From Nocardia huaxiensis (lineage in GTDB: Bacteria; Actinomycetota; Actinomycetes; Mycobacteriales; Mycobacteriaceae), in assembly GCF_013744875.1 (NCBI RefSeq), contig NZ_CP059399.1, positions 3,844,001-3,908,000 on the forward strand: a stretch of DNA of 64,000 bases. The letters run 5' to 3'. Of this stretch, positions 1 through 64,000 are shown one piece after another. The translations under genes were made by a program, and so were the position numbers. How positions within the stretch are numbered: the first letter of the stretch is position 1; each line of letters begins with the position of its first letter. The notes under the pieces were generated by a model. The model saw nothing but the letters and a program-made list of their open reading frames with translations. It made no database searches and was not told where the DNA came from.

Positions 1-1159
1 TGCGGTCCTCGGTGAGCGTGCCGGTCTTGTCCGTGCACAGCACATCCATGCCGCCCAGATTCTGAATGGCATTGAGCCGCTTGACCACAACCTTGCGCTT
101 CGACATGGCCATCGCGCCCTTGGCCAGATTCGCGGTCACCACCACCGGCAGCATCTCCGGGGTCAGACCCACCGCCACGGCCACCGCGAACAGGAACGCC
201 GAGGCCCAATCGCCCTGATTGAGGCCATTGATGACGAAGACGATCGGGACCATCACCATCATGAAGCGGATCAGCAGGAAGCTGACCTTCTTCACCCCGG
301 TGTCGAACGCGGTCTCCGGATTCGCGCCCACAATTCCGTCGGCCATGGACCCGAAATAGGTTTCGGACCCGGTCGCCACGACCACGCCGATACCGGTGCC
401 GGAGGTCACCGAGGTGCCCATCAGCACCATATTGTCGGCCTCGGCGGGATTGCCGCGCACCACGCCGGCGCCGTCGCCGGAGACGGTGTCGGCCTTCTCC
501 ACCGGCAGTGATTCACCGGTGAGGGCGGCCTGGCTGAGCATCAGATCCTTGGCCGCGATGAGCCGCATATCCGCCGGCACCATATCTCCGGCCGCCAGCT
601 GCACGATATCGCCCGGGACCACCCCGGTCATGGGGATCTCCGTTGCCGGACAGCGGGGTTCGGTCTCATTGCGCCGGAAGACGGCGGCCGTGGTGGTGAC
701 CAGCTTGGCGAGCGCCTCGGCGGCCTTGGTGGAGCGGAACTCCTGCCAGAATCGGATCACCGTGCTGATGGTGATCATGGTGGTGATGGTGATGACGCCC
801 TCGAGATCCTCGGTCAGATAGAGGACCACATCCAGGAACAGCAGCACCAGGATGAACGGATTCCAGAATGCCTTGGCCAGCTGCACGATCCAGTGCGGCA
901 CCTGCTCGTGCGCGATCTGATTCTTGCCGTACTGCAGCAGCCGCAGTGCGGCCTCCTCGTGCGTGAGGCCCTCGCGCACCGTATCCAGGTCGCGCAGCAC
1001 CTGTTTGGCGGGCTGCACGCTGATACCGGTGAGCTTGGTCCCCACCGCGCGGGTCTGTGATTCGAGTTCGGCGGCCTTGCGGTCCCGGCGGCTGGGCCGC
1101 TTGCCCTCAGGGGGCAGCCCCGGCGGTGGCGCCAGGGGCAGGGGAGTGGACATGGTCAT
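1..1159 (-). CDS. mgtA: Magnesium-translocating P-type ATPase, N-terminal part (gene runs off the window)
   Basis: This is the N-terminal ~386 residues of a P-type ATPase cut by the left window edge. An N-terminal cation-ATPase region (GLTHEEAALRLLQYGKNQIA) is followed by two membrane segments near residues 80-115, the actuator domain with the TGES loop (ALTGESLPVEK), two further membrane segments, and the phosphorylation motif DKTGTLTED at the cut edge. The text around the first membrane helices (FWNPFILVLL) matches the MgtA/MgtB Mg2+ importer branch rather than copper or calcium pumps. The start is ATG at 1159, six bases after AGGAG; an in-frame ATG at 1153 is also possible. The catalytic P/N domains and the last helices lie outside, so intactness cannot be judged. 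Substrate is inferred from family resemblance. Confidence 0.85.
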   Translation of the reverse strand, partial: MTMSTPLPLAPPPGLPPEGKRPSRRDRKAAELESQTRAVGTKLTGISVQPAKQVLRDLDTVREGLTHEEAALRLLQYGKNQIAHEQVPHWIVQLAKAFWNPFILVLLFLDVVLYLTEDLEGVITITTMITISTVIRFWQEFRSTKAAEALAKLVTTTAAVFRRNETEPRCPATEIPMTGVVPGDIVQLAAGDMVPADMRLIAAKDLMLSQAALTGESLPVEKADTVSGDGAGVVRGNPAEADNMVLMGTSVTSGTGIGVVVATGSETYFGSMADGIVGANPETAFDTGVKKVSFLLIRFMMVMVPIVFVINGLNQGDWASAFLFAVAVAVGLTPEMLPVVVTANLAKGAMAMSKRKVVVKRLNAIQNLGGMDVLCTDKTGTLTEDR

Positions 1160-1196
1160 GAGGTACTCCTCGCGAAGGGTGCGCATGACGGGCTCA

Positions 1197-1979
1197 TCAG
1201 GCGACGGCGGTCAGGTCGGTGGGTGCGGCCGGAACCGCCTCGGGCGCAGGAGGATTCGCCATGGTCGTGAAGAACTTGACAGCGGCGGCGAGGGCCACCG
1301 GACCGCCCACGGCGATGGTGCCCGCGATGACGCCGAGCCCGGCCCCGGCCACGATCCCCGCCAGGCAACCCCCTGCGGCCCCTGGAAGGAAGATCGGCGG
1401 CATGAGTGCGGCCCCGACGACCGCACCTGCCACACACCCGATGCCGGCGCCGATGATCGACCCGATCAGGCTGCCGATCATGGTCCCGAGCGTCAGTTCA
1501 TTGACCGCCGCCTGGACGGCCGAGTCGAAATTCTCGGTCGCCGGATCGGCGATCTGCGCGGCGGCGGGAACCGCGGCGCCCGGGTCGGCATCGGACGCGG
1601 CCGCGGGCAGCGCGGTCGCCGCCTCCGTGCCCGGCGTCAGAATCGCTGTGTCGCCGTCGATTCGAGCGGCGATCGGGAAGATCTTGTCGTCGAGCCCATA
1701 CCGTAGGGCGACCGCTGAAACGATGGTGCCGTGGTCGTCGAGGACCTGCAGCATGCCGTCGCGGACGGTCAGCGACCCGGCCGCGGTGCGCAGGATCACC
1801 GAGCCGTCCCGGATCTGCGCGGTGAACGGTATTCCGGGCGAGTTGTTCTGTGCCGCAGTGAGTTCCGGTCCGAACAAGGGTGCGGCTGAGGCGTCGGGTC
1901 CGGTGTTCACCAGGACGGTTGCGGTGAACGCGGCGATACCGAGACAGGCGAGCCTGGTCTTCGGGCTGATCGTGAACAT
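1197..1979 (-). CDS. Secreted protein with C-terminal glycine-zipper segment
   Basis: A 260-residue protein with a Sec-type signal peptide (MFTISPKTRLACLGIAAFTA..., Ala-rich cleavage region near residue 32). The mature N-terminal half is soluble-looking; the C-terminal third (about 165-240) is very rich in Gly/Ala with repeated small-xxx-small spacing (GSLIGSIIGAGIG, AGAVVGAAL, GIVAGAGLGVIAG), i.e. a glycine-zipper-like membrane-active stretch containing two Cys. The start is ATG at 1979 rather than the longer reading to 2021, because AGGAAG lies eight bases upstream of that ATG. It sits 37 bp upstream of mgtA on the same strand and may be co-transcribed with it. I do not recognise a characterised family; the structure suggests an envelope-associated or pore-like protein, which is inference. 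Confidence 0.6.
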   Translation of the reverse strand: MFTISPKTRLACLGIAAFTATVLVNTGPDASAAPLFGPELTAAQNNSPGIPFTAQIRDGSVILRTAAGSLTVRDGMLQVLDDHGTIVSAVALRYGLDDKIFPIAARIDGDTAILTPGTEAATALPAAASDADPGAAVPAAAQIADPATENFDSAVQAAVNELTLGTMIGSLIGSIIGAGIGCVAGAVVGAALMPPIFLPGAAGGCLAGIVAGAGLGVIAGTIAVGGPVALAAAVKFFTTMANPPAPEAVPAAPTDLTAVA

Positions 1980-2068
1980 GATTGGTACTTCCTGTTTTCC
2001 GGCGGATCGCGCCGTGCGCATGCAGAAGCGGGCCGTCGTGCGGCCGTGGAAATGTCGTTCGGGGCGCG

Positions 2069-2212
2069 CTACCGGTGCGTGTGCACGCCCAGCGAGGCGC
2101 TGATGATGGCCGGTGGGGTGTGGCTCGCCAGCAGGTTGGCGCGCTCTTCCGGCGTCAGATTCCGGCGGGCCCAGAGGCGGCCGATGAAGCGGGTTGCGAT
2201 CGTGTAGGTCAT
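2069..2212 (-). CDS. Small basic protein of unknown function (47 aa)
   Basis: A 47-residue reading frame starting at ATG 2212 (MTYTIATRFIGRLWARRNLT). A clear ribosome-binding site (GGAGG, seven bases before the ATG) selects this start over the longer upstream reading. The product is basic with a short hydrophobic patch (PPAIISASLGV) and no recognisable domain. It lies 89 bp upstream of the secreted glycine-zipper gene on the same strand, so the two may form one unit. Size and composition would fit a small regulatory or membrane-interacting peptide, but nothing in the sequence decides this. Confidence 0.45.
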   Translation of the reverse strand: MTYTIATRFIGRLWARRNLTPEERANLLASHTPPAIISASLGVHTHR

Positions 2213-2745
2213 GAGAAAACCTCCGAATTCACGCCGCGACCTACCGGCCGAATACGTTTCGAAGCGAAATTGCGCACGACTCGACGGACAAGTGCCGTGA
2301 ATTCGGCAATTGCCATGGAGAATTGCGCCGACGCGAAAACGATTCAGCGGGAATGCAGGCCGCGGCACGGCGAGAGAATGCAGTCGAATGCACTCGGATA
2401 GGGACTGTCACCGGTCTTCAACTGTGGTACTCACCTCCTGGCGGCCAGGGCGCACGGGGACGCCGGCATGCTGCACACAGGGGTTGGACCACGGCAAAGA
2501 GCCTGGTGGGCACCCCTCTCGTCAGAGTTTCGGCACTACACGACGTGTCCCGGCCGGGGCCGGGAAGCCACTTTGGGTTATCCCTTAATCCGGGAAAACC
2601 TGTCCTAACCTTGGGCGTCTCTCGACGTCGTCAGATCAGTGGCCTGTGTTCGTGTAGGAGCCTCACCTATCGAGGTGCTTGGAACGGAATCGATAATGCT
2701 GCACCCGCGCGGATAAGTCAAGAAAGAACCCTGTATAACAGAAGT
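2213..2745. other. Intergenic region without a convincing gene
   Basis: A 533-base gap between the small minus-strand gene and hisI. It contains a perfect 10-bp palindrome GGCAATTGCC at 2305-2314 (about 95 bp upstream of the small gene, a possible operator) and, on the minus strand near 2425-2440, a strong AGGAGGTGAG ribosome-binding-like sequence followed only by very short frames. The hisI promoter is at its right end. No RNA gene is recognised. Confidence 0.4.
2734..2739 (+). promoter_or_regulatory. -10 element of leaderless hisI promoter
   Basis: TATAAC lies exactly six bases before the hisI ATG, the spacing expected when transcription starts on the start codon. No ribosome-binding site is visible before hisI, which agrees with a leaderless mRNA. 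Confidence 0.5.
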
Positions 2746-3093
2746 ATGAGCCTGGACCCCGCAATCTCCGCCCGCCTCAAGCGCAATGCGGACGGCCTCT
2801 TCGCCGCCGTCGCGCAGGAGAAGAGCACCGGGGATGTGCTCATGATGGCCTGGATGGACGACGAAGCCCTCGCGCGCACCCTCGAAACCCGCAAGGGCAC
2901 ATACTATTCGCGCTCGCGGCAGCAGTACTGGGTCAAGGGCGAGACCTCCGGCCACACCCAGTATGTGCATGAGGTCCGTCTCGACTGCGACGGCGACACG
3001 GTGCTGTTGATCGTCGATCAGGAGGGCGCGGCCTGCCACACCGGCACCCACACCTGCTTCGACACGGATGTGCTGCTCGCCGAAACGGACTGA
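2746..3093 (+). CDS. hisI: Phosphoribosyl-AMP cyclohydrolase
   Basis: A 115-residue HisI enzyme: opens the adenine ring of phosphoribosyl-AMP in the third step of histidine biosynthesis, in the cytosol. Family hallmarks are all present: [33 protein letters not shown], the metal-binding DCDGDT run, and the Zn-binding [10 protein letters not shown] near the C-terminus. It is the stand-alone form without a fused HisE domain. The ATG at 2746 is chosen because family members start here and a TATAAC -10 lies six bases upstream; the longer frame extends into non-coding DNA. In M. tuberculosis hisI closes the his operon just before the trp cluster; here the preceding his genes are absent and an unrelated block lies upstream. 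Confidence 0.95.
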
Positions 3094-3111
3094 GCCGCAA
3101 GCACTCCGGCG

Positions 3112-3615
3112 CTAGCTGAGCCCGTCGTGGGAGATGGGCCGGCTGGAACGCCCGTTCCCCCGGGAGATTCCGCGTTCCATCTGCGCCACCATGGTCTCGC
3201 CGAGCTCGAGCAGCTGCTTGGTCTGCTCCTTGTCGAGCCCGTCGAAGACGAGGTTGCGCACGCACTCGAGGTAGCCGGGCTGCGCCTCGGTCACCTTCCG
3301 GAATCCGGTCTCGGTGAGCACGGCCTGTGCCCCGCGCCGCCCCGGGATGGTGACGCGTTGCGCCCACCCCAGTCGTTCCAGCTTCGACACCACATGCGAA
3401 AGCCGCGATAGCGATGCGTTTGCCTTTTTGGCAAGCTCGCTCAGTTGCAACCGGTGCCCTGGTTCTTCGGACAGCAGAGTCATCACGAAGAATTCGAAAT
3501 GGGTAATCCCGGACTCCCGTTGGAGTTGGGTATCCAGGGCAGCTGGAAGTCGTGTCATCAGCGCGATGACGGTACGCCAAGCTCGCTGTTCAATCGGATT
3601 CAACCACTTGGTCAC
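3112..3615 (-). CDS. MarR-family transcriptional regulator
   Basis: A 167-residue winged-helix regulator. Helices before the DNA-binding region (ALDTQLQRESGITHFEFFVMTLL) lead into the MarR recognition helix (LSELAKKANASLSRLSHVVSKL) and the wing (ERLGWAQRVTIPGRRGAQAVLTETG), where the conserved D-x-R is replaced by a PGRRG turn. The C-terminal helix is the dimerisation segment. Start is GTG at 3615, preceded by GAGAGGG. It lies tail-to-tail with hisI (18 bp apart). An inverted repeat GCAAA-N6-TTTGC at 3709-3724, about 95 bp upstream, is a candidate autoregulatory site. Ligand and targets are unknown. Confidence 0.85.
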   Translation of the reverse strand: MTKWLNPIEQRAWRTVIALMTRLPAALDTQLQRESGITHFEFFVMTLLSEEPGHRLQLSELAKKANASLSRLSHVVSKLERLGWAQRVTIPGRRGAQAVLTETGFRKVTEAQPGYLECVRNLVFDGLDKEQTKQLLELGETMVAQMERGISRGNGRSSRPISHDGLS

Positions 3616-3708
3616 CGTGCGCGCCCTCTCGTAGCAGCCGGGTGACAGGTTGTGCTCGCCGGTTCGGCGTGCGGCGGAACATCAACAACGAGTCACCCGC
3701 AAAACAAA

Positions 3709-3724
3709 GTTTGCCACGATTTCG
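3709..3724. promoter_or_regulatory. Candidate MarR operator (inverted repeat)
   Basis: GCAAA-ACAAAG-TTTGC, a 16-bp interrupted palindrome upstream of the MarR gene, of the size MarR dimers bind. It is an A-rich island in GC-rich DNA. Assignment to this regulator is inference from position. Confidence 0.3.
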
Positions 3725-3752
3725 CTCGGCCGTCACGATGTTGCTGAATGAC

Positions 3753-3766
3753 GTGACATCGATCAC
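3753..3766. promoter_or_regulatory. CRP/GlxR-like palindrome
   Basis: GTGA-CATCGA-TCAC matches the core GTGA-N6-TCAC of CRP-family sites. It lies in the 168-bp gap between a membrane gene and the MarR gene, both on the minus strand. Short sites like this occur by chance, so this is tentative. Confidence 0.25.
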
Positions 3767-3783
3767 GCGTGTCGTGTGGCGTT

Positions 3784-4395
3784 TCAGTACGCGCCGGGGT
3801 CCTGTGACGGCTCGGGCTTTTCCGTTGCCACGCGCTGCTTTTCCTGTTCCATGCGCTGTTTCGCGGCACGATGTTTGCGGAATCGCCTGCGCACCAACAG
3901 AAATGCGACCAGGAGGAACAGGACGGCGGAGACGATGGCCCCGGTCAGCACCGCGCCGCGAAATGCCGGTGCGTCGACATCGAGAATGCGCTCACCCGCG
4001 TGCGCGGCATTGCTGTTCCCGGCCACGATGGCCAGGGTCAACAAATTCGGCACTGCCGCAACAACTGCCAGCACCACGGCGGCGCCCGCAATAAACGGAC
4101 CGCCCCGTTTCCGCCAGGTCATTCCGGCCAGCAGTAGCAGCAAAAGTGGCACAAGCGTACAGAGCACGCCCATCACGAGCCCGTACCAAATGCCCTTGGA
4201 AAAACTGCCCGAGACCATTTCGGCGATGCGCTGCGCCCACCATCGCGGCAGGAATGCGGCCAGAATCAGATACGTCACCCACAAAATCACTGCCAGCAAC
4301 ACCAGGGCAATGATCCGATTGCGCCACGTGACGAATGTCGACCGCTTCTGCTCCGGCACGTCCGCGCCGGGCGTGATGTCGCTGGGCGTAGTCAT
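3784..4395 (-). CDS. Integral membrane protein, four predicted helices
   Basis: A 203-residue protein with a hydrophilic N-terminus (about 20 residues), four hydrophobic segments (IIALVLLAVILWVTYLILAA; GLVMGVLCTLVPLLLLLLAG; FIAGAAVVLAVVAAVPNLLT; VLTGAIVSAVLFLLVAFLLV) and a strongly charged Arg/Lys/Glu C-terminal tail (RRRFRKHRAAKQRMEQEKQR). Related Mycobacteriales proteins are usually labelled conserved membrane protein or permease; no catalytic motif is visible. ATG 4395 is chosen over the longer frame because TACGCT stands six bases upstream, the leaderless arrangement. Function unknown. Confidence 0.75.
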   Translation of the reverse strand: MTTPSDITPGADVPEQKRSTFVTWRNRIIALVLLAVILWVTYLILAAFLPRWWAQRIAEMVSGSFSKGIWYGLVMGVLCTLVPLLLLLLAGMTWRKRGGPFIAGAAVVLAVVAAVPNLLTLAIVAGNSNAAHAGERILDVDAPAFRGAVLTGAIVSAVLFLLVAFLLVRRRFRKHRAAKQRMEQEKQRVATEKPEPSQDPGAY

Positions 4396-4401
4396 TCGCC
4401 C

Positions 4402-4407
4402 AGCGTA
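4402..4407 (-). promoter_or_regulatory. -10 element, leaderless membrane-protein gene
   Basis: On the minus strand TACGCT stands six bases before the ATG at 4395; no Shine-Dalgarno sequence is present. Confidence 0.4.
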
Positions 4408-4454
4408 GGCCCGCGCCCGCGGCACCACGGTGTGCGCCACTCCGGACGTTCCGG

Positions 4455-4745
4455 TTACGAACCAGCGATCAGCAGATCCGCGGCGTCGAAATCGGTCACC
4501 CGCGGCGGTTGCGGGAAGCCGCCGCCACCCAGGCTCGCCACGGCGGGGAAGAACACCGCCTGGTTGAAGGCATCGAGCTGATCCTTGCGCTCCCACACCT
4601 GCACGACCTGCCAGCCACCCTCGACGGGCCCGGCCGTGAACAGGATTCGCCCCGCTGGCGGGGCGTACTCCCCGAGCGCATCGCCGATCGCCCGATAGTG
4701 GGCCTCGGTCCCGCCCGGGAAGAACGCCAGTCGCACGAAGGTCAT
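4455..4745 (-). CDS. Small dimeric alpha/beta-barrel-like protein
   Basis: A 96-residue protein ([20 protein letters not shown]...). The pattern of a first strand, a helix, and a strand with [20 protein letters not shown] resembles the antibiotic-biosynthesis-monooxygenase/EthD-type ferredoxin-like fold that dimerises into a barrel. No cofactor motif is visible. Its ATG overlaps the stop of the upstream peroxiredoxin by one base (TGATG), so it is translationally coupled to it; a role connected with oxidative stress or a reactive substrate is a reasonable inference only. An alternative is a DUF-type stress-responsive barrel protein. Confidence 0.65.
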
Positions 4746-5203
4746 CAGCCGCGGTTCTTCAGGAATTCGAGGGCGTCGTCGGCGTGCACGGCGGCGCGCA
4801 TCTCGCTCGAAATGACCTTGGCGACGGTGCGATCCGGGTCGATCACGAAGGTGGTGCGCTTGACCGGGACGATCGCGCCCAGCAGGCCGCGCTTCACCCC
4901 GAACTCGGCGGCCACCTTCGCGCCGGGATCGGACAGCACCGGATAGTTCAGCCCCTGCTTCTCGGCGAAGCCGGACTGCGTGTCCACCGAGTCGGCGCTG
5001 ATGCCCACGCAGCTCGCACCCAGGGCCTTGAATTCGCTTGCCAGATCCCGGAAGTGGCACGCCTCGGCGGTGCACACGGGGGTATTGGCGGCGGGGTAGA
5101 AGAACAGCACCACGGGGCCGTCGGCGAGCAGGGAATCGAGGGTGCGCTTGGTGCCGGTCTGGTCGGCGAGCTCGAAGTTGGGAGCGATCTGGCCAGGCTT
5201 CAT
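4745..5203 (-). CDS. bcp: Peroxiredoxin (BCP/AhpE-related thiol peroxidase)
   Basis: A 152-residue thiol peroxidase that reduces hydrogen peroxide and organic hydroperoxides. Order: GQIAPNFEL strand, then [18 protein letters not shown], where Cys44 is the peroxidatic cysteine and Cys49, five residues on, fits the resolving cysteine of atypical two-Cys BCP proteins; Thr41 of the catalytic Pro-x-x-x-Thr/Ser-x-x-Cys-type loop is present. [26 protein letters not shown] is the conserved middle. Length matches M. tuberculosis BcpB (Rv1608c), which is also between hisI and trpE. The start at ATG 5203 is supported by TACTGT seven bases upstream; a GTG at 5212 would leave no promoter or ribosome site. 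It is followed by a one-base-overlapping small gene. Confidence 0.92.
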
Positions 5204-5210
5204 ACAGCGC

Positions 5211-5216
5211 ACAGTA
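5211..5216 (-). promoter_or_regulatory. -10 element, leaderless peroxiredoxin gene
   Basis: On the minus strand TACTGT is seven bases before ATG 5203. It decides between two closely spaced start codons. Confidence 0.45.
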
Positions 5217-5296
5217 CGGGACGGTCTCGATCAGTGAATCGTCCCGTGGGCGGACACGGCGGTCCGCCCACGGGACGATCGAGCCACAACACCGGA

Positions 5297-5602
5297 TCAG
5301 ACGCCGATGAGCGCGGCGACCTCCGGGTTCTTGATCTCCATGACATCGAGGATGCCGTGCGCCCGCAGGAACGGCTTCAGCTCCCGGATGCGATCGGTGT
5401 GCTCGGCGTACTCATCCGGGAAGCTGCGCGGATCGAGCGCTTCCAGGGCCTTGACATAGGTGACGAACGAGGCGATGGCGCTGTACTTGCTGCCGGCGTT
5501 CATATTCATCATCCGCGGCGGCTGGCCGGGGTGGCTCCCCGGGGCGACCTGCGGAGCTGCGTGCCGTGGACCCTCCGGTGCGACCGGTTGCGAGGGGTAC
5601 AT
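5297..5602 (-). CDS. Hypothetical protein with Pro-rich N-terminus
   Basis: A 101-residue protein. Residues 1-30 are Pro/Gly/Met-rich and probably disordered ([20 protein letters not shown]); residues 38-101 look like a compact helical domain ([20 protein letters not shown] ... [18 protein letters not shown]). Start ATG 5602 is chosen because GAGGAG lies ten bases upstream; the longer frame to 5653 has no ribosome site. It is divergent from trpE, with 174 bp of shared upstream DNA. No family recognised. Confidence 0.55.
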
Positions 5603-5741
5603 CTGTGTAGAACTCCTCTCGTATCGGGATACCGCGTGCGACCTCTCCTGCACTGCCGAGAGGCAGATTGCCGCGAGTGTAGTGATGACCGCATCGTCTA
5701 TTCGCAGCAGAGGGGGGTTCGGCTGGGGGAGGAGAGCGATT

Positions 5742-5747
5742 TAGATA
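5742..5747 (+). promoter_or_regulatory. Possible trpE promoter -10
   Basis: TAGATA about 30 bases before the trpE ATG, with TTCGGC 18 bases upstream as a poor -35. The 174-base trpE upstream region shows no run of Trp codons and no terminator/anti-terminator pair, so attenuation by a Trp leader peptide is not supported. Confidence 0.25.
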
Positions 5748-5776
5748 CCGAGAGTCCGGCCTGGAATGATGGGTGG

Positions 5777-7321
5777 ATGCACGGCGCATCCACTACCTCC
5801 ACCACCTCCCGCGAACAGTTCCGTGTACTCGCGGCCGATCACCGGGTCGTGCCGGTGATTCGAAAGGTGTTGGCGGACTCGGAGACTCCCCTGTCGGCCT
5901 ACCGCAAGCTGGCCGCGGACCGGGCGGGAACCTTCCTGCTGGAATCCGCGGAAAACGGGCGGTCATGGTCGCGATGGTCGTTCATCGGGGCCGGGGCGCC
6001 CAGTGCGCTCACGGTCGTCGACGGTGAGGCGGCCTGGCTGGGACAGACGCCGGCCGACGCGCCATCGGGTGGCGACCCGCTGCTCGCACTGCGCGAGACG
6101 TTGCAGGTGCTGCGCACCGAGCGGCTGCCCGGATTGCCGCCCTTGACCGGTGGCATGGTCGGGTATCTCGGGTACGACGCGGTGCGGCGCATGGAACGGC
6201 TGCCGTCGATCGCCGCCGATGATCTCGAGCTGCCGGAGATGGTGCTGCTGCTGGCCACCGATCTCGCGGCCTTCGATCACCACGAGGGCGCGATCACGCT
6301 CATCGCCAATGCCGTCAACTGGAACGGCACCGATGAACATGTGGACGCGGCGTACGACGACGCGGTGGCGCGGCTCGACCGGATGACCGAGGCGCTCGCC
6401 GCGCCGGCCGACTCGACGGTGTCGGTGTTCGATCGGCCCGAACCCAACTTCCGCCGCCAGCGCACCTCCGAGGAATTCGGGGCGGGCGTGCGGCGGCTGG
6501 TCAAGGAGATCGAGGCGGGCGAGGCCTTCCAGGTGGTGCTGTCGCAGCGCTTCGAAATGGAATACGGCGGAACGGCTCTCGATCTCTACCGCATGCTGCG
6601 CGCCTCGAATCCGAGCCCGTACATGTACCTCATGCACATTCCGGACGGGTCCGGCGGCACCGCGTTCTCCATCGTCGGCTCCAGCCCGGAATCCCTGGTG
6701 ACGGTGAAGGACGGCGTGGCCACCACGCATCCCATCGCGGGCACCCGCTGGCGCGGGGCCACCGAGGAGGACGATCTGCTCCTCGAGAAGGGCCTGCTCG
6801 CCGACGAGAAGGAGAACGCCGAGCACCTCATGCTCGTCGACCTCGGCCGCAACGACCTCGGCCGGGTGTGTGAGCCCGGCACCGTGCGCGTCACCGAATA
6901 CCGGCACATCGAGCGCTACAGCCACGTCATGCACCTGGTCTCCACGGTGTCGGGCCGCCTCGCCCCCGGCAAGGTCGCCCTCGACGCCGTGCAGGCGTGC
7001 TTCCCGGCGGGCACGCTCTCGGGTGCGCCCAAGGTCCGCGCCATGGAGTTGATCGAGGAACTCGAACCCACTCGCCGCGGCATCTACGGCGGCGTGGTCG
7101 GTTATCTCGACTTCGCCGGCGACGCCGACACGGCGATCTGCATCCGCACCGCGCTGCTCAAGAACGGCACCGCCTACGTGCAGGCGGGTGCGGGCGTGGT
7201 TGCCGACTCCGACCCGGACTACGAGGACGTCGAATCCCGCAACAAGGCCATGGCGGTGCTCAAGGCCGTGGCCGCCGCGGAAACGGTGCGCGCCTTCCGG
7301 CCCAACGGTGACGGGCAATGA
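5777..7321 (+). CDS. trpE: Anthranilate synthase component I
   Basis: A 514-residue chorismate-utilising enzyme: with TrpG it converts chorismate and glutamine to anthranilate, the first committed step of tryptophan synthesis. The N-terminal domain carries the Trp feedback motif LLES ([16 protein letters not shown]). The C-terminal catalytic domain has [43 protein letters not shown] and [20 protein letters not shown], covering substrate and Mg2+ ligands. The ATG at 5777 begins right at the family boundary. Its stop overlaps the next gene by ATGA, starting the trpE-membrane-trpC-trpB-trpA cluster. No trpG or trpD is present, as is usual in Mycobacteriales where they are elsewhere. Confidence 0.97.
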
Positions 7322-8340
7322 GCGAGAGCGACCCGGATCGGCCCCCGAAAACCGCTGCGGCGCAGCACAACCCCGACGACTCCGGGAGCGCCGCCGGGGG
7401 CGCAGCGGATACCGCGCGCGTCACCCCGGCAGCCGTCGACCGCGAGCGGGAAACCGTTGCCGCACAGATCGATACCGATGTCGAATCCGGCCCCGAGGGG
7501 ATCCGGCAGCGTGCGTTGGAAGCCGACCTGCGGGAGGCGGAGGCCAATGCCGCGCAGGCCGAGGCCGACGCGGCGGCCGCCGAAATCGACGCCGCCGGGG
7601 CGCGCCGCAGGCCGGTGGTGGCGGCGTTGCTGCTGGCCGTCGCGGCAGGATTGCTGTGGGTGTCCTCGCGGATGACGTGGGTGAGCTTCGACGTCGTCGG
7701 CGAGGTCGGCGACGCGCGGACGATGCGCGACGAAACACTCGATGGCGGCGAGTGGTTCGGGGCGCTGACGCCGCTGGCATTGGCCTTGCTGGCGACGGTC
7801 GCGGCGGTATTCGCCACCCGCGGCTGGTTCCGGCGACTCGTCGGCGTGATCGTCGGGGTGCTGGCCGCGGTGGCGGCGGTCCCGGCATACGCGCTCCTCA
7901 GAGGTGAGGGACGGACCGCCGAACGCGCCGCGACACTGGCCGATCTCAGATCGTGGGAAGTCGCCGAGAAGATCCAGACCTCGGCCTTCCCGGCGTGGCT
8001 GTCCATCGCCGGTGCGCTGGCGGCGTTCGCGGCGGCGCTGCTGCTGGTGCGCATGCCCGTGGAGGCCGTCAAGGCCCCCGGCAAGTACGACAATCCGGCG
8101 GCCCGGAAGGCGGCTGCGACGGACGCCGTGGCCGCCGCAGCGGCCGATCGCGGTACCGAAGCTCACGCGGAGGCGCGGGACACGATCTCCGGGTCACAGC
8201 GTGGCTCACGAGACCAGTTGTCCGGCCGGGTGCTGTGGGACGCCCTCGACGAAGGTGTCGATCCGACCGACGATGAAACCAATCGCGGTGCCGCACACGA
8301 TGATCCAGGTAGCGGGGGAGTGGGCGACCGAGCCCGCTGA
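7318..8340 (+). CDS. Trp-region conserved membrane protein (TIGR02234-like)
   Basis: A 340-residue membrane protein found between trpE and trpC in actinobacteria (Rv1610 in M. tuberculosis). Residues 1-95 are hydrophilic and include an Ala/Glu-rich probable coiled coil ([20 protein letters not shown]). Four hydrophobic helices follow ([73 protein letters not shown]), with a soluble loop between the first two. The tail (residues about 255-340) is charged and variable. ATG 7318 overlaps the trpE stop by four bases, so it is translationally coupled. Its biochemical role is not established; conservation of position suggests a link to tryptophan metabolism. Confidence 0.85.
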
Positions 8341-8490
8341 ACAGGGGTCGCGGCCGACGCCGCTCGCGGTTCCGCCCCCGCCGTCACAGGCGGGAACATA
8401 GCCATTTACTCTTTATCAGCATCGGTGAGACAGCACCTGGGGGGACTCTCAGGTAGCAAGTCACGTCTCCCCAGAAAGGATTCGAGCCAG

Positions 8491-9309
8491 ATGACGGTAC
8501 TCGACTCGATTCTCGACGGGGTCCGCGCGGATGTGGCCGCACGGGAAGCCCTCCTGGATTTCCAGGCAGTCAAGAAGGCCGCGGCGGCGGCCCCTTCGCC
8601 GCGTGACGGCAAGGCGGCCCTGCACTCGGACGGCATCGGCGTCATCGCCGAGGTGAAGCGGGCCAGCCCGTCCAAGGGCTCCCTGGCCGACATTCCGGAC
8701 CCGGCCGTCCTGGCCCGTGCGTACGAGGACGGCGGCGCGCGCATCATCAGCGTGCTCACCGAGGAGCGGCGCTTCAAGGGCTCGCTCGCGGATCTCGACG
8801 CGGTGCGCAAGGTCGTGGACATCCCGATCCTGCGCAAGGACTTCATTGTCGGCCCGTACCAGATCCACGAGGCCCGCGCGCACGGCGCGGACGTGATCCT
8901 GCTGATCGTGGCCGCCCTGGATCAGGACACGCTGTCGGCGCTCATCGACCGCACCGAATCGCTCGGCATGACCGCACTCGTCGAGGTGCACACCGAGGAG
9001 GAGGCCGACCGCGCCCTCGAGGCCGGCGCCACCGTGATCGGCGTGAACGCCCGCAATCTCAAGACCCTCGAGGTGGATCGGGATGTGTTCGCGCGCATCG
9101 CTCCCGGCCTGCCGTCGGACGTGATCCGCGTGGCCGAATCCGGCATTCGCGGCACCGCCGACCTGCTGGCCTACGCCGGCGCCGGCGCGGACGCCGTGCT
9201 CGTCGGCGAGGGCCTGGTGACCAGTGGAGACCCGCGCGCCGCGGTGGCCGAACTGGTGACCGCCGGAACCCATCCGTCCTGCCCCAAGCCGGTGCGCCGG
9301 GGTCGGTGA
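8491..9309 (+). CDS. trpC: Indole-3-glycerol phosphate synthase
   Basis: A 272-residue TIM barrel that cyclises carboxyphenylamino-deoxyribulose phosphate to indole-3-glycerol phosphate with loss of CO2 and water. Barrel signatures in order: [15 protein letters not shown] (catalytic Lys and phosphate-side residues), [23 protein letters not shown] (catalytic Lys), [38 protein letters not shown] and VLVGEGLV. It is mono-functional, without a fused PRAI domain. AGAAAGGA lies ten bases before ATG 8491. The 150-base gap from the membrane gene is the only real gap inside the cluster. The stop overlaps the trpB GTG. Confidence 0.97.
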
Positions 9310-10601
9310 AAGAACTGATGACGCAGACCAAGGACGCCCTCGGCAAGAACGCTTCGCTCCCGCGGATGAGCGAGGGCATCGCGAACAAATCGCACGAACC
9401 CGACCTCGGCGGCCACTTCGGCGTCTACGGCGGACGGCACGTGCCCGAGGCGCTCATGGCCGTGATCGAAGAGGTCACCGCCGAATACGACAAGTGCCGG
9501 GTCGACCCGAACTTCCTGGACGAGCTGGACCGCCTGCAGCGTGACTACACCGGGCGTCCCTCGCCGGTGTTCGAATGCAAGAACCTGGCCCAGCACGCCG
9601 GTGGCGCGCGCATCTTCCTCAAGCGGGAAGACCTGAACCACACCGGTTCTCACAAAATCAACAATGTGCTCGGGCAGGTGCTGCTGGCCAAGCGCATGGG
9701 CAAGACCCGCGTGATCGCGGAAACCGGTGCGGGACAGCACGGTGTCGCCACGGCCACCGCGTGCGCGCTGCTCGGCATCGAGTGCGTGATCTACATGGGC
9801 GCGGTCGACACCGCGCGGCAGGCGCTGAACGTGGCCCGCATGCGGCTGCTCGGCGCCGAAGTCGTCAGTGTGACAACGGGTTCGCAGACGCTGAAGGACG
9901 CCATCAACGAGGCGCTGCGCGACTGGGTCACCAATGCCGACCGCACCTACTACTGCTTCGGCACCGCTGCGGGCCCGCATCCGTTCCCGCTCATGGTGCG
10001 CGACTTCCAGCGTGTGGTGGGGCTGGAGGCGCGGGTGCAGATCCAGGCGCACGCCGGGCGGCTGCCCGACGCCGTAACCGCCTGTGTCGGTGGCGGGTCC
10101 AATGCCATCGGCATCTTCCACGCCTTCATCGACGATCCGGGCGTGCGGCTCATCGGTTACGAGGCCGCGGGCGACGGTGTCGAAACCGGTCGCCACGCCG
10201 CCACTTTCACCGGTGGCACGCCGGGCGCGTTCCAGGGCGCGTACTCGTACCTGCTGCAGGACGAGGACGGGCAGACCATCGAATCCCATTCCATCTCCGC
10301 GGGATTGGACTACCCGGGCGTCGGCCCGGAGCACGCCTACCTCAAGGACACCGGGCGGGCCGAGTACTACCCGATCACCGACACCGAGGCCATGGACGCG
10401 CTCATGCTGCTCTCGCGCGCCGAGGGCATCATCCCGGCCATCGAGTCGGCGCACGCGGTCGCGGGTGCGGTCAAGCTGGGTAAGGAATTGGGCGAGGGCG
10501 CAATCATTCTGGTGAGCCTGTCCGGTCGCGGCGACAAGGACATGGACACCGCCGCCCGCTGGTTCGGGCTGTTCGACAAGCCGGAGGAGCAAGCCCAGTG
10601 A
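9306..10601 (+). CDS. trpB: Tryptophan synthase beta subunit
   Basis: A 431-residue PLP enzyme condensing indole with serine to give tryptophan, in an alpha2-beta2 complex with TrpA. The N-terminal [15 protein letters not shown], the PLP-lysine motif [10 protein letters not shown] (Lys117), [12 protein letters not shown] and the phosphate-binding GGGSNAIG are all intact; [10 protein letters not shown] closes the protein. The GTG at 9306 overlaps the trpC stop (GTGA). An in-frame ATG at 9318 is an alternative; neither has a strong ribosome site, and coupling by re-initiation favours 9306. Confidence 0.97.
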
Positions 10602-11398
10602 GCCAGCAGTCCCGACTCGCCAACACCTTCGCGGCCTGCCGCGAGGAGAACCGCGCCGCGCTCATCGGCTACCTGCCCGCCGGCTACCCGGATGTGCAGG
10701 GCTCCATCGACGTCTGCCGCACCATGGTCGAAAATGGTTGCGACATCATCGAAGTCGGCATCGCCTACTCCGATCCGGTGATGGACGGCCCCACCATCCA
10801 GCACGCCACCGAGCAGGCGCTCGCGAACGGCGTGCGGGTGCGCGACGTGTTCAAGGTCGTGGAGGCCATCTCCCAGGCCGGCGGCAAGGCCGTCGTCATG
10901 ACCTACTGGAACCCGGTGCTCAAGTACGGCGTCGACAGCTTCTCGCGTGACCTCGCGGCGGCGGGCGGCCTCGGACTCATCACCCCGAACCTGATCCCGG
11001 AAGAGGCCGACGACTGGTTCGTGGCGTCCTCCACGCACAACCTGGACCGCATCTTCCTGGTGGCTCCCTCCTCCACCGAAGAGCGTCTGGTGAAGACCCT
11101 CGAGGCCAGCCGCGGCTTCGTCTACGCGGCCTCCACCATGGGCGTCACCGGTGCACGCGATCAGGTGTCCTCGCTGGCCCCGGCCCTGTGCGCCCGCGTC
11201 CGCGCGCACTCCGACATCCCGATCGGCGTCGGCCTGGGTGTGCGCAGCGGCGCGCAGGCAGCCGAAATCGCCTCCTACGCAGACGGTGTCATCGTCGGCT
11301 CCGCCCTGGTGACCGCCGCAGGCGAGGGCCTGGGCGCGGTGGCCCAGCTGACCGAGGAACTCGCGCTGGGCGTGCGCTCGGCGACCGTCGCTTCCTGA
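10598..11398 (+). CDS. trpA: Tryptophan synthase alpha subunit
   Basis: A 266-residue TIM barrel cleaving indole-3-glycerol phosphate to indole and glyceraldehyde 3-phosphate; indole is channelled to TrpB. The catalytic Glu ([12 protein letters not shown], Glu52) and Asp (VMDGPTIQ, Asp63) are present, as are [31 protein letters not shown], and the phosphate-binding [11 protein letters not shown] and VIVGSALV. The GTG at 10598 overlaps the trpB stop and has GGAGGAG seven bases upstream. It is the last gene of the cluster, followed by a strong hairpin. Confidence 0.97.
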
Positions 11399-11414
11399 TT
11401 AGCTGAAAAGGTAA

Positions 11415-11442
11415 GGGCGCGCATCGAACTCGATGCGCGCCC
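11415..11442 (+). terminator. Terminator hairpin of the trp cluster
   Basis: Perfect 12-bp inverted repeat GGGCGCGCATCG with loop AACT, 16 bases after the trpA stop. There is no long T-run, which is common for actinobacterial terminators. Confidence 0.75.
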
Positions 11443-11459
11443 GTACCGTATGCCCCGGT

Positions 11460-11666
11460 ATGCGTAGCAATCTCTCCACCGCTCTCGCGATCGTGGCCGG
11501 TCTCGCGATCGTTGCGGGCTTCTACTTCCTGGGTCGGCTGCTGTCGATCAACCTGATCGGCATCATCGGGATCCTCTATGCGCTGACGATGGTGGGCGGG
11601 GGCATCCTGCGCTGGCGGCGCGGCCGTAAGGCAACCGATGGGCTAACGAACAGTTCGCCGCAGTAA
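11460..11666 (+). CDS. Small two-helix membrane protein
   Basis: A 68-residue protein with two hydrophobic helices (STALAIVAGLAIVAGFYFLG and LIGIIGILYALTMVGGGIL) joined by a short loop, then a basic segment LRWRRGRKATDG, giving a positive-inside hairpin topology. It begins 18 bases after the trp terminator and is followed by a short hairpin, so it is its own unit. TACCGT ten bases before the ATG could be its -10. No family recognised. Confidence 0.6.
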   Translation: MRSNLSTALAIVAGLAIVAGFYFLGRLLSINLIGIIGILYALTMVGGGILRWRRGRKATDGLTNSSPQ

Positions 11667-11667
11667 A

Positions 11668-11684
11668 ACCGCTTGTAGAGCGGT
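11668..11684 (+). terminator. Short hairpin after the small membrane gene
   Basis: ACCGCT-TGTAG-AGCGGT starts two bases after the stop codon, preceded by an A-run. A weak intrinsic terminator candidate. Confidence 0.4.
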
Positions 11685-11783
11685 ATTAGGCGTCATAGCG
11701 ACGCGGTTTGCGCATTCAGGCAATTCTCAGTTACGGTCGGGAACCGGCCCTCGACGATGAGGTCCCTCGACTGGGAGGCCGGA

Positions 11784-13151
11784 ATGCTCAGCATCCTCGC
11801 GCCCGCGCCCCACCGGGAGCGGTTGCCCGAGAAGGACATCGACCCGCTCTACAGGCGGCTGCGGTGGCAGATCTTCATCGGCATCTTCTTCGGCTATGCC
11901 GCCTACTATCTGGTCCGCAAGAACTTCGCGCTGGCCATCCCGTATCTGACGGGCGCGGAGGGTGATTCCGGGTACCACTACTCGAACGGCCAGATGGGCC
12001 TTGTGCTTTCGGCCATCTCGCTGGCGTACGGCATCTCCAAGTTCGTCATGGGCTCGGTGTCGGACCGCGCCAATCCGCGCGTGTTCCTGCCGCTGGGCCT
12101 GGTGCTGTCGGCGGCGGTCATGCTGTTCATGGGCTTCGTGGACTGGTCGACCTCGAGCGTGCTCGTCATGTGGCTGCTGCTGTTCGCGTGTGGCTGGTTC
12201 CAGGGCATGGGCTGGCCGCCCTCGGGTCGCACCATGGTGCACTGGTGGTCGCAGAAGGAGCGCGGCACCATCGTGTCGGTCTGGAACACCGCGCACAATG
12301 TCGGCGGTGGCCTGCCGCCGCTGCTGTTCCTGCTCGGCATGGCCTGGTTCCACGACTGGCGTTCGGCCTTCTACATGCCGGCGTTCTGCGCGATCGTGGT
12401 GGCCGTCATCGCCTACCTCCTCATGCGCGACACCCCGCAGTCGGTGGGCCTGCCGCCGGTCGAGGAGTACAAGAACGACTACCCGCCGGACTATTCGGCC
12501 AAGGACGAGATCGAGCTGACGGCGAAGGAGATCTTCACCCGCTACATCCTGCCGAACAAGCTGCTCTGGTTCATCGCGCTCGCGAACGTCTTCGTCTACC
12601 TCGTGCGCTACGGCGTGCTGGACTGGTCGCCGACCTTCCTGCGCGTGGAGAAGGGCTTCAGCCTCGACAAGTCCTCGTGGTCGTATTTCCTCTACGAGTA
12701 CGCCGGCATCCCCGGCACGCTGCTCGCAGGATGGATGTCGGACAAGGTGTTTCGCGGTAATCGCGGCGCCACGGGTGTGTTCTTCATGATCCTGGTGACC
12801 ATCGCCGTCGGACTGTTCTGGTGGACCACCAGCCCCGGCCTGATCATGATCTGCATGATCACGATCGGCTTCCTCATCTACGGCCCGGTCATGCTGATCG
12901 GCCTGCACGCGCTCGAATTGGTCTCGAAGAAGGCCGCGGGCACCGCCGCCGGCTTCACCGGACTGTTCGGCTACCTGCTCGGTTCGGTCGCCGCCAGCGC
13001 CGTCATCGGCTACATCGTCGACCACCTCGGCTGGAACTGGGGCTTCGGGCTGCTGTTCGCGGGATCCATCGCCGCGGTGCTGCTTCTGCTGCTCACCACG
13101 GTCACCGAGAACAAACACAAGGAGCAACTGGAGTTGGCCGAAGCCAAGTAG
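11784..13151 (+). CDS. glpT: Organophosphate:phosphate antiporter, GlpT family (glycerol-3-phosphate transporter)
   Basis: A 455-residue MFS transporter with 12 predicted helices. The N-terminus ([20 protein letters not shown] then [20 protein letters not shown]) and [14 protein letters not shown] are diagnostic of the GlpT/UhpT organophosphate antiporter family; [19 protein letters not shown] is the conserved loop between helices 4 and 5. The start is ATG 11784, five bases after GGGAGG and coinciding with the family N-terminus, rather than the earlier ATG 11757. Exchange of glycerol-3-phosphate for phosphate is the likely role; UhpC-like sensing or another sugar phosphate cannot be excluded. 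Confidence 0.85.
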
Positions 13152-13165
13152 CCGCGGACTTCCGC

Positions 13166-13171
13166 TAAGTT
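13166..13171 (+). promoter_or_regulatory. -10 element, leaderless lgt
   Basis: TAAGTT six bases before the GTG start of lgt in the 26-bp gap after the antiporter gene; no ribosome-binding site is visible. Confidence 0.35.
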
Positions 13172-13177
13172 GGCACC

Positions 13178-14338
13178 GTGACCAACGTGCTGGCCTACAT
13201 TCCCAGTCCACCTCGCGGCGTCTGGTACATCGGGGGATTCCCGTTGCGCGCCTACGCCCTGTTCATCATTCTCGGCATCATCGCCGCCATCTGGTGGGGC
13301 GAGAAGCGGTGGCAGCAGCGCGGCGGGCAGTCCGGCATGGTGCTCGACGTGGCCATGTTCGCGGTGCCGTTCGGGTTGATCGGTGGCCGGCTGTATCACG
13401 TGGCCACCGACTGGCAGAAGTACTTCGGCGCGAACGCCAAGCCGGATGCGCACTGGTGGGCCATCTGGGAGGGCGGCCTCGGCATCTGGGGCGCGGTGCT
13501 GCTGGGTGCGGTGGGCGCCTGGATCGGCTGCCGGGTGTATCGAATTCCCTTGCCTGCCTTCGGTGATGCCATTGCGCCGGGCATTCTGCTGGCGCAGGGC
13601 ATCGGGCGGCTGGGCAACTACTTCAATCAGGAGTTGTACGGGCGCGAGACCACGCTGCCGTGGGGTCTGGAGATCTACACCCGCGTCGATCCGGGCACCG
13701 GGCGGCCTTCGCCGATGAACGGCGTGTCCAATGACGTGGTCGAGAAGATCGTGCAGCCGACCTTCCTGTACGAGCTGCTGTGGAACCTGCTGGGCGTGGC
13801 GATCCTGATCTACGTGGACCGCAAGTTCCGCATCGGGCACGGGCGGTTGTTCGCGCTGTACGTGGCCATCTACTGCTTCGGCCGGTTCTTCGTGGAGCTG
13901 CTGCGCGACGACGAGGCCACGCAGATCGCGGGCATCCGGATCAACTCGTTCACCTCGGCGATCGTATTCCTGGGCGCTGTCGCCTATTTCCTGTTCGCGA
14001 CCAAGGGGCGGGAGACCGCCGAGCAGGTGCGGGCGGGCGTCGAGCGGCCGTGGCCGTGGCAGTTCGCGCAGCTGCGCGCCTACGGTGCGGCGGGAAGCGC
14101 TGCGGCCGTGGCGGAATCGGCCTCGGCCACCACCGAGACCGACGGCGACGAGACAGAAGCGGCGGATCCGGACGAGACGAAGGCCGCGGACGACGAGGAC
14201 TCGGATGCCGAGGATCCGAAGCCCGGCGACGCGAAGTCCGGGGCCGCCAAGGCCGACGAGGCGAAGGCCGCCGACGAGTCGGAGCCCGCAGCGCTGACCA
14301 AGTCCGACTCCGGCGAGTCGGGTAAAGCCGAGTCCTGA
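13178..14338 (+). CDS. lgt: Prolipoprotein diacylglyceryl transferase with acidic C-terminal tail
   Basis: A 386-residue membrane enzyme that transfers diacylglycerol from phosphatidylglycerol to the lipobox cysteine of prolipoproteins. Residues 1-285 form the conserved seven-helix core: LRAYALFIILGI, GGRLYHVATDW (catalytic His region), WEGGLGIWGAV, AQGIGRLGNYFNQELYG (Lgt signature), PTFLYELLWN, GRFFVELLRDD. Residues about 305-386 are a low-complexity Ala/Glu/Asp/Lys tail, absent from most bacterial Lgt (usually 260-300 aa) but common in Mycobacteriales. Start GTG 13178 follows TAAGTT by six bases. Its substrates are encoded nearby: the lipoproteins at 14479, 23409 and 38709 all have lipoboxes. 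Confidence 0.96.
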   Translation: MTNVLAYIPSPPRGVWYIGGFPLRAYALFIILGIIAAIWWGEKRWQQRGGQSGMVLDVAMFAVPFGLIGGRLYHVATDWQKYFGANAKPDAHWWAIWEGGLGIWGAVLLGAVGAWIGCRVYRIPLPAFGDAIAPGILLAQGIGRLGNYFNQELYGRETTLPWGLEIYTRVDPGTGRPSPMNGVSNDVVEKIVQPTFLYELLWNLLGVAILIYVDRKFRIGHGRLFALYVAIYCFGRFFVELLRDDEATQIAGIRINSFTSAIVFLGAVAYFLFATKGRETAEQVRAGVERPWPWQFAQLRAYGAAGSAAAVAESASATTETDGDETEAADPDETKAADDEDSDAEDPKPGDAKSGAAKADEAKAADESEPAALTKSDSGESGKAES

Positions 14339-14348
14339 CGTTCCGCCT

Positions 14349-14394
14349 ATCATCACGTCGCGGTCAGCACAAGATTTGCGCGCGACGTGATGAT
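14349..14394. promoter_or_regulatory. Long inverted repeat between lgt and the amino-acid ABC genes
   Basis: Perfect 14-bp arms (ATCATCACGTCGCG and its complement) separated by 18 bases. It starts 11 bases after lgt and ends 85 bases before the next gene. It may be the lgt terminator, but there is no T-tract and the arms are 32 bp centre to centre (about three helical turns), so a two-site operator is also possible. Confidence 0.5.
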
Positions 14395-14478
14395 TGCTGT
14401 CCTGTCCAGTTTGTTTACGGCGTACCCTGTACCGGTTGTCTGTCGCGTGGCCGGTCCACGCTCGAGGAGAGGTGTTCC

Positions 14479-15234
14479 GTGCGTCGTCGTAAGCTTTTCG
14501 CCGCCGTGCTCGCTGTGGCTGCCACCGTCGGACTGGCCGCCTGCGGCAGCAATGACGACCCCAATGTCCTGAAGGTCGGCACCGAGGGCACCTACTCGCC
14601 GTACTCCTACCAGGACAACGGCCAGCTCACCGGCTACGACGTCGAGGTCATCAAGGCCGTCGGCGACAAGATCGGCCGCAAGGTCGAATTCGTGCAGACC
14701 CCGTGGGACGCCATCTTCGCCGGGCTCGAGTCCAAGCGCTTCGATCTGGTCGCCAACCAGGTGACCATCAATCCCGAACGCGAGCAGAAGTATTCGCTGT
14801 CGCAGCCGTACACCACCTCCGAGGGTGTCATCATCACCAAGACCGGCAATACCGCCATCAAGACGCTGGCCGATCTGAGCGGCAAGACCTGCGCCCAGTC
14901 CACCACCAGCAACTGGTCGAAGGTCGCCTCCGGCGCGGGCTGCAAGGTCGAGGGCGTCGAAGGTTTCGTGCAGGCCATCCAGCTGCTCAAGACCGGTCGC
15001 GTGGACGCCTCGGTCAATGATTCGCTCGCGGTCGCCGACTACACCACCAAGAACGGCCAGGGTGATGTGCAGGTCGCCGGCAAGACCGGTGAGACCAGCA
15101 AGATGGCCTTCGCCGCCCGCAAGGATTCGCAGGCGCTGACCGACCAGATCAACAAGGCCCTCGACGAACTGCGCGCCGACGGCACCCTGGCGCGGATCTC
15201 CGAGAAGTACTTCGGATACGACGTCAGCAAGTGA
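14479..15234 (+). CDS. Amino-acid ABC transporter substrate-binding lipoprotein
   Basis: A 251-residue family-3 solute-binding protein. Signal peptide with lipobox VGLAAC (Cys near residue 21) anchors it to the membrane outer face. The two-lobed domain starts at LKVGTEGTYSPYSYQDNGQL and contains GYDVEVIKAVGDKIGRKVEF, FDLVANQVTINPERE and the second-lobe ASVNDSLAVADY. The ligand is a polar amino acid; resemblance to cystine-binding (TcyA-like) proteins is suggestive only. Start GTG 14479 follows GGAGAGG. The permease gene begins seven bases downstream, but no ATPase gene follows. Confidence 0.88.
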   Translation: MRRRKLFAAVLAVAATVGLAACGSNDDPNVLKVGTEGTYSPYSYQDNGQLTGYDVEVIKAVGDKIGRKVEFVQTPWDAIFAGLESKRFDLVANQVTINPEREQKYSLSQPYTTSEGVIITKTGNTAIKTLADLSGKTCAQSTTSNWSKVASGAGCKVEGVEGFVQAIQLLKTGRVDASVNDSLAVADYTTKNGQGDVQVAGKTGETSKMAFAARKDSQALTDQINKALDELRADGTLARISEKYFGYDVSK

Positions 15235-15241
15235 TCTCCGG

Positions 15242-15934
15242 ATGCTGAACGCCATCCAGGACTTCTTCCACGGCCCCACCTGGGAGCTCATCGAGCGCAA
15301 TCTCGTGCCCATGCTGCGGGCCACCGTGGAGATGACGCTGCCGCTCACCGCGATCAGCTTCGCCATCGGATTGGTCATCGCGCTGTTCGTCGCGCTGGCC
15401 CGCATGTCGAAGCTGTGGCCGGTGTCGGCGGCGGCACGGTTCTACATCTCGATCATTCGCGGCACCCCTTTGCTGGTGCAGCTGTTCATCGTGTTCTATG
15501 CGCTGCCGCAGTTCCAGATCGTCATCGATCCGTTCCCGGCCGCCGTCATCGCCTTCAGCCTCAATGTGGGCGGCTATGCGGCGGAAGTCATTCGCGCGGC
15601 GATTCTTTCGGTGGCGCACGGGCAGTGGGAAGCCTCGTACGCGGTCGGCATGAGCTACGCGCAAACCCTGCGGTTGATCATTCTCCCGCAGGCGTCGCGC
15701 ATTGCTGTTCCGCCGCTGTCGAATACGTTGATCTCGCTCGTGAAGGACACCTCACTGGCGTCCACGATCCTCGTGACGGAGTTGCTGCGCACCGCCCAGC
15801 TGGCCGCCGCACCCACATTCGACTTCTTCGCGCTCTACGGCGTCGCGGCGATCTACTACTGGGTGATCTGCCTGATCCTGGGCTTCGGGCAAACCCGGCT
15901 GGAGACCCGCCTGGCCCGCCACGTCGCCCGCTGA
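15242..15934 (+). CDS. Amino-acid ABC transporter permease
   Basis: A 230-residue HisM/GlnP-type permease with five predicted helices (MTLPLTAISFAIGLVIALFV first). The EAA loop that docks the ATPase is present (EASYAVGMSYAQTLRLIILPQA), as are ISIIRGTPLLVQLF and VGGYAAEVIRAAI. It forms a pair with the preceding lipoprotein. The partner ATPase is not encoded here; the gene is followed by pyk. It could use the ATPase of the complete operon at 38.7-41.4 kb or one elsewhere. Confidence 0.9.
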   Translation: MLNAIQDFFHGPTWELIERNLVPMLRATVEMTLPLTAISFAIGLVIALFVALARMSKLWPVSAAARFYISIIRGTPLLVQLFIVFYALPQFQIVIDPFPAAVIAFSLNVGGYAAEVIRAAILSVAHGQWEASYAVGMSYAQTLRLIILPQASRIAVPPLSNTLISLVKDTSLASTILVTELLRTAQLAAAPTFDFFALYGVAAIYYWVICLILGFGQTRLETRLARHVAR

Positions 15935-16011
15935 CCGGCTGTTTGTTGAACGGAATGTGTATATCTTTCCGAAGTGCGTGTGCCCGTTCAGCGGGACATA
16001 TGTCACAGGTC

Positions 16012-16017
16012 TAGGGT
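16012..16017 (+). promoter_or_regulatory. -10 element, leaderless pyk
   Basis: TAGGGT seven bases before GTG 16025. The spacing favours the GTG over the adjacent ATG 16028 as start codon. Confidence 0.5.
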
Positions 16018-16024
16018 TGTCCAC

Positions 16025-17446
16025 GTGATGCGACGGACGAAGATTGTGTGCACTCTCGGACCAGCTGTGTCGTCCGAGGACCGAATTCGTGAACTCGTCG
16101 AGAGCGGTATGGACGTGGCGCGGCTGAACTTCAGCCACGGCGAGCACTCCGACCACGCGGAGAATTACAAGAAGGTGCGCGCGGCCAGTGATCATCTGGG
16201 TCGCGCCGTCGGCATTCTGGCCGATCTGCAGGGCCCCAAGATCCGGCTCGGCCGGTTCATCGAGGGCAAGACCGTATGGGCGACGGGTGAGGAAATCCGC
16301 ATCACCGTCGACGACGTCGAAGGCACCCACGACCGCGTCTCGACCACCTACAAGGAACTGGCCAAGGACGCCAAGGCCGGCGACCGGCTGCTCGTCGACG
16401 ACGGCAAGGTCGGGCTGACCGTGATCCGCGTCGACGGCAACGATGTCGTGTGCCGCGTGACCGAGGGCGGCCCGGTCTCCAACAACAAGGGCGTTTCGCT
16501 GCCGGGCATGGACGTGTCCGTTCCGGCCCTGTCCGACAAGGACATCGAAGACCTGAAGTTCGCGCTCGCACTGGGCGTCGACTTCATCGCGCTGTCGTTC
16601 GTGCGCTCGCCGTCGGATGTCGAGCTGGTGCACGAGATCATGGATCAGGCCGGGCGACGCGTGCCGGTGATCGGCAAGCTCGAAAAGCCGGAAGCCATCG
16701 ACAATCTGGAGGCCATCGTGCTGGCCTTCGACGCGGTCATGGTGGCGCGTGGCGACCTGGGTGTGGAACTTCCCCTCGAGCAGGTGCCGCTGGTGCAGAA
16801 GCGCGCGATCCAGATGGCGCGCGAGAACGCCAAGCCGGTCATCGTGGCCACCCAGATGCTGGAATCCATGATCACCAACTCGCGCCCGACCCGCGCCGAG
16901 GCCTCCGACGTGGCGAACGCGGTGCTCGACGGCGCGGACGCGGTCATGCTCTCGGGTGAGACCTCCGTCGGCGAATACCCGATCGAGGCCGTGCGCACCA
17001 TGGCCCGCATCGTGCACGCCGTGGAATCCGAATCCTCCACGCGGGTACCGCCTTTGACCCACGTGCCGCGCACCAAGCGCGGCGTCATCTCCTACGCCGC
17101 CCGCGATATCGGCGAGCGGCTCAATGCCAAGGCGCTGGTCGCGTTCACGCAGTCCGGTGACACGGTGCGCCGCCTGGCGCGGCTGCACACCCCGCTGCCG
17201 CTGCTGGCCTTCACACCGCAGGCGGAGATCCGCAGCCAGCTCGCATTGACCTGGGGCACCGAGACTTTCATCGTGCCGCCGGTCAAGGACACCGACGAGA
17301 TGATCCATCAGGTCGACAATGCGCTGCTGTCCATCGGGCGCTACAACAAAGGCGACCTCGTGGTCATCGTGGCCGGCTCGCCGCCGGGTACTGTCGGTTC
17401 CACCAATCTGATCCACGTGCACCGGATCGGCGAAGAGGACCACTAG
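16025..17446 (+). CDS. pyk: Pyruvate kinase
   Basis: A 473-residue glycolytic enzyme transferring phosphate from phosphoenolpyruvate to ADP. RRTKIVCTLGPA opens the barrel; MDVARLNFSHGEHSDH, DLQGPKIRLGRF (B-domain entry), the active-site Lys in VIGKLEKPEAIDN, VARGDLGVELPLEQVP, ATQMLESMI (catalytic Thr region) and DAVMLSGETSVGEYP follow; the C-terminal regulatory domain ends the protein. Length equals the M. tuberculosis enzyme (472). GTG 16025 is chosen because TAGGGT lies seven bases upstream and no ribosome site exists; ATG 16028 differs by one residue. tesB follows after 18 bases. Confidence 0.96.
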   Translation: MMRRTKIVCTLGPAVSSEDRIRELVESGMDVARLNFSHGEHSDHAENYKKVRAASDHLGRAVGILADLQGPKIRLGRFIEGKTVWATGEEIRITVDDVEGTHDRVSTTYKELAKDAKAGDRLLVDDGKVGLTVIRVDGNDVVCRVTEGGPVSNNKGVSLPGMDVSVPALSDKDIEDLKFALALGVDFIALSFVRSPSDVELVHEIMDQAGRRVPVIGKLEKPEAIDNLEAIVLAFDAVMVARGDLGVELPLEQVPLVQKRAIQMARENAKPVIVATQMLESMITNSRPTRAEASDVANAVLDGADAVMLSGETSVGEYPIEAVRTMARIVHAVESESSTRVPPLTHVPRTKRGVISYAARDIGERLNAKALVAFTQSGDTVRRLARLHTPLPLLAFTPQAEIRSQLALTWGTETFIVPPVKDTDEMIHQVDNALLSIGRYNKGDLVVIVAGSPPGTVGSTNLIHVHRIGEEDH

Positions 17447-17464
17447 AACGAGGAGGACCACCGG

Positions 17465-18388
17465 GTGAGTGCGTCTCTGGAGACGGAATCGGCGGCAGGA
17501 CCCGTCGATCCCGAGGGTGTCGGGCTATCCGACGATCTGCGGGTGCTGCTGCGCCTGCTCGATCTCGAGGAGCACGGTCCCGATATCTTCATCGGCCACC
17601 ACCCGGACAAGGTCTGGTCCAGAACCTTCGGCGGGCAGCTCGTCGCGCAGGCCATCATCGCGGCCGGGCGCACGGTCGGCCCGGGGCGTCCGGTGCATGC
17701 GGTCAACGCGCATTTCGTGCGCGGCGGCGACACCAAGAAGCCGATCGAATACCACGTCGACCGGCATCGGGACGGGCGCTCGTTCGCCAATCGCACGGTG
17801 ACCGCGTATCAGGACGGGCAGGAGCTGTTCGTCATGCTCGCGGCCTTCCAGGACTACGGCAAGGGCCTCGAGCACGGCGTGCCGCTGCCCGATGTGCCGG
17901 ATCCGGAGGGGCTGCCGCGGGTGGAGGAATCCTTCGCCGGGCTCGAGGACAAGCTCGAAATGTTCGTCAAGGCACCGCATCCCATCGACATGCGGTACAC
18001 GAACGATCCCGCCTGGATCCTCAAGGACAAGGGCGGCACGCTCGACTACAACCGGGTGTGGATGCGCACCGACGGGCCGCTGCCCGAGGACCCGATGATT
18101 CACGTTGCGGCGCTGGCGTATTCGTCGGACACCACGGTGCTGGATTCGATCATCACCACGCACGGGCTGTCGTGGGGGCACGATCGGATTCTCGCGGCGA
18201 CGGTGAACCACTCCATCTGGTTCCACCGGCCGTTCCGGTTCGACGAGTGGGCGCTGTACGCGACCGAGTCGCCGGTGGCGTCCGGTTCGCGTGGTCTGGC
18301 GCGCGGGCATTTCTATTCGCGCACCGGTGAACTGCTCGCGACCACGGTGCAGGAAGGCGTGATCCGGCACTTCCCGGCGCGCGGCTGA
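17465..18388 (+). CDS. tesB: Acyl-CoA thioesterase II
   Basis: A 307-residue double-hotdog thioesterase hydrolysing acyl-CoA to free fatty acid and CoA. The first hotdog has WSRTFGGQLVAQAIIAAGRT and RPVHAVNAHFVRGGDTKKPI; the second has LAYSSDTTVLDS (catalytic Asp region) and VNHSIWFHRPFRFDEWALY (Thr/Gln side of the triad is not clear by eye). GTG 17465 has GAGGAGG eight bases upstream. It lies directly after pyk as in M. tuberculosis (tesB1, Rv1618) and is followed by a convergent terminator. Confidence 0.93.
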   Translation: MSASLETESAAGPVDPEGVGLSDDLRVLLRLLDLEEHGPDIFIGHHPDKVWSRTFGGQLVAQAIIAAGRTVGPGRPVHAVNAHFVRGGDTKKPIEYHVDRHRDGRSFANRTVTAYQDGQELFVMLAAFQDYGKGLEHGVPLPDVPDPEGLPRVEESFAGLEDKLEMFVKAPHPIDMRYTNDPAWILKDKGGTLDYNRVWMRTDGPLPEDPMIHVAALAYSSDTTVLDSIITTHGLSWGHDRILAATVNHSIWFHRPFRFDEWALYATESPVASGSRGLARGHFYSRTGELLATTVQEGVIRHFPARG

Positions 18389-18402
18389 CCAAGACTTCAC
18401 TC

Positions 18403-18431
18403 CAGGCCGTACCCCGCGTGGGTGCGGCCTG
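18403..18431. terminator. Bidirectional terminator after tesB
   Basis: CAGGCCGTACCC and its near-complement (one G-T wobble) form a 12-bp stem with a 5-base loop between the convergent tesB and the minus-strand gene at 18445. Confidence 0.65.
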
Positions 18432-18444
18432 CGGTGTCTCCGCC

Positions 18445-18846
18445 TCAGATCAGTTCGCGGTTCTCTTCGAGTTCGAAGTTCTCGCGCTGCAGGGCGTGCA
18501 CGATGTAGGGGATCGGCTCGCCCGCGCCGAGCTCGAGTACGAGGCGCTGCTCCAGCCGGGCGATACCGGCCTTCGTCAGCTGCCGCGACTCGCCGACCAG
18601 GCTGAGTGCGATCTCGAAGGTGCGTCGTTCGCCCGGATCGACGGCTGGATGATCCAGCCGCCACTGGGTTTCGAGCACGGTGTGCGCGGGATCGTCCACT
18701 TCGACCGGAAGCGTGAACCGCCACGCGAAGATATCGCGATCGGCCACGTACTCGTCGACCACGCGGCATACGGTGCGCACGACGCGATCGAGGGTCTGCG
18801 GTGTCCCGAAAACATGGAGCGAAACATCCGAAATCCGTTTCGGCAT
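18445..18846 (-). CDS. Hypothetical protein (133 aa)
   Basis: A soluble 133-residue protein starting at ATG 18846 with AGGA seven bases upstream. The sequence alternates strands and helices (ISDVSLHVFGTPQTLDRVVR; IFAWRFTLPVEVDDPAHTVL; IPYIVHALQRENFELEENRE). The pattern of edge strands, a central TLPVEVDDP segment and a C-terminal helix suggests a small alpha/beta domain. I do not recognise a family. It stands alone between a terminator and the phosphatase gene. Confidence 0.55.
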   Translation of the reverse strand: MPKRISDVSLHVFGTPQTLDRVVRTVCRVVDEYVADRDIFAWRFTLPVEVDDPAHTVLETQWRLDHPAVDPGERRTFEIALSLVGESRQLTKAGIARLEQRLVLELGAGEPIPYIVHALQRENFELEENRELI

Positions 18847-18978
18847 GTCTGAGTCCTGTTCGTGTGTCGAACCACGGCGGTGTGTTGTCCGTCCGCGGGG
18901 AGTGTAATCCCTTACCGGACCAAGCGGGCAGACAGTGGCATTGACACGCGGTGTTCGCTTCGGCGCGGCGGCGCGAAT

Positions 18979-19665
18979 TCAGCCCGCCGACGACTCGGGC
19001 CGAGGCGCCGACTTGCGCTCCGGCCGAGGCGATTCCGCGGCATGAGCGGCGGATTCCGCACGGCCGCCGGGCAGTACGAGCAGGGCGGGACGCCGGTCGC
19101 CGGCCTCATCGGCGGCGGGGCGAGGGTGGATGGTGGCCTGCGGATGCTGATGCGCGTGCAGGGCCAGCAGCAGCGGGACGAGCGCCTCGGCGATGCGGTC
19201 GCCGACCTCGCAGAAGGCGTGCGGGGACAGGCCCACCGGATCGGAGATGTTCTCCCGGCCCACATACGCGAGATCGTCACGGGCGGCGTGCAACCCGACC
19301 ACCGAGCGCGCACCGCTCACCTTCGCGATGCGGTACGCCTCGAGCAGCGTGAAGGTGCGGGGGAGGGCCTCGGGCACGAGATCGCGCACCTGGTCGCGGA
19401 TCTGCTCGGTCATGGCCAGCACCAGATCGGCGCGGTGCACCATATCCGGTTTCAGGCGGCGGGCCCGGAAGTCGTCGGCATTGCCGCCCAGGCCCTCGAT
19501 CGTCTGTGCCGCAAGGGGTTCCACCGGAAAGCCCACCAGTGCGCGCACACCCGCGCTTTCGGCGGTGAGCTCCTGTAGTCCGTGGTCAGCGGCTACCGCG
19601 AGCGTGAGGCGCTCGGCAATGACAGATCGGCAAACATTCCCGCTGCACACGAACAGCACATGCAT
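18979..19665 (-). CDS. Low-molecular-weight protein-tyrosine phosphatase family
   Basis: A 228-residue phosphatase. The P-loop CSGNVCRS at residues 7-14 (nucleophile Cys7, Arg13 in C-x5-R) is the LMW-PTP signature, shared with arsenate reductases; the general-acid loop is NISDPVGLS. The catalytic domain ends near residue 165, and the last 55 residues are a Pro/Arg/Ala-rich extension (ESPRPERKSAPRPESSAG), unusual for the ~150-residue family. ATG 19665 is preferred over GTG 19671 because TATGTT is six bases upstream of the ATG. Role could be dephosphorylation of tyrosine phosphoproteins; no arsenic genes are nearby. Confidence 0.85.
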   Translation of the reverse strand: MHVLFVCSGNVCRSVIAERLTLAVAADHGLQELTAESAGVRALVGFPVEPLAAQTIEGLGGNADDFRARRLKPDMVHRADLVLAMTEQIRDQVRDLVPEALPRTFTLLEAYRIAKVSGARSVVGLHAARDDLAYVGRENISDPVGLSPHAFCEVGDRIAEALVPLLLALHAHQHPQATIHPRPAADEAGDRRPALLVLPGGRAESAAHAAESPRPERKSAPRPESSAG

Positions 19666-19671
19666 GGGCAC

Positions 19672-19677
19672 AACATA
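19672..19677 (-). promoter_or_regulatory. -10 element, leaderless phosphatase gene
   Basis: TATGTT on the minus strand, six bases before ATG 19665; it supports the ATG over the GTG two codons upstream. Confidence 0.35.
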
Positions 19678-19742
19678 GGGCTTGGAATTGCTCGCCGAAA
19701 TACTTCTGTGACCGAATCACAGGTTTGGAACGGGATGTTCAT

Positions 19743-20381
19743 TCACTGGTTCGGAACCGGTCGCCTGTCGTTCGCTCCCGGGTCCGCGAGCGCGGACTCG
19801 CAGCAGGTCAAGGCCCCTGGAATATGCGCATGCTGTTGCGGCGCCGCATGATTCATATTCGCCGGGGGTTGGTCATTGCTTTCCTCATAGTAAGTGGATT
19901 CGTCTATTACCGGAGCGAATTCCGGTGTGGCGCCGCGCACTCGGCCGCGCGTGGAGAACAACCGCCCGCGCGCGGGAACGGTCGGCGCGAAGCGCGCCAA
20001 TCCGGCCGTCGGCCCCATATCGTCGTACACCGAATCGATGCCGCCGCGCGCGAAATACGCTTCGTGCCAGAATCCGGTGCCGCCGGAATCGCGCAGAAAA
20101 TCCCGCCACCAGATGCGGTGCGGTTCCGACCGCGTCCACCGTTCGAGCGAATCGAGATCGCGCCAATACTGCCGGGCGCCCCAGTGCGGCGGGAACATCG
20201 ACCACACCACGTCCTCGTGCAGCAGCAGCCCGTCGGGTTTGTCGGCATGCGATCGGTACAGTTTCGGCCCAACCCCGAGCAGGCGCAGGATGCCGCGCGG
20301 CTTGCGCACCCGCATACCCAGCAGAATGACGACCAGGTCCGGATATTCGGACAGGTCGGCGGTCAGCCTGTTCACCCGCAT
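19743..20381 (-). CDS. DUF4188 / monooxygenase-like protein
   Basis: A 212-residue protein. The core (residues about 10-140) matches the DUF4188 pattern: a first strand VVILLGMRVRKPRGILRLL, a loop, QYWRDLDSLERWTRSEPHR, and FWHEAYFARGGIDSVYDDMG with the conserved His-Glu and Tyr, then GLARFAPTVPARG. These features recall haem-binding dimeric barrel proteins such as aldoxime dehydratases, but no function is proven. The C-terminal 60 residues are low-complexity and atypical. ATG 20381 has GGAGG five bases upstream. Confidence 0.7.
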   Translation of the reverse strand: MRVNRLTADLSEYPDLVVILLGMRVRKPRGILRLLGVGPKLYRSHADKPDGLLLHEDVVWSMFPPHWGARQYWRDLDSLERWTRSEPHRIWWRDFLRDSGGTGFWHEAYFARGGIDSVYDDMGPTAGLARFAPTVPARGRLFSTRGRVRGATPEFAPVIDESTYYEESNDQPPANMNHAAPQQHAHIPGALTCCESALADPGANDRRPVPNQ

Positions 20382-20550
20382 TCCAGCCTCCGCGTGATGT
20401 GCTCGTTCTGAGCGGATGTACGAGTCAGCCTACGCCGCGGTTCGGATTCACACGGAATCTCCACAATGGCCGCCACTGCCGTCCACACTCCGTTCCTAGG
20501 CTCGGACCGGATGCCGGGACCGACCGGCCGGGGTGGAGCAGGAGGCCGCA

Positions 20551-21333
20551 GTGCACGAAACCGTCGAATTCTCGCGATGGACAACCGAATTCGAGGCCAA
20601 GGTGGCGGCCCGCGCGGCCACGGGAGACCCGGATTGGGCGTGCGGGGCGAGGCTGGATCCCGCGGTGGTCCGCAGTGTGCAGCGATTCCAGGTGGGGGAG
20701 TCCGGCGATGGGGCCAACCTGATGGCCAAGGCCGAACAGGCCGGTGACCCCGTCTACGCGGCGGCGGTGCGACTGTTCATCGCCGAGGAACGCAACCACG
20801 CCCGGCTGCTGGCCTGCCTGCTCGAGGCGGCGGGTGAGCCCACCATCGCGGCCCACTGGGTCGACGCCGTCTTCGTCCGCCTGCGCCGCGCCCTGGGCCT
20901 GCGCCTGGAACTCATGGTCCTCACCATCGCCGAGGTCGTCGCCCTGCGCTACTACCGCGCCCTGCGCGACGGCACATCCGATCCGCTCACCACCCGCGTG
21001 GCGGCCCTCATCCTGGACGACGAACGCCGCCACGTCCCCTTCCACTGCCAGCGCCTGCGCGCCGCCTTCGCCACAACCCCGCGCCCCGCCCGGGTTGCCG
21101 CGGGCCTGGCCTGGTGGGTGATCCTGCTCGGCGCGGTTCTGGTGGTCGCCGCCGACCACGGCCCCGCCCTGCGCGTATTGGGCGTCTCCCGAACGGTTTT
21201 CGCGCGCGATGTGATCGGCCTGTTCCGCGGTGTGCGCCGCAGCGTCACTCGAAGCCGGCGGCGGCATACGACCGGGCCGCTGCGTCGGTGGGCCGCCGGC
21301 GGCCATCGGCCGGACCCGGCCCTTCCGCAGTGA
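20551..21333 (+). CDS. Ferritin-like di-iron protein with C-terminal membrane segment
   Basis: A 260-residue protein. Helical pairs carry carboxylate/His motifs of the ferritin-like superfamily: EERNHARLLACLL (ExxH), EVVALRYYRAL and LDDERRHVPFHCQRL (DExRH). A hydrophobic helix follows (GLAWWVILLGAVLVVAAD), then a basic tail (RRSVTRSRRRHTTG). The start at GTG 20551 is set by AGGAGG five bases upstream; the longer frame from 20533 would place that ribosome site inside the gene. A metal-dependent oxidase or hydroxylase at the membrane is the likely type; the substrate is unknown. Confidence 0.65.
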   Translation: MHETVEFSRWTTEFEAKVAARAATGDPDWACGARLDPAVVRSVQRFQVGESGDGANLMAKAEQAGDPVYAAAVRLFIAEERNHARLLACLLEAAGEPTIAAHWVDAVFVRLRRALGLRLELMVLTIAEVVALRYYRALRDGTSDPLTTRVAALILDDERRHVPFHCQRLRAAFATTPRPARVAAGLAWWVILLGAVLVVAADHGPALRVLGVSRTVFARDVIGLFRGVRRSVTRSRRRHTTGPLRRWAAGGHRPDPALPQ

Positions 21334-21387
21334 ACTGAAACGTGTTCTACTTTTCACTGATCTTGAACCGAGAGAAGTGAGACGGTC

Positions 21388-22203
21388 GTGGCATTCTTCA
21401 CGCTGGTCGACGGACAGTACATGGCAACCGATTTCGCGGTGAGCGCCTGGTCCCGCAGCCAAATCGCCGGTACTTCGGTGTGCGCGTTGCTCGCCCGCGG
21501 CCTGGAAACCCACACCCCCGGACCGGGTTTCATTCCCGCCCGCTTCACCACCGACCTGTTCCGCCCGGTCCTCACCGACCCCATCGAGCTGCGCACCGCG
21601 GTGGTCCGCGACGGCAACCGAGTCCGCGTCGTCGACGCCGAGATCATCCAGCACGGCGAGATCCGCTCCCGCGCCACCGTCATGTACCTGGCCGTGGCCG
21701 ACCAGCCCCCGGGCGAAGTCTGGCAGCCCACCCACACCCTCCCGGTCCCCGACCGCCGCCTCGACTCGCCCGAGGGAAACCCGCCCCTGTTCAAATCCGG
21801 CGACCTCGAATGGACAGGCGACTTCGCCTCCGGCGTCAACAGCGAACGAAAATGCGCCTGGCACAACGTCCCACCCGTCGTAGCGGGCGACCCCGTAACC
21901 CCCTTCCAGCGCGCCGCCTTCGTAGGCGACACCACCAACCTGGTCTGCAACTGGGGAACCGCGGGCGTCGGCTACATCAACAGCGACGTCACCGTCACCC
22001 TCACCCGCCTGCCCGAAGGCCCGGAACTGGGCATCCAGGCCCGAGACCACTTCTCCGCCAACGGCATAGCGACAGCGAGCGCCACCCTCTACGACCGCAC
22101 CGGCCCCCTGGGAACGAGCCTCGTCAACGGCATCTCCAATGCCCGCCGCCAGGTGGACCTCGCCGCCTTCGCTGAAGAACGCTCCTTCGCCACCCAGCGC
22201 TGA
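21388..22203 (+). CDS. Acyl-CoA thioesterase-like hotdog protein
   Basis: A 271-residue double-hotdog protein of the TesB-like thioesterase superfamily: an N-terminal ATDFAVSAWSRSQIAGTSVC strand/helix, then FIPARFTTDLFRPVLTDPIE, TAVVRDGNRVRVVDAEIIQH and a C-terminal GYINSDVTVTLTRLPEGPEL and ATLYDRTGPLGTS. No classical Asp-Gln-Thr triad is clear by eye. Start GTG 21388 with GAGAGAAG upstream. It stands alone before a strong terminator. Acyl-CoA hydrolysis is likely but the substrate is unknown. Confidence 0.7.
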   Translation: MAFFTLVDGQYMATDFAVSAWSRSQIAGTSVCALLARGLETHTPGPGFIPARFTTDLFRPVLTDPIELRTAVVRDGNRVRVVDAEIIQHGEIRSRATVMYLAVADQPPGEVWQPTHTLPVPDRRLDSPEGNPPLFKSGDLEWTGDFASGVNSERKCAWHNVPPVVAGDPVTPFQRAAFVGDTTNLVCNWGTAGVGYINSDVTVTLTRLPEGPELGIQARDHFSANGIATASATLYDRTGPLGTSLVNGISNARRQVDLAAFAEERSFATQR

Positions 22204-22229
22204 TACGGCCGACCGGCCGCCGAAACAAC

Positions 22230-22265
22230 AATGGCGGGCATGATCTTCCGATCATGCCCGCCATT
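22230..22265. terminator. Strong bidirectional terminator hairpin
   Basis: Perfect 16-bp stem AATGGCGGGCATGATC with loop TTCC and flanking A/T ends, between the thioesterase gene and tRNA-Leu. It can end transcription from both sides. Confidence 0.85.
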
Positions 22266-22269
22266 TCAG

Positions 22270-22353
22270 TGCCGAGTGTGGGACTTGAACCCACACGTCC
22301 TTTCGGACAACGGTTTTTGAGACCGTCGCGTCTGCCTGTTCCGCCAACTCGGC
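22270..22353 (-). tRNA. tRNA-Leu (anticodon CAA)
   Basis: Class II tRNA on the minus strand. The acceptor stem GCCGAGT pairs with its 3' complement, the anticodon stem-loop ACGGT-CTCAAAA-ACCGT gives anticodon CAA (reads UUG), the variable arm is TGTCC-GAAA-GGACG, and the T-loop is GGTTCAAGTCC. The discriminator is A and CCA is not encoded. The 84-base length fits leucine tRNA. Confidence 0.95.
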
Positions 22354-22572
22354 GCACCGGGTTCGAATCATAGCGGGTGTTGGGCGCTGGAACTAAATCG
22401 AGGGGCCGGGACGCGACACGGGTTGTGATACTGGTCGGTTTGCGCTGGGTAGATGGGTTGTGAGCGCGGGTGGACGGTACTCTTTGGTTACTCGGGTGCG
22501 TGCCGATCCGTCGAGGGTGGCTTCGGACCGGGATGCGTCGGGTGTTGGTATCGGAGCGACAGGGGTTCATCT

Positions 22573-23199
22573 ATGGGAACGACAGCAGGGGGCGGTTCTA
22601 AGCGGGATGCCGCGGCGTCCGCCCCCAAGCGGGTGGTGGTTGCCGAGGACGAGGCGCTCATCCGGATGGATCTGGTGGAGATGCTCTCCGAAGAGGGGTA
22701 TCTGGTGGTGGGTGAGGCGGGCGACGGTCAGCAGGCCGTGGACCTCGCCGAGGAGTTGCGTCCGGATCTGGTGATCATGGACGTGAAGATGCCGCGCCGG
22801 GACGGGATCGACGCCGCCGCCGAGATCGCGTCGAAACGCCTTGCGCCGGTGGTCATTCTGACCGCTTTCAGTCAGCGGGATCTGGTCGAGCGGGCGCGCG
22901 ACGCGGGGGCGATGGCGTACCTGGTGAAGCCGTTCACGAAATCGGATCTGGTGCCGGCCATCGAATTGGCGGCCAGCCGATTCCACGAGATCACCGCCCT
23001 CGAAGGTGAAGTCGCGAATCTTTCCGAGCGGCTCGAAACCCGCAAGCTGGTCGAGCGTGCCAAGGGTGTGCTGATGCAGACTCAGGGTCTCTCGGAACCG
23101 CAGGCGTTCAAGTGGATTCAGCGCACCGCCATGGATCGCCGCACGACGATGAAGGCCGTCGCGGAGGTTGTATTGGAGAATCTGGCTCCCAAGTCCTGA
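22573..23199 (+). CDS. pdtaR: ANTAR-domain response regulator PdtaR
   Basis: A 208-residue two-component regulator acting on RNA. The receiver domain (residues about 20-135) has the acidic pocket (VVVAEDEALIR), phospho-acceptor Asp70 in LVIMDVKMP, the T in VVILTAF and Lys119 in YLVKPF. The ANTAR RNA-binding helices occupy about 145-205 (LETRKLVERAKGVLMQ ... AFKWIQRTAMDRRTTM). It matches Rv1626 of M. tuberculosis, phosphorylated by PdtaS, in the same neighbourhood between pyk and polA. ATG 22573 matches the known N-terminus length. A terminator follows. Confidence 0.95.
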   Translation: MGTTAGGGSKRDAAASAPKRVVVAEDEALIRMDLVEMLSEEGYLVVGEAGDGQQAVDLAEELRPDLVIMDVKMPRRDGIDAAAEIASKRLAPVVILTAFSQRDLVERARDAGAMAYLVKPFTKSDLVPAIELAASRFHEITALEGEVANLSERLETRKLVERAKGVLMQTQGLSEPQAFKWIQRTAMDRRTTMKAVAEVVLENLAPKS

Positions 23200-23225
23200 T
23201 AGCCGGATTCGATAACCGAATCGTT

Positions 23226-23271
23226 GCCCAGTGTGGGTTCGGTGGGTTAACTCCACCGAAACACGCTGGGC
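23226..23271 (+). terminator. Terminator hairpin after pdtaR
   Basis: Two ~20-base arms (from GCCCAGTGTGGG to CACGCTGGGC) pair with one wobble and one bulge around a GTTAACT loop, followed by AAATTCGTTT. Confidence 0.7.
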
Positions 23272-23367
23272 AAATTCGTTTGTTGCGATGTCACATGAAT
23301 GATGCGAATGTGATGCGGAGCTAACGTTGCAGGGATATGTTCTGGTCGGGCCGATAGATGAGGCGGC

Positions 23368-23387
23368 CTCCCCGGCTGGCCGGGGAG
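23368..23387 (+). promoter_or_regulatory. Hairpin in the 5' leader of the branched-chain binding-protein gene
   Basis: CTCCCCGGC and its complement form a compact hairpin 21 bases before the GTG at 23409, leaving the ribosome site just outside. It might stabilise the mRNA or tune initiation. Confidence 0.35.
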
Positions 23388-23408
23388 CACAGAACATAGA
23401 GGTGAATC

Positions 23409-24641
23409 GTGCTTGGTTCAATGACGCGCACGACCCTGCGGCAGTCCCGCACGGCGCGAGCGATGGTCATCGGCGCGGCAGCGGCAATCGTGCTGGCGGG
23501 TTGTAGCAGCAAGTCCGACGACGACAAGGGTTCGGGCAGCAACCTGAACATCAAGCCGGTGGTGCAGATCGACACGTCCGGCAAGGAGGTGCCCGCCGGC
23601 ACCACCAGCACCGCGGCCGACCCCGCGGGTGACGGCAAGGCCACCTGCAAGCCCCAGACCATTGCCATGGCGGGCCCGCTCACCGGCCCGAACTCCGCAC
23701 TCGGCATCAACATCATCATGGGTGTCGAGCTGGCGCTGAAGCAGCACAACACGGCCAACCCCAACTGCCAGGTGACCGTCAAGCGCTTCGACACCGAGGG
23801 CAACCCGCAGAAGGCCACCCAGGTCATCCCGACGATCATCAACGATCAGTCGATCTCCGCCCTGATCGGCCCCACCTTCTCCGGTGAGACCAAGGCGACC
23901 GGCCAGATCCTCAGCGATGCCGGCCTGCCCACGCTGACCGCGTCGGCCACCAACGCCACCCTCACCACCAATGGCTGGAAGACCTTCTTCCGCGGCCTGG
24001 CCAATGACGACCTGCAGGGTCCGGCCGTGGCCAAGTACCTGACCGGTGCGGCCGGCTTCAAGAAGATCTGCGTCGCCCAGGACAACACCGAATACGGCAC
24101 CGGCCTGGCCCGCGCCGTCACCGAGGGCCTCGGCGCGGCCGCCGACCCGGCCTGCTCGGTGCAGGTGAAGGAGGGCGACAAGGACTTCGCCGCCGCCGTC
24201 TCCAAGCTGAAGGGCGCCGCCCCCGACGCCATCTTCTACGCCGGCTACTACGCCGAGGCCGCCCCGTTCGTGAACCAGCTGCGCTCCAGCGGCGTCACCG
24301 CGACCTTCGTCTCTGCGGACGGCACCAATGATCCGCAGTTCGTGCGACAGGGTGGCGACGCCACCAAGGACGCGCTGCTGTCCTGCCCGTGTGGTCCGGC
24401 TCCGGAGAAGTTCACCGCCGACTACGAGGCGCTCAACGGCCAGGCTCCCGGCGTGTACTCGGTCGAGGGCTACGACCTCACCACCATCGTGCTGAAGGCC
24501 ATCGACTCCGGAAAGACCTCGCGCGCCGACATTCTCGACTTCGTCCGCAGCTACGACGGAGCCGGGCTGGCACGCCAGTACAAGTGGAGCGAGAGCGGTG
24601 AACTCACCTCTGCTCTGATCTGGATGTACAAGGTCCAGTAG
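23409..24641 (+). CDS. livK: Branched-chain amino-acid ABC transporter substrate-binding lipoprotein
   Basis: A 410-residue type I periplasmic-binding-like protein (LivJ/LivK family). Signal peptide with lipobox VLAGC (Cys near residue 36). The first lobe starts at TIAMAGPLTGPNSALGINII; DTEGNPQKATQVIPTIINDQ, ALIGPTFSGETKATGQILSD and KKICVAQDNTEYGTGLARAV follow, and YAGYYAEAAPFVNQLRSSGV is in the second lobe. A ligand of leucine/isoleucine/valine is the family default. GTG 23409 has GAGG six bases upstream; ATG 23421 is an alternative. It leads the liv operon, separated from livH by a stable stem-loop. Confidence 0.92.
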   Translation: MLGSMTRTTLRQSRTARAMVIGAAAAIVLAGCSSKSDDDKGSGSNLNIKPVVQIDTSGKEVPAGTTSTAADPAGDGKATCKPQTIAMAGPLTGPNSALGINIIMGVELALKQHNTANPNCQVTVKRFDTEGNPQKATQVIPTIINDQSISALIGPTFSGETKATGQILSDAGLPTLTASATNATLTTNGWKTFFRGLANDDLQGPAVAKYLTGAAGFKKICVAQDNTEYGTGLARAVTEGLGAAADPACSVQVKEGDKDFAAAVSKLKGAAPDAIFYAGYYAEAAPFVNQLRSSGVTATFVSADGTNDPQFVRQGGDATKDALLSCPCGPAPEKFTADYEALNGQAPGVYSVEGYDLTTIVLKAIDSGKTSRADILDFVRSYDGAGLARQYKWSESGELTSALIWMYKVQ

Positions 24642-24658
24642 GACAACGGAATTCGCGA

Positions 24659-24710
24659 GCAGCGTGCGCTGCCGGGCGCGGAGACCCCGCCGCCCGCCGG
24701 CGCACGCTGC
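24659..24710 (+). terminator. Stem-loop between livK and livH (processing/partial terminator)
   Basis: Perfect 11-bp outer arms (GCAGCGTGCGC and complement) enclosing an inner CGGGCG stem. Placed just after the binding-protein gene, it probably protects that mRNA end and lowers expression of the permease genes. This is inferred from the common arrangement in ABC operons. Confidence 0.6.
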
Positions 24711-24733
24711 TGGCTCGATGGCGAGAGTAACGA

Positions 24734-25783
24734 ATGACTGTAACCGCGCTGGCCGACTCGGCCGTGCTCGCCGGTTCGATCGGGTTCGACGTACAGGGAC
24801 TCTTCGACCGGTTCTGGGATCTGACCGTGGAGGGATTGACCTACGGGTCGATCTACGCGCTGGTGGCCGTCGGCTACACGCTGGTCTACGGTGTGCTGCG
24901 ACTGATCAACTTCGCGCATTCGGAAATCTTCATGCTGGGATTGTTCGGCCAGTATGTGGGATTGATGCTGCTCGGATTCGATCCCCGCGGCAATGCCTAC
25001 AACCAGGGCATGTTCCTGACCATCCTGTATCTCGGCCTGGCCATGCTGATCGGCATGGCGATATCGGGCGGCGCCGCATTGGGATTGGAGCGCGTGGCCT
25101 ATCGGCCGCTGCGCAAACGCGGAGCCAGACCGCTCAGCTTCCTGATCACCGCGATCGGCATGTCGTTCGTCATCCAGGAATTCGTGCACTACGTGCTGCC
25201 GGAGATCAGTGACGCGCTGGGACTCGCGCGCCTGGGCGGCAACAACGCGCAGGAGAAGATCAAGCTGGTGGAGGCCAAGGAACAGTTCAATCTGTTCGGC
25301 GCCTCGGTCACCAATGTCACGCTGATCATCATCTTCGCCGCGGTGGTTCTCGCCGCGACCACCGAAATCCTCATCAACAGAACGAAATTCGGGCGTGGCA
25401 TTCGCGCAGTCGCGCAGGACCCGGACACCGCCACGCTGATGGGCGTCTCGCGCGAGAAGGTCATCATGCTGACCTTCCTCATCGGCGGCGTGCTGGCCGG
25501 TGCGGCCGCGCTGCTGTTCAGCCTGCGGGTGCCCGAGGGCATCATGTACACGAGCGGATTCGTGCTCGGCATCAAGGCTTTCAGTGCCGCCGTGCTCGGC
25601 GGTATCGGCAATCTGCGCGGTGCGCTGCTGGGCGGGCTGCTGCTGGGCGTCGCGGAAATGTACGGCCAGGCCCTGTTCGGTGAGGCCTGGCGCGATGTGG
25701 TCGCCTTCGTGCTGCTGGTCGCGGTTCTCATGATCCGGCCCACCGGCATTCTGGGGGAGAGCCTCGGAAAGGCGCGGGTATGA
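24734..25783 (+). CDS. livH: Branched-chain amino-acid ABC permease LivH
   Basis: A 349-residue inner-membrane permease with about eight helices. Family text is clear: LTYGSIYALVAVGYTLVYGVLRLINFAHSE at the start of the domain (read in parts), GLERVAYRPLRKRGA, FLITAIGMSFVIQEF, GRGIRAVAQDPDTATLMGVS (EAA-like loop) and FSAAVLGGIGNLRGALLGG. ATG 24734 follows GAGAG. The stop overlaps livM by ATGA, so translation is coupled. Confidence 0.94.
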   Translation: MTVTALADSAVLAGSIGFDVQGLFDRFWDLTVEGLTYGSIYALVAVGYTLVYGVLRLINFAHSEIFMLGLFGQYVGLMLLGFDPRGNAYNQGMFLTILYLGLAMLIGMAISGGAALGLERVAYRPLRKRGARPLSFLITAIGMSFVIQEFVHYVLPEISDALGLARLGGNNAQEKIKLVEAKEQFNLFGASVTNVTLIIIFAAVVLAATTEILINRTKFGRGIRAVAQDPDTATLMGVSREKVIMLTFLIGGVLAGAAALLFSLRVPEGIMYTSGFVLGIKAFSAAVLGGIGNLRGALLGGLLLGVAEMYGQALFGEAWRDVVAFVLLVAVLMIRPTGILGESLGKARV

Positions 25784-27018
25784 CGACGACACAGGACAAA
25801 TGGCCGGCCAAACCCACTGCGCCGCAACGCGATATGCGCGGCGTGGGGGATGCGATCCGCAGTTGGTGGGACGGGCTGTCGCGGCCCATGCAGTGGGCCG
25901 TGGGCGTGCCCGCGCTGATCGTGCTGGCGCTGCTGCCGCTGTACCCGCCGCCCGGACTCGACACTCCCGGATACAGTTTCGGGCTGGTCATGGCGCAGTT
26001 CGCCATGTTCGCGCTGATCGCGCTGGGCTTGAATGTCGTTGTGGGGCAGGCGGGTCTGCTCGACCTCGGGTATGTCGGCTTCTACGCGGTCGGCGCGTAC
26101 ACGGTCGGTCTGCTCACCAGCCCGGAGAGCCCGTGGCACAAGACCGACGGCGTGTTCTCCTCGGAGTGGGCGTGGCTGGCGTGCGTGCCCTTGGCGGTGG
26201 CGCTCACCGCGTTCTCCGGATTGATTCTCGGTACCCCCACCCTGCGTCTGCGCGGTGACTATCTGGCCATCGTGACATTGGGTTTCGGTGAGATCGTGCG
26301 CCTGCTCGCCGACAATCTCGGCGAGGTCACCAATGGCAGCCTCGGGCTGTCGGGCATCGCCTACCCGCGGCTCGGCGAATCCGAGGAGCTGCCGGGCGGA
26401 TACTTCTCCTCCGGCCATTTCGGTGACCCCGAGAGCTCGAACCTGTTGGACAAGGCCAACAATGGCGTGTGGTGGTACTGGCTGGCCTTCGTGCTGGTGA
26501 TCCTGGTGCTGCTGATCGTCGGCAATCTGGAGCGCAGCCGCGTCGGCCGCGCCTGGGTCGCCATTCGCGAGGACGAGGACGCCGCCGAGATCATGGGCGT
26601 GCCCACCTTCAAGTTCAAGCTGTGGGCGTTCATGATCGGCGCGGGCATCGGCGGGCTGTCGGGTGCGATCTACGCCGGGCAGGTGCAGTTCGTGAATCCG
26701 CCGGTGTTCAACATCATCAACTCGATGCTGTTCCTGTGTGCGGTCGTCATCGGCGGCTCCGGCAACAAGCTCGGTGTCATCATGGGCGCGTTCCTGATCG
26801 CCTGGCTGCCCATCCGGCTGCGCTCGGTGGAGGTCGCCGGGACGTCCCTCGGCGACTACAAATATCTGATGTTCGGCATCGTGCTGGTCGTCATGATGAT
26901 CTTCCGGCCGCAGGGTTTGTTCCCGGTCCGGCAGAAACTGCTCACTTACGGCCGGCAGATCACCCGCGCGGTGCGCAGGCCGGGCCAAGACGCGGGGACG
27001 ACAGGAGCTCAGCAATGA
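25780..27018 (+). CDS. livM: Branched-chain amino-acid ABC permease LivM
   Basis: A 412-residue permease with about ten helices: LGLNVVVGQAGLLDLGYVGF and YAVGAYTVGLL mark the LivM family, LRLRGDYLAIVTLGFGEIVR the central loop, and GRAWVAIREDEDAAEIMGV the ATPase-contact segment. It has a ~40-residue hydrophilic N-terminus. Starts at ATG 25780 inside the livH stop; its stop overlaps livG in the same ATGA manner. Confidence 0.94.
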   Translation: MTTTQDKWPAKPTAPQRDMRGVGDAIRSWWDGLSRPMQWAVGVPALIVLALLPLYPPPGLDTPGYSFGLVMAQFAMFALIALGLNVVVGQAGLLDLGYVGFYAVGAYTVGLLTSPESPWHKTDGVFSSEWAWLACVPLAVALTAFSGLILGTPTLRLRGDYLAIVTLGFGEIVRLLADNLGEVTNGSLGLSGIAYPRLGESEELPGGYFSSGHFGDPESSNLLDKANNGVWWYWLAFVLVILVLLIVGNLERSRVGRAWVAIREDEDAAEIMGVPTFKFKLWAFMIGAGIGGLSGAIYAGQVQFVNPPVFNIINSMLFLCAVVIGGSGNKLGVIMGAFLIAWLPIRLRSVEVAGTSLGDYKYLMFGIVLVVMMIFRPQGLFPVRQKLLTYGRQITRAVRRPGQDAGTTGAQQ

Positions 27019-27986
27019 CCGGGCCGGGCGCGGGTGGCGCGCTGTTCGACAACGAAGACATGCGGGCCGGGTACACCGCCCCGCCGGAAGAGGAAACCAG
27101 CGCGGGCACGGTCGACGTGACCGAGGTGCTGCCGGTGCTCTCCGATGCGTCCGTGGTCGCGGATGTCGTTGCGCCGCACCGGGAAATCGAGACCGCCGTC
27201 GGCGAGCCCCTGCTGCGCACCGACGGACTGACGGTGAAATTCGGTGGTCTCACCGCCCTGGACGATGTGACCTTCGAGATCCGCCGCGGCGAGATCCTCG
27301 GGCTCATCGGCCCCAACGGCGCGGGCAAGACCACCTGCTTCAACGCCATCACCGGCGTGTACCGGCCGGCGGCGGGCACCGTCTACTTCGACGGCAAACC
27401 GCTCACCACCTTCAAACGCAATCAGATCACCCGGCTCGGCATTGCCCGCACCTTCCAGAACATTCGCTTGTTCGGGGAGATGACGGCGCTCGAGAACGTG
27501 GTCGTCGGCACCGACGCCCGGCACAAGACCTCGGTTCCCGGCGCGGTGTTCCGCACCGCCCGGCATCGCCGCGAGGAACACGACGCCATCGAAAGAGGCA
27601 TGGCGCTGCTGGAATTCGTCGGAATCGCCCCGCGCGCGGTGGAGAAGGCCCGCAACCTCTCCTACGGCGATCAGCGCCGCCTGGAGATCGCCCGCGCGCT
27701 CGCCACCGAACCGAAACTGCTGTGCCTGGACGAACCCGCCGCGGGCTTCAACCCCAGCGAGAAGTCCGCCCTCATGGATCTGATCCGCAAGATCCGCGAC
27801 GACGGCTTCACCGTGCTGCTCATCGAACACGACATGCGCCTGGTCATGGGTGTCACCGACCGCATCGTCGTGCTCGAGTTCGGCCGCAAGATCGCCGACG
27901 GCCTCCCCACCGAGATCCGCGAGAACCCGAAGGTCATCGCCGCCTACCTGGGCGTCCCCGACGAGGAAGAGGGTGAAGCCCCATGA
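27015..27986 (+). CDS. livG: Branched-chain amino-acid ABC ATPase LivG, with N-terminal extension
   Basis: A 323-residue ATPase. The first ~65 residues are an acidic, probably disordered extension (PPEEETSAGTVDVTEVLPVL) not found in typical ~255-residue LivG. The ATPase core follows: Walker A GPNGAGKTT, Q-loop ARTFQNIRLF, signature LSYGDQRRLEIARAL, Walker B LLCLDEPAAG and the H-loop IEHDM, plus the LivG insertion. AGGAG lies seven bases before ATG 27015, confirming the extension is translated. The operon continues with livF after a four-base overlap. Confidence 0.93.
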   Translation: MTGPGAGGALFDNEDMRAGYTAPPEEETSAGTVDVTEVLPVLSDASVVADVVAPHREIETAVGEPLLRTDGLTVKFGGLTALDDVTFEIRRGEILGLIGPNGAGKTTCFNAITGVYRPAAGTVYFDGKPLTTFKRNQITRLGIARTFQNIRLFGEMTALENVVVGTDARHKTSVPGAVFRTARHRREEHDAIERGMALLEFVGIAPRAVEKARNLSYGDQRRLEIARALATEPKLLCLDEPAAGFNPSEKSALMDLIRKIRDDGFTVLLIEHDMRLVMGVTDRIVVLEFGRKIADGLPTEIRENPKVIAAYLGVPDEEEGEAP

Positions 27987-28729
27987 CATCACTCGAGAAG
28001 AAGTCGTCCACCCCCCTCCTCGAAGTCGAGGACATGGTGGTCAACTACGGCAGAATCCAAGCCCTGCACGGCATTTCCCTGTCGGTCAGCGAAGGTGAAC
28101 TGGTAACCCTGCTCGGCGCCAACGGCGCCGGCAAAACCACCACCATGCGCGCCCTCTCCGGCCTCCTCCCCCTGAGCGGCGGCCGAATCCTCTTCCAGGG
28201 CAAAGACATAACCCGCGTGAAAGCCCACGACCGAGTAACCCTGGGCCTGATCCAGGCCCCGGAAGGCCGAGGCATCTTCCCGGGTATGACAGTCCAGGAA
28301 AACCTCGACATGGGCTGCTACGCCCGCACCTTCAAACAGAAATCCGAATACAAGGAAACCCTCGACTGGGTCCTCTCCCTCTTCCCCCGAGTAGCCGAAC
28401 GCCGCACCCAGGTGGGCGGCACCCTCTCCGGCGGCGAACAACAAATGGTGGCCATCGCCCGCTCCCTCATGGCCCGCCCCAAACTCCTCCTGCTGGACGA
28501 GCCGTCAATGGGCCTGGCCCCCATGGTGATTCAACAGATCTTCCGAATCATCGCCGACATCAACGCCCAGGGCACCACAGTCCTGCTCGTAGAACAGAAC
28601 GCCCAACAGGCCCTGACCCGCAGCCACCGTGCCTACATCCTGGAAACAGGCGAGGTAACCAAAACCGGCCCCGGCCGAGAACTCCTCCACGACCCCGCCG
28701 TCAAATCCGCCTACCTCGGCGTCGGCTGA
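27983..28729 (+). CDS. livF: Branched-chain amino-acid ABC ATPase LivF
   Basis: A 248-residue ATPase pairing with LivG: Walker A GANGAGKTT, the LivF-specific QAPEGRGIFPGMTVQENLDM, signature LSGGEQQMVAIARSL, Walker B LLLLDEPSMG and H-loop VEQNAQQAL. ATG 27983 overlaps the livG stop. It is the last gene of the livKHMGF operon; a hairpin lies 32 bases downstream. Confidence 0.95.
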   Translation: MTSLEKKSSTPLLEVEDMVVNYGRIQALHGISLSVSEGELVTLLGANGAGKTTTMRALSGLLPLSGGRILFQGKDITRVKAHDRVTLGLIQAPEGRGIFPGMTVQENLDMGCYARTFKQKSEYKETLDWVLSLFPRVAERRTQVGGTLSGGEQQMVAIARSLMARPKLLLLDEPSMGLAPMVIQQIFRIIADINAQGTTVLLVEQNAQQALTRSHRAYILETGEVTKTGPGRELLHDPAVKSAYLGVG

Positions 28730-28761
28730 CCCACCGGCCTGAGCCCACACTTTCGTTCATT

Positions 28762-28783
28762 TTTCTGCCAATCCGGCCAGAAA
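28762..28783. terminator. Terminator between livF and a convergent gene
   Basis: TTTCTGCC and GG-C-CAGAAA form a short stem with a one-base bulge and T/A-rich flanks, midway between the converging livF and 28827 genes. Confidence 0.45.
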
Positions 28784-28826
28784 TCCCCGAATAGTGTTGG
28801 CCCAGGCCGGATCCGGTGCGCAACCC

Positions 28827-29309
28827 TCAACGTTCGGCCAGCCATGCCTCGACGACCCCGGCAGTCTCTCTGGACCAGAATCCGGTGAACGGCCGACTGC
28901 CGTCGAGATCGCACAGATGAAGGAACGCGCTCTCGGTATCGAGCCCGGCCCACTGATCGAGGAACGGGCCCAGATCAACTCCGGTGACGGCGATCGAGCA
29001 CAGCACTGTCTCGATTCCCACTTGTGCCGGGTACGTGGCGAGCGTGTGCAGCCACCAGGAGTACAGAAACTCGGTCACAGCCTGCTTCTCGAGAGAGTAT
29101 TGGAATTCGTCCACGCCACCCCAGGTGGTCATGGCCTTCGCCGCGTACCGGGCAAGCTGATCGGGAGCCAGTTCGCTGACCGGCACCGCCGGCAGACAGC
29201 TGTCCGCACCGGGTTCGACGCAGTGCGGGCAACCATCCACGACGGCAGGACGCGGCACTCGCGCGAAAACCTCGTACAGGCGCTGCTGAGCGTCCGTGTG
29301 GACCGTCAT
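28827..29309 (-). CDS. Hypothetical Cys-containing protein (160 aa)
   Basis: A soluble 160-residue protein. Residues 20-55 contain DGCPHCVEPGADSCLP, a CxxC pair plus a third Cys that could bind metal; the rest is helical with many aromatic residues (WGGVDEFQYSLEKQAVTEFL, YSWWLHTLATYP). ATG 29309 is chosen because its first base codon overlaps the upstream gene stop (ATGA coupling); the longer GTG reading at 29354 would overlap that gene by 49 bases. No family recognised. Confidence 0.6.
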   Translation of the reverse strand: MTVHTDAQQRLYEVFARVPRPAVVDGCPHCVEPGADSCLPAVPVSELAPDQLARYAAKAMTTWGGVDEFQYSLEKQAVTEFLYSWWLHTLATYPAQVGIETVLCSIAVTGVDLGPFLDQWAGLDTESAFLHLCDLDGSRPFTGFWSRETAGVVEAWLAER

Positions 29310-29779
29310 CTGCTGACCGTAACCGGACCCTGGTATTCCTCCGCTTTCCACCACCGGTGAATACCATTCGCACAGAGGGCCCTGGCGGAATCCCCCGTGT
29401 CGTTCAGCCCCGTAATGCTGAGCCAGACCAAGGCGCCCTGCGCGCGGCAGTCTCCCGAGATCCTGCGTTCCCTCTCGTCGATATCCTCGCCCTCGATCCG
29501 GTACGGGGAGAACCCGGTCACCCGGTAGTCCGCAGTCGCCGAGACGCAGGGCACGATCCAGAATTGTGCCGCTTTCTCACCTGGCGCAACGCCTACACAG
29601 TCTCCGGCCCCTACGCTGGAAATCGGCTTCCCGCTGTACATTCCGCAATCCACGCGTAGTGCGAAAACCGCGGTCGCAGCCAGGATGAGCACCGTCCCGA
29701 TCGTCACCACGCGACCTCGCGTATTCCGGTCTTCCTCGTCAGGCGGCCGCGATAGCCTCGATCTCGACCAGCCAGTCAT
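29306..29779 (-). CDS. Membrane-anchored protein with LppU-like extracytoplasmic domain
   Basis: A 157-residue protein if started at ATG 29779: a short charged N-terminus, one hydrophobic helix (VVTIGTVLILAATAVFAL) and an exported domain with GAGDCVGVAPGEKAAQFWIV-PCVSATADYRVTG and later Cys residues (GDCRAQG, ALCANG). The GDC-V...PC...A-Y-V pattern recalls the domain of LppU-type and septum-formation-family proteins of Mycobacteriales. The ATG lies inside the end of ridA (41-base overlap); a GTG at 29707 would avoid this but remove the positive N-terminus. Coupled to the downstream gene by ATGA. Start uncertain. Confidence 0.5.
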   Translation of the reverse strand: MTGWSRSRLSRPPDEEDRNTRGRVVTIGTVLILAATAVFALRVDCGMYSGKPISSVGAGDCVGVAPGEKAAQFWIVPCVSATADYRVTGFSPYRIEGEDIDERERRISGDCRAQGALVWLSITGLNDTGDSARALCANGIHRWWKAEEYQGPVTVSR

Positions 29780-30125
29780 TGTCCAATGTCGCGGCCACGA
29801 TCGAGGTGGTGGGGATGACACGCCCATTCAAGGCGGCTACGCGGGCCTCGGCATTGGTTTCGGCGTAGGCGGCGTCTCGGAGGTATGCGGTGGTGCGGAC
29901 GATATTGTCGACGGTCATGTCCGCGGCGGCGAGGATCCGCCGGATGTTGGACCAGATCAGGTCGAGTTGGTCTTCCAGTGTCGCGCCCGGCCGACCGGTG
30001 GGGTCCAGGCCCATGGTGCCGGAGATGAACAGGAATCGGCTGGCATCGCGCACCTCGTGGGCATGGATGTAGTCGCCGGTGGCGGGGTAGACGCCGTCGG
30101 TGGGGTTGTGCGGTATCAGGTCCAT
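29739..30125 (-). CDS. RidA family protein (reactive imine deaminase)
   Basis: A 128-residue YjgF/YER057c/UK114 protein. The order HEVRDASRFLFISGTMGLDP, EDQLDLIWSNIRRILAAADM, IVRTTAYLRDAAYAETNAEA and TTSIVAATLDNDWLVEIEAI follows the family. The catalytic Arg usually in the final R-x-x-x-x-x-E motif is not obvious: the segment around residue 107 reads RVIPTTSIVAA, where the Arg precedes the usual position. Hydrolysis of 2-aminoacrylate-type imines is the family role; a diverged activity is possible. Confidence 0.8.
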   Translation of the reverse strand: MDLIPHNPTDGVYPATGDYIHAHEVRDASRFLFISGTMGLDPTGRPGATLEDQLDLIWSNIRRILAAADMTVDNIVRTTAYLRDAAYAETNAEARVAALNGRVIPTTSIVAATLDNDWLVEIEAIAAA

Positions 30126-30203
30126 CCCGTCGATCCTGCCATGATCGATTGAGCCGCAGCAGATTTCGCTGTCTTCGGGGAGGCGCCCGCTGGAAAGACT
30201 GCG

Positions 30204-30234
30204 GGCCGGGCGCTCGGTGATCGAGTGCCCGGCC
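30204..30234 (-). terminator. Terminator of the tRNA-Trp transcript
   Basis: GGCCGGGCGCTCG and its complement (one G-T wobble) form a 13-bp stem with a GTGAT loop, 12 bases downstream of tRNA-Trp on the minus strand. Confidence 0.7.
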
Positions 30235-30246
30235 CGGAGCCGTTTG

Positions 30247-30319
<73 letters not shown>

Positions 30320-30441
30320 TGGCGTGGCGTCACGCTACCAGGTGACGGCGCGGGAGCGAAATCCGTTTTCCGGCAAGGCGTTGGGGTCCGGCGTCGAGCG
30401 GGGCGAATGCACTGATCAACGCCGGGTTTGCCCGAGCGGGG

Positions 30442-32103
30442 TCAGGGGCGGCGCTTCGGGGCGTGCTCCTTGTCGCGGCCGCGCGGCGGCTTGTGGCCGT
30501 GTCCCGGGTGCTGTGGTTGTTCGGGAGGCATGGGTTCGGCTTCGGCGATGGAGCCGATGGTGTGCTCCTTGCTGATCGCGTTGGCGGTGCGCGCGTAGGT
30601 GAGGGCGACCACCGAGGCGTTCATGTTGAAGTAGTAGGGCTCGTTGAGCCAGTCATTGGGGGAGTAGACGGCCTGGAGTAGTTCGAGTGCCATTCCCGGT
30701 GCCGCGCCCTGTCTGCCCACGACGACATAGCAGGCCGAGCCGGCCTTGTCGGGGTAGCCGATGAATTTCTTCCAGCCGGCCATGGTGGCTCCGATGCTGA
30801 GCAGCCAGTGCTGGAAATCCTGGGACGGATAGTTCAGGAGGTCGATGGCGAAACCGCTCACGGCCGCCACATAGCCGCGAGCGGTGACGGCATTCAGATC
30901 GTTCATCATCGTGGTATAGATGGACGGGTCGGGGGACAGCGAATTCGGTTCGTAGGTCTGGTAATACAGGTGGGACATGATCGGTTCGAAGGTCAGTTGA
31001 TCGAACAACGCCAGCTGATATCCGCCGACCGGTGCCGCCTGTCCGGGAGCCACCACGGTGGGCGGCGGCGGGGTCACCGGCGGGTTCGGTACCGCCACAT
31101 TGCCATTGGCGAGAATGCCCCACCCCGTGAGCACATTGCCGCCGCCCGGCGCTTTGCCCTGCGCGTAATCGGTGGAGGCGTAGGTGAAGATCGCGCCATT
31201 GGTGTAGGCCTCCAGGGCTTCTGACACCGCCGACGCCTGATCGCCGGAGAACAATACGTTCAGCGGCCGCAGTTCGTACTCGACGGCGGCGGGATTCTTC
31301 ATCAACTCTTTGGACCAGGCATCGAATTGGACCGAGTCCGAGGAGCCGTAGCCGGGGGTCAGCGAGTTCAGCAGGCTGATGTCACCCCCGGTGGCATTGA
31401 CCGTGACGATCCGGCTGTCGGCCCACGTCTTGCCCAGGGTGTCCCACTCGGTCTGCGATTCGGCCTTGCTGGAGACGAAGACGGCGTTGTACTCCAGCGT
31501 CACGTTCGCCCGCACGGTTTCCTCGTTGGAGGAGTACAGGGTTTGCACGGCCTCGTAGTAGTCGAGGCTGCCACCCACGGTCACCTGTGTCACCAGATGT
31601 GTTCCCCACTTGCGGAATACGGTGAAGAACTTCTCCTGATTCTGCGGCGTGAAGGTGGCGGGCAGGTTCGCCACATCCGGGTCGTTCTTGAAATCCGAGC
31701 TGACCCATTGCGACGAGGTGTGGTTGACATTCAGCTTCCACGCCGTGAAGTCGGCTTCGAAAATGCAGTAGTAGTACGACTGGTCGGTTGTTTCCGTCTT
31801 TTTGTAGGCAAGATCGAATTGCGCGCTGCATCCGCCGTAGGACGCCTGCACCCCCGCCTTCTGTGAAAAGTGCGATTGGAACTGTTCGATCGTGTTGTAC
31901 ACGTAGGAGGAACCCGTGGTGTGCGTGAACTCCACCGGCCCGGCATTGTCCGGAACCGAATAGACGGTCCCGGTCGGCGGGTATTCCCAGGTCCTGGTAT
32001 CGGGACCGAGATCGATTATCTGGTCCATCAACGAGTTGGCGCTGTACTCACCGAGAATATTGAATCCGCGTCCGATGGCGGTCGCGCCGGGTATCAACGA
32101 CAT
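30442..32103 (-). CDS. MACPF (perforin-like) domain protein
   Basis: A 553-residue protein. Residues about 5-320 form a membrane-attack-complex/perforin domain: GRGFNILGEY start, and the family signature FRKWGTHLVTQVTVGG with W166-G-T-H169; helical and beta segments around it fit the TMH1/TMH2 clusters. A Pro-rich linker (NPPVTPPPPTVVAPGQ, about 339-356) joins a C-terminal domain (about 360-510, YQLALFDQLTFEPIMSHLYY ... ACYVVVGRQGAAPG) that I do not recognise and that may target the protein. The tail is His/Lys/Arg/Pro-rich (PQHPGHGHKPPRGRDKEHA). No signal peptide is visible. ATG 32103 follows GGAAGGA. Pore formation is the family activity; target and export route are unknown. Confidence 0.82.
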   Translation of the reverse strand: MSLIPGATAIGRGFNILGEYSANSLMDQIIDLGPDTRTWEYPPTGTVYSVPDNAGPVEFTHTTGSSYVYNTIEQFQSHFSQKAGVQASYGGCSAQFDLAYKKTETTDQSYYYCIFEADFTAWKLNVNHTSSQWVSSDFKNDPDVANLPATFTPQNQEKFFTVFRKWGTHLVTQVTVGGSLDYYEAVQTLYSSNEETVRANVTLEYNAVFVSSKAESQTEWDTLGKTWADSRIVTVNATGGDISLLNSLTPGYGSSDSVQFDAWSKELMKNPAAVEYELRPLNVLFSGDQASAVSEALEAYTNGAIFTYASTDYAQGKAPGGGNVLTGWGILANGNVAVPNPPVTPPPPTVVAPGQAAPVGGYQLALFDQLTFEPIMSHLYYQTYEPNSLSPDPSIYTTMMNDLNAVTARGYVAAVSGFAIDLLNYPSQDFQHWLLSIGATMAGWKKFIGYPDKAGSACYVVVGRQGAAPGMALELLQAVYSPNDWLNEPYYFNMNASVVALTYARTANAISKEHTIGSIAEAEPMPPEQPQHPGHGHKPPRGRDKEHAPKRRP

Positions 32104-32245
32104 GGTGTGTTCCTTCCGTTGCCGTCCCCACGGAAAGGGTACGGCTGCGCCGCCGAGACCTGTTGCGCTATAAATGATTTCGGAAAGTTTTCATGATTAA
32201 CCGAAAAGTGGATCCAGGTTCGCCGGAGGAGGTCCGGCGGCGAGC

Positions 32246-32266
32246 CCGCGCGCCCGGTGCGCGCGG
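32246..32266 (+). promoter_or_regulatory. GC-rich hairpin abutting the polA promoter
   Basis: CCGCGCGC-CCGGT-GCGCGCGG ends on the base before the TTGTCGGTG element. A second inverted repeat CGCCGGA-GGAGG-TCCGGCG is at 32221-32239. They could insulate polA from upstream transcription. Confidence 0.4.
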
Positions 32267-32289
32267 TTGTCGGTGGTCGTGGCTAGGCT
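32267..32289 (+). promoter_or_regulatory. DNA-damage (PafBC/RecA-NDp type) promoter of polA
   Basis: TTGTCGGTG, eight bases, TAGGCT: an exact match to the mycobacterial RecA-independent damage promoter TTGTCRGTG-N8-TAnnnT. TAGGCT ends six bases before the GTG start, so the transcript is probably leaderless. Confidence 0.75.
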
Positions 32290-32295
32290 CTGTGC

Positions 32296-35031
32296 GTGAC
32301 CTCAGCCTCTACCGATCAGCGTCCGAGTGTCCTGTCTGCCTCCGGCTCCGGTGAGCAGCCCACGTTGCTGCTGCTGGACGGGCATTCGCTGGCCTACCGC
32401 GCGTTCTACGCGCTGCCGGCGGAGAACTTCAAGACCGCGGGCGGCCAGACCACCAACGCGGTGTACGGGTTCACCGCGATGTTGATCAACCTGCTGCGCG
32501 ACGAGAAGCCCACCCATGTGGCCGCGGCGTTCGATGTGAGCCGCAAGACCTTCCGCACCGAGGCGTACCCGGAGTACAAGGCCAACCGCATCACCACGCC
32601 GGACGAGTTCCGCGGTCAGGTGGAGATCACCCAGGAAGTGCTGGGGGCACTGGGCATTCCGGTCATGGCCATCGACGGCTACGAGGCCGACGACGTCATC
32701 GCCACCCTCACCACGCAGGCCGTGCCAGAGGGCTTCCGGGTCCTGATCGTCACCGGCGACCGCGACTCCCTGCAGTTGGTCAATGACAACGTCACCGTGC
32801 TGTACCCGAAGAAGGGCGTCTCCGAGCTCACCCGCTTCACCCCCGCCGCGGTCGAGGAGAAGTACGGCCTGACCCCGCAGCAGTACCCCGATTTCGCGGC
32901 CCTGCGCGGCGACCCGTCCGACAACCTGCCCGGCATCCCCGGCGTGGGGGAGAAGACCGCCGCCAAATGGGTCCGCGAGTACGGCAGCCTCGAAACGCTC
33001 GTCGATCAGGTCGACAAGGTCAAGGGCAAGGTCGGAGATGCCTTGCGCGCCAACCTGTCCAGCGTCGTGCTGAACCGTCAGCTCACCGAGATGGTGAAGG
33101 ACGTCCCGCTCCCGTACACGCCCGAGCAACTGGGCGTGCAGCCGTGGAACCGCGAGAAGATCCACTCCCTGTTCGACGAGCTGGAGTTCCGTGTCCTGCG
33201 TGACCGCCTCTTCGACACCCTCGCCCCCGTGGAGCCCGAAGCCGAGTCCGGCTTCGAGATCAGCGGCAGCGCCCTGGCCGCCGGCACGGTAGCCGACTGG
33301 CTGGCCGAACACGCCAAATCCGGTGTGCGCCATGGCGTCTCCGTGGTCGGCGTCGGCTCGCCCGTCCACGGCGACGTGCAGGCCATCGCCCTGGCCGCCG
33401 CCGACGGTGAGGGCGCCTATATCGACGTCCACACCCTGACCCCCGAGGACGAGAAGGCGCTCGGCGCCTGGCTCGCCGACCCCGAGACCGCGAAAGCCTT
33501 GCACGAGGCCAAGTCCGCCATGCACGCCCTGCGTGGCCGCGGCTGGGTCCTCGGCGGCCTCACCAGCGACACCGCCCTCGCCGCCTATCTGATCCTCCCC
33601 GGCCAGCGCACCTTCAACCTCGAAGACCTCTCCCTGCGCTACCTGAGCCGCGAGTTGCGCGTGGACAATGCCGGCGAGACCCAGCTGTCCCTGCTCGACG
33701 ACGAAGACCAGGTCGACGCCGAGGTCGCGAATGCCCAGATGTTGCGCGCCCGAGCCGTTTTCGATCTCGCCGACGCCTTCGACACCGAACTCGACCGCAT
33801 CGAATCCACCGCCCTGCTCGGCGATATGGAACTCCCGCTCCTGAGCGTCCTCGCCGACCTGGAGCACGCCGGCATCGCCGTCGACGCCGCGCAGCTCGAG
33901 GAACTCCAGCGCCAGTTCGCCGACCGCGTGGCCGATGCCGCCAATTCCGCGTACGGCGTGATCGGCAAACAGATCAATCTCGGCTCGCCCAAACAGCTCC
34001 AGGTGGTCCTGTTCGATGAACTCGACATGCCGAAAACCAAGCGCACCAAAACCGGCTACACCACCGACGCCGACGCGCTGGAGAGCCTCTACGAGAAGAC
34101 TCAGCACCCGTTCCTGCAGCACCTGCTGGAACACCGCGACGCCACCCGCCTGAAGGTCACCGTCGACGGCCTGCTGAAGTCGGTGGCCGACGACGGCCGC
34201 ATCCACACCACCTTCAACCAGACGGTCGCAGCCACCGGCCGCCTCTCCTCGACCGAGCCGAATCTCCAGAACATCCCGATCCGCACCGACACCGGCCGCC
34301 GCATCCGTGACACCTTCGTGGTCGGCCCCGGCTACGAGTCGCTCATGACCGCCGACTACAGCCAGATCGAAATGCGGATCATGGCCCACCTGTCGAAGGA
34401 CGAGGGCCTGATCGAGGCTTTCAATTCCGGCGAGGACCTGCACAACTTCGTGGCCTCCAAGGCCTTCGACATCCCCATCGCCGACGTCGACCCCGAACTG
34501 CGCCGCCGCATCAAGGCCATGTCGTACGGTCTCGCCTACGGCCTGTCCGCCTACGGCCTGTCCCAGCAGTTGAAGATCAGCGCCGACGAGGCGAAGGTCC
34601 AAATGGACATCTACTTCAACCGCTTCGGCGCCATCCGCGACTACCTCCAAGACGCCGTGGACAAGGCCCGCAAAACCGGCTACACCGAAACCCTCTTTGG
34701 CCGCCGCCGCTACCTGCCCGACCTCGACTCGTCCAACCGCCAACGCCGCGAGGCGGCCGAACGCATGGCCCTCAACGCCCCCATCCAGGGCACGGCCGCC
34801 GACATCATCAAGGTCGCCATGATCGACACCCAGCGCGCCATCCGCGACGCGGGCCTCGAGTCCCGCATGCTCCTCCAAATCCACGACGAACTCGTCTTCG
34901 AGGTAGCCCCCGGCGAACGCGAAGCCCTGGAATCCCTTGCCCGAGAACACATGTCCAACGCCATAGAACTCTCCGTCCCCTTGGAGGTCTCGGTAGGCGT
35001 AGGCCGCAGCTGGGACGCCGCAGCCCACTAA
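32296..35031 (+). CDS. polA: DNA polymerase I
   Basis: A 911-residue repair and Okazaki-fragment polymerase. Residues about 22-320: 5'-3' nuclease (LLLLDGHSLAYRAFYAL, DGYEADDVIATL, VTGDRDSLQLV, GDPSDNLPGIPGVGEKTA). Residues about 335-510: 3'-5' exonuclease-like domain lacking the acidic catalytic motifs, as usual in actinobacteria. Residues about 530-911: polymerase with motif A (TADYSQIEMRIMAHLS), O-helix (RRRIKAMSYGLAYGLSAYGL) and motif C (QIHDELVFEV). GTG 32296 is set by the leaderless promoter. Damage inducibility is inferred from the promoter. A hairpin terminator follows. Confidence 0.97.
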   Translation: MTSASTDQRPSVLSASGSGEQPTLLLLDGHSLAYRAFYALPAENFKTAGGQTTNAVYGFTAMLINLLRDEKPTHVAAAFDVSRKTFRTEAYPEYKANRITTPDEFRGQVEITQEVLGALGIPVMAIDGYEADDVIATLTTQAVPEGFRVLIVTGDRDSLQLVNDNVTVLYPKKGVSELTRFTPAAVEEKYGLTPQQYPDFAALRGDPSDNLPGIPGVGEKTAAKWVREYGSLETLVDQVDKVKGKVGDALRANLSSVVLNRQLTEMVKDVPLPYTPEQLGVQPWNREKIHSLFDELEFRVLRDRLFDTLAPVEPEAESGFEISGSALAAGTVADWLAEHAKSGVRHGVSVVGVGSPVHGDVQAIALAAADGEGAYIDVHTLTPEDEKALGAWLADPETAKALHEAKSAMHALRGRGWVLGGLTSDTALAAYLILPGQRTFNLEDLSLRYLSRELRVDNAGETQLSLLDDEDQVDAEVANAQMLRARAVFDLADAFDTELDRIESTALLGDMELPLLSVLADLEHAGIAVDAAQLEELQRQFADRVADAANSAYGVIGKQINLGSPKQLQVVLFDELDMPKTKRTKTGYTTDADALESLYEKTQHPFLQHLLEHRDATRLKVTVDGLLKSVADDGRIHTTFNQTVAATGRLSSTEPNLQNIPIRTDTGRRIRDTFVVGPGYESLMTADYSQIEMRIMAHLSKDEGLIEAFNSGEDLHNFVASKAFDIPIADVDPELRRRIKAMSYGLAYGLSAYGLSQQLKISADEAKVQMDIYFNRFGAIRDYLQDAVDKARKTGYTETLFGRRRYLPDLDSSNRQRREAAERMALNAPIQGTAADIIKVAMIDTQRAIRDAGLESRMLLQIHDELVFEVAPGEREALESLAREHMSNAIELSVPLEVSVGVGRSWDAAAH

Positions 35032-35043
35032 CAACAAGATCAC

Positions 35044-35092
35044 CAGGACCTGATGGCGGGTAGCTCTCGCGAAATGCCGCCACCAGGTCCTG
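35044..35092 (+). terminator. Terminator hairpin after polA
   Basis: CAGGACCTGATGGCGG pairs with CCGCCACCAGGTCCTG (one mismatch) around a 17-base loop, 13 bases after the polA stop. Confidence 0.65.
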
Positions 35093-35188
35093 CTGATCTC
35101 TGTTCGTGATCTCGAGAACGGAACCACAGCCAGTCTTCCCGCCGGAACGGGACTTTTCCGCCCGCCCACCAGAGCTCCATGATCTTGC

Positions 35189-35521
35189 TCAGCGCGCGAA
35201 TTGCCCCACGAGGTCGGCGCTGAGGTCTGCGGCGGCGCGGCAGGCGTTGGCGCAGGCCACCTCTCCCAGGCGTTCGCAGGTATCGGCGGTGCGCGAGCAC
35301 ACTTCCGCGGCCAATTCGCACAGACTGGAAGTCCACGTCGAATGCCGGTCGAGCATGTCGCCGGCGAGTCGGCAGACGTCGGCGCAATCCATCAGGGCGG
35401 TGATATGGGTTCGGGCGGCGTGATTTCCGCCCTTGTCGATGGATTCGCCCACTTGCCGGATGCAGCTGCGGTGGCAGCCGAGCAATGCGTTGATGGTGCT
35501 CTGAAGCTTCGGATCGGTCAT
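35189..35521 (-). CDS. Four-helix-bundle copper-binding protein (DUF326/Csp-like)
   Basis: A 110-residue all-helical protein with nine cysteines, several in CxxxC pairs (CHRSC at 16-20, CADVC at 46-50, C68, C75, C82, CANAC at 90-94). This spacing places Cys inside a four-helix bundle, as in cytosolic copper-storage proteins (Csp/DUF326), which buffer Cu(I). No signal peptide, so cytosolic. ATG 35521 has GAGGAG upstream. It is divergent from the leader-peptide unit at 35704. No copper pump or sensor is nearby. Confidence 0.82.
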   Translation of the reverse strand: MTDPKLQSTINALLGCHRSCIRQVGESIDKGGNHAARTHITALMDCADVCRLAGDMLDRHSTWTSSLCELAAEVCSRTADTCERLGEVACANACRAAADLSADLVGQFAR

Positions 35522-35703
35522 CGCGATACTCCTCGGACAGTCCGGATGGTCCGGTATTCACTGAGAGTTGGCGCGAGCGTCTGGCAGCGGTGTTCATTGT
35601 GTCATCCCGGCGTGGCGTGGGCTCCGCCACACGGTAGGTGACCTGCGGCGAAGTTACTCGTGGGTCGATTGCGAATATGGTTGCCAATGCGTGGGTCTGC
35701 CCC

Positions 35704-35709
35704 TATGCT
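35704..35709 (+). promoter_or_regulatory. -10 element of the leader-peptide transcript
   Basis: TATGCT seven bases before GTG 35717. It places the start of transcription on the GTG of the leader reading frame, 224 bases before the LeuA-domain gene. Confidence 0.5.
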
Positions 35710-35716
35710 CGGTGCC

Positions 35717-35848
35717 GTGCCGAATCCCGCCCACAGCCGCAGCGCAGTGCTTCGTGTCGCCGACCGCGACCGCGCCGCGCTCATTCCGCTTACCGCGATG
35801 GTGGCTGCTGTGCGAGTACTCGTAGTTCTCCGCCGTAGCGGGGTCTGA
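35717..35848 (+). CDS. Putative leader peptide with Val/Leu-rich control region
   Basis: A 43-codon leaderless frame (GTG 35717, TGA at 35846-35848) whose end reads MVAAVRVLVVLRRSGV. Codons 34-38 (GTA CTC GTA GTT CTC, 35816-35830) form a branched-chain amino-acid run just before a hairpin arm. An internal ATG at 35798 in the same frame gives a 16-residue peptide of classical leader size. The form (…V-L-V-V-L-R-R…) resembles known actinobacterial ilv/leu leader peptides. Its role would be sensing charged tRNA-Val/Leu by ribosome stalling. Confidence 0.55.
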   Translation: MPNPAHSRSAVLRVADRDRAALIPLTAMVAAVRVLVVLRRSGV

Positions 35849-35887
35849 TTCGGACCGGCCCCTCGCTGCGGCCGTTTGAACTCTTTT
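35832..35887 (+). promoter_or_regulatory. Candidate branched-chain amino-acid attenuator
   Basis: GCCGTAGCGGGG (35832-35843), covering the last leader codons, pairs with CCCCTCGCTGCGGC (35859-35872) with one bulge and one wobble: an anti-terminator. Its 3' arm overlaps a mutually exclusive CGGCC/GGCCG stem (35856-35860 with 35870-35874) followed by a T-rich run to 35887. A ribosome stalled on the Val/Leu codons leaves the anti-terminator free; one at the stop codon blocks it. The terminator stem is short (5 bp), which is the weak point. Confidence 0.5.
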
Positions 35888-35940
35888 TGCGCTGGTCCCC
35901 TCTGCCAAATTCTGGGAAGAAGTCGGGAAGACCTAGTTCA

Positions 35941-36363
35941 ATGACCATCACACTCGATACACACACGTTCATCGCCGCTGCCCCCAAGAGCCTGAAGGCC
36001 GAAAGCACCGGCATGACCCCCGCCGAGTTCTACGACCGGTACTGCGGACACGCGGGCCCGATCAAACTCGGCGAATACACCCACCGCCGCGCCGCCGAAT
36101 TCACCGCGACCCTCGAATTCGCCGGCCACCTCCGCACGGTGACCGCCACCGGAAGCCCCGTCGCGGCCCTGACCTCGGCCCTCTACGACGAGGGCTATCC
36201 GGTCGAAATCCTCCAGTTCCACCAGCGCCGCACCGAATCCGGCATGGCCACCTTCGTCCAGTGCGAATTCAACGGCCGCCGCGGCTGGGGCGCCGCCATC
36301 GCCGACGACAGCGCGGAATCCACTGTCCGCGCCATGATCGCCGGTATCAACTCGCTCGGCTGA
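35941..36363 (+). CDS. Stand-alone 2-isopropylmalate synthase regulatory (LeuA dimerisation) domain protein
   Basis: A 140-residue protein that matches only the C-terminal allosteric domain of LeuA. Shared features: F-Y-x-x-Y entry (AEFYDRYCGHAGPIKLGEY), strand pair with TGSPVAALTSALYDEGYPVE (the Gly-Pro-Leu-Ala-Ala helix start), LQFHQRRTESGMATFVQCEF and WGAAIADDSAESTVRAMIAG at the end. The catalytic TIM barrel is absent, and there is no upstream remnant. It is preceded by the leader peptide and attenuator and followed by a terminator, so it is a dedicated unit. It may bind leucine or assemble with LeuA; this is inference. An isopropylmalate-dehydrogenase-like gene is 1.1 kb downstream. Confidence 0.75.
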   Translation: MTITLDTHTFIAAAPKSLKAESTGMTPAEFYDRYCGHAGPIKLGEYTHRRAAEFTATLEFAGHLRTVTATGSPVAALTSALYDEGYPVEILQFHQRRTESGMATFVQCEFNGRRGWGAAIADDSAESTVRAMIAGINSLG

Positions 36364-36370
36364 CCCAAAA

Positions 36371-36408
36371 CGAATGCGCCGCAACCCTTCTGGGTCGCGG
36401 CGCATTCG
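36371..36408. terminator. Bidirectional terminator, LeuA-domain gene / trxA
   Basis: A 17-bp stem (CGAATGCGCCGCAACCC with one mismatch) and TTCT loop between the convergent LeuA-domain and thioredoxin genes. Confidence 0.8.
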
Positions 36409-36424
36409 GTGTGCGCGGGAGCGC

Positions 36425-36790
36425 TCAGGCCTGCTGCTGCTCGGCGAGCTGCTTGCGGACGTCGTCCATGTCGAGGGCCTTCACCTGGGTGATGAGGTCT
36501 TCGAGGGCGGCGGGCGGAAGGGCGCCGGGCTGGGCGAAGACGAGGACGCCCTCGCGGAAGGCCATGATGGTCGGGATCGAGCGAATGTTCGCGGCGGCGG
36601 CGAGTCCCTGCTGGTCCTCGGTGTCGACCTTGCCGTGCACCACATCGGGGTGCTTGTCCGAGGAGGCTTCGAAGGTGGGGGCGAAGGAGCGGCAGGGGCC
36701 GCACCACGAGGCCCAGAAGTCGACCAGTACGACGTCGTTGCTGGTGACCGTTTCGTCGAAGTTCTGCTCGGTCAGGGTCTGGGTGGCCAT
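36425..36790 (-). CDS. trxA: Thioredoxin
   Basis: A 121-residue thioredoxin with the redox motif WASWCGPCRSF (Cys30, Cys33), the buried Asp in VLVDFWASW and the cis-Pro in IRSIPTIMAF. It reduces protein disulfides, including peroxiredoxins such as that at 4745. ATG 36790 with AGAGGA upstream; the longer frame to 36982 crosses a hairpin and the neighbouring gene, so it is not used. The C-terminus has a Gln-rich end (KQLAEQQQA). Confidence 0.95.
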   Translation of the reverse strand: MATQTLTEQNFDETVTSNDVVLVDFWASWCGPCRSFAPTFEASSDKHPDVVHGKVDTEDQQGLAAAANIRSIPTIMAFREGVLVFAQPGALPPAALEDLITQVKALDMDDVRKQLAEQQQA

Positions 36791-36813
36791 GGCATCCTCT
36801 CGTGTCGTCTTGT

Positions 36814-36832
36814 GCCCGGTCCAACACCGGGC
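36814..36832 (-). terminator. Short hairpin between 2H gene and trxA
   Basis: GCCCGGT-CCAAC-ACCGGGC lies downstream of the 2H phosphoesterase stop and upstream of trxA (both minus strand). It may end the first transcript or sit in the trxA leader. Confidence 0.45.
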
Positions 36833-36848
36833 GGTTCGGTTGTGTTCC

Positions 36849-37349
36849 CTAGGCGACCGGCCACTCGAGCCGCCGATCTCCGTCCCACCGCCGGATACCC
36901 ACAACCGTAGCCCGGTAGTCCCGATCGGACCCGACCGCGTCCAGTGCGGCCTGCAACTGTCCCTCCCGCAAACGACGAGCAAGCGTCACATGCGGGGTCC
37001 AGGCATCGGGACGCAGATTGGTGGGGATTCCCGGGCAGGCCGCGATCACCTCGAAGATCTTGTGCTGCAAGGTCAATAGCTCGGCGGAGGGCACCACCGC
37101 GCGCACCAGGATCGGCGAGCGCGCGCCGAACACCAGCAGGCCGCCCAGTCGAAGCGGGAATGGCTGAAATCCCTGTTGCCCCAAGGTTTTATCGAGTCGA
37201 GGCCAGATCTCCTGGGCGACCGCCACGGTGATGTGCGGCCGATGGGCCGGTGACGGCGCGTGCAATCCGGCCGCCGCCAGCGTCTGCCACTGACGGTGAA
37301 TCTCCGCCTCGCTCGTCTCGTCGAGGATCAGTTCGACCGACTGCACCAC
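36849..37349 (-). CDS. 2'-5' RNA ligase family 2H phosphoesterase
   Basis: A 166-residue protein with the two HxTx motifs of the 2H superfamily: AHRPHITVAVAQ (about 38-41) and AWTPHVTLARRL (about 119-122), about 80 residues apart as expected. The duplicated alpha/beta fold is clear. Members act on 2',3'-cyclic phosphates or 2'-5' linkages in RNA; the cellular substrate is usually unknown. Start GTG 37349 with GGGAGG nine bases upstream; the next GTG codon is an equal alternative. Confidence 0.85.
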   Translation of the reverse strand: MVQSVELILDETSEAEIHRQWQTLAAAGLHAPSPAHRPHITVAVAQEIWPRLDKTLGQQGFQPFPLRLGGLLVFGARSPILVRAVVPSAELLTLQHKIFEVIAACPGIPTNLRPDAWTPHVTLARRLREGQLQAALDAVGSDRDYRATVVGIRRWDGDRRLEWPVA

Positions 37350-37472
37350 CGCCGCAAACCTCCCGAATCACCCATAACGGGCATTGTCCCGAGTCGCCAC
37401 CCAGGTCTCGAATTGTGCTCCGGAGTGTGCCGCCGTGTTGCGGACAGCGCCCGATACGCGAGGATATCCGGC

Positions 37473-38558
37473 ATGAGCAACACCGAGACCCGGCTTCGGC
37501 TGGGCCTGATCGAAGGCGACGGCATCGGGCCGGAGATAGTGCGAGCCACCCGCGACGTGGTGGACGAGGCACTGAAGGTATTGGAGCTGCCGCCCGTCGA
37601 ATGGGTGCCGCTCCTCATCGGCCACGCCGCCATCGCCGAGTTCGGCGACCCCATGCCCGAGCAGACCCTGAAGGCCCTCGCCGGCCTCGACGCCTGGATC
37701 ATGGGCCCGCACGACAATGCCTCCTACGCCCCCGAGTATCGCGCCGGACTGCCGCCCGCCGGCGCGGTCCGCAAACGCTTCGGCCTCTACGCGAACATCC
37801 GCTGGGCGCGCACACATCCGGATGTGCGGTCGGTGGCCGACGAGATGGATCTGATCATCGTCCGGGAGAACAGCGAGGGCCTCTACGCCGACCGAAACAT
37901 GTTCGCCGGCTCCGGGGAGTTCCAGCCGACCGCCGACACCGCGCTCGCCGTAGGCGTTTTCACCCATGGGGCCATCGAACGCATTGCGCACCAGGCGTTC
38001 CGGATCGCGACCCGGCGCCGCAAGAAGGTCACCATCGTGCACAAGGCGAACGTGCTGCCCATGACCATGGGCATGTTCCGAGACGTGTGCTACGAAGTGG
38101 CCGAACAGTATCCGGACGTGGAAACCCGCGACGAGCACGTGGACGCCATGACCGCCCTGCTGGTCCGCAATCCGGCCGACTTCGACGTCATCGTGACCGA
38201 GAACCTGTTCGGCGACATCCTCTCCGATCTGGCCGGCGAACTGAGCGGTTCGCTCGGCATGGCCGCCTCCCTCAACAGCTCGGACACCCAGGCCATGGCC
38301 CAGGCCGTGCACGGTGCGGCCCCTACGCTCGCCGGCCACAATCGCGCCAATCCGGTGGCCATGCTGCTGTCGGCGGTGGGCATGCTGCGCTGGCTCGGCA
38401 CCCGTGACGTGCACAGTGCGCTCTACCGTCTGGCGGACCGAATTGAACACGCAGTAGCGGAGACGTTGCGGGCTGGTGTAGCTACGTCGGATTTGGGTGG
38501 GTTAGCATCTACGACCGAATTCACCGAGCAGGTGCGGGCACGGCTGCACCGCTGGTGA
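37473..38558 (+). CDS. Isocitrate/isopropylmalate dehydrogenase family protein
   Basis: A 361-residue beta-decarboxylating dehydrogenase. Sequence marks: GLIEGDGIGPEIV (N-terminal nucleotide side), NIRWARTHPDV, RENSEGLYADRN (catalytic Tyr), VHKANVLP (catalytic Lys), and the metal-binding VTENLFGDILSDLAGELSGS with two Asp. The substrate-recognition region is not diagnostic: it could be a 3-isopropylmalate, tartrate or homoisocitrate dehydrogenase relative rather than LeuB itself. ATG 37473 follows GAGGA. It stands close to the LeuA-domain protein, which may hint at leucine or related 2-oxoacid metabolism. Confidence 0.85.
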   Translation: MSNTETRLRLGLIEGDGIGPEIVRATRDVVDEALKVLELPPVEWVPLLIGHAAIAEFGDPMPEQTLKALAGLDAWIMGPHDNASYAPEYRAGLPPAGAVRKRFGLYANIRWARTHPDVRSVADEMDLIIVRENSEGLYADRNMFAGSGEFQPTADTALAVGVFTHGAIERIAHQAFRIATRRRKKVTIVHKANVLPMTMGMFRDVCYEVAEQYPDVETRDEHVDAMTALLVRNPADFDVIVTENLFGDILSDLAGELSGSLGMAASLNSSDTQAMAQAVHGAAPTLAGHNRANPVAMLLSAVGMLRWLGTRDVHSALYRLADRIEHAVAETLRAGVATSDLGGLASTTEFTEQVRARLHRW

Positions 38559-38582
38559 GCGCACTTCCGGGTCCGGGCGTGT

Positions 38583-38610
38583 ATCGGCGTTGCTGCAAGG
38601 TATCGCCGAT
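38583..38610 (+). terminator. Hairpin after the dehydrogenase gene
   Basis: ATCGGCG and CGCCGAT separated by 14 bases, 24 bases after the stop and followed by TTAATGTT. Confidence 0.5.
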
Positions 38611-38708
38611 TAATGTTCGGTAACCGGCCCGCATGGACCGACCGACTCGCCTACATTTCAAACGGCGGGCGGCATCCGGATGTCGCGCACCCGAACTGTG
38701 GAGGACCT

Positions 38709-39608
38709 GTGTCTGTTCGTATTTCAATGCGCGGGCGTGCCGCGCGCGCCCTGTGTGTGATCGCCGGCGGCGCGCTCGCGCTGACCGCGTGTACCAGCAA
38801 CACCGAGGGCGGCGACGATGTCGCCAAGGTCGAGGTCGCGAAGGTCGAAACCATCGCGGCCAAGGTCCCGGACGCCATCAAGCAGTCCGGCAAGCTGGTC
38901 GTCGGCGTGAACGTGCCGTATCAGCCGAACGAGTTCAAGAACGCGGACGGCAAGATCGTCGGCTTCGACGTGGACCTGATGGACGCGGTCGCCAAGGTGC
39001 TCGGCCTGACGGCCGACTACCGTGAATCCGACTTCGAGAAGATCATTCCGTCCATCGAGACGGGCACCTACAACGTCGGCATGTCCTCGTTCACCGACAC
39101 CAAGGAACGCGAGAAGACCGTCGACTTCGTGACCTACTTCCAGGTCGGCACCCAGTGGGCGCAGCAGAAGGGCAAGGCGGTCGATCCGGACAATGCCTGC
39201 GGTAAGCGAGTCGCGGTGCAGCGCACCACCGTTCAGGACACCGACGAGATCCCGGCCAAGAGCGCCAAGTGCGTCGCCGAGGGCAAGCCGGAGATCGTGA
39301 AGGTCGCCTACGACGAGCAGTCCCAGGCCGCGACCGCGCTGGTGCAGGGACAGGTCGACGCCATGTCCGCCGACCTGCCGGTGACCATCTACGCCGTGGA
39401 CCAGAACAAGGACACCATCGAGACCACCGGCAAGATGTTCGACTCCGCGCCGTACGGCTGGCCGGTGCAGAAGGGCTCCGCGCTCGGACCGGTGCTGCAG
39501 GAGGCCGTCCAGTATCTGATGGACAACGGCCAGGCCCGCAAGATCGCCGAGAACTGGAACGTCGCGGCCGGCGTGATCACCAAGTCCGTCATCAACGGAG
39601 CGCAGTAA
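38709..39608 (+). CDS. Polar amino-acid ABC transporter substrate-binding lipoprotein
   Basis: A 299-residue family-3 solute-binding protein. Signal peptide with lipobox ALTAC (Cys near residue 26). The lobes begin at SGKLVVGVNVPYQPNEFKNA; GFDVDLMDAVAKVLGLTADY, YNVGMSSFTDTKEREKTVDF and SADLPVTIYAVDQNKDT follow. Two extra Cys (DNACGKRV, SAKCVAEG) could form a disulfide. The start GTG 38709 has GGAGG four bases upstream; the longer frame is discarded because its N-terminus has no signal. First gene of a three-gene operon. Glutamate/glutamine/aspartate-type ligand likely. Confidence 0.9.
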   Translation: MSVRISMRGRAARALCVIAGGALALTACTSNTEGGDDVAKVEVAKVETIAAKVPDAIKQSGKLVVGVNVPYQPNEFKNADGKIVGFDVDLMDAVAKVLGLTADYRESDFEKIIPSIETGTYNVGMSSFTDTKEREKTVDFVTYFQVGTQWAQQKGKAVDPDNACGKRVAVQRTTVQDTDEIPAKSAKCVAEGKPEIVKVAYDEQSQAATALVQGQVDAMSADLPVTIYAVDQNKDTIETTGKMFDSAPYGWPVQKGSALGPVLQEAVQYLMDNGQARKIAENWNVAAGVITKSVINGAQ

Positions 39609-39614
39609 CCGCAC

Positions 39615-40568
39615 ATGTCGCAAGACGAGACCAAGCCCGCGGCTTCCACCCCCGCGGTCGCGACCGAATCCGAGCCCGAGCCGATCAAAGCGATTCCGCT
39701 GCGACGGCCGGGCCGGTGGATCGCGGCCGCGGTGATCCTGGTGCTGCTGGGGCTGTTCCTGTGGGGCGCCAAGACCAACCCGGCCTACCACTGGGACACC
39801 TACTGGAAGTATCTGCGCGACGCGCGAATCGCCAAGGGCGCGTTGGTGACCCTGGAACTGACCGTGCTCGCCATGACCATCGGCGTGGTGCTGGGCGTGG
39901 TGCTGGCGGTCATGCGGCTGTCGCCGAATCCGGTGCTGCGGTCGGTGTCGTGGGCGTACCTGTGGATCTTCCGCGGGACGCCGGTCTACGTGCAGTTGGT
40001 GTTCTGGGGCCTGTTCCCGTCGCTGTACAAGACGATCACCGTCGGTGTGCCGTTCGGCCCGTCGCTGGCGGATTTCGATGTGCAGGGCTGGCAGGCTCCG
40101 TTCTTCTTCGCCATGCTCGGCCTCGGTCTGAACGAGGCCGCGTACATGGCCGAAATCGTCCGTGCCGGAATCAATTCCGTGGGTGAGGGGCAGCGGGAGG
40201 CGTCGACCGCGCTGGGCATGTCGTGGGCGCAGACCATGCGGCGCACCGTGCTGCCGCAGGCCATGCGGGTGATCATCCCGCCGACCGGCAACGAACTCAT
40301 CTCCATGCTGAAGACGACCTCGCTGGTGACCGCCATCCCGCTCACCACCGACCTGTACGGGCGGGCGCGCGACATCTACAGCGTGAACTTCCAGCCGATC
40401 CCGCTGCTGCTGGTGGCCGCCACCTGGTACCTGGCCATCACCAGCGTGCTCATGGTCGGCCAGTTCTACCTGGAGCGGTACTACTCGCGCGGTATGTCGA
40501 AGAAGCTGACCGGCAAGCAGCTCAAGGCCATGGCTTCGATGCAGCGCTCGGCGTTGGGAGACCAGTGA
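39615..40568 (+). CDS. Polar amino-acid ABC transporter permease
   Basis: A 317-residue HisM/GlnP-type permease with an N-terminal ~65-residue extension carrying one extra hydrophobic helix ([18 protein letters not shown]). The core contains [34 protein letters not shown] and the EAA loop [23 protein letters not shown] 39615, seven bases after the binding-protein stop. Its stop overlaps the ATPase start by GTGA. Confidence 0.93.
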
Positions 40569-41362
40569 GCATCGAAACAAGCAAGGCCGCAATGGTTTCG
40601 GATACGCCGATGGTGCGCGCCGACAAGGTGTGCAAGAACTTCGGCTCGGTCAAGGTGCTCAAGGGCATCACGCTGGAGGTGAAGCGCGGCGAGGTGCTGT
40701 GCCTGATCGGCCCCTCCGGTTCGGGCAAGTCCACCTTCCTGCGCTGCATCAATCACCTGGAGCAGGTGAACGCCGGACGGCTGTACGTGGACGGTGAGCT
40801 CGTCGGCTACCGCGAGAAGGGCGACAAGCTCTACGAACTGCATCCGCGCGAGGCGGCTCGGCAGCGTCGCGATATCGGCATGGTGTTCCAGCACTTCAAC
40901 CTCTTCCCGCACCGGACGGTCCTCGAGAACATCATCGAGGCGCCCACCCAGGTGAAGAAGATCAAGAAGGCCGACGCCGTGACCCGCGCCAAGGAGCTGC
41001 TGGCGCGAGTCGGGTTGGCGGACAAGGCCGATGCGTATCCGGCGCAGCTGTCCGGCGGGCAGCAGCAGCGGGTCGCCATCGCGCGGGCGCTGGCCATGGA
41101 TCCCAAACTCATGCTCTTCGACGAGCCGACCTCCGCGCTGGATCCGGAGCTCGTCGGCGAGGTGCTCGGCGTCATGCGGGAACTCGCGCAGTCGGGCATG
41201 ACCATGGTGGTCGTGACGCACGAAATGGGCTTCGCCCGCGAGGTGGCCGATCAGCTGGTGTTCATGGACGGCGGCGTCGTGGTCGAATCCGGGAATCCGC
41301 GCGAAGTGCTGGCCAACCCGCAGCACGATCGCACCAAAGCGTTCCTGTCGCGAATTCTCTAG
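40565..41362 (+). CDS. Polar amino-acid ABC transporter ATPase
   Basis: A 265-residue GlnQ/HisP-type ATPase: Walker [11 protein letters not shown]-loop [10 protein letters not shown], signature [15 protein letters not shown], Walker [16 protein letters not shown] and H-loop VVTHEM. A ~30-residue insertion after the Q-loop-preceding strand ([16 protein letters not shown]) is characteristic of this subfamily. GTG 40565 overlaps the permease stop. It may also serve the ATPase-less permease at 15242. Confidence 0.95.
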
Positions 41363-41374
41363 CCGGTCAACGGC

Positions 41375-42796
41375 TTACGCCTCCGGCCCCGCCGTCTGCT
41401 GCCAGGGTTCCTCCTGGACCAGCTGCGGCGGGGCCGGAGGCGTCTGCGGCGGAGCGGCGTAGGTCTGTGGTGCGGGGTGGGCCGGATACTGTTGCGGCGC
41501 CGGGTAATACGGCTGCCCGGCGGCGGGAGGCCAGGTGGTGGCGGGAATCTCCAGCTCGCGCTGGGCGGCGAGGCTGGAAATGGCTGCGGCCCAGGCTGTC
41601 ACGGTGGCGACCGTGAGCACCCAGAAGCCGGGACCCAGTGACTCGGTGAGCAGGTCTGCCAGGCTCAGGTTTACCGATTCCGTGTCGCAGACGACGGCGA
41701 GCGGTGCGCCGACCGCCAGGCCCGACACGAACACGGCGAGCCCCCGTACCTGGCGGAATTTGACGGGAAGCCTGGAGAACAGTGCGAACGCCATTGCGAT
41801 CGAGAGGGTTGCGGTGAGGGTCAGGACCGGTCCCTGCCAGGTGAGGGCCGACTCGTCCTCGCCGGTGAAGCCCCAGGCGTTGCTCTTTTCCAGCAGGTCC
41901 AGCAGCGAGCCGGTGATTGTCAGTGCTGCCGCCAGTAGTAGCAGTACGCCCGTCACACCATCCGCTGCCCGACCCGGCCGCGGCATCCCGATCGCTCGGC
42001 GGTGGGCGAGCAATAGGATCGGCAAGGTGATCGCCGCCAGGACGGCCATGCAGACCAGTAGCCAGAATCCGGGCCCCACGGTGCTCTCGAACAGGAACTC
42101 TTCGTCCATTTCCGCGCTGTCGTAGGACTTCACGTAGACGACAAGTGCGGCCACCAGTGCCAGCGTCACGCCCAGGGTGATCCCGGCGGCCAGATACCCG
42201 ATACCGCGGGCGCCCGCCCGCCGCCCGCCCCCGGCCGCCAGCATCACCCCGCCCATCAGCGCGACCACCGCGGCCAGGGTGATCGCCACCCCGATCACCT
42301 GCGGGGTGTCATCGGCCCCGCCGCCGAAATGCCACGCACTCCAGGTCAGCGACATCTGTATATCCAGGAACGCCTCGTCGAACTCCACCAGCGGCAGGAA
42401 GGACGCGGGCACACCGAGCGCCGCGATCGACAGCAGCAGCGCCCCGGCCAGCCGGCCCAGAGCTGCACTGCCCGGCGAATTGCCCGGCGTCCCTTGGCCG
42501 ATCGGCGCAACCTGGCCCGCCGGCAGGCCCGGCATCCCGGGGTGACTCGGCGGGCCCGGATTGATCCCACCCGGCGAATAGCCCGCGCCCGGCGTGCCGG
42601 AGGGTGCGGGTCCGCCCGGAAACGAATTGCCGCCGGTCGATCCGGGCGCCGCTGCGGGACCGGGCGGGTAGGGCGGACCGGGTTGATATGAGCCGCCCGG
42701 ATAGGGGCCGGGCGCAGGGCCGGGCCGGGGACCGTCGGCAGGCCGGAGCGGTTCGTACGGATGCGGGTACGTTCCGGGGCCTTCCATCTCGCTCAC
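41375..42796 (-). CDS. Multi-helix membrane protein with Pro/Gly-rich N-terminus
   Basis: A 473-residue protein. Residues 1-110 are Pro/Gly/Tyr-rich and disordered; about nine hydrophobic helices follow (e.g. LAGALLLSIAALGVPASFL; ITLAAVVALMGGVMLAAGG; FWLLVCMAVLAAITLPILLL), and the C-terminus is again Pro/Gln/Tyr-rich (AAGQPYYPAPQQYPAHPAPQ). The helical core has repeating blocks with GPGFWLL and GPGFWVL motifs near membrane borders. GTG 42796 follows TAGGGT by six bases. It is a paralogue of the gene at 43078 (shared GxGYW/GPGFW motifs). Function unknown; the ends suggest cytosolic scaffold-like tails. Confidence 0.7.
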   Translation of the reverse strand: MSEMEGPGTYPHPYEPLRPADGPRPGPAPGPYPGGSYQPGPPYPPGPAAAPGSTGGNSFPGGPAPSGTPGAGYSPGGINPGPPSHPGMPGLPAGQVAPIGQGTPGNSPGSAALGRLAGALLLSIAALGVPASFLPLVEFDEAFLDIQMSLTWSAWHFGGGADDTPQVIGVAITLAAVVALMGGVMLAAGGGRRAGARGIGYLAAGITLGVTLALVAALVVYVKSYDSAEMDEEFLFESTVGPGFWLLVCMAVLAAITLPILLLAHRRAIGMPRPGRAADGVTGVLLLLAAALTITGSLLDLLEKSNAWGFTGEDESALTWQGPVLTLTATLSIAMAFALFSRLPVKFRQVRGLAVFVSGLAVGAPLAVVCDTESVNLSLADLLTESLGPGFWVLTVATVTAWAAAISSLAAQRELEIPATTWPPAAGQPYYPAPQQYPAHPAPQTYAAPPQTPPAPPQLVQEEPWQQTAGPEA

Positions 42797-42802
42797 ACTG
42801 CG

Positions 42803-42808
42803 ACCCTA
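42803..42808 (-). promoter_or_regulatory. -10 element, leaderless membrane-protein gene
   Basis: TAGGGT on the minus strand six bases before GTG 42796; no ribosome-binding site. Confidence 0.5.
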
Positions 42809-42809
42809 G

Positions 42810-42840
42810 CCGGGATGTGCACCCGACAGGTCCATCCCGG
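42810..42840. promoter_or_regulatory. Inverted repeat over the -35 region
   Basis: CCGGGATG and CATCCCGG, 15 bases apart, lie immediately upstream of the TAGGGT -10. Either an operator or the terminator of the preceding paralogue gene. Confidence 0.35.
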
Positions 42841-43077
42841 TGTCCCGGTGATTCGCTTCGCGATCGTGGGGAGCGTGCGTGACGGCGCGCCGTCCGGAGT
42901 TCGCGACGTGACAGCTCCGGAAACCGGGAGTGGTTGCGTCACTGGCTGATTCGACACCTCACCGCAGGGCGACCAGCGGTCGAGGGCGAGCCGGATACCC
43001 GGACTTCCCCTCGGAACAGTTGTGGCGCTCGGCGGTTCGGCCGGGAGCTCCACCCGCCTGCGATGGGTTTCGAGACT

Positions 43078-44295
43078 TCAGTGCGCGGGACCGCCGGTGG
43101 GTGGCGGATAGCCGCCCTGCTGACCCGGGAACTGTTGTGGAGCCTGATATCCGGGTTGCGGTTGTCCGGGGTAGGACTGCTGCTGGACCGGAAAGTGCTG
43201 CTGCTGAGCCGGATACGGATGTGGTTGAGCGGAGAGCTGCTGGTACGGCCGGCCGGAGTTGGGGTGGTGCGGTGAGAACGGTTGCCCGCCAGGGATTTGC
43301 GGTGTCGGGGGATCGGTGGGAGCGGGGATGGCCAGGACGGCGGTGAAGGTGGCGGCCAGCGACAGCAGGGTGGCGATGATGAGGACCCAGTAGCCGGGGC
43401 CGAGGTCGCTCTTCTCGGCCGAGTCGGCGAAGAGGTCGCTGGAGGTGTCCAGGACAACGGTGAGGGTGGTGCCGATGCTGAGGGCGGCGGCTGCTACCGC
43501 CAGGCGGTGGAGCAGGGCGGTGCGGGCGGCCAGGGGAGTGAGCAGGAGCAGGGCGATCGGTGCGGCCACCAGGGTGCTCGCGGCGAGGGCCGCGCCTTGC
43601 CAGCTGTTGTTTTCCTGGTCCAGGTACTTGGTTCCCCAGGTGGTGACCTCGATGACGCCGCCGCCGGTCAGTTTCAGGAAGGAGCCGGTGATCGCCACGA
43701 TGGCCGACAGGAGCAGCAGGGTGCCCGCGATCGCGTCCCGGGAACGGTCGGGCGGGCCGGGGACGGCGCGGTCGGCGGCCAGGCCGGTTGCCAGTGCGGC
43801 CAGGGCGACCACCATCGCGAAGACCGACAGCCAGTAGCCGGCGCCGTGGGTGGCCTCCATGTTGGAGACCTCGGGGGCGGTGCTGCTCAGGACGGTGGTG
43901 AGGGCGACGCCGGAACCCAGTGCCGCGGAAAAGGTTCCGAGAATCCGTACCGCACGGCTGCGGGCCGCGAAACCGGCGAGCAGCAGGACGCCCGCGATCA
44001 GCGCGGTGATGGCGGCGAGGGTGAGGGCGACGCCGAGCCACTGCAGAACCGTGGTGGCGCCGGTGGTGCCGGAGAGTTTCATCTGCCAGGCCGTGGTGCG
44101 GGTCGAGAACTCGGTGCCCAGCAGGGTTTGGGACTGGATCTGCAGTGGCAGCAGCGTGGCCGCGAGCAACAGCGATCCGGTCAGTGCCAGCAGTCCCCCC
44201 GACACCCGGCTCAGCGCCGAGTGCCTCGGACCACCGGGCGGCTGACCGGAACCGTACGGGTTCGAAAACGGATCAGGGCCAGGAAAATTGGTCAC
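43078..44295 (-). CDS. Multi-helix membrane protein, paralogue of the 41375 gene
   Basis: A 405-residue protein. About nine hydrophobic helices (residues about 28-325; e.g. SGGLLALTGSLLLAATLLPL, LTLAAITALIAGVLLLAGF, YWVLIIATLLSLAATFTAVL) are followed by a Pro/Gln/Tyr-rich tail (PHPYPAQQQHFPVQQQ). Motifs AGYWLSVFAMVV and GPGYWVLIIATL correspond to the GPGFW blocks of the neighbour, and segment order is the same, so the pair arose by duplication. GTG 44295 is preferred: TAGGGT is seven bases upstream, while the longer start at 44304 overlaps that promoter. Function unknown. Confidence 0.7.
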   Translation of the reverse strand: MTNFPGPDPFSNPYGSGQPPGGPRHSALSRVSGGLLALTGSLLLAATLLPLQIQSQTLLGTEFSTRTTAWQMKLSGTTGATTVLQWLGVALTLAAITALIAGVLLLAGFAARSRAVRILGTFSAALGSGVALTTVLSSTAPEVSNMEATHGAGYWLSVFAMVVALAALATGLAADRAVPGPPDRSRDAIAGTLLLLSAIVAITGSFLKLTGGGVIEVTTWGTKYLDQENNSWQGAALAASTLVAAPIALLLLTPLAARTALLHRLAVAAAALSIGTTLTVVLDTSSDLFADSAEKSDLGPGYWVLIIATLLSLAATFTAVLAIPAPTDPPTPQIPGGQPFSPHHPNSGRPYQQLSAQPHPYPAQQQHFPVQQQSYPGQPQPGYQAPQQFPGQQGGYPPPTGGPAH

Positions 44296-44302
44296 CTGTC
44301 GC

Positions 44303-44308
44303 ACCCTA
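44303..44308 (-). promoter_or_regulatory. -10 element, leaderless paralogue gene
   Basis: TAGGGT on the minus strand seven bases before GTG 44295, the same layout as before the paralogue at 42796. Confidence 0.5.
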
Positions 44309-44361
44309 GGGGATCGGTGACGCCGGTGCGTGCGCCCCGGCCACGGCCCCGGGCGTACGGC

Positions 44362-45201
44362 TCATGAGCGCAGGAACTTCTCCACGGTTGCGGTCTGCCC
44401 GAGCACGGCATGACCGACCTCGGGAAGCAGTTCGACGGTGGCGTCCGGAACGGATTCGGTTATGCGACGGGCAGTTTCGGCGGAGTCGAGCATGACGTCG
44501 CGGCCGCCGACGAGCACCAGCACCGGCATGGCCAGCGTGCGCAGCCGGGCGTCGGAGAAGATCGGCAGGCGTTCGGTGCGCGGCTTGAAATGCGTGAACG
44601 TCAGCACCACCTCGTCGAGGATCGGCTCCAGATGCTCGGCATCGAGGCCGGTGACCAGCCGGGTGGTGCGGCGCAGGTGGTCGCGGCCGGTGAGGCGCAT
44701 GAGCAGGGCCTTGAACAGCCAGCCGTAGCGCTGTCTGCCGACGCCGCCGGGGCACAGCAGGGCCAGCCGGGTGATGCGGCCGGGGCGGCGGATGGCGTAA
44801 TCCAGTGCGTGCCAGCCGCCCAGCGACATGCCGACCAGGGCGGTCTCCGAAATTCCCAGGCCCGCAAGGACATCGTCGAGCCACAGCGCGATGGCATCGG
44901 TGCCCAGCGTGGGGCGCGACGGGGCGCTGCCACCGGGCTCGCCGACGATATCCACCGAGTAGGTGCGGAAATGCCGTGCCCAGGAAGCGATGTCGCCCAT
45001 CCAGTTGGTCGAGTTCGCGCCCGAACCGTGCAGCAGCACCAGCGGCGGTGCGTCCTGCGGTCCGGAGATCAGGACGAAGGTGTCGCCCTCCCGGGTGGGG
45101 ATATGTCGTTCCTCCGCGGGAACGGGCCAGTGGCGCAGCATTTCCCGGTAGTGCTGTCGCACCGCCTGCGCGCCGGCCTCCGATTTGTAGATCGTGCTCA
45201 T
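44362..45201 (-). CDS. Alpha/beta hydrolase
   Basis: A 279-residue hydrolase: oxyanion-hole HGSGANSTNW, nucleophile elbow GMSLGGW (Ser126), acid in LVGGRDVMLD and catalytic His in PEVGHAVLG. No lid insertion large enough to indicate a lipase. The substrate is unknown. ATG 45201 overlaps the stop of the upstream HTH gene (ATGA), so the two are one operon and the hydrolase is probably under its control. Confidence 0.88.
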   Translation of the reverse strand: MSTIYKSEAGAQAVRQHYREMLRHWPVPAEERHIPTREGDTFVLISGPQDAPPLVLLHGSGANSTNWMGDIASWARHFRTYSVDIVGEPGGSAPSRPTLGTDAIALWLDDVLAGLGISETALVGMSLGGWHALDYAIRRPGRITRLALLCPGGVGRQRYGWLFKALLMRLTGRDHLRRTTRLVTGLDAEHLEPILDEVVLTFTHFKPRTERLPIFSDARLRTLAMPVLVLVGGRDVMLDSAETARRITESVPDATVELLPEVGHAVLGQTATVEKFLRS

Positions 45202-45629
45202 GACGCGAGCACCCCCTCCACGTATTCGAGCAGCCGGGCCGTATCGCCCACACCGCCGACGACAATGACCTTCAGCCGCGCGCGTTCGCGATCGTGCATG
45301 GTCTGGATGCGCAGCGGCTGATCCTCCGGGTCGCGATTGTGGGCCGCGCCGGTCAGCAGGGTGGTGATCCGATCGGCGGTCGCGGGATCGATGGCGTCGA
45401 TCTCGATGATGCTCGACACCTCCGAAAAGCGTTCCCGGGCAGTGGATTCGCGTGCGGAGTCCGGTACCGGCAGGCCGGTGAAGGCTTCCAGGTCCGCCTG
45501 TGCGATGCGGTACTGCTTGCCGATGCGCACGGCCGCGAGTTTGCCATCGCGCACGTAACCGCGGACGGTCCGGACGTGCAGGCCGAGGCGTTCGGCTACT
45601 TCCTCCACTGAATACAGTCGATCACTCAC
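45198..45629 (-). CDS. Excisionase-type helix-turn-helix regulator
   Basis: A 143-residue protein. The N-terminal 50 residues are a MerR/excisionase winged helix (LYSVEEVAERLGLHVRTVRG-YVRDGKLAAVRIGKQYRI). Residues 70-143 form an alpha/beta domain (IIEIDAIDPATADRITTLLT ... KVIVVGGVGDTARLLEYVEG) that could bind a ligand. Despite the excisionase-like HTH there is no phage context, and coupling to the hydrolase indicates a transcriptional regulator. GTG 45629 is supported by TACGGT seven bases upstream. Confidence 0.8.
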   Translation of the reverse strand: MSDRLYSVEEVAERLGLHVRTVRGYVRDGKLAAVRIGKQYRIAQADLEAFTGLPVPDSARESTARERFSEVSSIIEIDAIDPATADRITTLLTGAAHNRDPEDQPLRIQTMHDRERARLKVIVVGGVGDTARLLEYVEGVLAS

Positions 45630-45636
45630 GCAAACT

Positions 45637-45642
45637 ACCGTA
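45637..45642 (-). promoter_or_regulatory. -10 element, leaderless HTH/hydrolase operon
   Basis: TACGGT on the minus strand, seven bases before GTG 45629. Confidence 0.4.
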
Positions 45643-45773
45643 AACGACTCTATTGAGGCACTGCAATAGGTAACGATAGGGAAGTTTGAGTGACCATACT
45701 CATGGCCTTCCGCTTGATCTTCGTATCAACTACATTGCGTAGTAGAAATACCGAACAGGTGGGAGGTGTCGCG

Positions 45774-46247
45774 ATGAGCGCACATTCGGTAGCCCGGCGT
45801 CGAATCACGCCGGCGCAGTGGAGTTTTCTGCAGTGGGCCGTTCTGGTCGTGGGGGTGGTCCACATCGTCTGGGCCATTGTCGGCTGGATCGCCGAACCCA
45901 GCTTCGGGATCGGCGAGCACGCACACGCCACCCCGGTGGCCGGCATGGACTACAACGGCTGGCACGCGGTGGCCGGCCTGCTGCTGTTCACCCCGGCCTT
46001 GCTCGCCGCGACCCGGAAATCCTGGTCGGCGTGGTACTGCCTCGCGGCCGGCCTCGGCGGCGGACTGGTGGTCGGCGTGTGGGCATTGTTCTCGGAGCGA
46101 GTGCTGATCTTCACCTTCCCGAACCACACCACCGACGCGATCATGCACCTGCTCACCGGCGCGCTGCTGCTGGCGCTGGTCGCGGTTCAGGTGGCCCGGG
46201 ACGGCGATCTGCGAGAGACGCTGGGGCTGCGGGCCGCTGCCGTCTGA
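45774..46247 (+). CDS. DUF4383-type four-helix membrane protein
   Basis: A 157-residue protein with four hydrophobic helices (FLQWAVLVVGVVHIVWAIVG; AVAGLLLFTPALLAA; YCLAAGLGGGLVVGVWALF; AIMHLLTGALLLALVAVQVA). The His pairs in VGVVHIVWA and NHTTDAIMHLLTG match the DUF4383 pattern; function of the family is unknown. ATG 45774 has GGGAGG seven bases upstream; the longer frame from 45690 is not used. It converges with the LysR gene 10 bases away. Confidence 0.7.
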   Translation: MSAHSVARRRITPAQWSFLQWAVLVVGVVHIVWAIVGWIAEPSFGIGEHAHATPVAGMDYNGWHAVAGLLLFTPALLAATRKSWSAWYCLAAGLGGGLVVGVWALFSERVLIFTFPNHTTDAIMHLLTGALLLALVAVQVARDGDLRETLGLRAAAV

Positions 46248-46257
46248 ATCCGCGAGT

Positions 46258-47169
46258 TCACCTGGCGGCGGGTGTCTTCCAGCGCGTGAACGCGATGCGC
46301 ATCTGCCCCAGAAGCACTTTCGCGGCCGGTGAGCTCGGGCGGTCGGTGCGCCAGATGAGCGCGAGCCGGCCGCGCAGCTCCGGCTCGATGTCGATGGTCC
46401 GGACACCGAAGGACGTCGCGTCCGCGGGTGGGAGCGCCGGGACGATGGCGACACCCAGTCCGCGCGCCGCCAGTTGCAGCAGCAGGGTGGGGGCTCCGGC
46501 CTCGTAGGCGATATCCGGCACGGATCCGGCTGCGGTGCAGGCGCTTTCGAAGCGTCCGCGAATACCGGTCCCGGCCGGGAGGCAGATGAGCGGATACTCG
46601 CACAATTCGGCGACGGTGGTTGTGGCGCCGAAGCGATCGTCGTCCAGGGCCACCGCGGCCACCACATGGGTGTCGAGCACGACCTCGACGCCGAAGCCGG
46701 GATCGACCGTCTCGGTGGCCAGGCCGACCAGTGCGACATCCAGATCGCCGCGCGTCAGCGCCGCCAGCATGTGCTCGGAGGTGTCCTCGGTGAGGCTGAT
46801 GCCGACCTGCGGATGGTCGTCGTGGAAGTCCGCGAGCACGGACGCGATATCGAAATTGTCGACCGCCGCGCCGGTGATGAGCCCGACCCGGACCTGACCG
46901 CGCAGCAGGCCGGTGAACTCGTCCACGGTGTGGGTGATCCGTTCGGCGGCGGCCAGGGCGGCGCGGGCGTGCGGGAGGACCGCCTCGCCGACCGGCGTCA
47001 GCGTGACCGACCGGGTCGAGCGATCCAGGAGTGGTTGTCCCAGTTCGCGTTCCAGCTGACGGATCTGGGCGCTGAGACCGGGCTGAGCCAGATGCAGGCG
47101 GGCGGCCGCGCGGGTGAAATTGGCCTCCTCGGCGACGGTGACGAAGTATCGCAGCTGACGCAGCTCCAT
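46258..47169 (-). CDS. LysR-family transcriptional regulator
   Basis: A 303-residue LysR regulator. N-terminal winged helix (MELRQLRYFVTVAEEANFTR, ARLHLAQPGLSAQIRQLE), then the linker helix and a co-inducer domain (about 90-300) with DVALVG, AGTGIRGRFESAC and GLGVAIVPALPP. It is divergent from the flavoprotein at 47241 with 71 bp between starts, the standard layout for a LysR regulator and its target. An 18-bp palindrome in this gap (47174-47191) is its likely binding site and overlaps its own -10. Confidence 0.9.
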   Translation of the reverse strand: MELRQLRYFVTVAEEANFTRAAARLHLAQPGLSAQIRQLERELGQPLLDRSTRSVTLTPVGEAVLPHARAALAAAERITHTVDEFTGLLRGQVRVGLITGAAVDNFDIASVLADFHDDHPQVGISLTEDTSEHMLAALTRGDLDVALVGLATETVDPGFGVEVVLDTHVVAAVALDDDRFGATTTVAELCEYPLICLPAGTGIRGRFESACTAAGSVPDIAYEAGAPTLLLQLAARGLGVAIVPALPPADATSFGVRTIDIEPELRGRLALIWRTDRPSSPAAKVLLGQMRIAFTRWKTPAAR

Positions 47170-47173
47170 AACT

Positions 47174-47191
47174 ATTGATTCTAGAACCAAT
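47174..47191. promoter_or_regulatory. Candidate LysR operator
   Basis: ATTGATTCTAGAACCAAT is an 18-bp palindrome with one mismatched pair, containing the T-N11-A core. On the minus strand it includes TAGAAT eight bases before the LysR ATG, suggesting autorepression. Confidence 0.6.
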
Positions 47192-47240
47192 AAAAACTAT
47201 CTGTTGGAGTTCTCAATCCGAGCGCGGCAGAGTCGTAGAC

Positions 47241-48611
47241 ATGACGACGACAGCGCACACGAACATCGAACTTCCCGCCACCACCGGCCCGGTCTTCCGG
47301 CCCGGCGACGCCGGGTACGACAGCGAAATCGCCGGATTCCAAACCGCTTACACGCATCGGCCCGCGCTGGTCGTGGCCGCGGCGCACGCCGAGGATGTGC
47401 GGTCCGCCGTGGAATACGCGGCGCGGCACGGACTTCCGGTCGCCGTGCAGGCCACCGGGCACGGGCTCGCGGTGGCGGCCGACGGCGGCGTTCTCGTCAA
47501 TACCCGTCGTATGACCGACATTCGGATCGATCCGGTCGCTCGCACCGCCCGCGTCGCCGCCGGCGTGCAGGCGGGCGCGCTCATCGACGCCGCCGTCGCA
47601 CACGGACTCGCGCCGCTCAACGGATCCTCGAACTCGGTCGGCGTGGTCGGCTACACCCTCGGCGGCGGTCTGGGCCTGCTCGCCCGCGAATTCGGTTATG
47701 CCGCAGACCATGTGCGCGCCATCGAGCTCGTCACCGCCGACGGCCGGCTGCGCCGGCTGGTGCCCGGCGACGAACTGTTCGGCGCGGTCCTGGGCACCGG
47801 AGGCAACTTCGGCGTGGTGACCGCGCTCGAACTGGACCTGGTTCCGGTCACCCACGTCTACGGTGGGCAGCTCACCTTCGACACCCGCCTGGTCGAACCG
47901 GCCATGGAGGCGTGGCGACTGTGGACCCAGGACCTGCCCGACGAGATGACCTCGGCTTTCTCCACCATCCAGATGCCGGATCTGCCGCAGCTGCCGCCGC
48001 ATCTGCGCGGCCGATACACCGCGACCGTCAATATCGCCTACACCGGTTCCGAGGCCGAGGGCGAACGCCTGGTCGCTCCGCTGCGGGCCGTCGGCGAGCG
48101 CATGAACGACGACCTGCGCGTCATGCCGTACGCGGAAACCCATGCCATCTACCGGGATCCGGCCGATCCGCACCCGTACACCGCCACCAACGCCCTGCTG
48201 CGCGAACTGCCCGCCGATGCCAGCGACGCCTTCCTGGAGATCACCGGCCCGAACTCCGGCAGCCCGGTCGTGGCCGGATTCCGGCACCTCGGCGGCGCAC
48301 TGCGCCGCCCCGGTCCGGCCGGTGTCGCCGTGGACCACCGCGCGGCCGAATACGTGGCCCGCGCCATCACCCTGCCCGGCCCGGCCAGCCCCGCGCAGGT
48401 GCGCGAGCGCCTCGCCGGGATCCAGGAAGCTCTGTCCCCGTGGACCATCGGCCACAGCCTGAACTTCCTCTACGGCGGCGGCCAGTTCGCCGATGAAGCC
48501 CAGACCCGGGCGATCTACGCCCCGGAAACCTACGACCGGCTCGGCGCATTGAAGTCGAAGTACGACGCACGCAACATGTTCCGCTTCAACCGCAATATCC
48601 GCCCGAACTGA
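47241..48611 (+). CDS. FAD-linked oxidase (berberine-bridge-enzyme-like)
   Basis: A 456-residue PCMH-type flavoprotein. FAD domain: VQATGHGLAVA (His expected to carry FAD through an 8-alpha-histidyl bond), GVQAGALIDAAVAHGLAPLN, GVVGYTLGGGLGLLAREFGY, VTADGRLRRL and GTGGNFGVVTALEL. The segment NGSSNSVG lacks the second anchoring Cys of bicovalent enzymes, so a singly linked flavin is expected. The C-terminal BBE motif YDRLGALKSKYDARNMFRFNRNI ends the protein (read in parts). Substrate unknown. Divergent LysR control is likely. Confidence 0.88.
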   Translation: MTTTAHTNIELPATTGPVFRPGDAGYDSEIAGFQTAYTHRPALVVAAAHAEDVRSAVEYAARHGLPVAVQATGHGLAVAADGGVLVNTRRMTDIRIDPVARTARVAAGVQAGALIDAAVAHGLAPLNGSSNSVGVVGYTLGGGLGLLAREFGYAADHVRAIELVTADGRLRRLVPGDELFGAVLGTGGNFGVVTALELDLVPVTHVYGGQLTFDTRLVEPAMEAWRLWTQDLPDEMTSAFSTIQMPDLPQLPPHLRGRYTATVNIAYTGSEAEGERLVAPLRAVGERMNDDLRVMPYAETHAIYRDPADPHPYTATNALLRELPADASDAFLEITGPNSGSPVVAGFRHLGGALRRPGPAGVAVDHRAAEYVARAITLPGPASPAQVRERLAGIQEALSPWTIGHSLNFLYGGGQFADEAQTRAIYAPETYDRLGALKSKYDARNMFRFNRNIRPN

Positions 48612-48623
48612 CCCGCCGCCCTG

Positions 48624-48653
48624 TCTCGAGGGGTTCGGGCGCAGCCCCTGAGA
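48624..48653 (+). terminator. Terminator after the flavoprotein gene
   Basis: TCTC-G-AGGGG pairs with CCCCT-GAGA (one bulged G) around an 11-base loop, 12 bases after the stop codon. Confidence 0.5.
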
Positions 48654-48702
48654 GCCCCACCGAGAGTGGGTGCTCCCCGCGAGAGTCGGAGTCTGCTATC
48701 GT

Positions 48703-48714
48703 AGTGATATCACT
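48703..48714. promoter_or_regulatory. Perfect palindrome in the SPFH promoter
   Basis: AGTGATATCACT, a perfect 12-bp palindrome 20 bases before the SPFH ATG, at the expected transcription start after TATCGT. Candidate operator for the small ribbon-helix-helix protein of the same operon. Confidence 0.5.
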
Positions 48715-48734
48715 TCAATATCGGGAGGATAGTC

Positions 48735-49619
48735 ATGGAGCTTCGTCCGGCCTATCGGAAGAACGGGTTCCTCATGCTGTTGACCCTGTTCGCGCTGATC
48801 GTCATCGCGGGCGCGGCGGCGGCATTCGGCATCGGCCAGGCGTCGGATACCGGCAATGCCGCCTACGGCGTGCTGGTGGCCGTGGCCGTCGTGGTGGGTG
48901 TGGCCGCCCTGCTGGGCCTGAGCGGCCTGGTGGTCGTCAACCCGAACGAGGCGCGGGTGATCCAGTTCTTCGGCCGCTACATCGGATCGGTGAGCGATCC
49001 CGGGTTCTTCTGGGTGGTGCCGCTCACCGACCGGCGTCGAATCTCGTTGCGGGTGCGCAACTTCGAGACCCAGAAGCTGAAGGTCAACGACGCCGACGGC
49101 AATCCGGTGGAGATCGCCGCGGTGGTCGTCTACAAGGTGGTCGACAGCTACAACGCCGCCTTCGCCGTGGACGACTACGAGCAGTACGTGGAAACCCAAT
49201 CCGAGGCCGCCGTAAGGCATCTGGCCACCGTGCACCCCTACGACGCACACGACGCCGGCCGCACCAGCCTGCGCGACGGCGCCGAGATCGCCGAGGAGCT
49301 CACCACCGAACTGCGCGAGCGCACCGCCATGGCGGGCATCGACGTGGTCGAGGCGCGCATCACCCACCTGGCCTACGCCCCGGAGATCGCCCAGGCCATG
49401 CTGGTTCGCCAGCAGGCCGCGCAGGTGGTGGCCGCCCGCACCAAGATCGTCGAGGGTGCGGTGGGTATGGTCGGCCTGGCCCTGGAACGCCTCGCGGCGG
49501 AGGGCATGGTCGAACTGGACGAGGAGCGTAAGGCGGCGATGGTGTCCAACCTGCTGGTCGTGCTGTGTGGTGATCGCCCCACCCAGCCCGTGGTCAACGC
49601 CGGATCGCTGTACTCGTAA
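48735..49619 (+). CDS. SPFH/Band 7 domain membrane protein
   Basis: A 294-residue stomatin/prohibitin-like protein. Two hydrophobic helices at the N-terminus (LMLLTLFALIVIAGAAAAFG; LVAVAVVVGVAALLGLSGLV) precede the Band 7 domain (VVVNPNEARVIQFFGRYIGS, DPGFFWVVPLTDRRRISLRV, ADGNPVEIAAVVVYKVVDSY) and a coiled-coil/helical part (EIAQAMLVRQQAAQVVAART). Such proteins form large membrane-domain rings. ATG 48735 has GGGAGG six bases upstream. The stop overlaps the next ATG (TAATG), coupling it to a small DNA-binding protein. Confidence 0.9.
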   Translation: MELRPAYRKNGFLMLLTLFALIVIAGAAAAFGIGQASDTGNAAYGVLVAVAVVVGVAALLGLSGLVVVNPNEARVIQFFGRYIGSVSDPGFFWVVPLTDRRRISLRVRNFETQKLKVNDADGNPVEIAAVVVYKVVDSYNAAFAVDDYEQYVETQSEAAVRHLATVHPYDAHDAGRTSLRDGAEIAEELTTELRERTAMAGIDVVEARITHLAYAPEIAQAMLVRQQAAQVVAARTKIVEGAVGMVGLALERLAAEGMVELDEERKAAMVSNLLVVLCGDRPTQPVVNAGSLYS

Positions 49620-49777
49620 TGGTCAAGCGCGAGCCGAAGAAGGTGCTGCTGCGGCTCGACCCGGCCGTCCACGAAGCGCTCGCCAAATGGGCGGCCGACG
49701 ATCTTCGCAGCATCAATGCGCAAATCGAATTCGCACTCCGCCTGGCGCTGAAACAGGCCGGTAGAGAACCGAAATAG
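49619..49777 (+). CDS. Arc/MetJ-type ribbon-helix-helix protein (52 aa)
   Basis: A 52-residue basic protein starting in the last base of the SPFH stop codon. The pattern KKVLLRLDPAVHEALAKWAA then DDLRSINAQIEFALRLALKQ matches the strand-helix-helix fold of Arc-type repressors: a beta-strand with alternating residues (VLLRLD), helix A and helix B starting at the S-I-N-A-Q-I-E-F turn. It is too short for default gene callers. It is likely a dimeric DNA-binding protein that regulates the operon, perhaps through AGTGATATCACT at 48703. Confidence 0.75.
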   Translation: MVKREPKKVLLRLDPAVHEALAKWAADDLRSINAQIEFALRLALKQAGREPK

Positions 49778-49785
49778 GCAACCAC

Positions 49786-49910
49786 CGCGCCGGAATGACG
49801 ACCCCCTCGTCATTCCGGCGCGCTTTTGGCCGGAATCCACGCGGTGGGTGTGGATCCCGGCCAAAAGCATGCCGGGATGACGGAAGATGATCTCAGGCCG
49901 GGATGACGGC
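49786..49910. repeat. Palindromic intergenic repeat (REP-like), including a terminator
   Basis: Two copies of a 33-base unit (CGTCATTCCGGC...TTTTGGCCGGAATCC, 49808-49840, and the inverted copy 49850-49882) differ at four positions and face each other across 9 bases. The left copy also forms a perfect 16-bp hairpin (49786-49801 with 49807-49822) followed by CTTTTGG, a good terminator for the SPFH unit. A third partial copy (GCCGGGATGACGG) is at 49897-49909. The element ends 9 bases before the kinase stop. Confidence 0.7.
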
Positions 49911-49918
49911 GCTGATGC

Positions 49919-51484
49919 TCAGGACGTCAGTTCGGCGCTGTCGATCAGGAAGGTGTCTCCGCTGCGGACCAGTTGGGCGCGGCGGGTTTCGGTGCCGGTG
50001 CGGCCGTCCTTGTACTTGAAGTCCAGCCGGTAGGTGACCGTCAGGGTGGCGGGATCGGCCACCGTCTCGGAGATGTTTACGGAATCGACTGTCTTCCAGA
50101 ATGATTCGTAGCCGGCGTAACCGCCGACGTAATTCTGGTAGCGCGGGGTCAGTCGGTCCCAGGCGGCGGCCGTGCCGCCCGGCAGCAGGCTGTAGTGCCC
50201 CTTCACGAAGGTCACCATCTCGTTCGCCGAGGGTGGAGCGGTGGTCGTCGTGGTGGGTGGCTTGCTGGTCGTGGTCGGCGGCGTGCTGCCGGGTGTGCCG
50301 GTCGGTCCCGGGTTCACCGGGCCGCTGGTGCCGGGAGCGGTCGGCGGCGCGGTGCTCCCGGGGGCCGCCGAATGCGGCGGCTGGGCCGCTGTGTCGCCGT
50401 TCTGCGTCGATTTCGTGTTCAGGACCAGCGACACCGCCGCAACCGCGACGACGAGCACCGCGACCGCGGTGGCCGCGGCCCACATGAGCGCGTTCAGTGA
50501 GCGTTTCGCCGGATCCGGCCCGGGGTGCGGCGGGGGAGCGGATTCCCGGCCGATGGTGGTGTTGCCGGTCCAGCCCGCTGGGCGCGACGGTCGCGGCGTG
50601 TGCGCGGACGGTACCGGAATGCGTTGGGTGGCAGCGGTTCCCGGATACTCCGGGGCGGCGCCCGCGGATCCGGGATGCAGGGCGTGGCGGGCGGCGGCGG
50701 CCAGGGCGCCCGCGGTGGGGTAGCGCTCCTCCGGCTTCTTCGCCATGCCGCGCGCGATCACCTCGTCGAAGGCCGCGGGCACCGTTCCGGTGGTGAAGGA
50801 CGGGCGCGGCGGCGGGGCCGACAGGTGCGCCGCGATCTGCCGCTCGACGCTGGTGCCCGGGAACGGTTTCGAGCCGGTCATGCACTCGTAGAGCACGCAG
50901 GCCAGCGAATACACATCGGCGCGGGCGTCGTAGGAGCCGTGCTCGAGGCGTTCGGGCGCCATGTAGGCGAAGGTGCCGATGGCTGCGCCCGAGGTGGTGA
51001 GTCCCGCGTCGCCGTCGCCCAGCGCGATGCCGAAGTCGATGAGGTACGCGAAACCGTTTGCGGTGGTGAGGATATTGGACGGTTTCACATCCCGGTGCAC
51101 CAGCCCCGCCTGATGTGCGGCGTCCAGTGCGGCGGCGATCTGCGCGGTGTAGTCCACCGACATCGCGGGCGAGAGCGCCCCGTGTTCGGTGAGCACCGTG
51201 CCGAGATCGGTGCCCTCGACCAGGCGCATGTCGAGGAACAGGCGCCCGTCGATCTCCCCGTACCCGTGGATGGGAATGATGTGCGGTTCGTTCAACCGCG
51301 CCGCGGCCTGCGCCTCCCGCCGGAATCGCTCCCGGTAGGTGGGGTCGTGCGCCAGTTCCGGGGGCAGCACTTTGAGCGCGACGATCCGGTCGGTGCCGGT
51401 GTCGTACGCGCGATAGACCTGCCCCATACCGCCCGCCCCGAGCAGTCCGAGCAATCGGTAGCGGCCGAACGGACTTCCCTCCAC
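49919..51484 (-). CDS. Transmembrane serine/threonine protein kinase
   Basis: A 521-residue Pkn-type receptor kinase. Kinase domain 8-265: P-loop GAGGMG (16-21), Lys38, catalytic loop HRDVKPSN (130-137), DFG (150-152), APE in MAPERL. A Pro-rich juxtamembrane region (about 275-330) and a single membrane helix (332-356) follow. Outside is a Pro/Thr-rich stalk (about 360-418) and a ~100-residue domain (NEMVTFVKGHYSLLPGGTAA ... SGDTFLIDSAEL) that resembles an NTF2-like fold rather than PASTA repeats. GTG 51484 follows TAGGGC by seven bases. Extracellular ligand unknown. Confidence 0.92.
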   Translation of the reverse strand: MEGSPFGRYRLLGLLGAGGMGQVYRAYDTGTDRIVALKVLPPELAHDPTYRERFRREAQAAARLNEPHIIPIHGYGEIDGRLFLDMRLVEGTDLGTVLTEHGALSPAMSVDYTAQIAAALDAAHQAGLVHRDVKPSNILTTANGFAYLIDFGIALGDGDAGLTTSGAAIGTFAYMAPERLEHGSYDARADVYSLACVLYECMTGSKPFPGTSVERQIAAHLSAPPPRPSFTTGTVPAAFDEVIARGMAKKPEERYPTAGALAAAARHALHPGSAGAAPEYPGTAATQRIPVPSAHTPRPSRPAGWTGNTTIGRESAPPPHPGPDPAKRSLNALMWAAATAVAVLVVAVAAVSLVLNTKSTQNGDTAAQPPHSAAPGSTAPPTAPGTSGPVNPGPTGTPGSTPPTTTSKPPTTTTTAPPSANEMVTFVKGHYSLLPGGTAAAWDRLTPRYQNYVGGYAGYESFWKTVDSVNISETVADPATLTVTYRLDFKYKDGRTGTETRRAQLVRSGDTFLIDSAELTS

Positions 51485-51491
51485 CCCTGTA

Positions 51492-51497
51492 GCCCTA
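51492..51497 (-). promoter_or_regulatory. -10 element, leaderless kinase gene
   Basis: TAGGGC (imperfect, C at the last base) on the minus strand, seven bases before GTG 51484. Confidence 0.3.
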
Positions 51498-51523
51498 TCA
51501 CAGGACAGGGCGCGACGTCAGGG

Positions 51524-52396
51524 TCAGTTCGGTTTCTCGGTGACGAAAATCGCTGTACCGGGGAAGATTTCGCCGCGCAGCGGACTCCACTGGCCCCATT
51601 CGCGATCCAGCCATTCCGGCCAGTCCGGTTCGATGACATCGGTCAGCACCAGTCCGGCGCTCACGATCTCGCGCACCCGGTCCCCGATGGTGCGGTGGTG
51701 TTCCACATAGGTGGCCTCGCCGTCGCCGTCCAGCTCCACATACGGCGTGCGGTCGAAGTAGGGGATGGTCGCGCGCAGTCCCTCCGGTCCCGGATCGTCG
51801 GGAAAGATCCACCGCATCGGATGATTCACCGAGAACACCCAGCGACCACCCGGCTTGAGCACGCGTGCCACCTCGCGCATCACCTGCGCCGAGTCGGCCA
51901 CGAACGGCACCGCACCGAAGGCCGAACACGCCAGATCGAAGGATTCGTCCGCGAACGGCAACTCCTCGGCGCCGGCCTGCACCAGCGGCACCCGCGGCCC
52001 GCCGGCGTCCATGGCCGCGAGGCCGCGCTCGAGCATCTGCCTCGACAGATCCAATCCGACCGGATGCGCGCCGTGCGCCGCCAGCCACCGCGAGCACGGC
52101 GCCGAACCGCAGCCGATCTCCAGGATCACCTTGTCCTCGATATCGCCCAGCAAATGCCAGTCGCCCTCGTGCAATCCCTCCGGGCACCAGATGAACTCGC
52201 CCGCGGGCGAATCCACGCCGAGGAAGTCGGCGTGCGTCTCGTGGTAGGCGGCGGCGTCCGCGTCCCACCACTTGCGGCTGGCCCGCTGACTGGCCTGCGA
52301 ATCGACCTTGGTACGGGCCACTCCCACGGTTCCGAGCAGGGCGTTCGCCTCAGCATGGCGGGTATCGTCGGAGGTGGCGCGCTGATCTTCGGACAT
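51524..52396 (-). CDS. Class I SAM-dependent methyltransferase
   Basis: A 290-residue methyltransferase of the type-11 family. Motif I EIGCGSAPCSRW, motif II acidic end VGLDLSRQMLERGL, motif post-II VQAGAEELPFADESFDLACS and motif III ARVLKPGGRWVFSVNHPMRW form the SAM site. The N-terminal ~50 residues (RKWWDADAAAYHETHADFLG) resemble the lid of SAM enzymes acting on small molecules. Target unknown. ATG 52396 follows TAGGGT by six bases. Divergent from rpsA. Confidence 0.88.
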   Translation of the reverse strand: MSEDQRATSDDTRHAEANALLGTVGVARTKVDSQASQRASRKWWDADAAAYHETHADFLGVDSPAGEFIWCPEGLHEGDWHLLGDIEDKVILEIGCGSAPCSRWLAAHGAHPVGLDLSRQMLERGLAAMDAGGPRVPLVQAGAEELPFADESFDLACSAFGAVPFVADSAQVMREVARVLKPGGRWVFSVNHPMRWIFPDDPGPEGLRATIPYFDRTPYVELDGDGEATYVEHHRTIGDRVREIVSAGLVLTDVIEPDWPEWLDREWGQWSPLRGEIFPGTAIFVTEKPN

Positions 52397-52402
52397 GGCG
52401 TC

Positions 52403-52408
52403 ACCCTA
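52403..52408 (-). promoter_or_regulatory. -10 element, leaderless methyltransferase gene
   Basis: TAGGGT on the minus strand, six bases before ATG 52396. Confidence 0.5.
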
Positions 52409-52680
52409 TCGACCCGCACGGGGGGACCCGTGTTTGCTTGGTACAACACACGTCGCGTACGCTGTTTTCCGCGAGTGTCTTCTGTACTCGGTTTCTTGCA
52501 AGCCGGTTAGAGCAGACAATCGTGCTGTGAGTCCCGCATGCTTACCAGGGCAGCGTTGTGCTCCGTCGCAGCGATGTGCTGTTGCATGGCCAACGTTAGT
52601 TCCATCGCTGTGAGTTCGCAGCAATACCGAAAGTCCACATGTCCACTACCGACCACAATCCGTCCGGAGCCTCCCAACAC
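52409..52680 (+). other. Long 5' leader region of rpsA
   Basis: About 270 bases between the methyltransferase promoter and rpsA without another gene. TACGCT at 52458-52463 is a possible -10, giving a leader of roughly 210 bases. S1 leaders often take part in autoregulation; no specific structure was identified. Confidence 0.35.
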
Positions 52681-54144
52681 ATGCCCACCACCGTGACCTC
52701 GCCGCAGGTAGCCGTCAACGACATCGGCTCTGCCGAGGACTTCCTCGCCGCCATCGACAAGACCATCAAGTACTTCAACGACGGCGACATCGTCGAAGGA
52801 ACCATCGTCAAGGTCGATCGGGACGAGGTCCTTCTCGACATCGGTTACAAGACCGAAGGCGTCATCCCGTCTCGCGAACTGTCCATCAAGCACGATGTCG
52901 ACCCGGCCGAGGTCGTTTCCGTGGGCGATGAGGTCGAGGCCCTCGTTCTCACCAAGGAGGACAAGGAAGGCCGCCTGATCCTGTCGAAGAAGCGTGCTCA
53001 GTACGAGCGGGCTTGGGGCACGATCGAGGAGCTCAAGGAGCGTGACGAGGCCGTCAAGGGCACCGTCATCGAGGTCGTCAAGGGCGGCCTGATCCTGGAC
53101 ATCGGTCTGCGCGGCTTCCTCCCGGCTTCGCTGGTCGAGATGCGCCGTGTCCGCGACCTCCAGCCGTACGTCGGCAAGGAGATCGAGGCCAAGATCATCG
53201 AGCTCGACAAGAACCGCAACAACGTGGTGCTGTCGCGTCGCGCCTGGCTCGAGCAGACCCAGTCCGAGGTCCGCAGCGAGTTCCTGCACCAGCTGCAGAA
53301 GGGCCAGGTCCGCAAGGGTGTGGTCTCCTCCATCGTCAACTTCGGTGCCTTCGTGGACCTGGGTGGCGTGGACGGTCTGGTGCACGTCTCCGAGCTGTCC
53401 TGGAAGCACATCGACCACCCGTCCGAGGTTGTCGAGGTCGGCAACGAGGTCACCGTCGAGGTTCTCGACGTCGATCTCGACCGCGAGCGTGTCTCCCTGT
53501 CGCTCAAGGCGACCCAGGAAGACCCGTGGCGTCAGTTCGCCCGCACCCACGCCATCGGCCAGATCGTGCCCGGTAAGGTCACCAAGCTGGTTCCGTTCGG
53601 TGCGTTCGTGCGCGTCGAAGAGGGCATCGAGGGCCTCGTCCACATCTCCGAGCTGGCCGAGCGCCACGTCGAGGTGCCGGACCAGGTCGTGGCCGTCGGC
53701 GACGACGCCATGGTCAAGGTCATCGACATCGACCTCGAGCGTCGCCGCATCTCGCTGTCGCTGAAGCAGGCGAACGAGGACTACACCTCCGAGTTCGACC
53801 CGTCGAAGTACGGCATGGCCGACAGCTACGACGACCAGGGCAACTACATCTTCCCCGAGGGCTTCGACTCCGAGACCAACGAATGGCTCGAGGGCTTCGA
53901 GAAGCAGCGTGAAGAGTGGGAGACCCGGTACGCCGAGGCCGAGCGTCGCCACAAGATGCACACCGCTCAGATGGAGAAGATGGCGGCCGACGCCGCGGCC
54001 GAGGCTGCCAACGGCGGCCCGTCCAACTACTCCTCGGAGAGCGGCTCGCAGGCTGCGGCCTCGTCCTCCGAGCCGGCCGGTGGCTCGCTCGCGAGCGACG
54101 CCCAGCTGGCCGCGCTGCGCGAGAAGCTGTCGGGCAACGCCTGA
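52681..54144 (+). CDS. rpsA: 30S ribosomal protein S1
   Basis: An mRNA-binding ribosomal protein with four S1 motifs (about residues 20-90, 105-175, 190-262 and 277-350), e.g. GDIVEGTIVKVDRDEVLLDI, GTVIEVVKGGLILDIGLRGF, GVVSSIVNFGAFVDLGGVDG and GKVTKLVPFGAFVRVEEGIE. The acidic/Ser-rich C-terminal tail ends in LASDAQLAALREKLSGNA, as in M. tuberculosis RpsA, the reported target of pyrazinoic acid. The ATG at 52681 (MPTTVTSPQVAVNDIGS) matches the M. tuberculosis N-terminus; an in-frame ATG at 52639 would add 14 residues. A very strong terminator follows. Confidence 0.96.
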   Translation: MPTTVTSPQVAVNDIGSAEDFLAAIDKTIKYFNDGDIVEGTIVKVDRDEVLLDIGYKTEGVIPSRELSIKHDVDPAEVVSVGDEVEALVLTKEDKEGRLILSKKRAQYERAWGTIEELKERDEAVKGTVIEVVKGGLILDIGLRGFLPASLVEMRRVRDLQPYVGKEIEAKIIELDKNRNNVVLSRRAWLEQTQSEVRSEFLHQLQKGQVRKGVVSSIVNFGAFVDLGGVDGLVHVSELSWKHIDHPSEVVEVGNEVTVEVLDVDLDRERVSLSLKATQEDPWRQFARTHAIGQIVPGKVTKLVPFGAFVRVEEGIEGLVHISELAERHVEVPDQVVAVGDDAMVKVIDIDLERRRISLSLKQANEDYTSEFDPSKYGMADSYDDQGNYIFPEGFDSETNEWLEGFEKQREEWETRYAEAERRHKMHTAQMEKMAADAAAEAANGGPSNYSSESGSQAAASSSEPAGGSLASDAQLAALREKLSGNA

Positions 54145-54177
54145 TTCGCTGCTCCCGCGGTAACGCGTAAGCGATAG

Positions 54178-54213
54178 AAAAGCCCCCGGGTCCGGATGGA
54201 CCCGGGGGCTTTT
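54178..54213 (+). terminator. Intrinsic terminator of rpsA
   Basis: Perfect 16-bp stem AAAAGCCCCCGGGTCC, GGAT loop, ending in TTTT: a textbook intrinsic terminator. Confidence 0.92.
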
Positions 54214-54242
54214 CCGTTCTTCCCGGGGTCGTGCGGCGTACC

Positions 54243-54251
54243 GTGACAACC
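54243..54251 (+). promoter_or_regulatory. Leader spacing of the DUF5655 gene (TACCGT -10)
   Basis: TACCGT (54239-54244) stands seven bases before ATG 54252, indicating a leaderless start and ruling out the earlier GTG codons that overlap the -10. Confidence 0.35.
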
Positions 54252-54620
54252 ATGGCCGATGTCGCGCAGACGGTGGACGAGTTCTTCGCCGGGTCCGCCG
54301 CCGGGATCGCCATCGCCGAGGCGGTGCGCGGGGCAATCGACGCTATCGGACCGGCGGATATGCGAATCACCAAGAGCCAGATCGGATTTCGGCGAAAGCG
54401 GGCGTTCGCGCAGCTCTGGAAACCCGGGCAGTACCTGAAGTCCGAGGTACCCGCTGTGCTCACGCTGGAGCTACCGCACGAACTGGATTCGAAACGGTTC
54501 AAGGAAGTCGCACACCCCGCCGACCGGCACTGGACCCACCACCTCGAACTGGTCGCGGCGGGCGAGGTGGACGACGAGGTGCGCGGCTGGCTCGCGGAAG
54601 CCTATGCCGCGGCCGGGTGA
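54252..54620 (+). CDS. DUF5655 domain protein
   Basis: A 122-residue protein: TVDEFFAGSAAGIAIAEAVR, ITKSQIGFRRKRAFAQLWKP, a strand pair PAVLTLELPHELDSKRFKEV, RHWTHHLELVAAGEVDDEVR and a C-terminal helix. This is the pattern of DUF5655, a small alpha/beta domain often found alone or attached to DNA-modification proteins; function unknown. ATG 54252 by leaderless spacing. The TetR gene starts 27 bases downstream. Confidence 0.7.
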   Translation: MADVAQTVDEFFAGSAAGIAIAEAVRGAIDAIGPADMRITKSQIGFRRKRAFAQLWKPGQYLKSEVPAVLTLELPHELDSKRFKEVAHPADRHWTHHLELVAAGEVDDEVRGWLAEAYAAAG

Positions 54621-54647
54621 ATCGTCCCCGGTATTCTCGAAGCTGAT

Positions 54648-55280
54648 ATGTCCCAGTCCTCCGTGAAATCCCCGGTCTCCCTGTGGGAGAAACGCAAGGT
54701 CGAGGCCATGAGCCGTATCCAGCGGGTGGCGTTGGAACTGTTCGATCGGCACGGGTACCGCGAGGTCACCGTGGAGCGGGTCGCCGCAGCGGCGGGCGTG
54801 TCGCCGAGTTCGATCTACCGGTACTTCGGGACCAAGGAGATGCTGGTCCTCTACGACGAAGTCGATCCCGAAGTCCTGGAGGTGCTCCGCGAGGCGGGCA
54901 ACGGCGAAACGCTGGAGCTCGGCGAACTGATCGCGATCGCGCGCGCCCTGGCTCCGGTCGTCGCCGACAGCATCATCACCGCGGATGTCGAGCGGCGCAC
55001 CCGGCAGCGGATGCAGTATGTGCGGGCCATCCCCGAGGTGCGGGACCGGCAGGTGCTGCAGATGCGTGCCATGGAGGAACAGTTCCAGCTGCTGTTCGCC
55101 CAGCGCAGCGGCCGCGACGCCAATGATCTGGTGATCCGGGTCGCGGCCGCCACCGCCATCTGGGGCTGCATGGCGGCGCTGGACCATTGGGCGGGAACGG
55201 ATTTCGAGCGCCCGCTGCGTGCGGTCTACGGCGAGGTGCTGGAATCCGTGGTCGCGGCGCTCACCGCCATCGTCGGCTGA
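54648..55280 (+). CDS. TetR-family transcriptional regulator
   Basis: A 210-residue TetR regulator. The HTH occupies residues 20-65 (AMSRIQRVALELFDRHGYRE, VTVERVAAAAGVSPSSIYRY, FGTKEMLVL); the rest is the helical ligand/dimer domain (ADVERRTRQRMQYVRAIPEV). It is convergent with the MMPL exporter gene and its last 55 bases overlap the end of that gene on the opposite strand. A 27-bp inverted repeat upstream of the exporter gene (57508-57534) is the probable operator. Confidence 0.88.
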   Translation: MSQSSVKSPVSLWEKRKVEAMSRIQRVALELFDRHGYREVTVERVAAAAGVSPSSIYRYFGTKEMLVLYDEVDPEVLEVLREAGNGETLELGELIAIARALAPVVADSIITADVERRTRQRMQYVRAIPEVRDRQVLQMRAMEEQFQLLFAQRSGRDANDLVIRVAAATAIWGCMAALDHWAGTDFERPLRAVYGEVLESVVAALTAIVG

Positions 55281-57490
55281 GTTCGGCGCGCGCCGAGCTT
55301 CGGCAGCCACCAGTTCCAGCGGCCGAAGAGCTGCATGAAGGCGGGCACCAGGATCAGTCGCACGATGATCGCGTCGATGGCCACGGCCACCCCGAGCGCG
55401 AAACCGATCTGCTTCAGCTCGAGGACGTCGGCGGTGAGGAAGCTCGCGAACACCGCCACCATGATGGCCGCCGCGGCGGTGATGGGACGGGCGGTGCGCT
55501 GCAAGCCTTCTGCCACCGCAGCGGCATTGTCCGGATCGCGATCCCACGCCTCCTTCATGCGTCGCACCAGGAACACCTCGTAATCCATGGAGAGGCCGAA
55601 CAATACGGCGAACACCAGCATCGGCAGGTACACCTGCAGGAAGCCCGAGGAGTGGATGCCGAGCAGTGAACCGCCGACGCCGTGCTGGAAGACCGCGACC
55701 GTGAGGCCGAGGGCCGCACCGGTGGCCAGCAGGTTCATCACGATCGCCTTGAGCGCCAGCACGATACTGCGGAACGCGAACACCAGGAAAATGAGCGAGA
55801 CCGCGAGCACCAGCGCGATCACCCAGGGGAAGCGGTCGGTGATGCGCTCGGAGATGTCGGCGAAGCTGGCCGGCACGCCGCCCACCGATACTTCGGCGGA
55901 CTCGACACCGCTTGCGGTGGAACGAATGTCGGCGGTCAGGTCGGCGGCGGCGGTGGAATCGAAGGAGTCCTTCGGGATGACCATGGCCAGCATGCGGCCG
56001 TCCAGCTGCTGCGGCACCACCTGTGCGATGCGCGGATCCCGCGACAGTTCGGCGACGAAACGGTTCGCCTCCACGAAACCGTTGCCGGACAACGGCGTAT
56101 CCTCCGGCCCGGTGACCACCACCTGGATGGGCGAGAGCAGACCCGGCCCGAAATTGTCGCGCACCAGCTGGGTCGCCTGCCCGGACGGGCGGTCCGCCAG
56201 CGAGCCCAGGCCCATGTCGATGCCGTAGCGGATGCCGCCGATCGGCAGCGCCGCCAGCACCAGCAGCAGCACCCCGAGGCCGCCGAACAGCACCGGCCGG
56301 CCCATGACGGTGTGCGCCCAGCGGGTCCAGCCGCTGCTCACGGTGGCGGGCTGGGTTTCGGCCGGCCGCCAGCGCGCGGGCAGCGCACCGCGATTGATCG
56401 CCGGGCCCAGCGCCGCCAGGATCGCGGGCAGCAGGGTGAAGGCCGCGGTGAGGGTGGCGACGGCCGCGGTCACCACGCCGATGGCGATGCCGTTGAGCAT
56501 GGGGATGCCGACGGTCACCAGCGCGCACAGCGAGATCATCACAATGAGCCCGGAGACCAGGATGGTGCGCCCGGTGGTGTTCATGGTCGTGCCGACGGCG
56601 GCATGAATCTCGGTGCGCGCCTTGCGGTCCCGGACTCCGCGCCGGGTGAGCTCCTCATTGAACCGGCTCACCAGGAACATGCCGTAGTCGATGGCGGCGC
56701 CGGTGCAGATCATGGTGGCGATGGACAGCACCAGCGAATCGAAGGTCAGGAACGCGGTCAGCCCGAACAGCAATCCGATCGCCACCGCCAGCCCGGCGAC
56801 GGTCACCGCCATGGGAATGGTGGCCGCCAGCACCGCGCCGAGTGCCATCACCAGCACGACCGCCGCGATGGGCAGGCCGATGCTCTCACCGCGCTGCAGG
56901 TCGGCGGTCTCGGTCTGCATGAGATCGGATTGGATGGCGGAGAATCCGGTGGCGGCGGCACTCACACCCGAATCGGTGGCGGCGGCCAGCGCCTGCTGCA
57001 GCCGGTCGGCCACCGCGACCCGGTCGGACATGGACCCGTCCAGTCCGACGATGCCGAACGCGGTGTGGCGGTCGGCCGAGATCTGCAGGGCCGCATTGCC
57101 TTCGAACGGCCCGATGGCTCCGGCGACGCCCTCGGTGCCGCGCGCGGCGGTGAGCGCGCTGTCGACGGCGGCGCGGAATTCGGGGGAGTCCGCCGTGTAC
57201 TGCGCGGAATGGAAGACGATGAGATCCTGCTCCGCCCCGAACTGTGAGAAGTGTTCGGCCACCAGCTGTTCCACGCGACTCGAGTCGGAACCCGCAATGG
57301 TGTAGTCAGGTGCGCCGAGCCGGTCGTGCAGAGCCGGGAACGCGGCCGCGCACACCGCCACCAGAACCAGCCACAGCCCGATGACGAGCCGATGATGTCG
57401 CGCCATGACGACGCCGCAGCGCCCGAGCGCCCCTAGGCGTTCGGGCGCTTGTGCTGCTTCGGGCCGCTCGGGCACCGCGGATCGTGTCAT
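55226..57490 (-). CDS. MMPL/RND-family transporter
   Basis: A 754-residue transporter of the MmpL (HAE2) type with twelve predicted helices in two repeats: one helix at the N-terminus, an external loop, five helices, then the same again. Motifs: ATMICTGAAIDYGMFLVSRF and FAVLFGLSMDYEVFLVRRMK, with conserved Asp-Tyr pairs of the proton relay in helices 4 and 10. It exports lipids or drugs; the substrate is unknown. ATG 57490 begins just downstream of a candidate TetR operator. The 3' end overlaps the TetR gene by 55 bases. Confidence 0.92.
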   Translation of the reverse strand: MTRSAVPERPEAAQAPERLGALGRCGVVMARHHRLVIGLWLVLVAVCAAAFPALHDRLGAPDYTIAGSDSSRVEQLVAEHFSQFGAEQDLIVFHSAQYTADSPEFRAAVDSALTAARGTEGVAGAIGPFEGNAALQISADRHTAFGIVGLDGSMSDRVAVADRLQQALAAATDSGVSAAATGFSAIQSDLMQTETADLQRGESIGLPIAAVVLVMALGAVLAATIPMAVTVAGLAVAIGLLFGLTAFLTFDSLVLSIATMICTGAAIDYGMFLVSRFNEELTRRGVRDRKARTEIHAAVGTTMNTTGRTILVSGLIVMISLCALVTVGIPMLNGIAIGVVTAAVATLTAAFTLLPAILAALGPAINRGALPARWRPAETQPATVSSGWTRWAHTVMGRPVLFGGLGVLLLVLAALPIGGIRYGIDMGLGSLADRPSGQATQLVRDNFGPGLLSPIQVVVTGPEDTPLSGNGFVEANRFVAELSRDPRIAQVVPQQLDGRMLAMVIPKDSFDSTAAADLTADIRSTASGVESAEVSVGGVPASFADISERITDRFPWVIALVLAVSLIFLVFAFRSIVLALKAIVMNLLATGAALGLTVAVFQHGVGGSLLGIHSSGFLQVYLPMLVFAVLFGLSMDYEVFLVRRMKEAWDRDPDNAAAVAEGLQRTARPITAAAAIMVAVFASFLTADVLELKQIGFALGVAVAIDAIIVRLILVPAFMQLFGRWNWWLPKLGARRTQPTMAVSAATTDSSTSP

Positions 57491-57507
57491 CGTCCCCTCC
57501 GAGGTCG

Positions 57508-57534
57508 AATACCTGATAGTGACTTTCAGGTATT
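57508..57534. promoter_or_regulatory. Candidate TetR operator
   Basis: Arms AATACCTGA and TCAGGTATT, perfect, separated by 9 bases, 18 bases upstream of the MMPL start. Placement across the promoter suggests repression by the neighbouring TetR protein. Confidence 0.6.
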
Positions 57535-57666
57535 GCCGCCCAGCCTAGGAGTCGCCGCATACACCTGCAAGGGACTGTCAGGAATCCGCCGGAGCGCAGG
57601 GTTCGACCGCCGATCCGGACCTGGTCCGTTCGGCCGGTTACGGCATCGTCTGACCGCACACAACAA

Positions 57667-57692
57667 TGGCCCGGTCCGGACGGACCGAGCCA
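57667..57692 (-). terminator. Hairpin after a small minus-strand gene
   Basis: TGGC/CGGTCC and GGACCG/GCCA arms with one mismatch and a GGAC loop, 20 bases beyond the stop of the 57712 frame. Confidence 0.5.
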
Positions 57693-57711
57693 CGGGGGCG
57701 GTGCAGGCGGA

Positions 57712-57924
57712 TCAGCTTGCGGTGGCGGGCACCCAGTGGACGGCGGCAGCGGCGGAGCGTTTTCGCATGGCCGCGAAGCTGTGCCGGGCGGGGCTGATGA
57801 GGGTGGTGAACCATGAACGGCGGTGCTCGGCCAGCGCCGCCGCGACGGCGGGAATCTCGATGCAATGCACCGTGCCCGCCAGGCCCAGACGGTGCCGACC
57901 CGTCTGGATGTTTCTGGTGCCCAA
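57712..57924 (-). CDS. Possible small basic protein with TTG start (70 aa)
   Basis: A 70-residue frame starting at TTG 57924, four bases after GAAGGAAG. The product is basic (MGTRNIQTGRHRLGLAGT ... ISPARHSFAAMRKRSAA) without a recognised domain. A terminator-like hairpin follows, which supports it as a separate unit, but the rare start codon and the lack of a known family leave it uncertain. Confidence 0.35.
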   Translation of the reverse strand: MGTRNIQTGRHRLGLAGTVHCIEIPAVAAALAEHRRSWFTTLISPARHSFAAMRKRSAAAAVHWVPATAS

Positions 57925-58224
57925 TGAACTTCCTTCTCTTGCGTGATACCGGCCTAGGATCGCCTGCGGCGAACCTTAGCCGAACAAAAGTGTGCGACAC
58001 CGTATTTTGCGCGACATTCGCCCTGGCGTGTCGGAATGTTGCCGACATGCGGTCCGTATTGGCGGAAAAAGTTGCGGAAAGGTCTCGTGAAAATCACGGA
58101 ATGAGAAAGGTGATCGGCTGGGAGGTGAATTCGCCTGTGCGAGTGGGTAATCAGACTTTTCCGCCGTTGAGCTCTTGTCATGGCCCCTGTGCAAGCCACG
58201 AATCCGGTTTGCGAGACTGTGGGA
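57925..58224 (+). other. Intergenic region before coaE
   Basis: About 300 bases without a supported gene. Contains CGTGA-AAA-TCACG at 58087-58099 as a small inverted repeat and AACCTTAGCC near 57973, too weak for an iron-box call. No clear leaderless -10 precedes coaE. Confidence 0.35.
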
Positions 58225-59178
58225 ATGTTGCGAGTTGGTCTCACCGGAGGCATGGGAGCGGGCAAATCCACCGTGGCGCGGATTCTGTCCGAACGGGGTG
58301 CCGTCCTGGTGGATAGCGATGTCATCGCCCGCGAGGTGGTGGCCCCCGGAACCGAGGGACTGGCCGCGCTCGTGGCCGCCTTCGGCGCGGAGATCCTGGC
58401 CGCGGACGGCAGCCTCGACCGGCCGGCGCTGGCCGCCCGGGCCTTCGCCAGTGACGAGGCGCGCGCCACGCTCAATGGCATCACGCATCCGCTGGTCGGC
58501 CAGCGCACCGCCGAGCTCATCGCGGCCGCCCCCGCGGAGGCCATTGTGGTGCAGGACATTCCGCTGCTGGTGGAGAACGGCCTGGGACCGTTCATGAATC
58601 TGGTGGTGATCGTGGACGCCGCCGAGGAGACCCGCGTCGCGCGGCTGGTGGAGTTCCGCGGCATCGACGAGGCCGACGCGCGCGCCCGCATCGCCGCGCA
58701 GGCGACCGATGAGCAACGCCGGGCCGCCGCCGATGTCCTGCTCGACAACAATGGCGCAAACGGGACGATCGACGCCGAGGTGCACCGGCTGTGGGAGGAG
58801 CGGCTCATTCCCTTCGAACGCAATCTGCGCACCCGCACGCCCGCCGCCCGGCCCGCCGAACTGCCGGTGGTGGACGCGAATCCGGAGTGGCCCGCACAGG
58901 CGCGCCGATTGATCGCGCGGCTCCAGGTGGCCTGCGGCGCGGACGCGCAGCGCATCGAGCACATCGGCCCGACTTCCGTCGGCGGCAAGCCCACCGAGGA
59001 CGTCCTCGACATCCAGATCGTCGTGGCCGACGCCGCCACCGCCGAGGGCCTGCGAGATCGCCTGGCGGACGCCGGTTTTCCGCGCGTCACCGCGGCGGGG
59101 GAGCCGGGCCTGGAATGGCGGCACGCCAATGCCGATCCGGGCCGGGCCGTGAATGTGATTGTGGTGGCGGCGGACTGA
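58225..59178 (+). CDS. coaE: Dephospho-CoA kinase with truncated GrpB/UPF0157 domain
   Basis: A 317-residue protein. Residues 1-195 are the kinase that phosphorylates dephospho-CoA, the last step of CoA synthesis: Walker [43 protein letters not shown] and the lid [17 protein letters not shown]. Residues about 215-317 match the start of the UPF0157/GrpB nucleotidyltransferase-like domain ([20 protein letters not shown], with the G-S-x-x motif varied to GPTSVGG). The M. tuberculosis CoaE is 407 residues; here the domain stops after [12 protein letters not shown], some 80 residues early, with no remnant downstream. ATG 58225 fits the family N-terminus. Confidence 0.93.
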
Positions 59179-59200
59179 GCCCGCCGCGTCCTCTCCGGCG

Positions 59201-59725
59201 CTAGCGCCAGGTCAGCTTGATGCCGTGCGCGGCCAGCCACGCCTCGAGGCTGTGGCCGTGTGCCGCAAGGCCGTCGATGGTGGCGGTGGCGGTTTCGATG
59301 GCCCGCTGCGCCTGCGGCAGCTCCAGGTAACCGGCGGCGTGGGCGGCGAGAAGTTCGTCCACATCCAGTAATTCGACGTCGCGGCCGGTGCGCACCACCA
59401 GATCGAGGTAGTGGTCCACGGACCGCCAGGTCGTGGCGTCGACCTGTGCGAACTCGCCGATGTCGAGGTAGTAGTCCTGATCGCGCAGGTCCGCCGGCGT
59501 GAAGTGGAAGACCGTGACGCGCAGCGACAGGCTTGGCAGCAGCCAGGATTCGATGTAGTGGAATTCCGGGTGATCCGACTGCCGGGCCATGTACAGGCCC
59601 CACGGTTCGACCTGATAGTGCTCGACCTCGCGCACGAAGCCCTTGGGATCGACATTGGTCAGCTTGTCGACATGGAAGTACTCCACCTTGGGCGGGTGCA
59701 GGTGCACCGCGGGCGCCTGAGTCAT
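59201..59725 (-). CDS. DUF402 protein (probable nucleotide phosphatase family)
   Basis: A 174-residue barrel protein. The DUF402 core is VEPWGLYMARQSDHPEFHYI, WLLPSLSLRVTVFHFTPADL, DYYLDIGEFAQVDATTWRSV then DHYLDLVVRTGRDVELLDVDELLAAHAAG; the Asp/Glu residues of D-H-Y-L-D and L-D-V-D-E correspond to the metal-binding set of this family, whose studied members are nucleoside tri/diphosphatases. The gene ends 23 bases after coaE on the opposite strand. A second copy is at 60417. Confidence 0.8.
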   Translation of the reverse strand: MTQAPAVHLHPPKVEYFHVDKLTNVDPKGFVREVEHYQVEPWGLYMARQSDHPEFHYIESWLLPSLSLRVTVFHFTPADLRDQDYYLDIGEFAQVDATTWRSVDHYLDLVVRTGRDVELLDVDELLAAHAAGYLELPQAQRAIETATATIDGLAAHGHSLEAWLAAHGIKLTWR

Positions 59726-59906
59726 GTTCTCAGCATCGCTGTTCGGGCGGCAGTCGTCCAGCGAACTGTGGCCGAGTCGGCAGGCAGAGCGCACGCTGAA
59801 TATTTGCCGGAGGAATCTTCGTCAAAACCGCAATGTGAAACATAGGCTTCCGTTACGGTGCGGCTATCCACAGTTGCGTGGGTGGCACAACTAAGGGAAG
59901 TACAGG

Positions 59907-60329
59907 ATGAAGGTACAGAAGGCCCGCGCCAGCCGGGTCGGGATCGGCGTGACGACCTTCGGCGCGATGGCCGCGACCATCGTGCTCGCGGCGCCGCAGG
60001 CCGGTGCGTGGGTCGGAAACCTCGAGGTGTCCGGCTCCGGTCACAAGGCCGGCTGCCAGTACACGATCACCGCCTCCGTCGAGGTCGACCGGCTCTCCAC
60101 GGTGAAGTTCACCGACAATGGCGTCGACATTCCGGGCAGCCCGGTCAGCCCCTCGCTGCTGAGCAACAAGGTGACCATCAAGTGGACCCCGTCCACCGCG
60201 GGCGCCCACAAGATCGAGGCCCGGCAGATCCTGATCAGCGACTCCATCACCGTGCAGGTGGCGGAGAACACCAGCTCGGGCAGCAGCTCCTGCGGACTGG
60301 GCGGCCTGATCCCCAGCCTCTCCGGCTAG
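59907..60329 (+). CDS. Small secreted protein with Ig-like fold
   Basis: A 140-residue protein with a signal peptide (RVGIGVTTFGAMAATIVLAA, cleavage near AGA-WV at 34). The mature ~100 residues alternate beta strands (LEVSGSGHKAGCQYTITASV, LSTVKFTDNGVDIPGSPV, KVTIKWTPSTAGAHKIEARQ, DSITVQVAEN), like a bacterial Ig-like domain, with Cys in the first strand and another in the tail (SSSCGLGG), a possible disulfide. ATG 59907 with GGGAAG upstream. It lies between the two DUF402 genes, which flank it in the opposite orientation. Role unknown, exported. Confidence 0.72.
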   Translation: MKVQKARASRVGIGVTTFGAMAATIVLAAPQAGAWVGNLEVSGSGHKAGCQYTITASVEVDRLSTVKFTDNGVDIPGSPVSPSLLSNKVTIKWTPSTAGAHKIEARQILISDSITVQVAENTSSGSSSCGLGGLIPSLSG

Positions 60330-60353
60330 GACGGAAGGTCCTTCGGGACGGCG

Positions 60354-60395
60354 AAAGCCGCTCGGCCCGTGCGCAAGTGGGCCGAGCGGCTTTTT
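60354..60395 (+). terminator. Intrinsic terminator after the secreted-protein gene
   Basis: Perfect 15-bp stem AAAGCCGCTCGGCCC, 10-base loop, five T residues: also acts on the convergent DUF402 gene. Confidence 0.88.
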
Positions 60396-60416
60396 CGATT
60401 CCAGGGGTGGTCGGGC

Positions 60417-61001
60417 TCAGAGCCAGGTGAGCTGGACGCCCTGCAGCGCCAGCCAGCGATCCACATCGTGGTCGCAGCCGGCGATGCCGTCCACCACGGC
60501 CGCGGCGCGTTCGATGGCGCGATGGGTCTGCACGGTGTCGAAGTGCCCGGCGGCATGGGCGGCGAGCAGTTCGTCGATGCCGAGCAGTTCGGGCGCCTGG
60601 CCGGGGCGGGCCACCACATGCAGATAGTGCGCCTCGGCGCGCCACTTCTTGGACTCGACCGGACCGAACTCGCCGATATCGAGGTAGTAGGTCTGCCCGC
60701 GGTCGTGGCCGGGGCGCAGGTGGTAGACCGTCACCCGCAGCGAAAGTGCGGGCAGGAGCCAGGATTCGATGTAGTGGAAGCGTGGATTATCCACTTTGCG
60801 TTCCATGTACAGGCCCCACGACTCGGCGTGCAACCGCTCGACCGGATGCAGGTAGCCGTGGTGGTCGGTCCAGGACAGTTCGGCCAGATTGAAGAATTCG
60901 AGTCTGGGCTTGTGCGGGGCCGACGGATGCGAATTGCCTTTGATTCTGCCCGGATCCACTCCATTGAGGGAATTCCGCTGCGGCGCATGGAGACCTGTCA
61001 T
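60417..61001 (-). CDS. DUF402 paralogue lacking predicted metal ligands
   Basis: A 194-residue protein clearly related to the 59201 gene (HYIESWLLP-LSLRVTVYH, YYLDIGEFGPV, IDELLAAHAAGHF, QLTWL end). However the Asp positions of the active set differ: D-H-Y-L-D becomes A-H-Y-L-H and L-L-D-V-D-E becomes L-L-G-I-D-E. It also has a 30-residue N-terminal extension. It may be a pseudoenzyme or use another site. ATG 61001 with GGGCGAGG upstream. Confidence 0.75.
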   Translation of the reverse strand: MTGLHAPQRNSLNGVDPGRIKGNSHPSAPHKPRLEFFNLAELSWTDHHGYLHPVERLHAESWGLYMERKVDNPRFHYIESWLLPALSLRVTVYHLRPGHDRGQTYYLDIGEFGPVESKKWRAEAHYLHVVARPGQAPELLGIDELLAAHAAGHFDTVQTHRAIERAAAVVDGIAGCDHDVDRWLALQGVQLTWL

Positions 61002-61291
61002 CACCCTCGCCCTTCTCGACTTTGTCCGACCGCCGAAGTCAGGTTACACCCGGTATCGGGGTTGTGAACCCTCGTGAGCGAACCGGAATTCGAGTGTCGC
61101 CCGGTGGACATTCGCATCAAGATCATTGCAAGAAAGGGTGTTTCATACGACCGACCAGAATGTAAAAGAGATCATCGTTCGACGATGCCCGCCACCGGGG
61201 GTGCGGGCCCGTGCGGCGGCCGGGTGCGGGAACCACGCGGAGTGCATCTCGCCGACCGCGCACGGGAGACCTCGCGGACGGCGCACGGAAT
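61002..61291. other. Intergenic region before the uvrB promoter
   Basis: About 290 bases. It contains a 15-bp palindrome CATCGT-TCG-ACGATG at 61173-61187 and AT-richer DNA around 61121-61170; no gene or RNA is supported. The palindrome may serve the DUF402 gene or uvrB; it does not match the mycobacterial LexA box. Confidence 0.4.
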
Positions 61292-61314
61292 CTGTCGGTG
61301 GTGCGGCCTAGGCT
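61292..61314 (+). promoter_or_regulatory. DNA-damage (PafBC/RecA-NDp type) promoter of uvrB
   Basis: CTGTCGGTG, eight bases, TAGGCT: one mismatch in the first base from TTGTCRGTG-N8-TAnnnT. TAGGCT ends seven bases before the uvrB ATG, so a leaderless transcript is expected. Confidence 0.72.
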
Positions 61315-61321
61315 GTCGAAC

Positions 61322-63487
61322 ATGGCTTTCGCAACCGAGATCCCCGGCGAGCTGCCGCTGGCGCATTCCGAGTTCCGGCCCATCGGCGCGGTCGAGCGGG
61401 TCGAGGGACAGTTCCAGGTGGTCAGCGAGCACGTTCCCGCGGGTGACCAGCCGGCCGCCATCGAGGAGCTGGAACGGCGCATCCGCGCGGGCGAGAAGGA
61501 TGTGGTGCTGCTCGGCGCCACCGGTACCGGCAAGTCGGCCACCACGGCCTGGCTCATCGAACGGTTGCAGCGCCCCACGCTGGTGATGGCCCCCAACAAG
61601 ACCCTCGCCGCGCAGCTGGCCAACGAGCTGCGGGAGATGTTGCCCAACAATGCCGTCGAGTACTTCGTCTCGTACTACGACTACTACCAGCCCGAGGCGT
61701 ACATCGCGCAGACCGATACCTATATCGAGAAGGACAGCTCGATCAACGACGATGTCGAGCGGCTGCGCCATTCGGCCACGTCGAGCCTGCTCTCGCGGCG
61801 CGATGTCGTGGTGGTGGCGTCGGTGTCGTGCATCTACGGTCTCGGCACGCCGCAGTCCTATCTCGACCGTTCGGTCCAGCTCGAGGTGGGCGCCGAGGTG
61901 GAGCGCGACAAGCTGCTGCGGTTGCTGGTGGATGTGCAGTACACCCGCAACGACATGTCCTTCACGCGCGGCACCTTCCGGGTGCGCGGCGACACCGTGG
62001 AGATCATCCCCTCCTACGAGGAGCTGGCGATCCGCATCGAATTCTTCGGTGACGAGATCGAGGCGCTGTATTACCTGCATCCGCTCACCGGCGATGTGGT
62101 GCGCCAGGTGGATATGCTCCGCATTTTCCCGGCGACCCACTATGTGGCGGGCCCGGAGCGAATGGAACGCGCGGTCGGCGATATCGAGGCCGAACTCGAG
62201 GCGCGGCTCGCGGAACTGGAAAAGCAGGGCAAATTGCTGGAGGCGCAACGTCTTCGCATGCGCACCCAATACGACCTGGAAATGATCAAACAGGTCGGCT
62301 TCTGCTCGGGTATCGAGAATTACTCGCGCCATATCGACGGGCGCCCGGCCGGTTCCGCGCCGGCCACCCTGCTCGATTACTTCCCCGAGGATTTCCTGCT
62401 CGTCATCGACGAATCGCATGTGACCGTGCCGCAGATCGGCGGCATGTACGAGGGCGATATGTCGCGCAAGCGGAATCTGGTGGAGTACGGCTTCCGGCTG
62501 CCCTCGGCGGTCGACAACCGGCCGCTCACCTGGGAGGAGTTCGCCGAGCGCATCGGGCAGGCGGTGTACCTGTCGGCCACCCCCGGTCCGTACGAATTGG
62601 GCCGGGCCCAAGGCGAATTCGTGGAACAGGTCATCCGCCCCACCGGTCTGGTGGATCCGCACGTGGTGGTCAAGCCGACCAAGGGACAGATCGACGATCT
62701 GGTGCACGAGATCCGTCAGCGGGCCGAACGCGACGAACGCGTCCTGGTCACCACGCTGACCAAGAAGATGGCCGAGGATCTCACCGACTATCTGCTCGGC
62801 CTGGGTATTCGGGTGCGGTACCTGCATTCCGAGATCGACACGCTGCGTCGCGTGGAACTGCTGCGGCAGTTGCGCCTGGGCGAGTTCGATGTGCTCATCG
62901 GCATCAACCTGCTGCGTGAGGGTCTGGACCTGCCCGAGGTGTCGCTGGTCGCCATTCTCGATGCCGACAAGGAGGGCTTCCTGCGCAGCAGCACCAGCCT
63001 CATCCAGACCATCGGCCGTGCCGCGCGGAATGTGTCCGGTGAGGTCCACATGTACGCGGACAAGATCACCGACTCCATGCGCCAGGCCATCGACGAGACC
63101 GAGCGCCGCCGGGCCAAGCAGGTCGCCTACAACGAAGAGCGCGGCATCGATCCGAAACCCTTGCGCAAGAAGATCGCCGACATTCTCGACCAGGTGTATC
63201 GCGAGGCCGAGGATTCCGAGGTCGAGGTGGGCGGTTCCGGCCGCAATGCCAGCCGTGGCCGCCGCGCCCAGGGCGAGCCGGGCCGCGCGGTCAGCGCCGG
63301 GGTGTACGAGGGCCGGGATGTGAAGTCCATGCCGCGCGCCGAACTCGCCGACCTGGTCAAGGACATGACCGAGCAGATGATGAACGCGGCGCGCGAGTTG
63401 CAGTTCGAGCTCGCCGGGCGGCTACGCGACGAGATCGCGGACCTCAAGAAGGAACTGCGCGGCATGGACGCGGCCGGGCTGTCGTGA
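61322..63487 (+). CDS. uvrB: Excinuclease ABC subunit B
   Basis: A 721-residue helicase-like subunit of nucleotide excision repair that inserts a beta-hairpin at lesions handed over by UvrA and recruits UvrC. Walker A GATGTGKS (65-72), beta-hairpin region [11 protein letters not shown], [15 protein letters not shown] segment [11 protein letters not shown], motif [19 protein letters not shown], motif [23 protein letters not shown] and QTIGRAARN. The C-terminal UVR motif ([20 protein letters not shown]) binds UvrC. ATG 61322 is fixed by the promoter spacing. The terminator at 63497 ends the unit. Confidence 0.97.
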
Positions 63488-63496
63488 GAACGGGCC

Positions 63497-63530
63497 GGAG
63501 GGGTGTGCGGCCGGGTCGCGCACCCCTTCC
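63497..63530. terminator. Terminator between uvrB and the convergent VOC gene
   Basis: GGAGGGGTG pairs with CACCCCTTCC (one bulge) around a GC-rich 15-base loop. Confidence 0.6.
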
Positions 63531-63540
63531 GTCCGAGCGC

Positions 63541-63996
63541 TCAGTTCTGCCCTGCCATCCACTCGTTCACTCGTCGCTCGGCCTCCTCGCGGGGGACGTC
63601 CTCGACGCGGGTCATGATCACCCAGCGGTGTCCGAACGGGTCGATGACCACGCCGTAGCGGTCGCCGGTGACGAAGGTGGCCGGTTCCTCGACGGTTTGC
63701 GCGCCGTGTTCGAGGGCGCGGGCGGCGACCGCGTCCACGTCGGGGCAGTAGTGCACGATGCTGGCGGTGACGAAGCCGTCGGGGGAGCGCAGGCCCTTTT
63801 CGGGCAGTTCCAGGCCGGTTTGGATGGTGGAGTCGCCGATCAGCAGTTCGGCATGCGCCGCCTGGCCGTCGGGCAGGTCGTTGCGGCTGATCACCTTCGC
63901 CTCGAAGACGGCCGAGTAGAAGTCGATGGCCCGGTTGGCGTCGGCGACCGGCAGGAAGCAGGTGATGGAGTGGTAGTTCTCGGGGATCGGGTTCAC
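63541..63996 (-). CDS. VOC-fold (glyoxalase/PhnB-like) protein
   Basis: A 151-residue protein with two beta-alpha-beta-beta-beta modules: YHSITCFLPVADANRAIDFY, FEAKVISRNDLPDGQAAHAE, LLIGDSTIQTGLE and EHGAQTVEEPATFVTGDRYG, VVIDPFGHRWVIMTRVEDVP. The G-D-R-Y-G and DPFGHRW motifs are typical of the PhnB-like branch, whose function is mostly unknown. GTG 63996 is four bases from the window edge, so an earlier start outside cannot be excluded. Confidence 0.8.
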   Translation of the reverse strand: MNPIPENYHSITCFLPVADANRAIDFYSAVFEAKVISRNDLPDGQAAHAELLIGDSTIQTGLELPEKGLRSPDGFVTASIVHYCPDVDAVAARALEHGAQTVEEPATFVTGDRYGVVIDPFGHRWVIMTRVEDVPREEAERRVNEWMAGQN

Positions 63997-64000
63997 GTCT

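What the first reader, a model, noticed from the sequence alone, without database searches (positions are those of the whole stretch)
35704..35940. Leader peptide plus attenuator in front of a LeuA regulatory-domain gene
A TATGCT -10 is seven bases before a 43-codon frame whose end reads V-L-V-V-L-R-R-S-G-V-stop. The 12 bases covering the last codons (35832-35843) can pair with 35859-35872, and that arm also belongs to a competing GC hairpin followed by a T-rich stretch. Stalling on the Val/Leu codons (35816-35830) would free the anti-terminator; a ribosome on the stop codon would mask it. This is the geometry of transcription attenuation by branched-chain amino acids, here controlling an unusual target. 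The short terminator stem is the weak point.
Basis: partly seen in the sequence, partly recalled or inferred. Interest (0 to 1): 0.85.

Follow-up and report, generated by a model that had tools for sequence, protein, structure and literature searches.

The report
Valine-codon switch before a LeuA-domain gene
In front of a small gene for a free-standing regulatory piece of the leucine-pathway enzyme LeuA lies an RNA switch related to the known leucine switch of leuA, but its leader peptide carries valine codons where the other carries leucine codons, which suggests that valine supply decides how much of this regulator is made.

Summary
The 43-codon leader ORF (35717-35848), its promoter and the pairing of its last codons with 35859-35872 are real and conserved in Nocardia. 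No transcription terminator was found. The element is a paralogue of the actinobacterial LEU element, a pseudoknot described upstream of leuA in 2005 (PMC1262725). Nocardia leuA has its own LEU element. Of 122 distinct elements before the stand-alone gene, 117 have Val-Val where 96 of 99 before leuA or a second leuA have Leu-Leu; of the other five, three have Val-Val one codon earlier and two have Leu-Val; three leuA leaders could not be parsed. The pseudoknot's 3' strand can instead pair with the Shine-Dalgarno region, so pseudoknot and sequestering hairpin exclude each other: a translational attenuator by its anatomy. The most likely role is valine-dependent production of a free LeuA regulatory domain. 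That it acts on LeuA is inference. Nothing was measured.

The parts
35681..35709 (+). Promoter: -35 TTGCCA (35681-35686), 17-base spacer, -10 TATGCT (35704-35709)
   Evidence: Scan; a TANNNT box 5-9 bases before the leader start in 67 of 67 Nocardia elements
35717..35848 (+). Leader ORF, GTG start, 43 codons plus TGA, probably on a leaderless mRNA
   Evidence: first nine bases GTGCCGAAT 63, GTGCCGAAC 3, GTGTCGAAT 1 of 67; pN/pS 0.65 in frame for codons 2-32 against 1.08 and 0.88 in the other frames
35816..35830 (+). Codons V-L-V-V-L; the conserved pair is Val-Val at 35822-35827 (GTA GTT)
   Evidence: Codon tally; coordinates
35833..35843 (+). P1 hairpin, 5' strand
   Evidence: Covariation; coordinates
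35860..35871 (+). P1 hairpin, 3' strand (U35863 bulged)
   Evidence: coordinates
35824..35828 (+). P1b 5' strand (AGUUC), overlaps the Val codons
   Evidence: MFE fold; stronger counterpart outside Nocardia
35878..35882 (+). P1b 3' strand (GAACU)
35852..35859 (+). P2 pseudoknot helix, 5' strand (GGACCGGC), in the P1 loop just after the leader stop codon
   Evidence: Covariation; coordinates
35891..35898 (+). P2 pseudoknot helix, 3' strand (GCUGGUCC)
   Evidence: Covariation; coordinates
35894..35900 (+). P3 5' strand (GGUCCCC), overlaps the P2 3' strand
35925..35933 (+). Shine-Dalgarno region and P3 3' strand (GGGAAGACC)
   Evidence: GGGAAGAC in 61 of 61 and GGGAAGACC in 60 of 61 rows of alignment A1; pairing
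35941..36363 (+). Stand-alone LeuA regulatory (dimerisation) domain protein, 140 aa
36371..36408 (.). Terminator-like hairpin behind the gene (called on the - strand)

Best explanation
This is a valine-codon paralogue of the actinobacterial LEU element, working as a ribosome-controlled translational attenuator of a stand-alone LeuA regulatory-domain gene. Shown by comparison: a leader peptide that mostly ends (L/V/R)-V-V-x-R-R-S-G-V-stop, a hairpin P1 with a pseudoknot helix P2, and a hairpin P3 whose 5' strand is part of the P2 3' strand and which covers the Shine-Dalgarno site. Inferred: with enough charged Val-tRNA the ribosome reaches the stop codon, covers P1 and the P2 5' strand, P3 forms, and the gene is off. 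When valine is short the ribosome stalls on the Val codons, P2 forms, P3 cannot, and the gene is translated. Inferred with less confidence: the free domain then acts on LeuA, which uses 2-ketoisovalerate, the shared precursor of valine and leucine.
For: P1 99.9% and P2 92.5% of cells paired; 7 of 16 pairs with two-sided changes, 97 cells; 30-46% paired and at most 12 such cells when slid; cells paired and covariation score reached by 0 of 500 shuffles. The alignment was fitted to P1, not to P2. The codon pair follows the target gene: of 122 distinct stand-alone elements 117 Val-Val, 3 Val-Val one codon earlier, 2 Leu-Val; of 99 leuA/leuA2 elements 96 Leu-Leu, 3 unparsed. Codon -8 is GTA in 114 of 114 V rows (33 distinct 30-mers) though GTA is 6% of Val codons in five window genes. 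GACC behind the Shine-Dalgarno in 101 of 105 V-class regions that have GGTC, 19.7 expected. The P2 3' strand pairs with the Shine-Dalgarno end in 40 of 40 non-Nocardia and 48 of 56 Nocardia MFE folds. Stand-alone gene at E 1e-47 or better in 145 of 146 Nocardia genomes. A TANNNT box ends 4-12 bases before the leader start in 73 of 83 elements of both classes, 9 of 83 in the neighbouring window of the same width.
Against: No expression data. One measure, further pair types, does not exceed shuffles (16 against a mean of 16.0), and related sequences weaken all shuffle counts. In Nocardia P3 is not more stable than shuffles (mean z 0.05), only in the other sequences (-1.56). The bases GTAGT also serve in P1b outside Nocardia, so part of the Val conservation may be RNA conservation; Nocardia keeps them with no CTACG partner (0 of 67), which argues against this being all. 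Two distinct stand-alone elements (L250, L293) have Leu-Val instead of Val-Val. The window's leader also has Leu codons at 35819 and 35828. PMC1262725 reports that codon mutations in the S. coelicolor ilvB leader had no effect and those in the leuA leader an effect not consistent with classical attenuation. Action on LeuA is untested.
Confidence: 0.67

Rival explanations
1. Classical transcription attenuation with a terminator downstream of the leader.
For: A T run (CTTTTT) follows P1 in the window and its nearest relatives; ilvB leaders of actinobacteria carry terminators (PMC1262725; passages of PMC13236596 for Mtb ilvB1).
Against: No + strand terminator found; T run of 5 or more in 14 of 67 Nocardia and 2 of 43 other elements; the conserved competing pairing covers the Shine-Dalgarno site.
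Confidence: 0.08
2. The element is read by a protein or ligand, not by a translating ribosome; the leader ORF is incidental. PMC1262725 favoured a protein for the leuA LEU element.
For: The RNA core is very conserved; leader-codon mutations in S. coelicolor did not fit classical attenuation (PMC1262725).
Against: The frame is kept over 42-68 codons from a conserved GTG in 67 of 68 Nocardia elements matched by a core pattern (the miss is cut by a contig start); pN/pS is lowest in frame; the codon pair follows the target gene.
Confidence: 0.15
3. It senses leucine or branched-chain amino acids in general; Val-Val is drift within one paralogue.
For: The window peptide is V-L-V-V-L; CTC stands at -9 in 102 of 114 V rows; L250 and L293 have Leu-Val.
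Against: Val-Val is kept where that Leu is gone (e.g. L212, L220, L288-L290), and the common Val codons GTC and GTG occur at -8 or -7 in 0 of 114 rows.
Confidence: 0.25
4. The downstream gene is a decaying leuA fragment that kept its leader.
For: Short relative of LeuA with a Pfam score just over the cut-off; sources name relatives 2-isopropylmalate synthase or homocitrate synthase.
Against: 77% mean column identity over 20 Nocardia proteins, 145 of 146 genomes, intact predicted fold, and relatives named Rhodococcus and Mycobacterium.
Confidence: 0.02

Closest known systems
LEU element upstream of leuA in Actinobacteria (Seliverstov et al. 2005, PMC1262725; text parts 1 and 2 of 3 read)
   Same: Leader peptide overlapping a hairpin, pseudoknot helix, Shine-Dalgarno occlusion as an idea; the Nocardia leuA leaders share the core sequence.
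   Different: Target is a stand-alone LeuA regulatory-domain gene; Val-Val instead of Leu-Leu; the Shine-Dalgarno site pairs with the P2 3' strand; in Nocardia the leader is 42-68 codons.
Leaderless cysteine leader ORFs of mycobacteria (Canestrari et al. 2020; paper not held, seen only as cited in passages of PMC13236596)
   Same: Leaderless short ORF with regulatory codons; translational attenuation as that passage states.
   Different: Other amino acid and other target.
ilvB leader attenuators of actinobacteria (PMC1262725; Mtb ilvB1 in passages of PMC13236596)
   Same: Branched-chain codons in a leader ORF.
   Different: Those are described with an intrinsic terminator; none was found here.
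LeuA regulatory domain (PF08502), M. tuberculosis LeuA 1sr9/3fig
   Different: No catalytic domain; positions that I recall as leucine contacts are partly changed (Y554 to F, A558 to R, a gap at G533 in Nocardia; alignment).
Stand-alone regulatory subunits such as IlvN/IlvH or HisZ (recalled)
   Same: Regulatory part encoded apart from the enzyme.
   Different: Here a full LeuA with its own regulatory domain is also present, and no complex is known.

Membership tests
LEU element (as defined in PMC1262725) | Pseudoknot of two helices | tested here: met
   Two-sided changes in P1 and P2
[quoted passage not shown]
   Leader present, but Val-Val at the key positions
LEU element (as defined in PMC1262725) | Located upstream of leuA | tested here: not met
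   Precedes a stand-alone regulatory-domain gene; leuA has its own copy
LEU element (as defined in PMC1262725) | Base stem of leader codons with the Shine-Dalgarno box | tested here: inconclusive
   CUCG with CGGG only, and not covarying; P3 serves that site instead
Transcription attenuator | Intrinsic terminator in the leader | tested here: not met
Translational attenuator | Hairpin covering the Shine-Dalgarno site, exclusive with another helix | tested here: met
   By sequence and predicted folds only; no excess stability in Nocardia
Translational attenuator | Ribosome stalling changes translation of the gene | not testable with these tools
   Needs reporters
LeuA_dimer, PF08502 | Score over the curated cut-off, and the fold | tested here: met
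   26.4 against 24.9 bits; 27 of 32 members match at E 0.01
LeuA_dimer, PF08502 | Leucine binding | tested here: inconclusive
   Contact residues are recalled, not from a call; partly kept in the alignments
Rfam families (release 15) | Match over a gathering score at the element | tested here: not met
   None in window 35500-36200 nor at the elements of five loci (its matches over the score are tRNAs)

The most novel reading that the evidence does not exclude
Two paralogous RNA switches set the flow at the valine/leucine branch point: a leucine-reading one on LeuA and a valine-reading one on a free LeuA regulatory domain. Valine shortage raises the free domain, which pairs with LeuA through the dimerisation domain and restrains it, so that 2-ketoisovalerate is spared for valine. 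It would be an inhibitor made by duplicating an enzyme's regulatory domain together with its RNA switch and swapping the amino acid that is read.
Probability: 0.33. Interest if true: 0.82.

Novelty: new variant of a known kind. Interest (0 to 1): 0.62.

Why it matters
It adds a second, conserved class of LEU elements with another predicted amino-acid specificity, and gives a predicted regulator and signal to a protein family found in 145 of 146 Nocardia genomes searched and named after enzymes that it is too short to be. The two classes side by side in one genome make the old question of how LEU elements work testable: swapping the codons between them should swap the amino acid they answer to.

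Tried and rejected
Rejected: a terminator reading; an Rfam family (the miRNA line is far below its gathering score); stability of the whole leader as evidence. The loose pattern search matched 148 of 148 genomes, but its reversed-pattern control also matched in most of them, at lower counts, so it was not used for counts. P3 stability in Nocardia: none beyond shuffles. P1b: strong outside Nocardia (mean z -2.7, 34 of 38 below -1, four elements skipped by the script), absent as a general feature in Nocardia (mean z -0.05, 15 of 67 below -1). Literature: searches listed no paper that I could recognise as describing a LEU element before a stand-alone regulatory domain; only open-licence papers are held. 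PMC1262725: parts 1 and 2 of 3 of the text read, no figures; PMC13236596 and PMC4974804: passages only; the other papers: listing only. PMC4974804 reports a ribosome-protected uORF before leuA of M. abscessus (passage).

Rows dropped or not used: L009 (no leader start, contig cut) before the leader tally; the Nocardia leader set (68) holds only elements that match a core pattern, so deviating ones are not in it; 6 of 67 Nocardia elements were left out of alignment A1; L170, L171 and L173 were not used in the target-gene table; L250 was set aside as odd; three leuA elements (L282, L283, L303) are counted as unparsed. Target genes were read only for a sample: 27 of the 30 automatic loci, 60 further places from it, the 26 automatic loci L260-L285 and 20 fetched places, and the Nocardia sets. 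Five of the 230 rows are second copies of the same place and four more are identical in sequence; 221 are distinct.

Full report

The leader is conserved. A scan of species genomes returned 64 loci, all titled Nocardia, coding for the same protein; 63 of 64 show the RNA core upstream, and the miss (L037) has only 13 bases there. The gene is found at E 1e-47 or better in 145 of 146 genomes of the genus; the last, of 4.8 Mb, has 1.5e-5 as its best. Of 68 Nocardia elements that match a core pattern, 67 keep the leader open to a GTG (first nine bases GTGCCGAAT 63, GTGCCGAAC 3, GTGTCGAAT 1), 48 of them with 43 codons and the rest with 42 to 68; the remaining one is cut by a contig start. In the 48, pN/pS for codons 2-32 is 0.65 in frame and 1.08 and 0.88 in the other frames, but 0.83 for codons 21-32 alone: a modest coding signal, as parts are also conserved as DNA or RNA. 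A TANNNT box lies 5-9 bases before the start in 67 of 67; over 83 elements of both classes in the wider set a box ends 4-12 bases before the chosen start in 73, against 9 in the neighbouring window. The mRNA is probably leaderless.

It is a relative of the LEU element. The core fits what PMC1262725 describes before leuA of actinobacteria: a leader peptide and a pseudoknot (parts 1 and 2 of the text read; figures not held). Full-length leuA of Nocardia has its own element: 32 of 32 leuA loci read carry one (30, two found by pattern), with leaders such as M-Q-R-A-L-L-L-G-R-R-D-G-V. A covariance model built from both Nocardia groups matches 145 of 151 genomes of the family, two or three times in 130 of them, and 75 of 121 genomes of the order. 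Of the order genomes not in the family sample (handles G290 and above), 23 loci were read and 23 precede leuA or a second leuA; the tool does not say which of these lie outside the family.

Two classes. I read the downstream gene of 230 rows, 221 distinct. Of 122 distinct elements before the stand-alone gene, 117 have Val-Val at codons -8 and -7, three (L288-L290) have Val-Val one codon earlier, and two (L250, L293) have Leu-Val. Of 99 before leuA or a second leuA, 96 have Leu-Leu there and three were not parsed. In the tally (114 V rows, 33 distinct 30-mers; 69 L rows, 39 distinct; one odd row set aside) codon -8 is GTA in 114 of 114 and -7 is GTA or GTT in 114 of 114, while in five genes of the window these two codons make 6% and 2.7% of valine codons. 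The Leu at -9 is lost in some (I-Q-V-V-V, V-R-V-V-V). Stand-alone proteins of this class are named Rhodococcus or Mycobacterium where a source gives a name; the fetched genomes themselves are unnamed.

Structure. On 92 elements aligned to a model with P1 only (87 distinct rows), P1 is paired in 99.9% and P2 in 92.5% of cells; 7 of 16 pairs change on both sides, in 97 cells, against 30-46% paired and at most 12 such cells when slid. Of the shuffle measures, cells paired and covariation score are reached by 0 of 500, pairs with two-sided change by 1 of 500, but further pair types are no higher than in shuffles. The outermost P2 pair is poor (36 of 84 rows unpaired). In the V class the P2 3' strand (GGUC) can also pair with GACC directly behind the Shine-Dalgarno site: 101 of 105 regions with GGTC also have GACC, 19.7 expected from base shuffles; 4 further regions lack GGTC. 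The rows are related, so this is not a probability; without Nocardia it is 36 of 42. In folds of this region (96 distinct) the P2 strand pairs with the Shine-Dalgarno end in 40 of 40 non-Nocardia and 48 of 56 Nocardia sequences, but only the former are more stable than shuffles (mean z -1.56 and 0.05). Outside Nocardia a further helix P1b joins the Val codons to a segment behind P1 (mean z -2.7); the third base of the second Val codon and its partner are T-A in 20, A-T in 8, A-A in 3 and T-T in 1 of the 32 elements, of 42 examined, where a simple motif finds both. Nocardia lacks the CTACG partner (0 of 67) yet keeps the codons. In the window a short AGUUC/GAACU version exists.

How it would work. 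At the stop codon (35846-35848) a ribosome covers the P1 5' strand and reaches the P2 5' strand (35852-35859); P3 then hides the Shine-Dalgarno site. Stalled on the Val codons (35822-35827) it leaves the P2 5' strand free; P2 takes the GGUCC and the site opens. The positions are shown, the footprint size is general knowledge, and the response is inference. That valine is the signal rests on the codon switch between the classes. That the protein acts on LeuA rests on its fold and on pathway logic: LeuA consumes 2-ketoisovalerate, the last common precursor of valine and leucine. Positions that I recall as leucine contacts in LeuA (G531, G533, A536, Y554, A558) read G, a gap, A, F, R in the window's family by the alignment, so its ligand, if any, may differ.

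The ORF, the -10, the pairing and the branched-chain idea hold. The terminator does not: none is found, and the T run is present in 14 of 67 Nocardia and 2 of 43 other elements.

Novelty. LEU elements before leuA are known. I found no report of the V class or of its target in searches of an open-licence library. I rate it a new variant of a known kind.

Noticed in passing
35756-35770: Inside the leader ORF, codons 14-18 (V-A-D-R-D) are nearly invariant also as DNA and can form a 5-bp hairpin GUCGC/GCGAC whose loop holds the variable base; purpose unknown.
   Followed up: partly
L020, L026, L027, L030, L031, L036, L039, L044, L054, L064, leaders before the stand-alone gene: These Nocardia leaders have 68 codons, about 25 more than the usual 43, in the same reading frame.
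   Followed up: no
L072, L204, L207, L213, L215, L294, L296: A second full-length LeuA paralogue has its own LEU element with a Leu-Leu leader.
   Followed up: partly
relatives of 35941-36363: Sources name the stand-alone protein 2-isopropylmalate synthase (Rhodococcus) or homocitrate synthase (Mycobacterium), though at 140-200 residues it has no catalytic domain.
   Followed up: yes
35189-35518 (-): A cysteine-rich protein of 110 residues upstream, without a match in Pfam or NCBIfam; its cysteine pattern recalls four-helix copper-binding proteins (recalled, not tested).
   Followed up: no
37473-38555 (+): An isocitrate/isopropylmalate dehydrogenase family protein lies 1.1 kb behind the gene, below the cut-off of each NCBIfam model listed, leuB included.
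   Followed up: no
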